This document shows positions 1-42,178 of a DNA stretch of 42,178 nucleotides, in pieces (position 1 is the stretch's first letter; each line of letters opens with the position of its first letter). The notes beneath the pieces are model-generated. The model was given only the letters and a program-made list of their open reading frames with translations. It was not told the DNA's origin and did not search any database. The DNA is from Bacillota bacterium. GTDB taxonomy: Bacteria > Bacillota > UBA994 > UBA5500. The DNA is taken from the NCBI GenBank assembly GCA_029781045.1, contig JAKOXL010000028.1, positions 1 through 42,178 on the forward strand, in the 5' to 3' direction. The translations under genes were made by a program, and so were the position numbers.

Positions 1-110
1 ACCATCGACGAATTAAGCTGAAGCTAAAAGGAATGAGCCCAGTTGAATACCGGACTCATTCCTTCGAAGCTGCTACTTAATAATCTGTCCAACATTTGGG
101 GTGCAGATCA
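1..110 (+). mobile_element. IS3-family (IS150-type) insertion sequence, 3' end only
   Basis: The 110 bases are identical to the reverse complement of 41928-42037, so the same element lies at both window ends in inverted orientation. The copy carries the last codons of a transposase and then a terminal repeat that reads inward as TGATCTGCACCCC and ends in the dinucleotide CA. IS150-group ends have a similar TG...CTGCACCC...TTGGAC pattern. The boundary at 110 was placed where identity between the two copies stops. The rest of the element lies outside the window. Confidence 0.9.
3..80 (+). CDS. IS3-family transposase (OrfB), C-terminal fragment
   Basis: The frame is open from the window edge and ends at TAA (78-80). 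It encodes the conserved tail of IS3-family DDE transposases ([20 protein letters not shown]). The catalytic core is outside the window. The gene is cut by the window edge, not by mutation, and the same tail is present with more of its upstream part at 41958-42178. The reading direction points toward cadA, whose gene converges on it. Confidence 0.88.
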   Translation, partial: HRRIKLKLKGMSPVEYRTHSFEAAT

Positions 111-126
111 CGCAACAGCCCCTCTT
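111..126 (+). terminator. Half of an intrinsic terminator, split by the IS
   Basis: Directly after the IS end come a loop-like CGCA, the arm ACAGCCCC and a T-rich TCTTTT. Intact terminators at 20672-20693 and 22244-22266 have the arms GGGGCTGT and ACAGCCCC around a CGCAA-type loop. The matching GGGGCTGT arm is therefore missing here and presumably lies on the far side of the IS. On the minus strand this half-hairpin follows the cadA stop codon by only a few bases, so it was probably the cadA terminator. Confidence 0.7.
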
Positions 127-134
127 TTCAACTA

Positions 135-2810
135 TTATCTATTCCGCATCAGACGCATACCATTGGCAATGACTAAGAGGGCTGCACCCGTATCGGCCAG
201 TACTCCCATCCAGAGCTCAGAGCGGCCCATAAAGGTAAGGATGAGCACCACTCCCTTGATGGCCAAACTAAGCACGATGTTCTGCCCGATAATACCCACC
301 GTTTTGCGGCTGAGGCGCATGAGCCAAGGTAGTTTGGTAAGATCGTCGGCCATGAGGGCTATGTCGGCCGTTTCGATGGCAGTATCGGTGCCCGCCACGC
401 CAAGGGCAATGCCGACGGTTGCAGCTGCCAGCGCTGGGGCATCGTTCACACCATCACCCACCATGGCCACTTGGCTGTATCTAGCCGCCAAGTTGTTAAC
501 GGCTTCTACCTTGTCAACAGGCAAGAGTTCGGCCAGCACTTCATCCACTCCCACCTGCTGTGCAATGGCTGCTGCTGTACGACTATTATCACCGGTAAGC
601 ATTACCAACGACTGCACGCCTGCCTGACGCAGAGCAGCCGCAGCACTAATGGCTTCTGGTCGCACTTCGTCAGCAAGAGCCAGTAAACCATAGATATGCT
701 TTGCATCGAGCAGGAAGACGACGGTATGACCTGTCGTTTGCAGGCGCTCCACCGCCTCTAGCACAGCGGCAGTGGGCTGCAACCCCACCTGCTCAACTAG
801 ACGCTGGTTGCCAATCCAGAATTGGTGTCCTTTGACCCAGCCGGTAGCTCCACTGCCGGTAAGGGCCTGGAAGTCGACCACTGGCGGTAACTCCATGTTC
901 CGCTCCTGGGCCGCCCGCACGATGGCCTGGGCTAGTGGATGTTCAGAGCGGGCCTCCAAGGCCGCAGCTACCATAAGCAGTGCTTCTTCATCACAGTCTA
1001 TTGGCAACAACTGGCTGAGTCGCACCTGCCCCAGAGTCAGGGTGCCCGTTTTGTCGAAAGCTATGGTGCGCACCTTACCCATGGCTTCCAGATAGGCTCC
1101 ACCTTTGATTAACACGCCGTGGCGCGAGGCATTACCGATGGCCGCTACAATGGACACAGGGGTAGAGATAACCAAAGCACAAGGACAGGAAACTACCAAC
1201 AAGATTAAGGCTCTCTTAAACCAGCTGGCAAAATCGTAGCCCAAAAGGGGCGGTATGGCGGCCATAGCCACAGCGAGGAAGATCACTACAGGTGTATAGT
1301 AAGCGGCAAAGCGATCGACCAACTGCTGCGACGGTGCCCGTTGGGACTGGGCTTCTTCAACTAAGTGCATAATGCGCGATAGGGTATTATCGGCTACTAG
1401 GCGATCAACTATCACTTCTAGGCTACCATTGCCATTGATGGAGCCGGCGAAGACCCGGTCGCCTTCTACCTTATCCACGGGAATAGACTCACCGGTTATG
1501 GGTGCCTGATTAACCGCCGAACTGCCCTGACGTACTATGCCATCCATGGCGATCCGCTCACCGGGTCGCACTATAATGATATCGTCTAATGCAATCTCCT
1601 CTACCGGCAGGATCATCTCCACGCCGTCCCGTCGCACCAAGGCCTCCTTTGGTGCCAACTCCATAAGTGAACGGATGGATTGGCGCGTCTTATCCATGGT
1701 GAATGCTTGCAGCGTGTTACCTAAGGAGAAGAGGAAGACAACCATAGCCCCTTCATGCCACTCACCGATGGCTACCGCTCCTATGGCCGCCACAGTCATG
1801 AGAAAGTTCATATCAAGGCTACGATTCATTAGGGCGTAAAAACCACTGCGAGCCACGTAGAAACCACCGGTCAGCATTCCTAACACGAATAGGACTCTGC
1901 TAAGCAGCGGATTATGCCAGGCCAGCTCGGCTCCCCAGCCGGCCACGAGAAACGCACCAGAGACAAGGGTTAGTAAAGGACGTCTATTCTTAAGCCAAAA
2001 GCTACTTGGCTGTTTATTCTCCACTTTAGCTGTTAGAGGTAGCCCGCGATAACCAACCCGCTCTACCGCAGTGAGAATTCGAGCCTCGGCAGTGGCGGGA
2101 GCAAAAGCCAACAGACCATTGCTAAAGCTGAGGCTAACATAGGTAACCCCCGGCAGGCGACGCAACTGTAGTTCCAGTTTGGCAGCGCAGTCGGGGCAAT
2201 CAAGCCCTTCAATGCGCATCTTTGCGCTTGCTACCGCAGGAGGGTCTGCCAGCAGCTGGCTGCCATAGCCCAGTTGGCTGATTATCTGCTGCAAGCGCTG
2301 TGTATCTAGGGCTGAATCGGCATAAACCTTCAGTTCGCCAGCGGCATAGGAGATATCGGCAGCTATAACACCCATTTGTCGCCGCACCACTTGGGCTAGT
2401 TTGGCGGCACAATCGGGGCAGTCGAGGCCCTCTATGCGGAATACTAGCGGTTCCTCTACCACATGGGCGGCTAAGGCAGCGGCCGCCTCGCGGCTACCCG
2501 GCTCCGCATGGGTGTGCCCATACTCATGGTGATGGTGGTGCCCGCAACTGCAGTCATCGTGGTGATGCTGGTGATCATGACCGTGGTGGTGGCCGCAGCC
2601 ACAACTGGTCTCTACAGAGTTGCAGTTGCAGGCACCTGCGTCCGCCAGACCATCCCCTTCACTCTCACCATCCCCTTGGTGGTGATGGCCGCAGCCACAA
2701 GTTTCTGTATGTGTATGCTGCGACTCAGCGGCAGCTGGCGCATGGGCATGCTGGCAACCGCAGTTACAAGATGCAGAATGATGATGGTGATGATGTTCAT
2801 GCTGATGCAT
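135..2810 (-). CDS. cadA: P1B-type Zn2+/Cd2+/Pb2+ exporting ATPase with a His/Cys-rich N-terminus
   Basis: This 891-residue protein couples ATP hydrolysis to export of soft divalent metals across the cytoplasmic membrane. Residues 1 to about 105 are an extreme metal-binding tail with about 30 His and 11 Cys, including CGCGHHH blocks. Two heavy-metal-associated domains follow (about 121-190 and 195-265), each with GLDCPDC; the Asp before the first Cys is typical of the Zn/Cd/Pb class. The membrane metal site is SCPCAL, the phosphorylation site DKTGTLT and the hinge GDGVNDAP. The start at 2810 has GGAGG upstream and lies just after the stop of the cadC-type regulator, so the two genes form one operon. 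It is longer than typical single-HMA CadA because of the tail and the second HMA. The metal preference is inferred from motifs. Confidence 0.95.
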   Translation of the reverse strand: MHQHEHHHHHHSASCNCGCQHAHAPAAAESQHTHTETCGCGHHHQGDGESEGDGLADAGACNCNSVETSCGCGHHHGHDHQHHHDDCSCGHHHHHEYGHTHAEPGSREAAAALAAHVVEEPLVFRIEGLDCPDCAAKLAQVVRRQMGVIAADISYAAGELKVYADSALDTQRLQQIISQLGYGSQLLADPPAVASAKMRIEGLDCPDCAAKLELQLRRLPGVTYVSLSFSNGLLAFAPATAEARILTAVERVGYRGLPLTAKVENKQPSSFWLKNRRPLLTLVSGAFLVAGWGAELAWHNPLLSRVLFVLGMLTGGFYVARSGFYALMNRSLDMNFLMTVAAIGAVAIGEWHEGAMVVFLFSLGNTLQAFTMDKTRQSIRSLMELAPKEALVRRDGVEMILPVEEIALDDIIIVRPGERIAMDGIVRQGSSAVNQAPITGESIPVDKVEGDRVFAGSINGNGSLEVIVDRLVADNTLSRIMHLVEEAQSQRAPSQQLVDRFAAYYTPVVIFLAVAMAAIPPLLGYDFASWFKRALILLVVSCPCALVISTPVSIVAAIGNASRHGVLIKGGAYLEAMGKVRTIAFDKTGTLTLGQVRLSQLLPIDCDEEALLMVAAALEARSEHPLAQAIVRAAQERNMELPPVVDFQALTGSGATGWVKGHQFWIGNQRLVEQVGLQPTAAVLEAVERLQTTGHTVVFLLDAKHIYGLLALADEVRPEAISAAAALRQAGVQSLVMLTGDNSRTAAAIAQQVGVDEVLAELLPVDKVEAVNNLAARYSQVAMVGDGVNDAPALAAATVGIALGVAGTDTAIETADIALMADDLTKLPWLMRLSRKTVGIIGQNIVLSLAIKGVVLILTFMGRSELWMGVLADTGAALLVIANGMRLMRNR

Positions 2811-2813
2811 ATT

Positions 2814-3194
2814 CTATTCCTCCGTTTCCAAAGTATGCCGGACGTGATCGGCCGCCTGTGCCAGCATGCTAATCACGTGGTCATCATCTAAGCTATAGAG
2901 AACTTCTTTGCCTTCCCGTCGATTACGCACCAGGTGTAGGCCCCGCAATACCCGCAACTGGTGAGATACGGCTGATTGACTCATGTTTAGAACTTCCGCC
3001 AGATCACAGACACACAGTTCGCCGGCTCGCAAAGCCAGAATAATCCGCAGACGAGTGGGGTCCCCCATGGCTTTGAATACGTCGGCTAATCGCTGCGCTT
3101 GTCGTTCGGCCGGCAAGGCCTGCCGAGCCCGCGTGATGGCGCACTCGTGGATCTCATGTTCATCACAACAAGTTGCAAAATCCAGGTCGGTCAT
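2814..3194 (-). CDS. cadC: ArsR/SmtB-family metal-sensing repressor (CadC/CzrA type)
   Basis: This 126-residue winged-helix repressor should release the cad promoter when it binds zinc, cadmium or lead. The alpha3N-type site is visible as ELCVCD (C61, C63) with extra N-terminal cysteines (C9, C10). The alpha5-type site is also complete: D104, H106, H117 and H120 have the same spacing as the zinc ligands of CzrA. The recognition helix contains SQSAVSHQLRVL. The gene is the first of a two-gene operon, its stop is 3 bases from the cadA start codon, and a palindromic operator lies just upstream. Carrying both site types is the CadC-like arrangement. Confidence 0.93.
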   Translation of the reverse strand: MTDLDFATCCDEHEIHECAITRARQALPAERQAQRLADVFKAMGDPTRLRIILALRAGELCVCDLAEVLNMSQSAVSHQLRVLRGLHLVRNRREGKEVLYSLDDDHVISMLAQAADHVRHTLETEE

Positions 3195-3223
3195 GACCTC
3201 CCTCCTCTCAATTTACCAGCAAT

Positions 3224-3286
3224 ATTCATATGAATGATTCCTCATATGTTCATATTAATTATACGTTATTAGCCTAGAAAATGAAA
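3224..3286 (-). promoter_or_regulatory. cad operon promoter and putative metal-repressor operator
   Basis: On the minus strand a TATAAT -10 box (3258-3263) is preceded by a weak -35 (TTTCAT, 3281-3286) at 17-bp spacing. A perfect 12-bp palindrome, ATTCATATGAAT, lies at 3224-3235. A second TTCATAT half-site (3249-3255) adjoins the -10 box. AT-rich repeats of this form around the start point are characteristic of SmtB/ArsR-family operators. Repressor binding here would block polymerase directly. Confidence 0.6.
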
Positions 3287-3291
3287 CAACA

Positions 3292-3325
3292 AAAAGTCCG
3301 CGTTAGAGTTTCAACGCGGACTTTT
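3292..3325 (-). terminator. Intrinsic terminator of the amidohydrolase gene
   Basis: A perfect 13-bp inverted repeat (core GTCCGCG/CGCGGAC) has an 8-base loop and A/T tracts on both sides. It lies about 23 bases past the stop of the minus-strand amidohydrolase and upstream of the cad promoter, insulating the two units. Confidence 0.85.
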
Positions 3326-3348
3326 GGTCATAACACTAGTTAAGTAAA

Positions 3349-4509
3349 TTACTCACGGGAGAAGACAACGTTACCGTCGATGAGTACCTTCCAAGTCTTG
3401 CCTTCTACTTCAAAGGGATGCCCATCGTAAATGACGATGTCGGCGTCCTTGCCCGGTTCTAAGCTGCCCACGCGATCAGCGATGCCTATGATCTCAGCTG
3501 CGTTTATGGTAATGGCCTTGAGGGCTTCCATTTTGTCCATACCAGCAGCGGCTGCCATACCAGCCATCAGCGGCAGCGACTCCAGCGGGTTGACCGGCGA
3601 GTCGGTACAAATGGCCACCTTCACACCAGCCCGTTGCAGAACGCCCGGGGTGTCAAAGCATTTGTTGGTTAACTCATACTTGGTGCGATGGCCAAAGCTG
3701 GGACCAATAATAGCCGGGAGACCCTCTTTAGCCAGATGATGGGCGATTAGATGCCCCTCGGTGCAATGATCAAGAGTGATGTTCACGTCGAACTCGCGGG
3801 CAACGCGAATGGAGGTGAAGATATCATCGGCCCGATGGGCATGGGCTTTGAGCGGGATTTCTTTGCGCAATACGGGTAATAGAGCCTCCGATTGCATGTC
3901 GAGGGCTGGTAGTTTGGATACATCATCGCCAGCCTGCTCAATAGCTCTCAGATAACGTTTGGCCTTCATTAGGGCTTCGCGAATAATGGCTGCCGTCCCC
4001 ATGCGGGTGCTGGGCATCTTCTTCTGGGCGTTGTAAACGCGTTTCGGGTTCTCACCAAAGGCACACTTCATGGCCACCGGATCTTTGATGATCATATCAT
4101 CGATGCGGTCGCCATAGGTCTTGATAGCCACAAAGGTACCACCGATAACGTTTGCGCTGCCAGGGCCGGTACAAGCGGTGGTGACGCCGCCTTCACGAGC
4201 CTCCTGGAAGCTCCTGTCCATGGGGTTGATACCATCAATGGCGCGCAAATGGGCGGTGACGGGCGCAGTCATTTCGTTACCATCGTCACCCTCGAAGCCA
4301 ATGGCTGTTTCCCACATACCCAGATGGCAGTGGGCATCGATCATGCCGGGCATGACCATACGGCCGCCCGCGTCGATTACTTCCGCATCGGCCGGAGCTT
4401 CGATATGCGGAGCCACTTCCACGATCTTGCCGTCTTTAACAAGAATACAGCCGTTTTCGATGATGTCACCGGCCATTGTGTAGATCTTACCGTTCTTGAT
4501 TAATAACAT
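3349..4509 (-). CDS. Amidohydrolase-superfamily metal-dependent hydrolase
   Basis: This 386-residue protein belongs to the imidazolonepropionase/prolidase-like amidohydrolases, which hydrolyse C-N bonds using one or two metals in a TIM barrel. A small beta-sandwich segment (MLLIKNGKIYT...) precedes the HxH metal motif in GMIDAHCH (H60, H62). Later candidate ligands are H in KAHAHRADD and LDHCTEGH, and D in ICTDSPVNP. The frame stays open upstream to 4779, but the start at 4509 was chosen because AGGAGGT sits just ahead of it and family members begin at this point. The substrate is unknown; peptide-derived cyclic amides or dipeptides are plausible. It is likely cytoplasmic, as no signal peptide is seen, and transcribed alone. 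Confidence 0.85.
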   Translation of the reverse strand: MLLIKNGKIYTMAGDIIENGCILVKDGKIVEVAPHIEAPADAEVIDAGGRMVMPGMIDAHCHLGMWETAIGFEGDDGNEMTAPVTAHLRAIDGINPMDRSFQEAREGGVTTACTGPGSANVIGGTFVAIKTYGDRIDDMIIKDPVAMKCAFGENPKRVYNAQKKMPSTRMGTAAIIREALMKAKRYLRAIEQAGDDVSKLPALDMQSEALLPVLRKEIPLKAHAHRADDIFTSIRVAREFDVNITLDHCTEGHLIAHHLAKEGLPAIIGPSFGHRTKYELTNKCFDTPGVLQRAGVKVAICTDSPVNPLESLPLMAGMAAAAGMDKMEALKAITINAAEIIGIADRVGSLEPGKDADIVIYDGHPFEVEGKTWKVLIDGNVVFSRE

Positions 4510-4681
4510 TTGCCTACCTCCTACTAGTTTTGGGAGCCTATTGGCTCCTGTTAACACAAAAGTACATTTCGGCAGCTGCTCTTCTTTTCCTGCCTGGGCA
4601 CGGTGTTGTCCAACCGCATTAATACTTATATTGATCGTAAGGCAACTATGCCTGCCATCCTTGCGCAGCAAAATAGAAAGA

Positions 4682-4701
4682 GGGCTGTAACGAAACAGCC
4701 C
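4682..4701 (-). terminator. Intrinsic terminator of the S9 peptidase gene
   Basis: Arms GGGCTGT (4682-4688) and ACAGCCC (4695-4701) flank a 6-base loop. On the minus strand the hairpin lies about 20 bases after the peptidase stop and is followed by a TCTTTCT-rich stretch. It belongs to the family of similar GGGCTGT hairpins found across the window. Confidence 0.75.
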
Positions 4702-4721
4702 CTTCTTTCCTGTAGTCGCCC

Positions 4722-6725
4722 CTAGAGGTAGGTCCGCAGCCAGTCCACAATCATGTGCAGACGATGGACTCTGTGCCAAGGCTGACCGTTACGACTCATA
4801 CCATGGAACTCATTGGGATAGCGTACGAACTTGACGGGTGCCTTATTCAGGAACTTAAGACCCGAATAGAGCATCTGCCCTTGTTCTATGGGGCAGCGCA
4901 GGTCATTTTCCTGCACCTCAATCAACACGGGCGTCTGCATGTTCTCCATGTAGGACCAAGGCGATTGTTGCTTATACCAGCTATCATCAACCCACGGTGG
5001 CACATCTTTGGCGCGCCGCATCCAGCGCCAACCGCCATCGGTGGTGCCAACCTGAGCAGCCCAATGAATGACAGGACGACTGCAAATAGCTGCTTTGAAG
5101 CGGTTGGTATGCCCAATAGCCCAAGCTGTCATGTAGCCACCGTAAGAACCGCCGGCTATGGCCACCCGCTCGGGATCAATCCAGGGGTTGTTGGCCAGTG
5201 CAGCCTCCAAACCGGCTAACACATCGGTATAGTCATGGCCACCCCACTCGTATTGGATGGCCTTGCAGAAGGCCTCACCATAGCCCTGGGAGCCTCGGGG
5301 GTTGGTGAAAATCACACCATAGCCCTGAGCCGCCATCAGCTGGAACTCGAAGAAGAAGGTATAGCCATACATCATCATGGGCCCACCATGAACTTCTAAG
5401 ACGGCCGGATACTTCTTGGCCGGGTCGAAACCGATGGGTTGCATTACCCAACCTTCCACTTCAGGGCCACCTTCGGCTCTGAAGGTATAGCGGACAGGCG
5501 TAGATAGCTCCAATTCCGCCAGCAGTTCCTCATTGACTGAAGTCAGGCGCTCTTCCCTACGGCTGGCCACATCTAACAGATAGATGTCGGAAGGGTTAAG
5601 GAAGTTGCTGACAGCTAAGGCTGCCTTGGTCTGATCTTGATTGAAGCTATAACCTACCAATACTTGTTCATGGGCCGTCAAATACTCCACCTGTCCGCTG
5701 GCTATGTTCACATTTGCCAAGCGGACAGCACCGTCGACGGATACGGGAGCATAGACGGAGGCACCATCGTTGGCCCACATTAGGGGCAGACTGCCAACGG
5801 CCCCCAAATCAGTCAAAGCAATGGGAGAGAAAGTGCGATCGAAATTGGGTGCCACCTCACGGGCTTCCCCACCTTGGCGGGGCTGCACATAAAGCTTGGC
5901 ATTGTCGTAGCCCATCTGCTTGACGAAGGTGGCAGTAAAGGCAACCTGTTGACCGTCGGGACTGTAAGCACCCGCCCCCACACTGAACTCACCGCCAACC
6001 AACTGCTCCGGTTCGCCGCCATCGGCGGGAATAGCCCAGAGATGCTGTTGCCAGGCTTCCCGATCGTAATTTTCGCCTCGCAGTGAGGTAAACATTATCT
6101 CCCTGCCATCGGGGCTAATATCGGCGATGCCACCGACCCGGTAGGGGTGATAGGTAAGCTGTCGGGGTTCTGCGCCCTCGTCTACGCTGACGACGCAGAG
6201 TTGAGGCCGCCGCTCACTGAAGTAGCCCACTCCGTCCAGCTTGTAGAACAACTCGGTGATAACTTTGACATCACGATTGTACTTGACAAAGGGATCGCTG
6301 TCGTCGTCCTTCTTATCTTCCGGTTCAATTCCCTCGGGAGTGATGTTAGCGATAAACGCCAGGGACTTGCCATCGGGGAACCACTTAAACTGGGTAACTC
6401 CACCCTTGACTCGCGTTAGCTGGCGGGCCTCGCCCCCACTAAGCGGTAACAGCCAGATCTGCGAGCTGCCACTGCGTTTGGAAAGGAATGCTAGAGTCTT
6501 GCCATCGGGACTGAACTCGGGGCGAGAATCGGAGTTGCTACCCGTTAGTCGCACCGGCTCCTGCCCGGGAACCACTTGGTAGATGGTGGACTCATACTTA
6601 TTGTCCTTCTCGTTTACCCAAGTAGTGCTAAACACGATGCGGTCACCGGCAGGGCTAAGCTTCGGCTCTCCCGGCAGCTTAAACTTTAGTAAGTCTCTTT
6701 CCTGTACAGAGCGCTTTACTGTCAC
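4722..6725 (-). CDS. S9-family (prolyl oligopeptidase/acylaminoacyl-type) serine peptidase
   Basis: This 667-residue peptidase cleaves short peptides. The N-terminal part is a beta-propeller with TolB-like repeats (SPDGKTLAF, FPDGKSLAF, SPDGREIMF, SPDGQQVAF). The C-terminal alpha/beta hydrolase domain carries the nucleophile in GGSYGGYMTA (Ser near residue 527), the Asp in ENDLRCP (near 607) and the His in EFHGMS (near 640), a complete triad. The start is GTG at 6725 with AAAGGAGG upstream. No signal peptide is visible, so it probably acts in the cytoplasm on oligopeptides. It is monocistronic, with its own terminator and divergent from the DUF5714 remnant. Whether it prefers proline or acylated N-termini cannot be told. 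Confidence 0.92.
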   Translation of the reverse strand: MTVKRSVQERDLLKFKLPGEPKLSPAGDRIVFSTTWVNEKDNKYESTIYQVVPGQEPVRLTGSNSDSRPEFSPDGKTLAFLSKRSGSSQIWLLPLSGGEARQLTRVKGGVTQFKWFPDGKSLAFIANITPEGIEPEDKKDDDSDPFVKYNRDVKVITELFYKLDGVGYFSERRPQLCVVSVDEGAEPRQLTYHPYRVGGIADISPDGREIMFTSLRGENYDREAWQQHLWAIPADGGEPEQLVGGEFSVGAGAYSPDGQQVAFTATFVKQMGYDNAKLYVQPRQGGEAREVAPNFDRTFSPIALTDLGAVGSLPLMWANDGASVYAPVSVDGAVRLANVNIASGQVEYLTAHEQVLVGYSFNQDQTKAALAVSNFLNPSDIYLLDVASRREERLTSVNEELLAELELSTPVRYTFRAEGGPEVEGWVMQPIGFDPAKKYPAVLEVHGGPMMMYGYTFFFEFQLMAAQGYGVIFTNPRGSQGYGEAFCKAIQYEWGGHDYTDVLAGLEAALANNPWIDPERVAIAGGSYGGYMTAWAIGHTNRFKAAICSRPVIHWAAQVGTTDGGWRWMRRAKDVPPWVDDSWYKQQSPWSYMENMQTPVLIEVQENDLRCPIEQGQMLYSGLKFLNKAPVKFVRYPNEFHGMSRNGQPWHRVHRLHMIVDWLRTYL

Positions 6726-6847
6726 AATAACTGCCTCCTTTACACAGGTTTAATCAGTATTTCGGTATAAAACGGCCAGCTCCTTTAGTTGGCGAATTCG
6801 GAACAGGACTTTCTTCATCATTGATCCAATTGTAGCTTCAGTATTAG

Positions 6848-7192
6848 GGAGAGCATCAAGCCATTGGAGGTTACTGTGGTCTCACCGGTGTTTGTGGCGT
6901 GGCAGTGGGTATAGGAGCTGCTTTTTCCGTATTGCTGTCGGCGGCCTGCCCTAAGGACAAAGAAACACGGCTTACCATGGAAGTAGTAAGCCGCATCGTA
7001 CAGTCAATAGCCGAGTTGACCGGCCCCTGCTGCTGTAAAGCCTTTGTGCGTGTGGCCCTAGGGGTCGCAGAAGCAGCCTGCGGTGAAATTTGGGGTATCA
7101 GTTTCTCTCCTACGAAAGAACCAATTTGCACCCATGGTGAGGTTCATCCCCACGGTTGCCGGGAAGAAAAATGTCCCTATTTTGCACGGTAG
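6848..7192 (+). pseudogene. DUF5714 / C_GCAxxG_C_C-like protein, 5'-truncated remnant
   Basis: The frame after the stop at 6845-6847 encodes the C-terminal half of a DUF5714-like protein: GGYCGLTGVCGVAVG, then GPCCCKA and a Cys/His-rich tail ending REEKCPYF. Relatives normally carry an N-terminal half with further cysteines and a conserved His region ahead of this block. Here two in-frame stops lie shortly upstream, no ribosome site is seen, and no ATG, GTG or TTG precedes the conserved GGYCG. The remnant also runs through the upstream region of the divergent S9 peptidase gene. Loss of the 5' half is the simplest reading; a rare ATT start at 6863 is the alternative. Family assignment is from memory of the motif pattern. 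Confidence 0.55.
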
Positions 7193-7229
7193 GCCTGTCC
7201 TTAACCGGGTTGTGGCTGAGGACAGGCCT
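7191..7229. terminator. Hairpin between convergent units, weak terminator
   Basis: Ten-base perfect arms AGGCCTGTCC (7191-7200) and GGACAGGCCT (7220-7229) enclose a 19-base loop. It lies between the DUF5714 remnant (plus) and the rubredoxin gene (minus). Neither side has a clear T-run, so termination is only presumed. The arm sequence resembles the half-hairpin beside the right-hand IS copy. Confidence 0.5.
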
Positions 7230-7235
7230 AAACTT

Positions 7236-7922
7236 CTATAGGGCTACAAAGGCTTCTTTAGGTGCGCCACACAGTGGGCAGCACCAAGTATCAGGAATAT
7301 CGGCAAAGAGAGTGCCGGGAGGGATATTGTTAGCCGGGTCGCCTTGGCTGGGGTCATAAATATAGCCACAAATGCTGCATTGGTATTGGGGTAATTGGCT
7401 CGTCGTTGGCTTAGGAGCCGTCGCCTGATAGGTCGGGGCCGTTTTCGGTGCCCGTCCCCGCTTTACCTGGTGGTAATAGGCGTAGGTCATGGGATTCTCA
7501 TCGCCCAAGTGATCGCAATCCACTATGCGCCCTAGGAACACGGTATGTGTTCCACCATCGAGGGTATTGACAAGTTCCGCTTCCAAATAGCCCACGGTAT
7601 TTTCTAGTATGATGGGTGCGCCAGTCTGCCCCAGACGGTAAGAGGTATCGGCCAGCTTATCGATTTGGCGGCCCGACTTGAAGCCAAACTTCTGGATGAG
7701 TTCCATGGGGGTGCTTTCCGCCAGAATTGAAACGGCGAACTTCCCGCTCTTGGCAATAAGTTCATGGGTTAAATTCTGCTTGTTGATGCTGATGGCTACC
7801 GTTGGCGGCTCGGCGCTGATCTGCATAATGGCGTTGGCCACTTGCCCATTGAGCTTGTCAGCGGCCGCCGAGCTCACTATGTAGAGACCATAACTCACCT
7901 TATAAAGTGCGGTTAAATCCAT
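7236..7922 (-). CDS. hrb: High-molecular-weight rubredoxin (flavin reductase-rubredoxin fusion)
   Basis: This 228-residue protein fuses an FMN-binding flavin reductase-like domain (about 1-155) to a C-terminal rubredoxin (about 178-228). The rubredoxin iron ligands are C182, C185, C215 and C218 in [10 protein letters not shown] and CCPLCGAP. A Pro/Ala/Thr-rich linker joins the domains. In acetogens such as Moorella, Hrb takes electrons from NAD(P)H and passes them to the flavodiiron protein FprA, which reduces oxygen or nitric oxide. No fprA is present here. The gene lies 28 bases downstream of the bcp-type peroxiredoxin gene on the same strand, so the two probably share an oxidative-stress operon. 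Confidence 0.92.
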
Positions 7923-7950
7923 TACTCTTCCCCCTCTCTCATTTCCGCTA

Positions 7951-8415
7951 CTAAGCCTTAGTGCTCAGAAAGTCCAAGATCTCAGTGGCATTAGTATCGG
8001 GCTTAGCTTTAGGAAATACCTTAATAATCTTCCCCTCTTCATCGATAACAAAGGTGGAACGCACCACCCCGTGGCTCACTTTGCCGTACAGCTTCTTCTC
8101 TTGCCATACGCCGAAGGCCTGAATGGCTTGCAGCTCGGGGTCCGACAAAAGAATAAAGGGTAGTTGATGCTTCTCGGCAAAGCGCTGGTGGGAGGCTTGG
8201 CTGTCCTTGCTGATACCGATGACAACCACATCCTCCCTTCGAAAACCTTCGTAGGCATCGCGAAAGGCACAGGCCTGGCGGGTGCAGCCGGGCGTATTGT
8301 CGCGCGGATAGAAATAGACGACCACCTTCTTTCCCCGGAAGTCGGATAAGGAGATGAACTTGCCATCTTTATCCGGCAGGGAAAAATCGGGTGCTTGCAT
8401 ACCAGCAGTCAGCAT
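7951..8415 (-). CDS. bcp: Thiol peroxidase of the Bcp/PrxQ family
   Basis: This 154-residue, full-length 2-Cys peroxiredoxin reduces hydrogen peroxide and organic peroxides. The peroxidatic cysteine is C44 in DNTPGCT and the putative resolving cysteine is C49, the five-residue spacing of the PrxQ class. It is cytoplasmic, with no signal peptide. GGAGGG lies upstream of the ATG. It is probably the first gene of a unit with the downstream rubredoxin gene, which could supply reducing power, although thioredoxin is the usual partner of the family. Confidence 0.93.
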
Positions 8416-8482
8416 TTTTCTCGCCCTCCTTTTGCCCTTGAATTCGGCACGGTAGTTGCATAATCCTCTTCTATGAAAAAAG

Positions 8483-8511
8483 CGAGCCGTCAGTTGGCCA
8501 CTGACAGCTCG
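8483..8511 (-). terminator. Intrinsic terminator of the MATE gene
   Basis: The inverted repeat CGAGC-c-GTCAGT / ACTGAC-a-GCTCG, with one internal mismatch and a 5-base loop, is followed on the minus strand by CTTTTTTC. It lies just after the stop of the MATE gene. Confidence 0.8.
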
Positions 8512-8520
8512 GTCATAGTC

Positions 8521-9879
8521 TTAGACAGTCTTGACTTGCCAACGGCCCAGTCTAACCCAATAGGTAAGAGCAAGACCACGGAAGATCCAGTCCACAAGAA
8601 CGGCCACATAGGCGCTCCACAACCCCCAACCAAAGATCAGCACAAACAGGTAGGAAAGGCCTAGACGAATTAATACGTTACCTAGAAAGACAACGAGGAG
8701 AACCGAGTTGGTGTCTCCTGCACCACGCAAGACGCCACTGCCCACAAAAGCAAGGGCTTGGGGTATCTGTGAAATCCCTATTATGCGAAGAACTTGGATG
8801 GAGGGAGCTATAACGGCCGGGTCATCGGTATAGATACGCACAAAAACACTCGGGATGATTATAAACAGTAACCCCATGATTCCCATGAACAAGGCACACA
8901 AGCGAGTCGCTCCCCAACCATAGCGTTCAGCTTCCTCCGGTGCGCCGGCACCCAGGTTCTGCCCAACCAGAGTGGTGGCGGCCACAGCAAAGCCGATACT
9001 TGGCATATAGGAGAGCTGTTCCACATTGCCCGAAAGCGTAGACACGGCCACCGCAGTGGTGCCCAAAACAGCCACTATCTTAACATGCAGCATAACACCT
9101 AGACTCATGACCAGGCGTTCTAGAGCAGCCGGAATACCGATACGAAAAATGCGGACAATGAGGGGCCAGTCAAGGGTGGAAAAGTCGCTCACCTGCAGGT
9201 GGAGCCCGCCCTTACCACGTAGCAGAGTACCGAAAAGGATAATAGCCGTAACTAGATGGGAAATGCTAGTGGCCAGAGCAGCACCCTGCACACCTAGGGC
9301 TGGTAGACCGAAATGGCCAAAGATCAAGGCGTAGTTGAGAACCACATTTAGCCCATTGGCTATAAGCCCAGCATAAAAAGGTGTTTTGGTATCACCGGCT
9401 GCCCGCAAGGCGCTGGTCATGATGGTTGAGAGCATTAGAAAGAATAACCCGGGGCTAAAGGCCACCAAGTATTGAATACCCAGATCGATGACTTCGTCCT
9501 TGGCCCCCATGAAGAGAGTTATTTCCCGGGCAAAGAAAAAACCCAAAGCGGCCAAGACCATTGCCAGAAACGAGGTTGTAAGCAATGCTTGCGCAGCAGC
9601 TTTGGCTGCTGCCTCTTCGTCTTTGGCACCAATAAAGCGAGCAACAAGGGCCGTAGTAGCAACGCCCAAGCCCAGAAAGATAGCTTGTCCCACGAACATG
9701 GGGCGGAAGCTAAGACCCACAGCGGCAATAGACGCCTGCCCCAAACGCCCCACCATGGCCATATCCACCATTTGGGCTAGGGTCTGCAGAAACATCTGGG
9801 CCATCGCTGGCCAGGCCAAAAGCAGAATTGTAGTGTATAAACTCTCCTTTTTGGGCTTGGCTACCGGTTGTACCGACAC
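8521..9879 (-). CDS. MATE-family multidrug/metabolite efflux transporter
   Basis: This 452-residue protein has about 12 hydrophobic segments in two matching halves, the MATE architecture. The first half carries QMVDMAMVGRLG and the typical AAGDTKTPFY, and the second half repeats this as GAGDTNSVLL. Such proteins export cationic drugs or metabolites using a sodium or proton gradient. The frame extends to 9906, but GTG at 9879 is preferred: the in-frame codons just before it spell the ribosome site GGAGGAGGG. It is the only gene of its unit. The substrate cannot be predicted. Confidence 0.9.
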   Translation of the reverse strand: MSVQPVAKPKKESLYTTILLLAWPAMAQMFLQTLAQMVDMAMVGRLGQASIAAVGLSFRPMFVGQAIFLGLGVATTALVARFIGAKDEEAAAKAAAQALLTTSFLAMVLAALGFFFAREITLFMGAKDEVIDLGIQYLVAFSPGLFFLMLSTIMTSALRAAGDTKTPFYAGLIANGLNVVLNYALIFGHFGLPALGVQGAALATSISHLVTAIILFGTLLRGKGGLHLQVSDFSTLDWPLIVRIFRIGIPAALERLVMSLGVMLHVKIVAVLGTTAVAVSTLSGNVEQLSYMPSIGFAVAATTLVGQNLGAGAPEEAERYGWGATRLCALFMGIMGLLFIIIPSVFVRIYTDDPAVIAPSIQVLRIIGISQIPQALAFVGSGVLRGAGDTNSVLLVVFLGNVLIRLGLSYLFVLIFGWGLWSAYVAVLVDWIFRGLALTYWVRLGRWQVKTV

Positions 9880-10029
9880 CAGTCTCCCTCCTCCCCAATA
9901 ATGCAAATAGCAATGTTGGTGCTAATTGTAGAGGGTATCGAAGTATTTTGTCAAGCATTACCCTATTTACTCTTGCAGGTTTGGTATTATTAATAAGAAT
10001 AGGTATTCTGGCAAGGGGAGGCATGGCTT

Positions 10030-11211
10030 GTGAAAACACGGGTTGAAAAGGCGGTGCAAGCTTTAGAAGCACGGCTGTTAGCTTTCGCCAGCGAGTTGGT
10101 GCAAATTGAAAGCTTGACCGGGAAAGAGGAAAAGGTAGTACGGCGCATTGCAGCGGAAATGAAACAACTGAGCTATGATAGGGTCATCATTGATAGGGTG
10201 GGTAATGTGATCGGCGTCATCGGTAATGGCCCCACCAAGTTGCTGTTCGATTCCCACGTTGACCATGTGGCTGTCCACGATCCGGAAGCTTGGGAACTAC
10301 CCCCTTATGGCGGGGTGATAAATAACGGCAACCTTTATGGCCGTGCCGCATCGGACATGAAAGCTTCTGCTGCCGCCACCGTGTATGCGGGCGTAGTAAT
10401 AAAGCAACTGGGGCTAGATGCGGGCAAGACCATTTATGTTTGCTGTTCCGTTATGGAAGAAGATTATGATGGTGAAGGACTCTACCACGCCATCGTTGAT
10501 AATTCCCTACAGCCCGACTATGTGGTCATTTGTGAGCCCAGCTACCTGCGAGTTACACTAGGACACATGGGACGGGCCATATATAAGATTACGGTGCCAG
10601 GCATATCGGCCCACGGTTCAGCCCCAGAAAAGGGTGTTAACGCCATCTACAAAGCCCAGCAAATCGTGGCTCGCGTTGAACAGCTGGCCAAGGAGTACAT
10701 GCAACGACCGGCAGGGGAGCGCCCATCCTTAGCCCTCACCAAGATAGAAAGCACGGCCGTTTCCCTCAATGCCATTCCAGCCAGTTGCACTCTCTATCTG
10801 GACCGTCGCCTCATTCCTGGTGAAACGGAGGAGTCGGTGGCGCAAGAAATGGATGCCCTGATAGCCGGCACCGACGCCACCTGGGAAATCTACGAAGCAG
10901 AGTGCACCAGCTGGACGGGAGAAACCATCACCCTCCGTTCTTTCTTACCCGCCTGGGAAATCGGGCGCGAACACCCCCTGACCAAGAGCTGTATCAAGGC
11001 CTATAAAGAGCTGCTGGGCCAAGAACCGCAACTGTATAAGTGGACTTTCTCCACCAACGGAGTAGCTACAGCCAACCGACTGGGCATTCCTACCATTGGT
11101 TTTGGGGCCGGCATTGAGGCCATGGCCCACAAGACCAACGAGTATTGCCCGGTGAGCGACATAGTAACTGCCTGCCAGTTTTATAGCCTTTTGCCGGCCT
11201 ATTTGCCGTAA
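10030..11211 (+). CDS. ygeY: M20-family metallohydrolase, YgeY type
   Basis: This 393-residue enzyme belongs to the M20 peptidase/deacetylase clan, in the YgeY branch (named selenium-metabolism hydrolase in some bacteria). Metal-site residues are visible: H76 in DSHVDH, bridging D109 in RAASDMKAS, E143/E144 in VMEED, the CEP segment, and H in MAHKTNEY. The middle part is the dimerisation domain with SAHGSAPEKG. The start is GTG at 10030 with GGGGAGG upstream. In E. coli ygeY is adjacent to ygeX; here a YgeX-type gene lies about 28 kb away at 39571. The substrate is not established. Confidence 0.88.
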   Translation: MKTRVEKAVQALEARLLAFASELVQIESLTGKEEKVVRRIAAEMKQLSYDRVIIDRVGNVIGVIGNGPTKLLFDSHVDHVAVHDPEAWELPPYGGVINNGNLYGRAASDMKASAAATVYAGVVIKQLGLDAGKTIYVCCSVMEEDYDGEGLYHAIVDNSLQPDYVVICEPSYLRVTLGHMGRAIYKITVPGISAHGSAPEKGVNAIYKAQQIVARVEQLAKEYMQRPAGERPSLALTKIESTAVSLNAIPASCTLYLDRRLIPGETEESVAQEMDALIAGTDATWEIYEAECTSWTGETITLRSFLPAWEIGREHPLTKSCIKAYKELLGQEPQLYKWTFSTNGVATANRLGIPTIGFGAGIEAMAHKTNEYCPVSDIVTACQFYSLLPAYLP

Positions 11212-11461
11212 GATACAACAGACGGACGCGAAGGCGTCCGTCTGATTCTGCTCTAACGAAGACAGGCCCACAGATAAGCAGCTTTTGAATCTCCTTTCCG
11301 TTGTTATCGAAGAGCCACTTAACCGACTTACCGTAGCTCTCTTTGCCATCAAGTTCCCAGTAAGAGGGATGCTTGACACACTCTGCAATCCGCGTCAGTT
11401 CCGTTGAAGAGCTACCCATTTCAACTCCGTCTAAAATAGAGAAACGCTTAACATATTTCAC
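11090..11461 (-). CDS. Hypothetical protein, possibly 3'-degenerate
   Basis: A GTG-started frame of 123 codons. I do not recognise it. The first roughly 70 residues (VKYVKRFSILDGVEMGSS..., WELDGKESYGKSVKWLFD) look like a soluble coding sequence. The rest reads through the ygeY terminator hairpin and 120 bases antisense to ygeY, which is unlikely to be a natural C-terminus. There is no good ribosome site. Either a real gene has lost its 3' end or the frame is spurious. It follows another short frame on the same strand downstream of two membrane-associated proteins. Confidence 0.28.
   Translation of the reverse strand: MKYVKRFSILDGVEMGSSSTELTRIAECVKHPSYWELDGKESYGKSVKWLFDNNGKEIQKLLICGPVFVRAESDGRLRVRLLYLTANRPAKGYKTGRQLLCRSPGNTRWSCGPWPQCRPQNQW
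11219..11244 (+). terminator. Intrinsic terminator after ygeY
   Basis: A perfect 11-bp stem CAGACGGACGC / GCGTCCGTCTG with a GAAG tetraloop lies 8 bases past the ygeY stop. A short T-rich stretch follows (ATTCTGCTCT). Confidence 0.75.
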
Positions 11462-11463
11462 GT

Positions 11464-11604
11464 CTAGGCATCCGGTTGCTGTGTTTGTGCCTCGGCAACA
11501 CTTGCTATTAGGTTTTCAAACTTGGCCAGCCTGTCTGGTTTGACTTGAGACAGTTTTGCCTTTGCTTCATTTCTTCCTCCCGCTTCATTAAGTCGTCTAT
11601 TCAC
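11464..11604 (-). CDS. Possible small coiled-coil peptide (46 aa)
   Basis: A GTG-started frame encodes a charged, helix-prone peptide (NRRLNEAGGRNEAKAKLSQV..., ending AEAQTQQPDA). It begins 17 bases after the stop of the upstream membrane protein gene and ends almost against the GTG of the next frame. No Shine-Dalgarno sequence is seen, so translation would depend on coupling. It may instead be a fragment of a decayed longer gene together with 11090-11461. Confidence 0.2.
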   Translation of the reverse strand: MNRRLNEAGGRNEAKAKLSQVKPDRLAKFENLIASVAEAQTQQPDA

Positions 11605-11621
11605 CTGACAGTACCGCTGTT

Positions 11622-12404
11622 CTATGTCAGTTCGCTAGCCAGTGCATCGGGCGCACCTCTCTTTTCCAGCTCGCTATAACAATGAAGTACAGCAATATAA
11701 AGAGATGCCCCAATAAAAGACCAAACCAATATGGCAAGTAAATAACCTAAATAGTACTGAGCCAGCCGATTGAGCAGCAAGCTCATTACTCCACTGGTTA
11801 AGAAAATAGTGATGAGCAAACGGATTACTTCCCCCAGGTTTCTGCACATAATCGCAAGCCCTTTCATAAAACCCGCCAACAAACCCAGGTCTTCGTAAAC
11901 GATAGCAATTTCCCAGAAGAAGAGATAAATCACGGTAACTACCCCAACCATAGAAGACACTAGAGGATGAACGAGCTCCAACACGTTTGAAGCAATGTTC
12001 GAGACGAGTAGCCACAATAGTCCTATCAGCAGTAGGCGCAGGAAGAAATGTTGACAGTCGGCCCAAAAGGTGGGCATATCAACTTCCTCGTCCCTTAGGG
12101 CCCGCAATCCTCCCGCCAAATAGCCGGCGGTGAGAAGACTCTTGAGGAGGCTTATGGCTAAAGCAAGCACAAATACCCCAAAGGAATCGAGAGTACTGCC
12201 CAGATTGGGACGAGGTATCACGTCGTCTATTTCCGGGATAGAAGCACGAATAGTAACCCTAAGCAGAAAGCCTAAATCAGGCAAGGCCCATTTCTCGAGG
12301 AACAGCATGTTAACAAGAAGCATCCCTAGAGAAAATACAACTGGCAATAACCACAACCAATGTTGCTTGCGTACCACATTAAAGCCAGCCTTTACCCAAG
12401 TCAT
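11622..12404 (-). CDS. Multi-pass membrane protein of unknown function
   Basis: The 260-residue protein has about six hydrophobic segments, including LWLLPVVFSLGMLLVNMLFL near the N-terminus and LLLIGLLWLLVSNIASNVL in the middle, which predicts an integral membrane protein. I recognise no family motif; the overall pattern is like poorly characterised DUF4013-type membrane proteins. The start at 12404 is chosen because AGGGAG precedes it and it falls 16 bases after the stop of the upstream gene. Both genes are probably co-transcribed and may form a membrane-associated pair. Confidence 0.65.
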   Translation of the reverse strand: MTWVKAGFNVVRKQHWLWLLPVVFSLGMLLVNMLFLEKWALPDLGFLLRVTIRASIPEIDDVIPRPNLGSTLDSFGVFVLALAISLLKSLLTAGYLAGGLRALRDEEVDMPTFWADCQHFFLRLLLIGLLWLLVSNIASNVLELVHPLVSSMVGVVTVIYLFFWEIAIVYEDLGLLAGFMKGLAIMCRNLGEVIRLLITIFLTSGVMSLLLNRLAQYYLGYLLAILVWSFIGASLYIAVLHCYSELEKRGAPDALASELT

Positions 12405-12420
12405 AGCGCAACTCCCTTCT

Positions 12421-13083
12421 TCAGTCTTCTGGTAACAGAGAGTCCACGAACTCAAACTGCATCAGAAAAAAGTCGCCGTGTTGTAGGGCCTCCGGTTTGA
12501 GTACACCGTTTCTATCGAAGGCAGAGGCGATCCCGGAGGTACTCCAAACCTGGTCAGAAAACGCCAAGATCGCCAACGTAAGTGGTTTATTTTTCTCAAA
12601 ACGTAGTCTATCTGGCCCCACAAAAGTCGGGTGATGATAATGGCTGTCCGGTTTGACCGGCAGTGTGATATGGTGAGTAATAGAACCAAGACCATAGTAA
12701 GAGGCAGAGGAAGAACCGAATCCGAATCGACATTCGCCTGTTTGCTCATCAAATTCCGAGTAGATGTACATATGCGCGAATGGCTTCGTATCTTCCAACA
12801 TGAAATCTAGGCTTCTAGCAGTCCAAAAGTGTCGTTCTACCAGCTCTCCATCCCGATAGTGAGCAATCTGTTTCCTGAAGTGCAGCCCCTCTAGAATGCT
12901 CCGCCCGATTTCATAATGCAACACATGATCTTGAGAGATATCTTTTGCTACAGTAGACAGCTCTTGGTCTACTCGCACCCTTCTAACGAACACCGGGCGT
13001 CGCAGAAGGTACACGTTGTATGAGCAAATCAGCACCAGAAATATGAAGGCAATGGCAGCCAGCGTCAGGTTAAATTTGCGCAT
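12421..13083 (-). CDS. Membrane-anchored hypothetical protein
   Basis: The 220-residue protein starts with a single hydrophobic segment (about residues 7-26, LTLAAIAFIFLVLICSYNVY) followed by a basic stop-transfer region (LRRPVFVRRVR). The remainder is hydrophilic and probably extracytoplasmic. There is no lipobox cysteine. I recognise no domain. GGAGG precedes the ATG with good spacing. It is the first gene of a unit with the downstream multi-pass membrane protein. Confidence 0.65.
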   Translation of the reverse strand: MRKFNLTLAAIAFIFLVLICSYNVYLLRRPVFVRRVRVDQELSTVAKDISQDHVLHYEIGRSILEGLHFRKQIAHYRDGELVERHFWTARSLDFMLEDTKPFAHMYIYSEFDEQTGECRFGFGSSSASYYGLGSITHHITLPVKPDSHYHHPTFVGPDRLRFEKNKPLTLAILAFSDQVWSTSGIASAFDRNGVLKPEALQHGDFFLMQFEFVDSLLPED

Positions 13084-13148
13084 CCAACCACCTCCATCTA
13101 CAGTTTATTCTGAACACACCACATAATTTCCTCCATGCGCGCAAAGAA

Positions 13149-13174
13149 AACAGCTGCGGGATTCCGCAGCTGTT
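13149..13174 (-). terminator. Intrinsic terminator of the hemZ-queH unit
   Basis: A perfect 11-bp stem AACAGCTGCGG / CCGCAGCTGTT with a 4-base loop is followed on the minus strand by TTCTTTG. It lies just past the queH stop. Confidence 0.85.
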
Positions 13175-13178
13175 CGTG

Positions 13179-13736
13179 TCACTTCTTCGTCGGCTTCTTC
13201 TTCACCTTATCCTGAGCATAACGTTCAGCCTCGCTATAAATGCAGCCGCAGTACTGCTGGCGATAGAGACCCATCTCCTTGGAAAGCTCTATGCTACGCC
13301 TAAAGCCAGGGCGAAAGTCCATATATAGAAAAGGGATTTCGTAGGAGGCAGCAATGGCTTCCCCCGTCTGCAGCAGCACTTCGTGCTTTTGATAGGGGCT
13401 GATCAATAGAGTGGTGGTGAACGCATCAAAGTTGCCATGTCTGGCAATGCGGGCCGTCTGTTCAAGGCGCATTTGGTAACAGAGGGGACAACGCACCTGT
13501 TCCCGCCAAGCGGCTCGACGTAGCCATTCCTGATAGTCATAGTCACCCGGGCTAAGCACGGGCAGTTCTACTGCCTCTGCGAACTGCAGAAAGGAATCCA
13601 GACGACGTTGGTACTCCTGGGAGGGATGAATGTTGGGGTTATAAAAGTAGCCGTAAACCTGGTGGCCCGCCTCTCGCAGAGCCTCTACACAATAGGAAGC
13701 GCAGGGGCCGCAACAGGCATGCAGTAAGACTTTCAT
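13179..13736 (-). CDS. queH: Epoxyqueuosine reductase, QueH type
   Basis: This 185-residue, full-length protein catalyses the last step of queuosine tRNA modification: reduction of epoxyqueuosine to queuosine. The diagnostic cysteines are present in HACCGPCASYC (C8, C9, C12), RCPLCYQMRL and QQYCGC, which bind an iron-sulfur cluster and a further metal. It starts immediately after the stop codon of the HemZ-like gene (TAGATG), so translation is probably coupled. The lysine-rich C-terminus (KVKKKPTKK) may aid tRNA binding. It is the QueG replacement common in anaerobes. Confidence 0.95.
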   Translation of the reverse strand: MKVLLHACCGPCASYCVEALREAGHQVYGYFYNPNIHPSQEYQRRLDSFLQFAEAVELPVLSPGDYDYQEWLRRAAWREQVRCPLCYQMRLEQTARIARHGNFDAFTTTLLISPYQKHEVLLQTGEAIAASYEIPFLYMDFRPGFRRSIELSKEMGLYRQQYCGCIYSEAERYAQDKVKKKPTKK

Positions 13737-14906
13737 CTAGATACTCCTCTCAGCTAATAATCGGGTCTTTTTAGCTATTAGTTCGTCCAGGCGTTCCATA
13801 TAGACCCGTGCGTCTTTTGGGTTGCTTAATGCCACAAGGGTGCCGTCAGCGTTAAGAAACTTGCTGGCGGCTCCGCCACCCAAACCGATAATATGCTGGC
13901 GCTCCGAGATCATGATCATATTATAACGGCAGGCATGCCCGGGCAGAGTCCACCCCACGTTTTCTTGGCCGCCTAGAATATTGCGCTGTCGATATAAGTA
14001 ATAAGGATGGTAGCCGGCTTGCCGCAGCGATTGGCTGGCCACTTCTACCATGCGAGCTGCCAGCTCGGCACTGGGCAGCATACCCTGCCAACTGTCCTGC
14101 TCGGCGGTGAAACGGGAGGCCCGCTTGGGCGAGAACATGTGCAAGGTTATGTTTTCGGGCCCTAGGCCCAACACCCATTCGAGGCTGGCCTGCACTTCAC
14201 TCAAACCTTCCTGTGGTAGGCCTAGAATCAGGTCCATATTCAGCGTGGCAAAAGATCCCCTAGTGCGGATCACGGCCGCTTCTATATCGGCGGCGCTGTG
14301 GGGGCGGCCAATTAAGTCGAGGGTTTTCTGCTGCTTGGTCTGGGGGTTGATGCTGATACGCCCAACCCCTGCCTCCACCAGCTCTGCTATATGCTCCTCG
14401 GTTAGGGTTTCCGGTCGGCCGGCCTCCACTGTTAGCTCCTGCCAGGGCTGGGGTAACGCTTGCCTTAGGGCCTGCAAAATCTGACCCAAATCTTTGGCAG
14501 GTAGGGCTGTAGGTGTACCGCCACCCACGTAAACCGAGTCCACAAAAAACCCCGCCTGCTTTACCTGCCGACCTACTGCCTCTATTTCTGCCAGCAAGGA
14601 GCTCACAAACCGTCGGCGTTCTTGCCCCAGTTCCCGCAAGGAGTGGGACGGGAAGGAGCAATAAAGGCAGCGAGAAGGACAGAAGGGAATGCCCACATAT
14701 ACGCTCACAGTCCGGGGGGATAAACTAGCTAAGAAAGGGTATTCAAACTGGGCCACTTCTCGCAGTAGAGCCAGTTTGGCCTCGGACACGCCATAGGTGG
14801 CCCGCATCTTAGCCAACGCCTCGGGAAGACTTAGCCCGGCGTCTAACCAACGGTAAAGGGGCTTGACTGGACGGACTCCCTGCATTTTTCCCCAAGGATC
14901 TGACAT
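13737..14906 (-). CDS. hemZ: HemZ-like radical SAM protein (oxygen-independent coproporphyrinogen dehydrogenase family)
   Basis: The 389-residue radical SAM enzyme carries the cluster motif CPSRCLYC (C76, C80, C83) followed by SFPSHSL, a GGGTPT SAM-binding segment and the SINPQTKQQKTLDLIGR stretch typical of the HemN/HemW/HemZ group. The C-terminal region (YYLYRQRNILGGQENVG) favours HemZ over HemW. It may act in haem synthesis or as a haem chaperone; no other haem genes are nearby. The start at 14906 has GGGAGG upstream. It is followed without a gap by queH. Confidence 0.87.
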   Translation of the reverse strand: MSDPWGKMQGVRPVKPLYRWLDAGLSLPEALAKMRATYGVSEAKLALLREVAQFEYPFLASLSPRTVSVYVGIPFCPSRCLYCSFPSHSLRELGQERRRFVSSLLAEIEAVGRQVKQAGFFVDSVYVGGGTPTALPAKDLGQILQALRQALPQPWQELTVEAGRPETLTEEHIAELVEAGVGRISINPQTKQQKTLDLIGRPHSAADIEAAVIRTRGSFATLNMDLILGLPQEGLSEVQASLEWVLGLGPENITLHMFSPKRASRFTAEQDSWQGMLPSAELAARMVEVASQSLRQAGYHPYYLYRQRNILGGQENVGWTLPGHACRYNMIMISERQHIIGLGGGAASKFLNADGTLVALSNPKDARVYMERLDELIAKKTRLLAERSI

Positions 14907-15055
14907 GAGCAGCACCTCCCTTCGTCTTCTATGGACAGCTTAACATAAGACCAGGGCATTAATAAAGCCTCCGACCTATAGGGTTACGTTACGCCAATAT
15001 CATCTATATAATAGGAGCAGGTTGATTAGCGAAATCAGTTAGAGGAGGGGCTGCA

Positions 15056-16000
15056 TTGACAGAAGAAAAAGCCTTAAGAGCGGTCGCCCCTGCTAAGAGA
15101 CGGCAACTACCCATTGGGGTTCTGCTTCTACTGCCATCACTTATCTGGTCTACCGTATTTCCCTTTTCCAAGTTGGTGCTGGAAGTGATTCCCCCCACCC
15201 TACTGGCGGCTCTCCGCTTCAGCATCGGAGCTTGCTTCCTTACCGCCTATGCCATCTATGTATGCGGCTGGTATAGTTTTCTGAGCGGCTGGCAACGCAG
15301 CTGGCCCTGGTTCATTGCTTTGGGCTGCTCCGGTGTGTTCTTGAACAACCTGCTACAGAACTTGGGTCTCCGTCTCACCACCGCCAGCAGCGGGAGCCTA
15401 CTCAGCTCGGTGGATCCCATATTCTCAGTCATTCTCTCCGCCCTTTTCTTAGGCGAAAGGATGAACGGCAAGAAACTGATCGGTCTGATGACGGCCTTTA
15501 TCGGCATTATACTGGTAACCACCAATGGGTCCTGGATACTCGATTGGGGCGATAGCGGCCTAGGCAACATCCTGGTCGTTGTCTCGGCCCTAAGCTACAG
15601 TGTCTATACGGTCATGTCTAAACGGGTGTTGCGACACGAAGACCCTCCCGTTGTGGTGGCCTGGTCAACGATAATTGGGGCTCTATTGCTGTCCGTAGTG
15701 GCCCTCCTTACCGACTCGGTGCCCAGCTGGTGGGAGCTTAGCCTACCACTTTTGCTGAGCACCCTGTACCTGAGTATTGTACCCACTTCCGTATCGGTGG
15801 TGGCCTACGCCTATCTGCTGCAGCGGGTGCAGGCCTCTTCGGCAGCTGTAAGCTTGTTCTTAATCCCGGCCTTCTCCATCGTCTGGTCGGTTCTGTTGCT
15901 AAAGGAGCAGATTAGTTGGGCCACTATTACGGGTGGCAGCCTCATCATAGTGGGGGTTGCCCTAGCCGTTCTGGGTGGCCGCCAGCAGTTGAACTCATAG
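15056..16000 (+). CDS. EamA/DMT-superfamily transporter
   Basis: The 314-residue protein has ten predicted membrane helices in two EamA repeats (about 20-150 and 165-305), the drug/metabolite transporter fold. The conserved LLSSVDPIFSVILSALFLGE in the first repeat corresponds to SLFLIPAFSIVWSVLLLKE in the second. The start is TTG at 15056, well placed after GAGGAGG. It lies 22 bases upstream of the fucosidase gene, so import or export of a sugar-related metabolite is possible but unproven. Confidence 0.9.
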   Translation: MTEEKALRAVAPAKRRQLPIGVLLLLPSLIWSTVFPFSKLVLEVIPPTLLAALRFSIGACFLTAYAIYVCGWYSFLSGWQRSWPWFIALGCSGVFLNNLLQNLGLRLTTASSGSLLSSVDPIFSVILSALFLGERMNGKKLIGLMTAFIGIILVTTNGSWILDWGDSGLGNILVVVSALSYSVYTVMSKRVLRHEDPPVVVAWSTIIGALLLSVVALLTDSVPSWWELSLPLLLSTLYLSIVPTSVSVVAYAYLLQRVQASSAAVSLFLIPAFSIVWSVLLLKEQISWATITGGSLIIVGVALAVLGGRQQLNS

Positions 16001-16022
16001 AACTTGAGGGAGGCAGATACAT

Positions 16023-17330
16023 ATGGACATGATCACAGCCAGAAACGAACGCACCAAGTGGTGGCGAGAGGCCCGCTTCGGCATGTTCATCCATTGGGGG
16101 CTTTATGCCATCCCCGCCCGCGGCGAATGGGTACGCAAGGCCGAGAGCCTTTCCAACGCCGACTACCAGCCCTATTTCGAGGAATTTAATCCGACCGCCT
16201 ATGATCCGGTTTCTTGGGCAGCAGCTGCCAAAGCCGCTGGCATGCGGTACGCGGTGATGACCGCCAAGCACCACGACGGGTTCTGCCTCTTTGATAGCCA
16301 GCTTACCGACTATAAGGCCACCAATACGCAGGCCGGCCGCGATTTAATCCGTGAGTTTGTGGACGCCTTTCGGGCAGCAGGGTTGAAGGTGGGACTCTAC
16401 TATTCCCTGTTGGACTGGCATCACCCCGACTATCCTCACTACGGTGACAAGCATCACCCGCTGCGCCATGATGAGTCACTGAAAGGGATAGAGCACGATT
16501 TTGATAACTACCTCGATTACATGCACGGGCAGGTGCGGGAGTTATGTACCAACTACGGTCCCATCGACATTTTCTGGTTTGATTTCTCCCATGACAATAT
16601 GACGGGCGAGACATGGCGAGCAAGTCAACTCATAGAGATGGTAAGAAGCCTGCAACCCCAGGCGATCATCGATAACCGCCTAGAGGCCAGCGGTGAGGTA
16701 GCGGGCAGCATCCGGACTCGTAACCCCAAACCCTATGCGGGCGACTTCGCCTCGCCAGAACAGATCATTCCACCAGCGGGCATCGTGGACGAAGATGGCA
16801 ACCCCATCCCCTGGGAGGCATGCATCACCATGAACAACAACTGGGGTTACTGTGCCAGCGATAAGAACTACAAGTCGGCCAAGCAGTTGATCCGCAAGCT
16901 GGTGGAGTGTGTCAGCAAGAACGGTAATATGATCTTGAACGTGGGCCCCAACGCCAAAGGGGAAATCCCCGCCGAGGAAAAGCGACTCCTGGCAGAGATA
17001 GGCGCTTGGATGCGGCAAAACGGTGATAGTATTTACGGCTGTAGTCGGGCAGAGCTGCCTAAACCAGAGTGGGGTTACTACACACAAAAGGGCAAGAAAC
17101 TTTTTGCCCATGTCTTTGAACCACCCATCGGGCCTCTAGGCCTAGCCGGACTTAATGGCCGGGTGAAAAAGGTACGACTGCTGGCCGACGGCTCGGAGCT
17201 AAGAATAGTGCAGCCTTGGAACACCCTGGATTTCAGCGACTATATCTTCGTCAATTTTGGGGAGCCGGAACACTTAACCCATCCCGTGCCAGACGACATA
17301 GATACGGTACTTATGTTAGAACTTGAATAA
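16023..17330 (+). CDS. GH29-family alpha-L-fucosidase
   Basis: This 435-residue enzyme releases L-fucose from glycans by a retaining mechanism. The family signatures are RFGMFIHWGLYAIPARGEWV near the N-terminus, AKHHDGFCLFDS, GLYYSLLDWHHPDY and the predicted nucleophile Asp in PIDIFWFDFSHD. A C-terminal beta domain follows. There is no signal peptide, so it would act inside the cell on imported oligosaccharides. It is probably in an operon with the upstream EamA transporter gene. No other fucose genes are seen, and whether fucose is the true substrate is inferred from family membership. Confidence 0.92.
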   Translation: MDMITARNERTKWWREARFGMFIHWGLYAIPARGEWVRKAESLSNADYQPYFEEFNPTAYDPVSWAAAAKAAGMRYAVMTAKHHDGFCLFDSQLTDYKATNTQAGRDLIREFVDAFRAAGLKVGLYYSLLDWHHPDYPHYGDKHHPLRHDESLKGIEHDFDNYLDYMHGQVRELCTNYGPIDIFWFDFSHDNMTGETWRASQLIEMVRSLQPQAIIDNRLEASGEVAGSIRTRNPKPYAGDFASPEQIIPPAGIVDEDGNPIPWEACITMNNNWGYCASDKNYKSAKQLIRKLVECVSKNGNMILNVGPNAKGEIPAEEKRLLAEIGAWMRQNGDSIYGCSRAELPKPEWGYYTQKGKKLFAHVFEPPIGPLGLAGLNGRVKKVRLLADGSELRIVQPWNTLDFSDYIFVNFGEPEHLTHPVPDDIDTVLMLELE

Positions 17331-17357
17331 AAAGGAGGGCAAATTGCCCTCCTTTTT
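17329..17357 (+). terminator. Intrinsic terminator after the fucosidase
   Basis: A strong inverted repeat, AAAAAGGAGGGCAA / TTGCCCTCCTTTTT, overlaps the last bases of the stop region and ends in T5. It is typical of rho-independent termination. Confidence 0.88.
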
Positions 17358-17476
17358 GCAGCCTGGCAACCGTGCCAGCATGCCTTCCTCCCGTTGAAAT
17401 AGCCCAAGATCTCTGTCCCAGAATCTAGTTCACTTTATGGGACTTCACTGTTTTCATCGGGGTCAACTCAATATCT

Positions 17477-18394
17477 CTAATGCCCTGGCGGTCCGGCTTC
17501 GTACCAGCTGGGTATATGGGTAGAGAAGCCATCATACCACTGTAGCACACGCTGAGCCTGCCGAAGAGAAGTGGCTACTTCGTTCTCCCCGAAGGGAACA
17601 GCCCAAGGAATCGCACCTAATATGTTACTCGCGACATAGAAGGCCAGCAGTTTGAAGAACAGGTCGGGCACAGCATCGTTGAAATAACCGTTGATACGAC
17701 CAGAAGCAAAGGTGCTACTTATTTCAACGCAGAAAGTGATGCGATTAAACTCTTCCCAGGGGTCGCCGTAATCGGAGCGGTTGAAATCGATAATACCGAG
17801 CTGCCGCTGTTCATTGATAATCATATTGCCAACATGGAAATCCCCATGCTGAAATGACTGAGGTCTGCCTTCCAGTAGTGCCATATTGGCGTAGAGATAG
17901 TCAATTACCTCCGCTGAACCTGCAAACTGAATCTCACATGTCCGGTAGTTATCTATCTTGCGCTCGACCTTGCGCTTAAAGCGTTCCTCCCACGAGGCAA
18001 GGGCTTGAGGTGCAGGCAAGCTGTGGATGATCTTTAGCTTTTGCCCTGCCTCATACCCGAGCTGATACTGCTCCTCGGCAGTTAGAGTTGGTAGAACCTC
18101 CTCAGCATCGTCTCCGTCAATCCAGGTAAGCAATATGTAGGCATTCTGACCATGATTACAGAGCCCGCATTCTAGGGCCCGAGGCACAAGAACGCCGGAA
18201 TTAGATAGCCTCAAAAGGGCAGCGAACTCGTTCTGTTTATGCTCGTAGGATGCGCGATCCGAAATGCGCAGCAGAAGTTTTTCATTGTCTATTGTTTCAA
18301 TGTAGAATTTCTTATCACTGGACCAACCCTTAGTAAGAGGCCGTACTACTCGCCATGTGGCTGAACTGGGAATATCGCTATATATCTCTACCAT
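17477..18394 (-). CDS. Aminoglycoside phosphotransferase (APH)-like kinase
   Basis: The 305-residue protein has the APH/choline kinase fold. Brenner's motif HGDFHVGNM supplies the catalytic Asp and IDFNRSDYGDP the metal-binding Asp. The N-terminal lobe contains the lysine/strand region LLLRISD. Such chromosomal members often phosphorylate small metabolites such as homoserine, choline or fructosamine-like sugars, so drug resistance should not be assumed. It is the last gene downstream of ruvB, with 14 bases between them, and may be read from the same transcript. Confidence 0.83.
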   Translation of the reverse strand: MVEIYSDIPSSATWRVVRPLTKGWSSDKKFYIETIDNEKLLLRISDRASYEHKQNEFAALLRLSNSGVLVPRALECGLCNHGQNAYILLTWIDGDDAEEVLPTLTAEEQYQLGYEAGQKLKIIHSLPAPQALASWEERFKRKVERKIDNYRTCEIQFAGSAEVIDYLYANMALLEGRPQSFQHGDFHVGNMIINEQRQLGIIDFNRSDYGDPWEEFNRITFCVEISSTFASGRINGYFNDAVPDLFFKLLAFYVASNILGAIPWAVPFGENEVATSLRQAQRVLQWYDGFSTHIPSWYEAGPPGH

Positions 18395-18408
18395 GTTCCG
18401 TCCTGCCT

Positions 18409-19443
18409 CTAAAACAAGCGCATCTGCTCGTTGTTGTTGCTGGCCTTGGGTGTGATACCCAGATGCTCGCAGGCCAGGCGGGTGATCATGCGGCCCCGGG
18501 GAGTACGTTGAAGGAAGCCAATCTGCATGAGATAAGGTTCCAGCACATCTTCGATGGTATCCGGCGCTTCGCTGATGGTGGCCGCCATGGTATCCAGACC
18601 CACTGGCCCACCATCGTAGCGCTCAATGATGGTAGTAAGTAGCTGGCGATCGGTAGCGTCTAGACCCAGCTCATCAATCTCCAGCAACTGCAAAGCGTCT
18701 TTGGCCACTTGTAGTGTAATTACACCGTCGCCCTTAACCTCCGCATAATCGCGCACCCGGCGCAAGAGGCGATTGACGACCCGGGGAGTGCCCCGCGCCC
18801 GTCGGGCCAGCTCATAGGCTCCGTCCTCAGCCAAGCTAATGCCCAGAATACGGGCGGAGCGGAAGGCTATGGTCTGCAAGTCCTCCTCCGAATAGAACTC
18901 CAGGCGACTGATTACGCCAAAGCGGTCCCGAAGGGGAGCGGAAAGAGCTCCTGCCCGGGTAGTAGCCCCAATGAGCGTAAAGGGTGGCAAATCGAGGCGA
19001 ATGGATCGGGCACTGGGGCCCTTGCCGATTATGATATCAAGGGCATAGTCTTCCATAGCCGGATAGAGCACCTCTTCCACACTACGGTTTAGGCGGTGAA
19101 TCTCATCGATAAAAAGGCAATCGTGGGGGCTCAGATTAGTTAACAGAGCCGCCAAATCGCCGGGGCGCTCGATGGCCGGCCCAGAGGTGACACGTAGGTT
19201 GACCCCCATTTCATTGGCTATTATATGGGACAAGGTAGTCTTACCAAGCCCCGGCGGGCCATAAAGTAGCACGTGATCAAGGGCCTCGCGCCGCTGTTTG
19301 GCAGCCTGAATAAAGATGGCTAAGGTCTCTTTTACCTTGTCTTGACCAATATACTCATGTAGATAACGTGGCCGCAGGCTGTTTTCCAGTTCCGCGTCTT
19401 CATAATGTAGCTCTCCGGCAACTATGCGTTCATTCTGCATCAT
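18409..19443 (-). CDS. ruvB: Holliday junction branch migration ATPase RuvB
   Basis: The 344-residue AAA+ motor drives branch migration of Holliday junctions with RuvA. Walker A is [12 protein letters not shown], Walker B is LFIDEIHRL, sensor 1 is IGATTRAG and the arginine finger region is PLRDRFG. A winged-helix DNA-binding domain ends the protein ([16 protein letters not shown]). Length is normal. It follows ruvA by 8 bases in a ruvC-ruvA-ruvB unit. Confidence 0.98.
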
Positions 19444-19451
19444 TTCTCCCC

Positions 19452-20066
19452 CTATCTGCTACGCGACCCCAAGTATTTCAACGCTTCCCGCAGCAAGCCG
19501 GCTTCACTCTCCAAGGCATCAGGCTGCTGTTTGGCGGCTGCACGCAGAGCCCCAGCCGCCTCATCGGGTCGGTAGCCCAAAGCAGTGAGGGCTGCCAACA
19601 CTTGAGCTTGCACGCTTTTATCTACTAGGACGGTCGTTTCATCATCCAAAGCGACCGAGTCGGCCTGATCAGCCAATTTGTCTTTAAGTTCCAAGACTAG
19701 CCGCTGTGCCGTCTTTCTGCCTATGCCAGGTATTTTCGTTAACACTCCTATTTCGTTCTGCAATATGGCGCGACAGAACACCTGACTGGGCAAAGCATCC
19801 ACGATACTAACGGCCATTTTCGGCCCCACGCCCGAAACGGTGAGAAGGGTTTCAAAGAGGGCGAGGGTTTCTGGCTCGGTAAACCCGTAAAGGGATATAT
19901 CATCTTCGCGTACTTGCATGTAGGTGTGCAGCATGACTTCGCTGTTGAGCGCTAGGCCGGCTAGTAGGCGCTGCGGGACATAAACCCGATAGCCCACATC
20001 GTTAACCTCTAAGACAACAAAGCTGGGCCCCTTGTAAACCAGCTTTCCCCGCAAGTATGCAATCAT
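19452..20066 (-). CDS. ruvA: Holliday junction DNA helicase subunit RuvA
   Basis: The 204-residue protein binds four-way junctions and docks RuvB. It contains an N-terminal OB fold ([13 protein letters not shown]...), two helix-hairpin-helix motifs ([15 protein letters not shown] and [15 protein letters not shown]) and a C-terminal RuvB-binding domain ([15 protein letters not shown]). The frame extends to 20087, but the start at 20066 matches the family N-terminus exactly and lies 4 bases after the ruvC stop. Confidence 0.98.
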
Positions 20067-20070
20067 TGGC

Positions 20071-20577
20071 TCATTGCTCCTTCCCAAATGGCAGTAGGTT
20101 TTGGAACTGCATGCTATGGCTGTGGCAGATGGCGATGGCTAAGGCATCGGCCACATCATCGGGTTTGGGAGCACTAGCTAGATTGAGCAGAGCCTTCACC
20201 ATATGCTGCACCTGTTGCTTCTCGGCCCGACCAAAACCGACCACCGCGTGTTTCACTTGTAGTGGAGTGTATTCCACCACTTGCACCCCCTGTTGGGCTG
20301 CCGCCAGCACCACCACGCCCCTAGCCTGAGCCACAGTAAAGGCCGTTGTAGTGTTGCGGTTAAAAAAGAGCTGTTCAATAGCCAGGACCTCGGGTTTATG
20401 CTCGGCGATAAGCTCCGACAACTCCTGATGCAATAGCAACAGGCGCTCCGCCAAGGCTGTGCGGGCAGGTGTGCGTATGCAACCATAGGCGATGGCCTTG
20501 CCCGTACCTTGGCGCCCAGGCTCTACAAAGCCATAGCCGGTAATGGCTAGGCCCGGATCAACTCCCATGACAAGCAC
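20071..20577 (-). CDS. ruvC: Holliday junction resolvase RuvC
   Basis: The 168-residue endonuclease cuts Holliday junctions symmetrically. Acidic catalytic residues are visible: D7 in MGVDPG, E in LAIEQLFF, and the C-terminal pair in KPDDVADALAIA. The start is GTG at 20577 with AAGGAGGAG upstream. It is the first gene of the ruvCAB operon. Confidence 0.97.
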   Translation of the reverse strand: MLVMGVDPGLAITGYGFVEPGRQGTGKAIAYGCIRTPARTALAERLLLLHQELSELIAEHKPEVLAIEQLFFNRNTTTAFTVAQARGVVVLAAAQQGVQVVEYTPLQVKHAVVGFGRAEKQQVQHMVKALLNLASAPKPDDVADALAIAICHSHSMQFQNLLPFGKEQ

Positions 20578-20671
20578 AATAATCTCCTCCTTATGCTACT
20601 TGTCATCCTTTCGACAAGCAAAGGGCAAACACCTGCTTGCCCAAGAGAAGGAGCAAGAATGGCAAGCAAAA

Positions 20672-20693
20672 GGGGCTGTCGCAAAACAGCCCC
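20672..20693 (-). terminator. Intrinsic terminator of the bofC-like gene
   Basis: Arms GGGGCTGT and ACAGCCCC enclose the loop CGCAAA. On the minus strand the hairpin is followed by TTTTGCTTGCC. It lies between the bofC-like gene and ruvC, so ruvCAB needs its own promoter or read-through. It is an intact example of the hairpin that is interrupted by the left IS. Confidence 0.8.
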
Positions 20694-20732
20694 ATACTTG
20701 GCGCAACACGCCCTTTTGCTTGATTGTTCAGT

Positions 20733-21281
20733 CTAGCGATCTAATCCTTCCAGTACTAGCGCCAGCTCATCTTCCGAGTGCACCAAAATACCTTCCCTTA
20801 GCTGCTGCTGCACCTCCATTGGCAAGCGTGTCACCGACATGTCCTCGAAGCGCTGAAGAAGAACGGCCGTCACTCTATCTTTTCCCCGCCAGACGGCAAC
20901 ACAACCATCCTGTTCGCCAACCCAGAAGTGGGTCTGGCAGTCGGGACAATCGGCTTTCACTTCTCCCTGCATAAGGATTACGTCATCTAGTCGCGGCTCC
21001 AATTGCATGGCGTGCACGGCCAGTTCCATATCATGGGGAGCCACCTTGAGTAGTTCGGGGGTAAGGTCCGGCTCTGCCACCAATAGTTGGTGCCCACAAG
21101 CATACTGCAACCTGTAAGTGACAAGGGCGTTGGGACCAAAGAGTTCCGCCCAATAACGTGTATATTCGGGCTCTCGTATACTATTAGTCTCCGCATTAAC
21201 AAAGAAGGACGTCAGCCAGCCCGATGCTATAAGCGCATAGGCACAGATCACCACACCCAGCAAAACCAGCCAACGACGCAC
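20733..21281 (-). CDS. bofC: BofC-like (bypass-of-forespore C) membrane-anchored protein
   Basis: The 182-residue protein has one N-terminal membrane segment (LVLLGVVICAYALIASGWL) and an extracytoplasmic domain. The C-terminal stretch (FWVGEQDGCVAVWRGKD ... LPMEVQQQLREGILVHSEDEL) resembles the BofC C-terminal domain. In B. subtilis BofC is made in the forespore, inhibits the SpoIVB protease, and is encoded next to ruvAB. GTG at 21281 is chosen because AGGAGGTGAT precedes it; the frame stays open further upstream. An extra CPDC pair (DCPDCQTHFW) lies before the C-terminal domain. Assignment rests on pattern plus neighbourhood. Confidence 0.68.
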   Translation of the reverse strand: MRRWLVLLGVVICAYALIASGWLTSFFVNAETNSIREPEYTRYWAELFGPNALVTYRLQYACGHQLLVAEPDLTPELLKVAPHDMELAVHAMQLEPRLDDVILMQGEVKADCPDCQTHFWVGEQDGCVAVWRGKDRVTAVLLQRFEDMSVTRLPMEVQQQLREGILVHSEDELALVLEGLDR

Positions 21282-21295
21282 TTCTGCTATCACCT

Positions 21296-21314
21296 CCTGG
21301 TTACTATAACCAGG
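21296..21314 (-). promoter_or_regulatory. Hairpin next to the bofC ribosome site
   Basis: A perfect 8-bp stem (CCTGGTTA / TAACCAGG, 3-base loop) immediately precedes and partly includes the AGGAGG ribosome site of the bofC-like gene. It could lower or gate translation initiation. It has no T-run and so is not a terminator. Confidence 0.4.
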
Positions 21315-21354
21315 CTTAGCATAACCACAAGTTGGTAATTGTATACCCAAAAAG

Positions 21355-21383
21355 CAGCAGCCCTGCCCCTTGCTTGGCTGCTG
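21355..21383 (-). terminator. Intrinsic terminator of the TPR-like gene
   Basis: Arms CAGCAGCC and GGCTGCTG are separated by 13 bases. On the minus strand CTTTTTGG follows. It lies just past the stop of the 273-residue gene and before the bofC-like gene. Confidence 0.75.
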
Positions 21384-21390
21384 TTTCTAT

Positions 21391-22209
21391 CTAATCAAAT
21401 TTTGAACAGGGCCTCCCCATCTTTACTTCCGGTTGGGACTGTCTGGTTTCCGCCAAGAGTTGCTCTGCCCGCAGTTGGTAGGCACGGGCTAGTAACAGGC
21501 GGATCTCCCTATGGGCTGGTTTCCTGGTTAAGGCCCTTTGCAGGTAGTCAATGGCCAAGGCAAGTTCCCGCCTCTCCAAGGCCAACTCCCCTAATACACG
21601 CAGGGATTGGAAGATGGCCTTGCCCCTCCGTTCACAATCGCGCAGTTCCAGCCACGCCAGTTGAGGGTGGCCGTATTGATAGTAGTAAAGCCCCAACTGC
21701 AACCAAGCGTCCAGATCTTCCTCAGGACGCAGAATAGGTAAGAGTTTGCCAAGTAACCCTATATCCCCACTAATGACCGCTAGGCGCAAGACTTGCAGTG
21801 TCCATCTATGGAAAGCCCTTAACTGACTGACCTGCGTTGGTGCAACGTGGAGGGAAAAGCAATGACGCCCCTCCATGTACCACTGCAACTGTTGGCAGAC
21901 TGCTGACAAGATAGGGTCTCCGAGAGAATTCACCGTATTGATGGTGTTCTGAGCCTCATCCCTTTCTCCCATCAACCAGCAGGCCGCCAGCTTGAGCAGT
22001 AGGGGCTCTGCCGCCCGTTTGTGGTGCTTATGCCAGCGCCCAGCCCACTCGATGCAGCTGCGCCATTCCCGGCAATGAAAAGCACTTCTAGCCGCTATAG
22101 CCAGAAGGGCCGGATCAGTAGGAGTGCTGGCGAGACGAGCTTCCACTAAAGCCAAGGCTTGTCGGTGCTGACCAGCGGCTGACAACAGGCAAATCTGATT
22201 GATTCGCAT
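21391..22209 (-). CDS. Tetratricopeptide-repeat-like helical protein
   Basis: The 272-residue protein is almost wholly alpha-helical with TPR-like periodicity: ALALVEARLASTPTDPALLAIAAR at the N-terminus and ALERRELALAIDYLQRALTRKPAHREIRLLLA near the C-terminus are good TPR matches. The middle repeats are degenerate. There is no signal peptide or membrane segment. Such proteins are scaffolds for protein contacts; no partner is indicated. The start at 22209 has GGGAGGGG upstream. It sits between terminators, so it is probably transcribed alone. Confidence 0.75.
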   Translation of the reverse strand: MRINQICLLSAAGQHRQALALVEARLASTPTDPALLAIAARSAFHCREWRSCIEWAGRWHKHHKRAAEPLLLKLAACWLMGERDEAQNTINTVNSLGDPILSAVCQQLQWYMEGRHCFSLHVAPTQVSQLRAFHRWTLQVLRLAVISGDIGLLGKLLPILRPEEDLDAWLQLGLYYYQYGHPQLAWLELRDCERRGKAIFQSLRVLGELALERRELALAIDYLQRALTRKPAHREIRLLLARAYQLRAEQLLAETRQSQPEVKMGRPCSKFD

Positions 22210-22243
22210 CAAACTCCCCTCCCGAGGTCCAACAAAAACACGT

Positions 22244-22266
22244 GGGGCTGTCGCAAGAACAGCCCC
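22244..22266. terminator. Intrinsic terminator of the GGGGCTGT family
   Basis: Arms GGGGCTGT and ACAGCCCC with a CGCAAGA loop; TCTTCTTT follows on the plus strand and ACGTGTTTTT on the minus strand. It is 280 bases from the end of the nearest upstream minus-strand gene (22547), so the transcript it ends is not certain. Confidence 0.65.
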
Positions 22267-22546
22267 TCTTCTTTATGGTACCGCTTGGCCGTGGCCATAC
22301 TAGAGTACCAGTACCCAACAGTTCGCCAAGGGCAGCAACGACACTCGCACCGGATCGCACCGTTCAAACTGTCTGAGAGTCAGAAACTAGGCGTCTACTA
22401 TGGTGTGGCGCATGACTGCTCGGCCTGTAGCCGTTGCTTTCCCTTGGCTCCCTCGCTCTAGTGATTGGGCCAACGCGCTGTGCGTAGAACCAACGGTCCA
22501 ATGGCAATGACTGCACGAAGTACCCTAACGGACAGGCCCTGTACCT
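22267..22546. other. Gene-free interval
   Basis: No convincing gene is seen. A plus-strand frame stays open for roughly 65-70 codons (including YYGVAHDCSACSRCFP) with no ribosome site and no family I can name; it faintly resembles the zinc-ribbon part of some transposases. The minus strand would be the 3' untranslated region of the 22547 gene. Confidence 0.4.
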
Positions 22547-23431
22547 CTAGCCACCGTACGCTTGCCAGATGAGCTCCAGGGTCGTGTCGTCACCGGGAGC
22601 AGTCGACCGGTAGGCTACACGGGTGTAACGTAAGAACACGTTGGCAACCAGCACAATGGCTTCACCGGACTCTACCTCTTGTTCCGTGCCGTCGTCAATC
22701 CAATCCACATCGTTGGGGCTAATCTGTAGCTTGACAGTGGCCGGGTTGGCACCTGTGTTCTTGATAAACCAGGTGTAGTTGGGAACACGGCTGACATCCT
22801 GCGAATTGGAACCGGCGTAAGTGTCAGCGGTGTTTACGTTTTCCGTGTCCTCCATAAAGGTAGAGACAGACGCTACCTGTAGCACACCGTTGGCATCCGT
22901 GAGCAGTGCCACATTGTTTACACCATCATTGCCGTATACGAGGACACTGTCAGTGGTGTTGTCAAGGTCGCGAATATCTAAATCGGTGGCATCGACAGTG
23001 ATGCTACCACCATTGTCCTGGATAGCGAGAGCGCCAGTAGCGTCAGTGAGCAAGGCCCGGTTATCTGCACCGTCGTTACCATAGACCAGCACGCTGTCAG
23101 CGGTATTATCCAGATCACGGATATCGAGATCGGTGGCATCAACGGTTATGCTACCGCCGTTGTCCTGGATAGCTAGAGCACCAGTGGCGTCGGTGCGCAC
23201 GGGCTGATTGTTCACGCCATCGTTGCCATAGACTAACACACTGTCGGTGGCATTGTTCAGATCCCGGATGTCAAAATCAGTAGCCTCGACGGTCAGGCTA
23301 GCACCGTCAGTTTGAATAGCTACGGCTCCTGTGGCATCTACCTTTATTGGCTGATCGGTACCATTATCGTTACCGTAGATTCGAACCCTCAATTCTGAGG
23401 GTGCATCTTGGAAGACCTTGTAGTTGGGCAT
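22547..23431 (-). CDS. DUF6385-like protein with about 49-residue tandem repeats
   Basis: The 294-residue, strongly acidic protein begins MPNYKVFQDAPSELRVRIYG, the opening I associate with DUF6385-type proteins of spore-forming Clostridia. Residues 16-65, 66-114 and 115-163, plus a partial copy at about 164-189, are beta-rich repeats of YGNDG..TDATGALAIQDNGGS..VDATD.DIRDL. The C-terminal domain (about 200-294: VPNYTWFIKNTGANPATVKLQIS ... LRYTRVAYRS) matches the C-terminal domain of the divergent gene at 23590. There is no signal peptide, as in many spore-coat proteins released by mother-cell lysis. The biological role is unknown. GAGGTGAGG precedes the ATG. Confidence 0.75.
   Translation of the reverse strand: MPNYKVFQDAPSELRVRIYGNDNGTDQPIKVDATGAVAIQTDGASLTVEATDFDIRDLNNATDSVLVYGNDGVNNQPVRTDATGALAIQDNGGSITVDATDLDIRDLDNTADSVLVYGNDGADNRALLTDATGALAIQDNGGSITVDATDLDIRDLDNTTDSVLVYGNDGVNNVALLTDANGVLQVASVSTFMEDTENVNTADTYAGSNSQDVSRVPNYTWFIKNTGANPATVKLQISPNDVDWIDDGTEQEVESGEAIVLVANVFLRYTRVAYRSTAPGDDTTLELIWQAYGG
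22865..23386 (-). repeat. Three and a half coding tandem repeats (about 147 bp each)
   Basis: Units at 23386-23237, 23236-23090, 23089-22943 and a partial one at 22942 to about 22865. Units 2 and 3 are nearly identical as protein but differ at many third codon positions, so the repetition is old and held by selection on the protein. Confidence 0.85.
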
Positions 23432-23460
23432 CTATCCTCACCTCTTGTTGGTGATTTGTG

Positions 23461-23478
23461 AATGCAGCTAGCTGCATT
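23461..23478. promoter_or_regulatory. Perfect 18-bp palindrome between divergent genes
   Basis: AATGCAGCTAGCTGCATT equals its own reverse complement. It lies 30 bases upstream of the leftward gene start and about 110 bases upstream of the rightward gene start. It could be an operator for a dimeric regulator serving both genes. It has no loop, so it is a poor terminator. Confidence 0.5.
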
Positions 23479-23589
23479 TGTACCAACATATGCAGATATA
23501 CTCAGCAGTGTGCGCCCAATATTAACTATCATGCTGGATTGTCAGATATACCGACCGCAACATATACTGCTACAAAAGCAAAGGAGGCG

Positions 23590-24450
23590 ATGCCCTTGGC
23601 CACCATATTTCTTCCTGCTCGTGGCGATACCTTCGTCTATCAGTTCCTACCTTACCGCAATTACGCCCGCTCGCGGCATCTTTCCACTGGACGGGACCGT
23701 AATGGCTCACTAGGTTATACATTAATCAACTTCGATCTCCAATCGGTTTTGCCGGTAAACGCTAGCATAACCAGTGCCCAGCTTCTACTTACCTTATATG
23801 ATGTACAGCAACCAAATCTCCAGGCGACCTACAAGGTGTGCCGGATTACCAGTCGCTGGCACTGGCGGAACGTTACCTGGTGTACCCTTCCCTTCTTTGA
23901 TCCTAACCCCTTGCTGGTTTTCCCCTCACCTGACATAGGCTTACTCAGCCTGGACCTGACCACCCTGGCACAGAAATGGTTATCGGGTGAACACGCGGAA
24001 CTGGGTGTTTTGATCAGTCCAGCAGAATCAGCTCGGGGTGCCTACTTCAAAGCCTATTCCAGCAACGCAACCAAGTCCGACCGTTGGCCTCAACTTATGG
24101 TGGAGTATACTCTACCAGAAGCCATCATCACTCCTCCCTCTTTTGTCGACAACCACTCGGAGTTGATAGTGCCAGCCAACGACACCAGACAGCTAACACA
24201 AGATGTGAGTTTGACTCGCATTATGACTGTCTTGATTACTAACTCCGGTCCAGGTACTGTAACAGCGCACTTAGAAATATCAGCCGATGGAAACAACTTT
24301 GTCAGCAGTAGCGCCCCCCGCGTCATCCAGCCATCCGAAACTGATCGGCTGGTGGCCGACATCTTTGCCCGCTATTTGCGGGTGGTAATCACTAATACCA
24401 CGGGGGCCCAAGCTCTCGTAGACGTCTATTTCCAAGGGCAAATAGCATAA
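23590..24450 (+). CDS. DNRLRE-type protein with a DUF6385-like C-terminal domain
   Basis: The 286-residue protein has an N-terminal beta-sandwich of the DNRLRE type (about 1-175): RGDTFVYQFLPYRNYARS, STGRDRNGSLGYTLINFDL, the WHWRNVTWCTLP strand and SLDLTTLAQKWLSG. The C-terminal domain (about 200-286) parallels the end of the divergent 22547 gene (LTRIMTVLITNSGPGTVTAHLEIS ... FARYLRVVITN). There is no signal peptide. AAGGAGG lies 2 bases from the ATG at 23590 and 8 bases from a TTG at 23596, so the TTG may be the true start. Surface or spore-coat structure is the likeliest role, by inference. Confidence 0.75.
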   Translation: MPLATIFLPARGDTFVYQFLPYRNYARSRHLSTGRDRNGSLGYTLINFDLQSVLPVNASITSAQLLLTLYDVQQPNLQATYKVCRITSRWHWRNVTWCTLPFFDPNPLLVFPSPDIGLLSLDLTTLAQKWLSGEHAELGVLISPAESARGAYFKAYSSNATKSDRWPQLMVEYTLPEAIITPPSFVDNHSELIVPANDTRQLTQDVSLTRIMTVLITNSGPGTVTAHLEISADGNNFVSSSAPRVIQPSETDRLVADIFARYLRVVITNTTGAQALVDVYFQGQIA

Positions 24451-24454
24451 AAAG

Positions 24455-24480
24455 CAGGCGGTGCAATGCACCGCCTGTTT
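24455..24480. terminator. Bidirectional terminator between convergent genes
   Basis: Arms CAGGCGGTGCA and TGCACCGCCTG lie between the DNRLRE gene (plus) and yebC (minus), with TTTT on the plus side and CTTTTTAT on the minus side. It serves both genes. Confidence 0.85.
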
Positions 24481-24490
24481 TACTTGCCGT

Positions 24491-25231
24491 TTATTCACCA
24501 GCCTCAGGCAGATCGGCGTTGGTATATACGTTCTGCACGTCATCGTGATCTTCCAACGCGTCCAGCAATTTCAATACCTTCTCAGCCACCTCACCCTCAA
24601 CGGATACGGTGGTTTGCGGAATCATTGAAATCTCCGCTGAGGAAATGGCAATACCCTGCTCCACCAAAAAACCACGCACGCTCTCCAACTGGGCCGGGTC
24701 GGTAATAATCTCAAAACTGTCTTCCTCGACCTGTAGATCCTCGGCACCCGCTTCTAGAGCCAAGAGCATCATTTCATCTTCCGAACGGGGTTCTTGTTCT
24801 CGGTCTACAACTATGAGCCCCTTCTTGTCAAAAAGATAGGAAACACAACCATTTTCTCCGAGATTGCCACCATGTTTGCTGAAAATGTGGCGGATGTCGG
24901 AGGCGGTACGATTGCGGTTATCGCTGAGCAGATCGACCATAATGGCTACGCCACCGGGCCCAAAACCTTCATAGGAGAACTCATCGTAGTTGTCGGAGTC
25001 GGCTCCCCCTAGACCACGTTGAATGGCGCGCTGGATGTTTTCATTGGGGAAATTGTAACTGCGAGCTTTTTCTAAGGCCATGCGCAGGGCAAAGTTGCTT
25101 TCCGGATCACCACCGCCATGCTTCACAGCCACAATTATCTCTTTTGCCACCTTGGCAAACATCTTTCCCTTTTGGGCATCGGCCTTTGCCTTACGATGTT
25201 TAATATTGTTCCATTTTGAATGGCCAGCCAT
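24491..25231 (-). CDS. yebC: YebC/PmpR-family regulator or translation factor
   Basis: The 246-residue protein is full length for the TACO1/YebC family. Family hallmarks are the N-terminus MAGHSKWNNIKHRKAKADAQ, the GPGGVAIMVDLLSDNRNRTA segment and GGNLGENGCVSYLF. Members bind DNA as regulators, and some act on the ribosome to relieve stalling at proline runs. It commonly lies upstream of ruvC in bacteria. AGGAGG precedes the ATG. Confidence 0.96.
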   Translation of the reverse strand: MAGHSKWNNIKHRKAKADAQKGKMFAKVAKEIIVAVKHGGGDPESNFALRMALEKARSYNFPNENIQRAIQRGLGGADSDNYDEFSYEGFGPGGVAIMVDLLSDNRNRTASDIRHIFSKHGGNLGENGCVSYLFDKKGLIVVDREQEPRSEDEMMLLALEAGAEDLQVEEDSFEIITDPAQLESVRGFLVEQGIAISSAEISMIPQTTVSVEGEVAEKVLKLLDALEDHDDVQNVYTNADLPEAGE

Positions 25232-25267
25232 TGTTTTTCATCCTCCTACTTAATATAACGAATTGAA

Positions 25268-25993
25268 CTATAGATTAAGCTCTGGCATGGGGGCTGGACG
25301 ACGCTTATGCTCACTCCGCTGGTGTAGGCTGTCAACTATGGCTTTCACCTGGGCATCGGCTTGACCCGTCAGAATGTAGTCGTCCAGCTGGTCATAGGTA
25401 ATCCCCATTTCGCCTTCATCGGTCTGACCCTGCCAAAGGCCGGCTGAGGGGGCCTTATCAATTATGACCTGCGGAACACCTAAATGGGCTGCCAGTTCCC
25501 TTACCTGCCTCTTCACCAGGGGGCCAATGGGCATGAGGTCCACACCGCTATCCCCGTGCTTGGTAAAATAACCGGTCACCCACTCGCTGCGATTAGTCCC
25601 TCCTATGACCAAAGCCTGGCGCAACGCGGCATAATAGTTGAGAGTCAACATGCGCAGACGGGGCTTAATATTGGCCACAACAACGGGTGGTGTATCTGCC
25701 GTGACCGACAAGGTCTGGCACACGGTATCAAAGGCCTGGTTGAGATCCACGGTGATGACCGACAACCCAAAAGTCTCGGCACACAGCGTTGCATGCTCTG
25801 CATCAGTAGGATCACTGTAGCAGGGCATAATGATACCGAGAGCATCGTCACCAAAGGCACGAACGGCTAAAGCGGCCACCACCGCCGAATCTAGCCCGCC
25901 CGAAAGGCCAAAGACCACCCCTCGGCACCCGGCCCCGTAAACATACTCTCTCAGCCAATCAACCAACTGCTCCACTATCTGCCCCGTGTTCAT
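25268..25993 (-). CDS. nadE: Ammonia-dependent NAD synthetase
   Basis: The 241-residue enzyme adenylates and amidates nicotinic acid adenine dinucleotide to NAD. The ATP pyrophosphatase P-loop is SGGLDS (31-36), with GTNRSEWVTGYFTKHGDSG and PSAGLWQGQTDEGEMG as substrate-site motifs. There is no glutaminase domain, so ammonia is the nitrogen donor. Length is normal for this short class. It lies downstream of ychF on the same strand. Confidence 0.95.
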   Translation of the reverse strand: MNTGQIVEQLVDWLREYVYGAGCRGVVFGLSGGLDSAVVAALAVRAFGDDALGIIMPCYSDPTDAEHATLCAETFGLSVITVDLNQAFDTVCQTLSVTADTPPVVVANIKPRLRMLTLNYYAALRQALVIGGTNRSEWVTGYFTKHGDSGVDLMPIGPLVKRQVRELAAHLGVPQVIIDKAPSAGLWQGQTDEGEMGITYDQLDDYILTGQADAQVKAIVDSLHQRSEHKRRPAPMPELNL

Positions 25994-26025
25994 TGTCTTG
26001 CCCCCTCCTCATGTACTCTTGGTTT

Positions 26026-27108
26026 CTATACATTAAAACGAATATGCAAGATGTCCCCGTCTTGCACTATATAATCCTTTCCTTCCAAACCAGCCTTGCC
26101 CGCCTCCTTGACTCTGGCCTCACTACCCAGTTGGACCAGATCGGTATACTTGATCACTTCGGCCCGGATAAATCCGCGCTCCAAGTCGGAGTGAATCTCG
26201 CCGGCCGCTTTCTTAGCTGTGGTGCCGCGCTTTATAGTCCAGGCTTTAACTTCATCGGCGCCAACTGTAAAGAAGGATATGAGTCCCAGCGTGTCATAGG
26301 CCACCCTCATCACCCGGTTAATAGCCGGTTCACTGATACCTAACTCTGCGAAGAATAACTCCCGATCAGCCTTATCCAGTTGGCTAATCTCTTCCTCAAT
26401 CTGCACACAAAGCTCAATTACAGGCAATCCCTTGGCTGCCGCAGCTGTTAGGAGCGCATCGCGCTGTGGATAACTCTTGTTGCCAAATTGCTCCTCGTCC
26501 AGGTTGACCACTATCAACATGGGCTTGTCGGTAAAGAACGTGTAACTCTGTAGAGTAGCCCGTTCCTCTGGCTCAAGGTCCAAGCTGGAGAAGGGCAACT
26601 CTTGCTCTAGGTGGGCCAAACATTTCTCCAGTACGGCCAACTCTTTCATCTGTTCTGGGGTAATCTTCTTGCCCTGCTTTATGCGAGTTATACGTTTATC
26701 AACAAAGTCCAAGTCAGCCATTAGGAGCTCAAAGTTGATGGTTTCCATGTCGCGTACAGGATCGATGCTTTCTTCCACGTGTACCACGTCCGAGTTGCTA
26801 AAAGCCCGCACAACTTGAATCAAGGCATCCACTTGCCGCACCCCGTCAAGAAAAGCGTTCCCCACTCCCTGACCTTGGCTAGCGCCCCTGACCAGCCCGG
26901 GAAGATCGATCACCTGCATCTGAGCATATGTGGTTTTCTTAGGTTTGTATAACTCAGACAAAAAATCAATGCGGGCATCGGGCACTTTGGCAATGCCCAC
27001 ATTAGCCTCCACACGGAACTGGGACTTCTGCACCTGGGCTCCCGTGAGCAAATTGAACAAAGTTGTCTTCCCCACGGAGGGGAGCCCCACAATTCCACAC
27101 GATAGCAT
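26026..27108 (-). CDS. ychF: Redox-regulated ATPase YchF (Obg-like)
   Basis: The 360-residue TRAFAC P-loop ATPase has G1 GLPSVGKTTLFNLLTG at the N-terminus, G3 DLPGLVRGASQGQG, a coiled-coil insertion (DFVDKRITRIKQGKK) and a C-terminal TGS domain (WTIKRGTTAKKAAGEIHSDLERGFIRAEV). The G4-like segment reads VNLDEE rather than NKxD, as expected for an ATP-preferring member. It associates with ribosomes and affects stress responses. It is downstream of ylbF. Confidence 0.96.
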   Translation of the reverse strand: MLSCGIVGLPSVGKTTLFNLLTGAQVQKSQFRVEANVGIAKVPDARIDFLSELYKPKKTTYAQMQVIDLPGLVRGASQGQGVGNAFLDGVRQVDALIQVVRAFSNSDVVHVEESIDPVRDMETINFELLMADLDFVDKRITRIKQGKKITPEQMKELAVLEKCLAHLEQELPFSSLDLEPEERATLQSYTFFTDKPMLIVVNLDEEQFGNKSYPQRDALLTAAAAKGLPVIELCVQIEEEISQLDKADRELFFAELGISEPAINRVMRVAYDTLGLISFFTVGADEVKAWTIKRGTTAKKAAGEIHSDLERGFIRAEVIKYTDLVQLGSEARVKEAGKAGLEGKDYIVQDGDILHIRFNV

Positions 27109-27132
27109 TTATTAGAATACCGCCTTTCCTAG

Positions 27133-27468
27133 CTAGTCTATATCTGGCTGCACGGCCCTACTGATAATCCCATAGATGTCATGCAGCAATCGCTCCACGC
27201 GCAGGCTCTGCTCGTGGAAAGCGCGAATGTCTGAATGCAAAAAGACGATCTCTGCCAGTTTTTCCAACTGTTCCTTCTCGTCTTGACTTACGGCTTCCCC
27301 ACTCAGTTCCTTCTTTTGTAGCTCCAAACTCTTCTGCATGAAGCTGTCAAACATTTTCTTGGCCTCGGGGTCCGCGTCTATTCTTGCTCTAGCGTCCCAC
27401 AGTGCAACCACATCGGGGTGTTTACGTAAGTTTCTAGCCAGTGCATGGGCTTGATCGTAGACGTTCAA
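27133..27468 (-). CDS. YlbF/YmcA-family protein
   Basis: The 111-residue, all-helical protein contains the family pattern: ALARNLRKHPDVVALWDARARIDADPEAKKMF, then FLHSDIRAFHEQSLRVERLLHDIYGII. In B. subtilis YlbF, YmcA and YaaT form a complex that affects RNase Y action, sporulation, competence and biofilm formation. It is the first gene of a ylbF-ychF-nadE run. Which of the two paralogue classes it belongs to cannot be decided. Confidence 0.85.
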   Translation of the reverse strand: MNVYDQAHALARNLRKHPDVVALWDARARIDADPEAKKMFDSFMQKSLELQKKELSGEAVSQDEKEQLEKLAEIVFLHSDIRAFHEQSLRVERLLHDIYGIISRAVQPDID

Positions 27469-27564
27469 TGTCTAACCCTCCCTGCATTAAACTGAAATCA
27501 TTTTATCATAACAATACTCGCCACCGGGTGTAAAATCCTGCGACATGCGGGCACAGCAAACAAA

Positions 27565-27592
27565 GGCTTTCCTCGCTGCGTTGAGGAAAGCC
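27565..27592 (-). terminator. Intrinsic terminator of the YhfC-like gene
   Basis: A perfect 10-bp stem GGCTTTCCTC / GAGGAAAGCC with an 8-base loop, followed on the minus strand by TTTGTTTGC. It lies 6 bases past the gene's stop. Confidence 0.8.
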
Positions 27593-27598
27593 ATGCAT

Positions 27599-28351
27599 TT
27601 AAACGCGATTCGACTCCCGATGGTATAGCCGGGCTGCCAAGAACAGAGAAAGCAAAGAGACTGCAAAAATGGCGATTTCAGTTGGCCAAATCCCAATGAT
27701 GCGACCGAGATAGAGCATGGCCCAGAAGTTTGCAGCGGCGTGTAACAAAGCAGCCAGCAGGAAATAACGGCCCGGCTGCGCCTTCAGCCAGCCGTAGGCC
27801 ACAATAAAGCCTAAGGCCAAATGTAAGCCGATGGCAGAAAGACGCTCAAACACCGCTAGCGGCATCCAAACGCCATTCTTACCAAAAGGAATGGCCACTA
27901 GACGCCACGCTTCCCAGACGCCGAAACCGAAACCAACTGCCAATCCGAGCGGCAACCAGCCTAAGCGCTCACCATTAATGAAGCGGTTTAGCCAGATTGC
28001 CAACATTCTAAAGGCTTCTTGTACCAGACCACTGATCAAAACTGTTACGGCACCGGTCAACAGCAAAGAAGCTCCCCACGTGGTCAGAAGGGTGTTGGCA
28101 TAAATCTGCACCGGTGTCTGCAGAAGCAAGGCACCCGTAAAGGCTAAGGCACCCGTACTGATGGCAGGCAAGTACAGAGCCTTGCGGCCTGCAAAGGCGC
28201 CACGAAAGAAGACCCACAACCAGAGCACCCCAAAGATGAGGAACAACAGCGAATACCCAACTGTAAAATACACCGCCCGAGGTACCACGCCAGCACCTTC
28301 CTTCGTTCCATATACTGTTGATATTATCCAAGAAAAGAGCTTGTGGGTCAA
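27599..28351 (-). CDS. YhfC/PrsW-like multi-pass membrane protein
   Basis: The 250-residue protein has about seven or eight membrane segments. Conserved polar residues inside the helices, GLVQEAFRML, FGVWEAWRL, GLHLALGF and LLHAAANF, follow the pattern of YhfC/PrsW-type putative intramembrane metalloproteases (Glu and His in helices). TTG at 28351 is the start of the open frame; its ribosome site is weak (GGGTGAT). Proteolytic function is inferred only from motif positions. It is transcribed alone and divergently from the CNNM genes. Confidence 0.65.
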   Translation of the reverse strand: MTHKLFSWIISTVYGTKEGAGVVPRAVYFTVGYSLLFLIFGVLWLWVFFRGAFAGRKALYLPAISTGALAFTGALLLQTPVQIYANTLLTTWGASLLLTGAVTVLISGLVQEAFRMLAIWLNRFINGERLGWLPLGLAVGFGFGVWEAWRLVAIPFGKNGVWMPLAVFERLSAIGLHLALGFIVAYGWLKAQPGRYFLLAALLHAAANFWAMLYLGRIIGIWPTEIAIFAVSLLSLFLAARLYHRESNRV

Positions 28352-28456
28352 GAAATCACCCTACCACGAGAATTTGGCGCTGACAGCTGGCGTGCTCTAA
28401 TCCTAGCCCCTGTTTGCGCCCTCACAAGGGCTCCACCTTGGCTTGTCACTTGCAAG

Positions 28457-28572
28457 AAGGAGGTGAGATAATATTCGTTGAATTCGTGGCCACCTCTACA
28501 TGCCAGACTTTTCCTGTGCTAGTCCAGCAGGCCAACCTTAGGCAGGAATTAGTCCAAGCTATCAAGAAATAG
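28457..28572 (+). CDS. Possible 33-residue small protein with a non-canonical start
   Basis: A perfect AAGGAGGTGA ribosome site (28457-28466) is followed, 7 bases after GGAGG, by ATA (28471) opening a frame to TAG at 28570-28572. The peptide (VEFVATSTCQTFPVLVQQAN..., ending ELVQAIKK) has normal-looking composition. No ATG, GTG or TTG fits the spacing in this frame. It lies 50 bases upstream of the first CNNM gene. Either a rare AUA start is used or the gene is defunct or spurious. Confidence 0.35.
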
Positions 28573-28622
28573 AGATATACTGGCGAAACGTTGGCCACAA
28601 CTAATTGGGAGGGAGATTTATC

Positions 28623-29672
28623 TTGGACGACCCTGGAGGTAGTAGTAACTATCGATTACTGTTGATCATGTTGTTGCTTAGCTTTTCGGCTCTCTTTTCT
28701 GCCTCAGAAACCGCCCTATTTTCTTTGAGTCAAGTACGTCTACGCCAGATGCGGGATAAAGAGGTGAAAAAGGCCGATATAGTGCAACGGCTGGTCGATG
28801 ACGGTAAGAGAGTCCTGACCACCCTGTTGGTGGGTAACACCGCAGTTAACATCTGGCTCACCAGCCTGGTCACCACCGGCTTTCTAGAGCTGTTAAACAG
28901 CTATGGGACTCAGATTGCTAGTGCACTTGCTACCGTAGTTACGACAATTCTGTTGTTGGTCTTTGGTGAAGTAACACCAAAGGCGATTGCCGCTTATGCC
29001 CCCGAATCTCTGGCTCTGTTCGCTAGCAGACCCATTTCATTGATACATTGGCTGCTTCGACCCATTGTGGGAGTTTTGCACTTCTTTACCGATTGGCACA
29101 ATGAGGACAAGGGTGCATATACCCATGAGATAACAGAGGATACCATCAAGACAGCGCTCAACATGAGCGAAGAGGCCGGCACTCTCCAGCAGGAGAATCG
29201 AGAGATGATCTATGGTATCTTCGCCAGTGACGACACTTCCATCGGACGCATCATGGTGCCGCGGGAGCAGATCGTGGCGATCCCTGTTGATTTGCCTTTA
29301 GCGGAGGCCATCCAGATTCTAAATGAAAATGGATACTCCCGCCTGCCCGTCTATCGAGATGATATAGACCATGTGGTTGGCCTAGTCTATGCGAAAGACC
29401 TCTTGCCCCTCCTTAGGGAGCAGAGGGATCTGCAATTAGCCGATGTGATCCGTCCGATCATGCGTTGCCGGCCTACTCGCAAGCTTAATCATCTGCTACA
29501 GGAAATGCGGGCCCGTCGCATGCATATGTGTATTGTTACAAATGAAATAGGTAAAACCATTGGTTTAATTACCATGGAAGACCTCTTAGAAGAAATAGTA
29601 GGCGATATAGCTGACGAATACGACCACGAACCCGCCTCGACTATTGCTGAGCGGGAGGTGGTCTCATGTTAG
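28623..29672 (+). CDS. CNNM (DUF21) transmembrane and CBS-pair protein lacking the CorC domain
   Basis: The 349-residue protein has an N-terminal CNNM membrane domain (LIMLLLSFSALFSASETALFS, then LLLVFGEVTPKAIAAY) and a CBS pair (about 190-330: IMVPREQIVAIPVD ... [21 protein letters not shown]). It ends there, without the C-terminal CorC_HlyC domain that its neighbour has. This family transports or senses divalent cations such as magnesium. TTG at 28623 is chosen after GGGAGGGAGA. Its stop overlaps the next start by 7 bases, so the two are translationally coupled. Confidence 0.88.
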   Translation: MDDPGGSSNYRLLLIMLLLSFSALFSASETALFSLSQVRLRQMRDKEVKKADIVQRLVDDGKRVLTTLLVGNTAVNIWLTSLVTTGFLELLNSYGTQIASALATVVTTILLLVFGEVTPKAIAAYAPESLALFASRPISLIHWLLRPIVGVLHFFTDWHNEDKGAYTHEITEDTIKTALNMSEEAGTLQQENREMIYGIFASDDTSIGRIMVPREQIVAIPVDLPLAEAIQILNENGYSRLPVYRDDIDHVVGLVYAKDLLPLLREQRDLQLADVIRPIMRCRPTRKLNHLLQEMRARRMHMCIVTNEIGKTIGLITMEDLLEEIVGDIADEYDHEPASTIAEREVVSC

Positions 29673-30946
29673 GGTTGATCGCAACCTTATCCCTTTGGCT
29701 TTCGAGTTTCCTCCTGGTGGCCTTCTTCGCCGCCGCAGAAACTGCGTTTATTAGGCTTGATAACCTAACGGTGAAGCAACTGCTTGGGCAGGGAGTTAAA
29801 GGGGCCCAACTGGTTGACCGACTCATAGAAGAACGCCAACCACTGTTGTCCAGCCTGCTGGTAGGCACCAATATAGCGGTAGTACTGACTACGGTCTTAG
29901 CCACTGTTCTAATGCGCAATGTGACTTTTGCAGGAGTTAATGGCACGACCATAGCCAGTTGGGGCATGATCGCCCTGATTCTTGTTTTCGGTGAGATTCT
30001 GCCCAAACGACTAGCCACCATCTATGCGGCTCCTTTTGCTCTTAGGGCAGCCGGGCCCGTCAGTTTTGCTTATAGATTACTCCGCCCGTTGGCAATGCCC
30101 TTACTGCTGATACCACAGCGACTGACCAAACACTTACCAATTGAGCCAGAAGATGGCGCCATCGACGAGGAATCACTGCTAACACTGGTAGATATGGGGG
30201 AAGAAGCCGGTTCTGTTGAGGAGACGGAGCGCGATATGATTGTGGCGGTGCTGGAGTCCAATCACACTCTGGTAAGGGAAGTTATGACCCCCCGGGTTGA
30301 TATGGTGGCCGTCGCCATTGATGATCCTTTGGAAAGCATTTGGGCTGAGATTATCTCTTCCGGTTTTTCCCGCATTCCGGTTTATGAGGAAACGGTGGAT
30401 AACATCGTAGGCGTATTATACTCTAAAGACTTGCTGGCCTATGGCAGTAATGGAGGCCAGTTCTCCTTAGCTGACATCATGCGGGAAGCCTACTTTGTGC
30501 CGGAGACAAAGCGTATCAATGACCTGCTGCGAGAACTGAAAGCTTTACGCATCCACATGGCAATCGTCATCGATGAGTACGGTGGTACCGCCGGCCTCGT
30601 CACGATTGAAGATCTATTGGAGGAAATCGTGGGCGAGATTCACGATGAATTCGACATAGACGAGGAAGTGGAGATTGAACAACTGGACGACCACACCTGG
30701 TTGGTTGACGGAGCTGTACCCATTGATGAGGTAAGCGAGCTGATCGGCATAGAGTTGCCGGACCAAGAAGTGGATACCATTGGCGGTCTGGTTTACTGGG
30801 TGCTGGATCATATTCCGGATGCGGGCGAGGTTCTTGATCTGCCTGAGTATGGCATCAGAATCACAGTGGTTGCCGTTAGCGGCAAACGCATTGTTAAATT
30901 GAAGATCGAGCTGCTGGCGGTTGCGCAAGAGGAGATTATTGCTTAA
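29666..30946 (+). CDS. CNNM/CBS/CorC_HlyC-domain protein (hemolysin C family)
   Basis: The 426-residue protein has the full architecture: CNNM domain ([19 protein letters not shown] ... [14 protein letters not shown]), CBS pair ([15 protein letters not shown] ... [29 protein letters not shown]) and the C-terminal CorC_HlyC domain ([21 protein letters not shown]). It is likely to act in Mg2+/Co2+ efflux or homeostasis. It is a paralogue of the preceding gene and overlaps it by 7 bases; the pair may form a heterodimer, since CNNM proteins work as dimers. Confidence 0.92.
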
Positions 30947-30965
30947 TGCCAGTCAGAAGAACATG

Positions 30966-30991
30966 GGGCTGCTGCGAAGCAGCCCTTTTTT
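30966..30991 (+). terminator. Intrinsic terminator of the CNNM pair
   Basis: Arms GGGCTGCT and AGCAGCCC with a GCGA loop, followed by T6. The stretch from here to 31189 (about 200 bases) holds no gene that I can see. Confidence 0.9.
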
Positions 30992-31189
30992 CTTTGGCTT
31001 CCAGATAATCATAGTCGTGCCAGAGCGACAGAATCAGCTGAAGCCGCCAAGGGTATACCGGGTGCTAAAGATAAAATGTATTGCTTTCGTAAGAAACCTG
31101 AAAGGAATTCTCCCCTGCACGGGGAATCCTACTAGCAAGCAATGGTGGAACAATGTCCACCCTGACGTTTAGCCAAGGAGGTATATGCA

Positions 31190-32383
31190 ATGTCCAAACT
31201 GATTATTAAAGGTGGCCTGTTCTTCGACGGCAAGAATTCACCGCAGGAGGGCCTAGCTCTTATCCTTGAGGAGAATATGGTCCAAGACGTGGTTCCCGTA
31301 GGCAACTTACCCACGGAGAACGATGCTACGATAATTGACGCTGCTGGATGCACCGTACTACCGGGCCTCATCGACTGCCACGTACATATCACTAGTGCCG
31401 GCGATGCAGATAGCTCGGGGGAACGCCTGGAGCCCGATACAGCCCTGGCTCTGCGTGGAGCCAACAACGCCCGCATTCTACTGGAGTCGGGTTTCACAAC
31501 AGTACGCAATATGGGGAGCCGTAACCAAATCGATATCCAGATTAAACGGGCTATAGAAAGCGGTTACATTGTTGGTCCGCGCCTCATAACCTCTGGTATG
31601 TGCATCTGTATGACTGGTGGACATGGCTGGATGGGCGGCCGGGAAGTAGACGGTGCCGACGAGGCACGCAAAGGTGCCCGTGAACAGCTACGAGCTGGGG
31701 CCGAAGTCATCAAGATTATGGCAACAGGCGGGGTTATGACCCCCGGTGTTGAACCCGGTTCGGCGCAACTGACGATAGAAGAAATGCGCGCCGCCGTGGA
31801 AGAAGCTCATAAGGCTGGTCGGAAGACAGCCACCCACGCTCAAGGCACCACCGGTATCAAGAACGCCATTCGCGCTGGGCTCGACTCAATCGAACACGGG
31901 ATTTTCCTCGATGATGAAGCTATAGAGATGATGCTAGAGCGCAATGTGGCCTTGGTGCCTACTCTAGTTGCTCCTCACCACATTGTTAAGGGCGGTGTGG
32001 AAGCCGGTGTTCCCGCCTACGCGGTGACCAAAGCTAACTATGTGTATAAGTCTCATATCGAGAGCTTTAAGAAGGCCCTCAAGGCTGGCGTGACTATCGC
32101 TTTCGGTACCGACTGCGGCACTCCCCTCAACCGGCCGGGTGCAAATGCCCTGGAGTTCCAACTGATGGTAGAAGCAGGCATGACTCCTCTACAAGCCCTT
32201 ACCGCTGCTACCAGTACAGCAGCTCAAGTCTGCGATCGTCCCAACGTGGGTAGCTTAGCAAAGGGCAAGCTGGCCGACGTGGTAATAGTACAAGGTGATG
32301 TTCTTGCTGATGTCACACTGCTACAGGATAAGACCAACATCAAATATGTGATAAAGGATGGGAAAGTCGCGGTTAGCCGTTAG
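31190..32383 (+). CDS. Amidohydrolase, Xaa-Pro dipeptidase/imidazolonepropionase-like
   Basis: The 397-residue binuclear metallohydrolase has metal ligands H64 and H66 in GLIDCHVH, a probable carboxylated Lys in EVIKIMATGGV, His in ATHAQG and SIEHGIFLD, and Asp in FGTDCGTPL. The KIMATGGVMTPG segment is characteristic of the prolidase-type (Sgx9260-like) amidohydrolases that cleave Xaa-Pro or N-acyl dipeptides. AAGGAGG precedes the ATG. There is no signal peptide. It is a distant relative of the 3349 amidohydrolase but not a recent duplicate. Confidence 0.9.
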   Translation: MSKLIIKGGLFFDGKNSPQEGLALILEENMVQDVVPVGNLPTENDATIIDAAGCTVLPGLIDCHVHITSAGDADSSGERLEPDTALALRGANNARILLESGFTTVRNMGSRNQIDIQIKRAIESGYIVGPRLITSGMCICMTGGHGWMGGREVDGADEARKGAREQLRAGAEVIKIMATGGVMTPGVEPGSAQLTIEEMRAAVEEAHKAGRKTATHAQGTTGIKNAIRAGLDSIEHGIFLDDEAIEMMLERNVALVPTLVAPHHIVKGGVEAGVPAYAVTKANYVYKSHIESFKKALKAGVTIAFGTDCGTPLNRPGANALEFQLMVEAGMTPLQALTAATSTAAQVCDRPNVGSLAKGKLADVVIVQGDVLADVTLLQDKTNIKYVIKDGKVAVSR

Positions 32384-32396
32384 GGCAACCTTATTA

Positions 32397-32424
32397 GGGA
32401 CTGTCGCATGACAGTCCCTTTTTC
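32397..32424 (+). terminator. Intrinsic terminator after the amidohydrolase
   Basis: A perfect 9-bp stem GGGACTGTC / GACAGTCCC with a GCAT loop, followed by TTTTTCTTT. It is another variant of the CTGTCGC hairpin family. Confidence 0.9.
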
Positions 32425-32568
32425 TTTGTATTCCGGAGGGCCTTAGTCATACGGGACGCTCCCAGCCATAGACATCCGGGCTCCTTGTTGCTGCTGACTT
32501 CTTAAGACGCGGGCCCAGTTGATGTGTATATGACCAGCGACGCCATATCATGCGAACACTATTCAACC

Positions 32569-33066
32569 CTATTTATCTATATGTATAAGGCGACGCTCTC
32601 CTTCTCCTTCCCTGACAGCCAACAAGTACCAAGCCAAAATATAATGCAGCCCTAGGGCTAACAGGGCGGTACGTAGTATGCTCCAACTCCTATGCACCAT
32701 GAAGCCAGTGCGAAGTAGAAGATATTCAATGCCCACAGTAGCTAGAGCATAGGCAGCTATATAGAAGAAGCGCCCCGTGCCCGTGCGCAAAGACAGTAGC
32801 CAGTAGGCGAAGATAATCATGAGGGGTAGCCAGGAAAGCACTAAGAAAACTGGAATTCCCCGGTAGGCAAGCATTTGAGTGTGGTTAAAGCGCCATAGAC
32901 GTAGGTACCAGACCCCTATTGTCTGGACGATACTGGCTATGACCGCCCCTCCCACAATACCAAAGGGCAACAGACGAACAATCTCGCGCTGCGGAACCAA
33001 CACTAACATGGCGATGGCGGCCAACAAGAAATAGACTATCCAGATCACACTCATAGCTGTTGGCAC
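32569..33066 (-). CDS. Small multi-pass membrane protein (CBO0543-like)
   Basis: The 165-residue protein has about five membrane helices: IWIVYFLLAAIAMLVLV, then a VPQREIVRLLPF loop, FLVLSWLPLMIIFAYWLL, a mid-chain helix and LLALGLHYILAWYLLA. The layout resembles CBO0543-type membrane proteins of spore-formers, though I hold this only loosely. GTG at 33066 is preferred because GGAG lies 8 bases upstream; the frame remains open to 33168. It is transcribed opposite to both neighbours. No function is known. Confidence 0.6.
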   Translation of the reverse strand: MPTAMSVIWIVYFLLAAIAMLVLVPQREIVRLLPFGIVGGAVIASIVQTIGVWYLRLWRFNHTQMLAYRGIPVFLVLSWLPLMIIFAYWLLSLRTGTGRFFYIAAYALATVGIEYLLLRTGFMVHRSWSILRTALLALGLHYILAWYLLAVREGEGERRLIHIDK

Positions 33067-33251
33067 AGGCCTCACTCCGTTTCCAAGGTAGTTGCCTCCT
33101 ATCACTAGTATGAGCGGGCCCGAGTCGGTTGATGCTCCCCTTCCCAGATTCTGAACATATTTGCACATTTACTTGCACAATATCGTTCTAGGCCTTACAA
33201 TATTGATATAAAGTTAACTAGCAAACAAACCATCTGCAGGAGGAGTGGAAA

Positions 33252-34499
33252 ATGGATTCTACAAAGTACTCCTTGGCCGATTTCATTGATATACCGGACC
33301 AGGATATTATGGGCAGGGCACGCATATTCGCTGAGTACACAGAAGACAGCCGACGGCGCGGGCATGCCCATTTCAGAAGAGTATCATTAGACGGATCTGG
33401 TCCCACCATGCAGGTCATCGATCCCCTAACCGGTAAAGTCAATGAAATGATCTACATGGCGTCCAACGATTACTTAAACCTGACGAAACACCCCCGCACT
33501 ATTGCCGCTGGTCGCGCTGCCTTAGAGAAGTATGGCTCAGGCGCTGGCAGCGTACCTTTGTTAGGTGGAACACTGGATATTCATATAGAACTGGAGCAGA
33601 AGATCGCGAAGTTCAAAGGTTGCGAAGCGGCAATTCTCTACACCAGCGGTTTTGGTTCCAATTGCGGCACCTTGCTGGCCATGCTTACCGAAAAGGACGT
33701 GGCGATTCTCGACTTGCTAGTGCATGCCAGTATTATTGATGGCTGCAAGAAGACTAACGTCCAGTACTTCCGCCATAATAACATGGAGTCGCTGGAGAGA
33801 GCATTGAAGAAGGCGAAGGATAAGTATCGCACCAAACTGGTGGTTGTGGATGGCGTCTACTCTATGGACGGAGACATAGCCAAACTTGATCAGATCGTGG
33901 AGTTGGCCCATGCTTACGGTGCCTATGTGATGGTAGATGAGGCCCATGCCACTGGCGTTATTGGCGCTAACGGTCGGGGCACCCCCGAGCACTTTGGTTT
34001 GGAAGGCAAGGTGGATATTGTAGCCGGTACATTCAGTAAGGCATTGGGTGCTGTTGGTGGTTTTATCGCCACCAACAAGGAGTTGGTGCAACTGTTGCAC
34101 TTCTATTCTCGTTCCTACATGTTTTCAACAGCTCCCACACCTCAAGCCACTGGCTCGCTCATTGCCGCCCTCGATGTAATCGAAACCGAACCGGAGCTAA
34201 GGGCTAAACTCTGGGATAACATAAACTATTTCCGCAAGAACATAACCAGTCTCGGCTACGATATAGGTAATGCGGAAACAGCCATCTTCCCCTTAATAAT
34301 TGGTGATGGCTTTAAGGTAAGAGAAATGTGTCGGCGTTGCCACGAACTGGGTCTTTATGTTAACCCTGTTCAATACCCGGCTGTGCCCGAGCGACTTTCC
34401 CGCCTGCGCATCAGCCTGATGTCGGCCCATACCCGCGAGCATCTAGATAGGGCCTTAGAAATTCTGGAACACGTTGGGCGCGAGTTTGAAGTTATTTAA
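33252..34499 (+). CDS. Alpha-oxoamine synthase-family PLP enzyme (BioF/Kbl/SPT-like)
   Basis: The 415-residue PLP enzyme condenses an amino acid with an acyl thioester. The PLP lysine is K263 in GTFSKALGAVGG. Other marks are SNDYLNLTKHP, GSGAGSVPLLGGTLDIHIELE, DEAHATGVIG and a C-terminal RLRISLMSAHTREHLD. The extra N-terminal segment of about 40 residues, ending near FRRVSLDGSGPTMQV, resembles serine palmitoyltransferase-like or CqsA-like members rather than minimal BioF. No biotin or threonine dehydrogenase genes are nearby. AGGAGGAG precedes the ATG. The exact reaction is open. Confidence 0.87.
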   Translation: MDSTKYSLADFIDIPDQDIMGRARIFAEYTEDSRRRGHAHFRRVSLDGSGPTMQVIDPLTGKVNEMIYMASNDYLNLTKHPRTIAAGRAALEKYGSGAGSVPLLGGTLDIHIELEQKIAKFKGCEAAILYTSGFGSNCGTLLAMLTEKDVAILDLLVHASIIDGCKKTNVQYFRHNNMESLERALKKAKDKYRTKLVVVDGVYSMDGDIAKLDQIVELAHAYGAYVMVDEAHATGVIGANGRGTPEHFGLEGKVDIVAGTFSKALGAVGGFIATNKELVQLLHFYSRSYMFSTAPTPQATGSLIAALDVIETEPELRAKLWDNINYFRKNITSLGYDIGNAETAIFPLIIGDGFKVREMCRRCHELGLYVNPVQYPAVPERLSRLRISLMSAHTREHLDRALEILEHVGREFEVI

Positions 34500-34518
34500 A
34501 CCCAAATGGAAAGTATCT

Positions 34519-34558
34519 GGGGTGGTCGCAAAATCTTTTTGCGACCACCCCATTTTTT
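34519..34558 (+). terminator. Intrinsic terminator after the alpha-oxoamine synthase
   Basis: A perfect 15-bp stem (GGGGTGGTCGCAAAA and its complement) with a 3-base loop is followed by ATTTTTT. Confidence 0.92.
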
Positions 34559-34634
34559 GCGACACTTTTGCAGCGGAGCCCGGTCTAATAGGTAATGGGT
34601 TTCTTGACCCAACCAGCCACACAGGGAGGTAATC

Positions 34635-35486
34635 TTGTTTATGGGCAAACGCATCGCAATAGTGACCGATAGCACCGCAGACTTACCGCCAGAGGCGGCA
34701 CAAGAACTGGGAATCACAGTCGTTCCGCTCACCGTAAACTTCGGGCAGCAACAATACTTGGACGGTGTGGACCTCTCCAGTAAAGACTTCTATCCTCTCT
34801 TAGCAGCCAGTTCTACCCTCCCAACCAGTTCTCAACCCTCCCCGGGCCAGTTTCAAGCCGTTTATAAACGGCTTTTGCGGGATTATGAAAGTATCATCAG
34901 TATTCATATCTCTTCCGGCTTATCCGGAACGGTAAACTCGGCCTTAGCCGCCAAAGAAATGGTGACTGGTGATATTCATGTAATCGATTCCAAATCGATA
35001 AGTCTAGGAATTGGTCTGATCGTGCTAGAAGCTCGGGAAATGGTGGAAAAGGGATTGGGGACAAAGGAAATTGTGGCAAGCCTAGAGCAAGTGATAAAGG
35101 ACACAGAAGTGCTGTTTACTTTAGATACCATGGAATACCTACATAAGGGCGGACGCATTGGTAAGGTAGCCGCTATCATGGGATCTTTGTTAAACATTAA
35201 ACCGATAATACGGGTAGTTGATGGCATATACATTCCTGCAGCCAAAGTTCGCCGGCAGGATATAGCACTGCAAGAGATCGTGAACCAAATGCAGACCCTG
35301 GCCGCTGGCAAGGACATTAAGCGACTGGTTGTGGCCCATGGAGCCGCTGAGGAAGCGGCTGCCCGTTTGGCGCGGCAACTGCAAGGGGCCTTTGGGCGTG
35401 GGCCGGATCTGTTCATGTCAGTGGGCCCCGTAATAGGCGTACACACGGGCCCGGGTACTGTGGGCGCTGCCATGTTGTTAAAATAA
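34635..35486 (+). CDS. DegV-family fatty-acid-binding protein
   Basis: The 283-residue protein is full length for DegV/FakB. It contains IVTDSTADLPPE, the lipid-pocket motif PTSQPSPGQF, SSGLSGTVNSA and the C-terminal SVGPVIGVHTGPGTVG. FakB proteins present fatty acids to the kinase FakA for membrane lipid synthesis; no fakA is nearby. TTG at 34635 lies 5 bases after GGGAGG and ATG at 34641 lies 11 bases after it; either could be the start. Confidence 0.93.
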   Translation: MFMGKRIAIVTDSTADLPPEAAQELGITVVPLTVNFGQQQYLDGVDLSSKDFYPLLAASSTLPTSSQPSPGQFQAVYKRLLRDYESIISIHISSGLSGTVNSALAAKEMVTGDIHVIDSKSISLGIGLIVLEAREMVEKGLGTKEIVASLEQVIKDTEVLFTLDTMEYLHKGGRIGKVAAIMGSLLNIKPIIRVVDGIYIPAAKVRRQDIALQEIVNQMQTLAAGKDIKRLVVAHGAAEEAAARLARQLQGAFGRGPDLFMSVGPVIGVHTGPGTVGAAMLLK

Positions 35487-35607
35487 GAGCATTGTATTAG
35501 GAATCCAGGAACGACCATGGTCATACTAGGTTGCATGCCAACGACTGTCCAAGGGAAACTTAGACAATGACACTAGTTCAATGCAGCAAGCCTAAGGAGG
35601 ACTTTGG

Positions 35608-36756
35608 ATGCTGGATATGCACTACTTCGATAACGCCGCCACCTCCTGGCCAAAGCCGGAGGAGGTTTATCAAGTTTGCGATAGGTTTATGCGAGAAGTC
35701 GGAGCCAACCCGGGTCGCTCTGGTCACTGTCTTTCTAAGCAAGCCGATGCCATCGTAGAGGAAACACGCCATTTGTTGGCCGCCTTCTTTGGTGCACCCG
35801 ATCCCAAGCTGGTGGCTTTTACCTTCAACGGCACCGATGGGCTTAATCTGGTGATCAAGGGACTCTTGTCTCCTGGGGATCATGCCATCACCAGCAATGT
35901 GGAGCATAACTCGGTCAGCCGCCCCTTGCGCCGTCTGGAGCGGGAAGGAGTAGATGTCACTTATCTGCAGTCGGATGCAGAGGGGCGCCTGTCGCCGGAG
36001 AATCTGGCGGCGCTGATGCGCCCGGAAACGAAACTGGTAATTATCACTCATGCCTCCAATGTCTTGGGTTGCCGTCAAGACGTGGCGGCCTTGGCCAAAG
36101 TAGCCCATGAGGGAGGAGCCCTCTTCGCTCTGGATGCAGCTCAAACGGCGGGCCATTATCCCATCAACATGCAGGAGTTGGGGATAGATATCCTAATAGT
36201 TCCGGGTCACAAAGGGCTTTTAGGCCCCTATGGAACCGGGGCAGTCATTACTTTGAGGGACGTGGGCATCCGCCCCTGGCGTGATGGCGGTACGGGTACT
36301 AGATCCGACGCTCGTCTGCACCCGGATGAGCTCCCCTACCGCTTGGAAGGTGGTACCCTTAATGCCGCTGGCATTGCCGGTTTAGGTGCCGCCATCAAGT
36401 TTATCAACAGCATTGGTCTAGAAAACATCATGGCCAAAGAGAAGGCCGATATGGAACAGCTACTAGCCTGTCTGCAGGCAGAAGACCGGGTTACCATTTA
36501 TGGTCCGACTGCTGCCTCTGAGCGTGCCGGGTTGGTGGCATTCAATATTGAAGGCTTTGATTCGGAAGAGTTGGCTCAAATCATGAACGATGAATGGCGC
36601 ATAGCAGGGCGACCTGGTTTGCACTGCTCCCCCCTCTCTCACCGAGCGGTAGGCACTTTCCCAAAAGGCAGCTACCGCTTAAGCCCTGGCTATTTCACAT
36701 CACCTGAATCGCTGGAGATCGCCTGCCAGGCCATTCAGCGCATCTGCCGCACCTAG
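35608..36756 (+). CDS. Cysteine desulfurase-family class V aminotransferase
   Basis: The 382-residue PLP enzyme resembles the NifS/SufS-like group that lacks a dedicated scaffold neighbour. It contains YFDNAATSWPKPEEV, the PLP-binding ALDAAQTAGH, the PLP lysine K202 in VPGHKGLLGPYGTG, and a cysteine at the catalytic position, C340 in RPGLHCSPLSH. The cysteine and its RxGLHC setting support sulfur or selenium mobilisation from cysteine or selenocysteine. AAGGAGG precedes the ATG. There are no isc/suf genes beside it. Confidence 0.88.
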   Translation: MLDMHYFDNAATSWPKPEEVYQVCDRFMREVGANPGRSGHCLSKQADAIVEETRHLLAAFFGAPDPKLVAFTFNGTDGLNLVIKGLLSPGDHAITSNVEHNSVSRPLRRLEREGVDVTYLQSDAEGRLSPENLAALMRPETKLVIITHASNVLGCRQDVAALAKVAHEGGALFALDAAQTAGHYPINMQELGIDILIVPGHKGLLGPYGTGAVITLRDVGIRPWRDGGTGTRSDARLHPDELPYRLEGGTLNAAGIAGLGAAIKFINSIGLENIMAKEKADMEQLLACLQAEDRVTIYGPTAASERAGLVAFNIEGFDSEELAQIMNDEWRIAGRPGLHCSPLSHRAVGTFPKGSYRLSPGYFTSPESLEIACQAIQRICRT

Positions 36757-36769
36757 TAGCTGGCGACCC

Positions 36770-36798
36770 TTGACTAGGCCAGACCATTCCAGTATGAT
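36770..36798 (+). promoter_or_regulatory. Sigma-A-type promoter of lysS
   Basis: TTGACT (36770-36775), a 17-base spacer and TATGAT (36793-36798) form a near-consensus promoter. Transcription would start near 36805, at the 5' edge of the T-box leader. Confidence 0.75.
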
Positions 36799-36804
36799 TT
36801 TGAC

Positions 36805-37057
36805 AAGCAGCGATGATGCGGAGGAGTATAGGCTGTTCCGGATTCCCAGAGAGTTGCGTACTGGTGGAAACGCAGCATGAAGGCGCCTAGAAGAAAGCCG
36901 CGGAGTTGGGGCAAGAAAAACGAGTAGCTGTACTCGGACCGAGCCCTACGGCTATCCCCCGTTATCGGGATAAGAGCGGGTTACCTTTTGGTAACCAAGC
37001 AGGGTGGTACCGCGAAATGGCCTTTCGTCCCTTCAGGGAAGAAGGGCTTTATTTTTT
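36805..37057 (+). ncRNA. T-box leader controlling lysS
   Basis: This tRNA-sensing riboswitch carries the invariant T-box sequence AGGGTGGTACCGCG (37001-37014). Upstream are stem I features (GATGATGCGGAGGAGTA, then CAGAGAG and GGTGGAAACGC) and further hairpins, including GGTTACC/GGTAACC (36979-36996). Downstream is a terminator hairpin (CCCTTC/GAAGGG, 37029-37046) with T6 at 37052-37057. A lysine codon AAG at 36880-36882 is placed where the specifier is expected. Uncharged tRNA-Lys should stabilise the antiterminator and switch lysS on. Confidence 0.93.
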
Positions 37058-37072
37058 GAGGAGGAATGCAAA

Positions 37073-38533
37073 GTGTCTGATCTACCCGAGTATCGATTGC
37101 AGAAGCTTAACACCATCAAGGAGCTGGGCATCCAGCCTTGGCCCGAACGTTTTGCCAGCACCCATACCTTAGCAGCCGCAGCACAGTTGCCCGACGGCAC
37201 AGAAAACGTTCGCATTGCTGGCCGCATAGTTGCCCTGCGCAAGCTGGGCAAGTTGACCTTTGCCCATGTGCAAGACTTGGAGGGACGTATCCAAATCTCC
37301 CTCAAGCGGGATGTTCTGGGCGAGGCCTATGATACCTTCCATAAAATCATAGATATCGGTGACTTTGTAGGCATTAGTGGCTCCGTCTTTACCACCAAAA
37401 CCGGAGAGAAGACGGTTATGACAGAGGAGTACGTTTTCCTAGGCAAGGCCCTACGCGAACTGCCTGAGAAATGGCACGGGTTAACGGACATAGAGTTGCG
37501 CTATCGGCAGCGCTACCTGGATCTCATCACCAACGCGGAAAGCCGTCGTGTGGCTCTGCTACGCTCGCGGCTGATAAAGGCTCTCCGCAACTTCTTGGAT
37601 GAGCGGGGCTTCATTGAAGTTGAAACTCCAATTCTGACCAATCAGGCCTCGGGCGCTTTAGCGCGGCCCTTCCAGACCTATCATAATGCTTTGGGCATCG
37701 ATGTCTATCTACGCATTGCACCCGAGACCTACTTGAAGCGGCTGGTTGTCGGTGGTTTTACCAACGTATATGAAGTTGCTCGCAACTTCCGCAATGAAGG
37801 TATTAGCCCTGTCCACCTGCAGGACTTCACCATGGTAGAAGGCTACAGCGCTTACTGGAACTATGAGGACAATATGAGACTGATGCGCTCCCTGATTCTG
37901 CACATACTGGAACAGGTCTTTGGCACCTATCAGATTCAGATCGGCCAGCATGTCATCGATTTTTCACAGGAATGGCCGGTAGTTACCTTCCGGGAGTTGA
38001 TATTGAAAGATGCGGGTCTGGACATTAACGCCTACCCGGATGGCCCCTCTCTACTGGTAGCTATTAGGAAAAAAGGAATCCAGCTGGAACACGAGAATCT
38101 AGAGGCTCTGGGTAAGGGCAACCTCATAGATGTGCTGTATAAGAAGGTAAGTAGGCCTAAGATTATTGCTCCTACCTTCTTAACGGCCCATCCGATAGAG
38201 CTTTCTCCTCTGGCTCGACGAAACGATAAAGACCCAAGTATCGCTGACCGTTTCCAGCTGATTGTCAACGGCGCCGAAATAATCAACGCCTATTCGGAGC
38301 TGGTTGACCCCATCGATCAACGGCAACGGCTGGAAGAACAGGCAAGGCTGCGCAGCCAGGGAGACGAGGAAGCCATGCCGCTAGACAACGATTACCTGCG
38401 GGCCATGGAGTACGGTATGCCACCCATTTCAGGCTGGGGCATCGGTATCGACCGCTTGCTACAGGTTCTGCTAGACTTACCCAATATTAGGGACGGCGTC
38501 CTCTTCCCTCTTATGCGTCCGTTAAACGAGTAG
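37073..38533 (+). CDS. lysS: Class II lysyl-tRNA synthetase
   Basis: The 486-residue enzyme charges tRNA-Lys. An N-terminal OB anticodon-binding domain (VRIAGRIVALRKLGKLTFAHV) precedes the class II core: motif 1 FIEVETPILTNQASG, motif 2 VYEVARNFRNEGISPVHLQDFT and motif 3 GWGIGIDRLL. Motif 2 reads SPVHLQDFT where most bacterial LysRS have RHNPEFT, so this is a divergent subtype. GTG at 37073 is chosen because GAGGAGG lies 8 bases upstream; the frame continues into the leader but not as coding sequence. It is controlled by the T-box leader. Confidence 0.95.
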   Translation: MSDLPEYRLQKLNTIKELGIQPWPERFASTHTLAAAAQLPDGTENVRIAGRIVALRKLGKLTFAHVQDLEGRIQISLKRDVLGEAYDTFHKIIDIGDFVGISGSVFTTKTGEKTVMTEEYVFLGKALRELPEKWHGLTDIELRYRQRYLDLITNAESRRVALLRSRLIKALRNFLDERGFIEVETPILTNQASGALARPFQTYHNALGIDVYLRIAPETYLKRLVVGGFTNVYEVARNFRNEGISPVHLQDFTMVEGYSAYWNYEDNMRLMRSLILHILEQVFGTYQIQIGQHVIDFSQEWPVVTFRELILKDAGLDINAYPDGPSLLVAIRKKGIQLEHENLEALGKGNLIDVLYKKVSRPKIIAPTFLTAHPIELSPLARRNDKDPSIADRFQLIVNGAEIINAYSELVDPIDQRQRLEEQARLRSQGDEEAMPLDNDYLRAMEYGMPPISGWGIGIDRLLQVLLDLPNIRDGVLFPLMRPLNE

Positions 38534-38556
38534 AAGGCGAAGTGAAAGGCGAGACG

Positions 38557-38586
38557 GGGCTGTCGCGAGTTTGCGATAGCCCTTTT
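38557..38586 (+). terminator. Intrinsic terminator after lysS
   Basis: Arms GGGCTGTCGC and GCGATAGCCC (one G-T pair) with a 6-base loop, followed by TTTT. A member of the GGGCTGTCGC hairpin family. Confidence 0.85.
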
Positions 38587-38713
38587 AGCAAGAGAATATA
38601 TACGTCATGTGTAACTTTTTTCCCTAAGTTACGTTAGAGTAGTGTAGATGGCATTCTGCCCGTAACGCCAGATCTGGGTGGCGTCACGCGGGGAGTAAGG
38701 AGTGGTGTTCGGC

Positions 38714-39523
38714 ATGAAGAAATGGACAACGGCTTTGCTGGTCATTCTACTCACCTGGACAGTCTTGGCGGCATTACAGTCGGCTATAGACCTGGATCAT
38801 ATCATGTCTCAGTTCTTAGGTCACATTCAGGTGGAACGCACGGAAACGTCAACTCATACGAGCGTCGGCATAGACCAGTTGCTAGTGGAGTCGAGAAATG
38901 GCAGCATTACGCTGCTGGGTAACGATGAGGGAGACGAAATCATCATTGAAGCCCATTACCGTGCCCGTGCTGCCAGCGAAAGCAGTGCCACTAAGATGCT
39001 GGAGCAGATGACTACGCGGATCAGCCAAGTAGGGGATCGTCTGGTCATACAGGCCGATTTTGGTAATACAAGTGTGAAGGGCGCAATTAGCTATACCATT
39101 ACCCTACCCCACTCTTTGATAGTGGATGCCAAAACCTCTAACGGCAGCGTGGAGGCCATGGATCTAAGTGGAGACTTGAACATCAATACCAGCAATGGAC
39201 GTATAGTTGTCATCTCCCAGCAAGGGCCGCAAAACCTGGTGGCCCACACCAGCAATGGTAGCATCCGGATCAACACCGTGCCGGAGAGCGGCGGCCAATA
39301 TATACTGCGGACTTCCAACGGCTCGGTGCAGGTTAAGTTACCGGAGGATTTGGGAGTCGCTCTGAAGGCTCAAACCAGCAATGGCAACATAACCTTGGGA
39401 AACGGCCAATGGACTCACACCCGCGAGCAGAGCCGCAGGCAGGTGGAAGCTCAGCGGGGTAACGGCGAGTTTAGACTGGAGATAGTCACTTCCAACGGTA
39501 GCATCAGGCTGGGGGATGACTAG
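38714..39523 (+). CDS. Membrane-anchored DUF4097-type beta-repeat protein
   Basis: The 269-residue protein starts with a signal-anchor (MKKWTTALLVILLTWTVLAAL) and continues as a beta-solenoid of the DUF4097 type. The phrase TSNGS or SNGR recurs at roughly 20-residue spacing (KTSNGSVEAM, NTSNGRIVVI, HTSNGSIRIN, RTSNGSVQVK, QTSNGNITLG, TSNGSIRLG), each marking a turn. It is likely to be displayed outside the membrane; such genes are often linked to envelope stress. ATG at 38714 fits the signal sequence, but GTG at 38702 or 38705 is also possible with GGGAG upstream. Confidence 0.82.
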   Translation: MKKWTTALLVILLTWTVLAALQSAIDLDHIMSQFLGHIQVERTETSTHTSVGIDQLLVESRNGSITLLGNDEGDEIIIEAHYRARAASESSATKMLEQMTTRISQVGDRLVIQADFGNTSVKGAISYTITLPHSLIVDAKTSNGSVEAMDLSGDLNINTSNGRIVVISQQGPQNLVAHTSNGSIRINTVPESGGQYILRTSNGSVQVKLPEDLGVALKAQTSNGNITLGNGQWTHTREQSRRQVEAQRGNGEFRLEIVTSNGSIRLGDD

Positions 39524-39568
39524 AAAACAAAGGCTCGATGGGGCATCGCCCCATCGAGCCTTTGTTTT
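39524..39568. terminator. Bidirectional terminator between convergent genes
   Basis: A 21-bp perfect inverted repeat (core GGCTCGATGGGGC) with the 3-base loop ATC has A-rich and T-rich flanks. It lies between the DUF4097 gene and the ygeX-type gene and serves both strands. Confidence 0.93.
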
Positions 39569-39570
39569 TC

Positions 39571-40791
39571 TCAACCTTCCAGCGATGGCAATGGACAATG
39601 GCCTTCCCAAACCACCCTTCGGTAGTTGACCGGATCAGTGGCACCCTCCGTATTAACCAACAACACCACCGAGTTTTCATCCAAGCCAAGCTGCTGGCGC
39701 CACTCAGCATATACTGGTTCAGCTAATAGAGCAAGCAGGCCAGCCCCCACTGCACCCGATTCCCCGGCAGTAACTCTTGGGCCACCGAACCAAGGGTTAC
39801 CTAGAATACGCATACCATAGGACGCCACATAATCTGGACAGCTAAAAAAGCCGCAGACATAATCCCGCAGAAGAGGCCAGGCCAGTGGATTGGGTTCGCC
39901 ACAACTAAGACCCGCCATCATAGTCTGCAGATCCCCCATGACCGCATGTGGTTGCCCGTCCCTGCATTGGGCTGACAAATAGAAACAAGCCGCATTGCTC
40001 GGTTCCATCACCACAAATTGAGGAGGTCTAGTCAGCTCCCTTTGGGACTGCCAGTAGCCCAGCTGAGAGGCGGCAAAGGACCCCACACCTGCCTGCAAGA
40101 ACACATGGGTCGGCGTCACCCCCAGCACCCGCATCTGGTCCCAGGCCTCATCTGCCAGCGTGGTGTATCCCTGCATGATCCAGGTCGGGATTTCGTCATA
40201 ACCGGTCCAAGCCGTATCTTGAACCAACAACCAACCTTCTTGCTCAGCCCGCTTAGCGGCAAAACGCACCGCCTCGTCATAATTGGTATCCAACACAACG
40301 GCCTCGGCTCCGTGCTCCACGATAGCCGCTACGCGATGGGGCGACGCACCTTGGGGCAGATAAACAACTGCCCGCTGACCTAGCTGTTCCGCCGCCCAAG
40401 CCACGGCTCTGCCGTGGTTGCCATCGGTGGCTGTTACAAAGGTTAACGGCTCTGGCTGGGACTGCGCCGCTGCCGCCAGGCCTTCAAAATCTAAGCTATC
40501 GGCATCCAGTCCGAGACGTCTCGCCAGGAGACAGGCTATAGCATAGGAAGCTCCCAGAACCTTAAAGGCATTTAACCCAAATCGCTCCGATTCATCTTTA
40601 ACCAACACCTTCCCCACCTTAGCCAAGTGGGCTAAGCCTGGTAAATCGTAAAGCGGGGTATTGTTATAACCGGCCAGACTTCTGTGAAAGCGGCGAGCTT
40701 TAGCAGCCGCCGCCGGCTGGCAATAGCTTGGTATTGCTACCGGCTCCCCTGAGAGAGGAAAACCAGCAGTAAACGATAACCTGTGACTCAC
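39571..40791 (-). CDS. ygeX: Diaminopropionate ammonia-lyase (YgeX/DpaL type)
   Basis: The 406-residue fold-type II PLP enzyme degrades 2,3-diaminopropionate to pyruvate and ammonia. The PLP lysine is K77 in GLNAFKVLGASYA. Further marks are TATDGNHGRAVAWAA (catalytic Asp), the glycine-rich QAGVGSFAAS phosphate-binding loop, and SCGEPNPLAWPLL and GESGAVGAGLLALL. GTG at 40791 follows AGGAGGG. In enterobacteria ygeX is next to ygeY; here the YgeY-type gene is at 10030. It is transcribed alone, convergent with the DUF4097 gene. Confidence 0.93.
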   Translation of the reverse strand: MSHRLSFTAGFPLSGEPVAIPSYCQPAAAAKARRFHRSLAGYNNTPLYDLPGLAHLAKVGKVLVKDESERFGLNAFKVLGASYAIACLLARRLGLDADSLDFEGLAAAAQSQPEPLTFVTATDGNHGRAVAWAAEQLGQRAVVYLPQGASPHRVAAIVEHGAEAVVLDTNYDEAVRFAAKRAEQEGWLLVQDTAWTGYDEIPTWIMQGYTTLADEAWDQMRVLGVTPTHVFLQAGVGSFAASQLGYWQSQRELTRPPQFVVMEPSNAACFYLSAQCRDGQPHAVMGDLQTMMAGLSCGEPNPLAWPLLRDYVCGFFSCPDYVASYGMRILGNPWFGGPRVTAGESGAVGAGLLALLAEPVYAEWRQQLGLDENSVVLLVNTEGATDPVNYRRVVWEGHCPLPSLEG

Positions 40792-40900
40792 TCGCGATCC
40801 CTCCTGCCCTCTATCTTCGCTTCCAACCTGGCAGCTCCTGCTTTGATGAGCCTATTCTCACCCGTTGGGGCATAGAATGAGACGAAAGGAGGCTGCTGCC

Positions 40901-41851
40901 ATGTCCCTACAGACCACCCTTGCGGCTAATGCCGCCCTATTGTTAAGCAAAGCCAATGTGGTGGGTGTCGGTATTGGTATCAAAGTCAAAGGAGGGCGAA
41001 AGACCGACAAACCCTGTATTACTGTTTTGGTTGCAGAAAAACTGCCCCTACAGGCCCTAGCACCAGCAGATGTGGTTCCCAAGTTCATTGCCGGTTATCC
41101 CACCGATGTTATTACTGGCGGCCCATTTCAAGCCCTTGCCCTTCTCCAAGGTACCAAAGCGGCGGCACCCGGTACGAGTATCGGCCATTACCGTATTACC
41201 GCTGGAACCTTCGGAGCAGTGGTCTATGATCAAAGGAATTCCACTCCCCTCATTCTGTCCAACAACCATGTGCTGGCCAACTCCAGCAACGGCCGAGATC
41301 ACCGGGCCTATATCGGAGATCCTATTCTCCACCCAGGCCCCAGCGATGGAGGCCGCCTACCCGATTCTCTCATAGCGAAACTAACTCGCTTCCAGGTCCT
41401 TAACTTTCTGGCAGCCGATCATCAGACTGCCACCTGGCAAAATAGCTTAGCTACTCAACTCACCAATCTGGTAGACGCGGCAGTGGCGGAACCGCTACCC
41501 GATAAGCTTTTGGAACCGGAAATCCTCGGCATCGGCCCTGTCACCGGCACTCGGGAGGCGGAGTTGGATCTACCTGTGCAGAAAAGCGGCCGGACCACCG
41601 GTGTTACCCAGGGAATAATCCTCTTGCTCAACGCCGCCGTACGAGTGAGTTACGGTTCGGCAGGTATGGCCATCTTTACCGACCAGATAATCAGTGACAT
41701 ACCCAGTGCTCCAGGAGATAGCGGCTCCCTTGTGGTTGATAATGAACGCCGGGCAGTGGGGCTTCTCTTCGCCGGTGGCGGAGGCCTGACCGTCTGCAAC
41801 CCCATTTCCCATGTGGAGCGTTTACTGCAAATCCGCATGCTCCCTGCATGA
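40901..41851 (+). CDS. Trypsin-like (S1-fold) serine protease without a signal peptide
   Basis: The 316-residue protein has a chymotrypsin-like core with H123 in LSNNHVLAN, probable D192 in NLVDAAVAEP and S274 in APGDSGSLVV. An N-terminal stretch (NVVGVGIGIKVKGGRKTDKPCITVLV) matches the pre-domain of bacterial trypsin-like proteins of the Nal1-like type. No secretion signal is visible, so it seems to be cytoplasmic or exported by an unusual route. ATG at 40901 follows AAAGGAGG with 8-base spacing; the frame is open from 40865. Its terminator is interrupted by the right-hand IS. Confidence 0.82.
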   Translation: MSLQTTLAANAALLLSKANVVGVGIGIKVKGGRKTDKPCITVLVAEKLPLQALAPADVVPKFIAGYPTDVITGGPFQALALLQGTKAAAPGTSIGHYRITAGTFGAVVYDQRNSTPLILSNNHVLANSSNGRDHRAYIGDPILHPGPSDGGRLPDSLIAKLTRFQVLNFLAADHQTATWQNSLATQLTNLVDAAVAEPLPDKLLEPEILGIGPVTGTREAELDLPVQKSGRTTGVTQGIILLLNAAVRVSYGSAGMAIFTDQIISDIPSAPGDSGSLVVDNERRAVGLLFAGGGGLTVCNPISHVERLLQIRMLPA

Positions 41852-41910
41852 CACGGGCTGCCTACTACTTTGCTGGGCACGTAAGTGGGATCAGGTCTGA
41901 CGGGAACATG

Positions 41911-41927
41911 AAAAAAGGGCCTGTCTT
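41911..41927 (+). terminator. Half of an intrinsic terminator, split by the right IS
   Basis: An A6 run and the arm GGGCCTGT (41917-41924) are followed by CTT and then the IS end at 41928. Read on the minus strand from the IS this is AAG, ACAGGCCC, T6. The complementary arm is missing and presumably lies beyond the IS. It follows the protease gene by about 60 bases and was probably its terminator. Confidence 0.65.
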
Positions 41928-42178
41928 TGATCTGCACCCCAAATGTTGGACAGATTATTAAGTAGCAGCTTCGAAGGAATGAGTCCGGTATTCAACTGGG
42001 CTCATTCCTTTTAGCTTCAGCTTAATTCGTCGATGGTTGTAGTAATCTATGTACTTTTCCAGCTGCTCTCGGAAGTCTTCAACGGATTCGAAGCTTTGGA
42101 GATAGAGTAATTCGGATTTGAGTAGTCCAAAGAAGTTCTCCATAACAGCGTTGTCTAGGCAGTTTCCTTTGCGAGACA
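41928..42178 (-). mobile_element. IS3-family (IS150-type) insertion sequence, 3' part
   Basis: The second copy of the element at 1-110, in inverted orientation. It begins with the terminal repeat TGATCTGCACCCC and continues into the transposase gene up to the window edge. Identity to the left copy is complete over the 110 shared bases. Confidence 0.92.
41958..42178 (-). CDS. IS3-family transposase (OrfB), C-terminal part
   Basis: The frame is open to the window edge and encodes the end of an rve-type DDE integrase: [20 protein letters not shown], where the Glu of MENFFG is the last catalytic acidic residue, then [19 protein letters not shown]. It is truncated only by the window. The nearest in-frame ATG (42143) is internal and not a true start. 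Confidence 0.92.

Follow-up and report, generated by a model that had tools for sequence, protein, structure and literature searches.

Probable insertion of an IS150-type element and its relatives into the loops of terminator-like hairpins

The window – the whole 42,178-nucleotide stretch of Bacillota DNA analysed here, which is the entire contig C1 of a genome of 2.01 Mb in 57 contigs – has both of its ends inside copies of one insertion sequence, and each copy abuts one half of a hairpin. This raises the question of whether the element reached these positions by chance or is directed to them, and, if directed, by what feature of the DNA. The right (3′) end of the left copy occupies positions 1–110 on the plus strand and comprises the OrfB C-terminus (26 protein letters) and a right inverted repeat (IRR) whose terminus, GGGGTGCAGATCA, lies at 98–110. 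Half a hairpin follows at 111–128, with a loop CGCA (111–114), the 3′ arm ACAGCCCC (115–122) and a T-tract, TCTTTT (123–128); on the minus strand these read as an A-tract, the 5′ arm GGGGCTGT and TGCG. An initial annotation had described this succession of loop, arm and T-tract, which is confirmed; the feature extends 2 nt beyond the end it had placed at 126. The second copy (41928–42178, minus strand) likewise presents its right (3′) end, with the OrfB C-terminus on the minus strand, and runs off the contig. Beside it, at 41908–41927, are an A-tract, a variant 5′ arm GGGCCTGT and a loop CTT, and the junction reads GAAAAAAGGGCCTGTCTT|IS. The left copy (1–110) and the inverted copy (41928–42037) are 100% identical over their common 110 bases.

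The gene next to the left copy (135–2810, minus strand) encodes a CadA-like heavy-metal P-type ATPase with a His-rich N-terminal region and HMA domains (Pfam matches to E1-E2_ATPase, 2.7e-55, Hydrolase, 6.7e-36, and HMA, 1.4e-14). Its 3′ end faces the element and its stop codon lies 24 nt from the junction. With its order of A-tract, stem and T-tract, the hairpin split by the left copy belongs to the bidirectional type. Because cadA lies on the minus strand, the half remaining for it is the A-tract and 5′ arm, and the plus-strand 3′ arm and T-tract serve transcripts leaving the element. The half hairpin does lie beside cadA, as had been claimed in naming it the cadA terminator, but the remnant available to cadA transcription is the 5′ half and not the 3′ half. 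The N-terminus of the ATPase (2521–2810) is very rich in His, and an ArsR/SmtB metalloregulator gene (2814–3194, minus strand) lies directly upstream.

As judged from its TG...CA ends and fragments of OrfA and OrfB, the element belongs to the IS3 family, IS150 type. The terminal inverted repeats 5′-TG...CA-3′ are present (IRL TGAAGTGCACCCC..., IRR ...GGGGTGCAGATCA), and the C-terminal 84 aa of OrfB, reconstructed from another contig of this genome, C55, match Pfam rve_2 (E 2.8e-22) and also rve_3, placing the DDE integrase core of the IS3 family on this C-terminal fragment. The match to NCBIfam transpos_IS3 (E 1.3e-30, 107 bits) falls below the 160-bit cut-off because only an OrfB fragment is assembled. 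An OrfA fragment matches HTH_Tnp_1 (4.5e-11), and two OrfA copies in the genome carry a frame break. The assembly lacks a complete transposase for this element (no rve domain match), and the element's own domain architecture is known from fragments only; the two-frame OrfA/OrfB layout is seen in full only in the relatives L043, L046 and L054. The copies in contigs C28 and C57 are internally deleted, and the element may be dead in this genome, or its centre may merely have been lost in assembly. Contig C57 (31.5 kb) carries left ends of the element (L014, L015) facing outward at both of its ends, and is thus bounded by two copies in opposite orientation.

Sixteen element ends occur in the genome (eight right and eight left, the copy at 41928–42178 included), corresponding to at least eight independent insertions. 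Every one of them is adjoined by a terminator arm, GGG(N)CTGT, located 3–6 nt from the junction and with an A-tract outside, and most flanks contain a gene pointing at the element, with the nearest stop codon 17–76 nt away. The proposal that the element had entered a terminator loop is thereby supported, and the contrary outcome, in which other copies would mostly lie outside hairpins, is not what the genome contains. Three arms vary (GGGCCTGT, GGGCTGT with three G, and GGGAGCTGT), and the number of G residues ranges from three to six; these differences between copies show the arm to be host sequence and not part of the element.

Intact, IS-free hairpins with the same arms as those beside the left copy are present in the window at 20672–20693 (GGGGCTGT-CGCAAA-ACAGCCCC; fold -16.0 kcal/mol, z -5.2) and 22244–22266 (GGGGCTGT-CGCAAGA-ACAGCCCC; fold -16.5 kcal/mol, z -3.9); both were listed in the initial annotation and both fold beyond shuffles. 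A further intact palindrome, GGGCTGT-AACGAA-ACAGCCC, lies at 4682–4701, and the window has 7 occurrences of GGGGCTGT where 2.2 would be expected, a count of 7 being reached in 1 of 100 shuffles. The genome as a whole contains 61 intact GGGCTGT-N(2–12)-ACAGCCC palindromes, nearly all with a six-base spacer, and none of the reversed-pattern control; two genomes of the same genus contain 6 and 4 and one of the same family contains 5 (G001–G003). From these counts the GGGCTGT hairpin is amplified or homogenised in this species, in a REP-like manner. The amplified palindrome often takes the form GGGGCTGTC-GCAA-GACAGCCCC or its reverse (GGGCTGT-N6-ACAGCCC), and a 16-bp perfect hairpin with a T-tract at 34514–34551, TGGGGTGGTCGCAAAA-TCT-TTTTGCGACCACCCCA, contains the GTCGCAA core of the shorter terminators. 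Elsewhere in the window, three tandem 147-nt repeats (22893–23333; 76% and 69% identity to the first) form 49-residue protein repeats inside a minus-strand ORF (22547–23431).

With 61 loops of ~6 nt in 2.0 Mb, the chance of random insertion into such a loop is roughly 2e-4. In a sample of 442 kb, composed of 400 kb of genome stretches and the window, 67 terminator-like hairpins were flagged, of which 15, about a quarter, are of the GGG(N)CTGT type. As all ends lie in this one type, the preference goes beyond any terminator: in this genome a bias towards the GGGGCTGT hairpin comes on top of hairpin recognition, and pure recognition of shape leaves that preference unexplained.

The mate of the left copy lies outside the contig. 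As for the other contrary outcome, a far side of this copy that lacks a GGGGCTGT arm, each of the eight candidate left (IRL) ends in the assembly has the arm. Those in C28, C57 and C22 have at least 3 bp in common with the left copy in target-duplication orientation, and joining the left copy's flank to these sites gives folds of -18.8 to -22.1 kcal/mol. Copies of the element break contigs, and of 64 left/right end pairs 12 have 3 bp or more in common, compared with 6 in a wrong-orientation control; several pairs fit by duplication, none decisively. The internally deleted copy in C28, the sole copy with both ends, has no target duplication. A search of four genomes of the window's order yielded no close copies of the element.

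Eighty relatives with 58–79% identity over the OrfB C-terminus were collected from Bacillota, Bacteroidales and Treponema and their ends located. Many are inserted in hairpin loops whose stems have unrelated sequences (e.g. AAAAACGGCCCGGACCTCGG[IS]CGGGTCCGGGCCGTTTTTTT in L103 and AAAAAAATCCCCCCTACA[IS]ACATTGGGGGATTTTTTT in L118), and stems often differ even within one relative genome (G006, G009, G010); L201–L203, only 54–56% identical, also sit in such hairpins. When 35 sites were scored for a strict, ungapped stem, 22 ranked above the 95th percentile of the mate-swapped flanks and 20 above the 99th; these counts are low estimates, since the score, which allows loops of up to 10, misses hairpins with larger or interrupted loops (e.g. 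L155, L156 and L194). Across 49 non-redundant sites, assembled from the relatives, from extra copies in seven of their genomes, and from three plasmid and three E. coli elements, the joined flanks have a median fold of -19.2 kcal/mol versus -8.1 kcal/mol for mate-swapped flanks. T-runs are found in 35 of the 49 IRR flanks and A-runs in 37 of the 49 IRL flanks, compared with 2 and 1 in wrong-side controls. Energy separates real flanks from swapped ones better than counts of enclosing pairs do, because the A- and T-tracts pair in swaps too. In 41 non-redundant insertions chosen for having a target duplication of at least 3 bp (range 3–5 bp), the duplications are of 3 bp (29), 4 bp (11) and 5 bp (1), and 32 lie no more than 3 nt from the loop centre. 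No base motif is present around these 41 sites, where the composition reflects arm and tract symmetry only. The palindromes used by L046 and L106 lack a T-tract, and L072 and L076 are among the few relatives outside hairpins.

Taken together, these patterns make it likely that the IS150-type element inserts specifically into the loops of inverted repeats that can form hairpins, for the most part bidirectional intrinsic terminators behind genes. Since the arm sequence is free between hosts, the cue is probably not base sequence but the geometry of an inverted repeat or cruciform flanked by A- and T-tracts. The transposase, with two active sites and two-fold symmetric strand transfer 3–4 bp apart, would dock its dyad on that of the palindrome, which may itself be extruded as a cruciform, so that recognition would be of the DNA palindrome or cruciform itself. 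Insertion would cut the predicted host terminator into halves and leave genes intact, and transposase transcripts would exit through the captured 3′ arm and T-tract. Two related ideas were tried and rejected. A terminator rebuilt from the IRR and the captured arm is not indicated, the window's two chimeric hairpins (z -0.83 and +0.99) being no better than shuffles; and the resemblance of the target arm to the element's own ends (GGGG plus 8–9 nt on each side of the junction) fits this genome only, as in relatives the 5′ arms are C-rich and the 3′ arms G-rich, with no such mirror.

Other explanations account for part of these observations. The location of most sites in intergenic DNA, 3′ of genes, is the expected refuge of harmless insertions, and would be obtained if insertion were random and only events behind genes survived selection; survival cannot, however, place the duplication so close to the loop centre (~3 nt or less in 32 of 41), nor give 16 of 16 ends in a hairpin type filling well under 0.1% of the genome, and we regard this explanation as very improbable. 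The notion that the arms belong to a longer element with terminal GGGGCTGT, such that the flank is not a host terminator, draws on their likeness at all ends in this genome and is already refuted: the arms are not the same in every copy (GGGCCTGT, GGGAGCTGT, three to six G), all sequence outside them differs, the A-tract included, 61 hairpins are free of the element, and the relatives' arms are unrelated.

A stronger contender, albeit an unlikely one, is that the transposase reads GGGGCTGT as base sequence in a REP-like repeat, in the way that IS1397 and ISKpn1 read palindromic units. All ends here are of the GGG(N)CTGT type that makes up about a quarter of terminator-like hairpins, which for at least eight insertions has a probability of 0.25^8 ~ 1.5e-5, and the hairpin is strongly amplified (61 versus 4–6 in related genomes). 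Relatives at 58–79% identity over the OrfB C-terminus nevertheless use unrelated stems, often several per genome, and the 41 duplication sites have arm and tract symmetry but no motif. It is also conceivable that the element responds to the transcription-termination complex (RNA polymerase paused with its RNA hairpin) and not to DNA shape, as most targets follow genes and have T-tracts; we consider this quite improbable, given that IS1397 uses REP palindromes and that those of L046 and L106 have no T-tract. Such targets favour DNA shape and speak against any requirement for a paused polymerase.

IS3-family elements are already known to target palindrome loops in the case of REPs (PMC1525189). 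The window's element resembles IS1397 and ISKpn1 in IS3-family membership, OrfA/OrfB, TG...CA ends and palindrome-loop insertion, and it enters the loops of a dispersed palindrome (16 of 16 ends, 61 intact palindromes). IS1397 and ISKpn1, however, target one REP family by sequence, whereas here the targets are terminators and the stem is free across the group; restriction to one palindrome family holds for this genome but not for close relatives. The parallel with IS1397, drawn at the outset, was tested using two E. coli copies as a positive control, and both lie in loops of REP-type palindromes. It had been framed as a parallel case within one Clostridia-like genome; the parallel stands, but it is far wider, with relatives across groups. 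IS1397 itself branches outside the Bacillota/Bacteroidales cluster in a quick tree, on a long branch of unsure position.

Three E. coli elements of the IS150 type, ISEcB1 among them, are situated in terminator loops. ISEcB1, found in E. coli B and C strains, is of the IS150 type, and in BL21 it occupies, between yfbM and nuoN, a terminator-like hairpin and is flanked by a CATG duplication (CCGCCGAG[CATG]..IS..[CATG]TCGGCGG); it differs in being only distantly related, and one site was examined. IS150 belongs to the same subgroup, is about 1.44 kb long, makes 3–5 bp duplications and has several copies beside a half palindrome, but it follows no terminator-loop rule: of the 10 copies examined, L187 and L188 lie in or at coding sequence, and most of the remainder adjoin type I toxin genes of the hok or ldr type. 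Five (L184, L185, L189, L191 and L192) lie just upstream of hok-type genes (hokA, hokB, hokE and plasmid hok/mok), and the half palindrome beside these hok-clustered copies reads AAGCCCC...GAGGCT or GGGGCT. Group IIC introns are mobile elements that target rho-independent terminators; they differ in being retroelements with RNA-guided insertion and unrelated machinery. IS1447 of C. thermocellum is a Firmicutes IS3-family element once filed under IS150 (PMC6211511); its ends start with TA and not TG, many of its neighbours are pseudogenes, and terminator targeting is not reported for it.

In the open-access literature searched, no account of IS3/IS150 elements directed to terminators came up, and an earlier description may exist elsewhere. 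In the quick tree, terminator targeting is spread over the group, including near IS150 and ISEcB1. This tree, which has SH-aLRT support only, several long branches that are unsure, G000 placed on 84 residues and target types labelled by eye, supports a deep trait without dating it. On balance we favour the view that the IS150-type group (in Bacillota, Bacteroidales, spirochaetes and Proteobacteria) follows a deep, sequence-independent hairpin-loop rule, directed chiefly to intrinsic terminators, of which the REP targeting of IS1397 and ISKpn1 would be a specialised case, with the transposase acting as a natural sensor of palindromes or cruciforms. If true, such a rule would explain how a very common group of insertion sequences spreads without breaking genes, make IS1397 one case of a general behaviour and no longer a curiosity, and predict sites of transcription rewiring, each insertion splitting a terminator. 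It would also make testable the question of how a DDE transposase recognises palindromes whatever their sequence, and half terminators at contig ends could serve as a marker for these elements in genome annotation. One relative, L100 of Paenibacillus sp. PCH8, is inserted in the stem and not the loop of a long hairpin, and provides a natural test case for the strictness of the loop rule.
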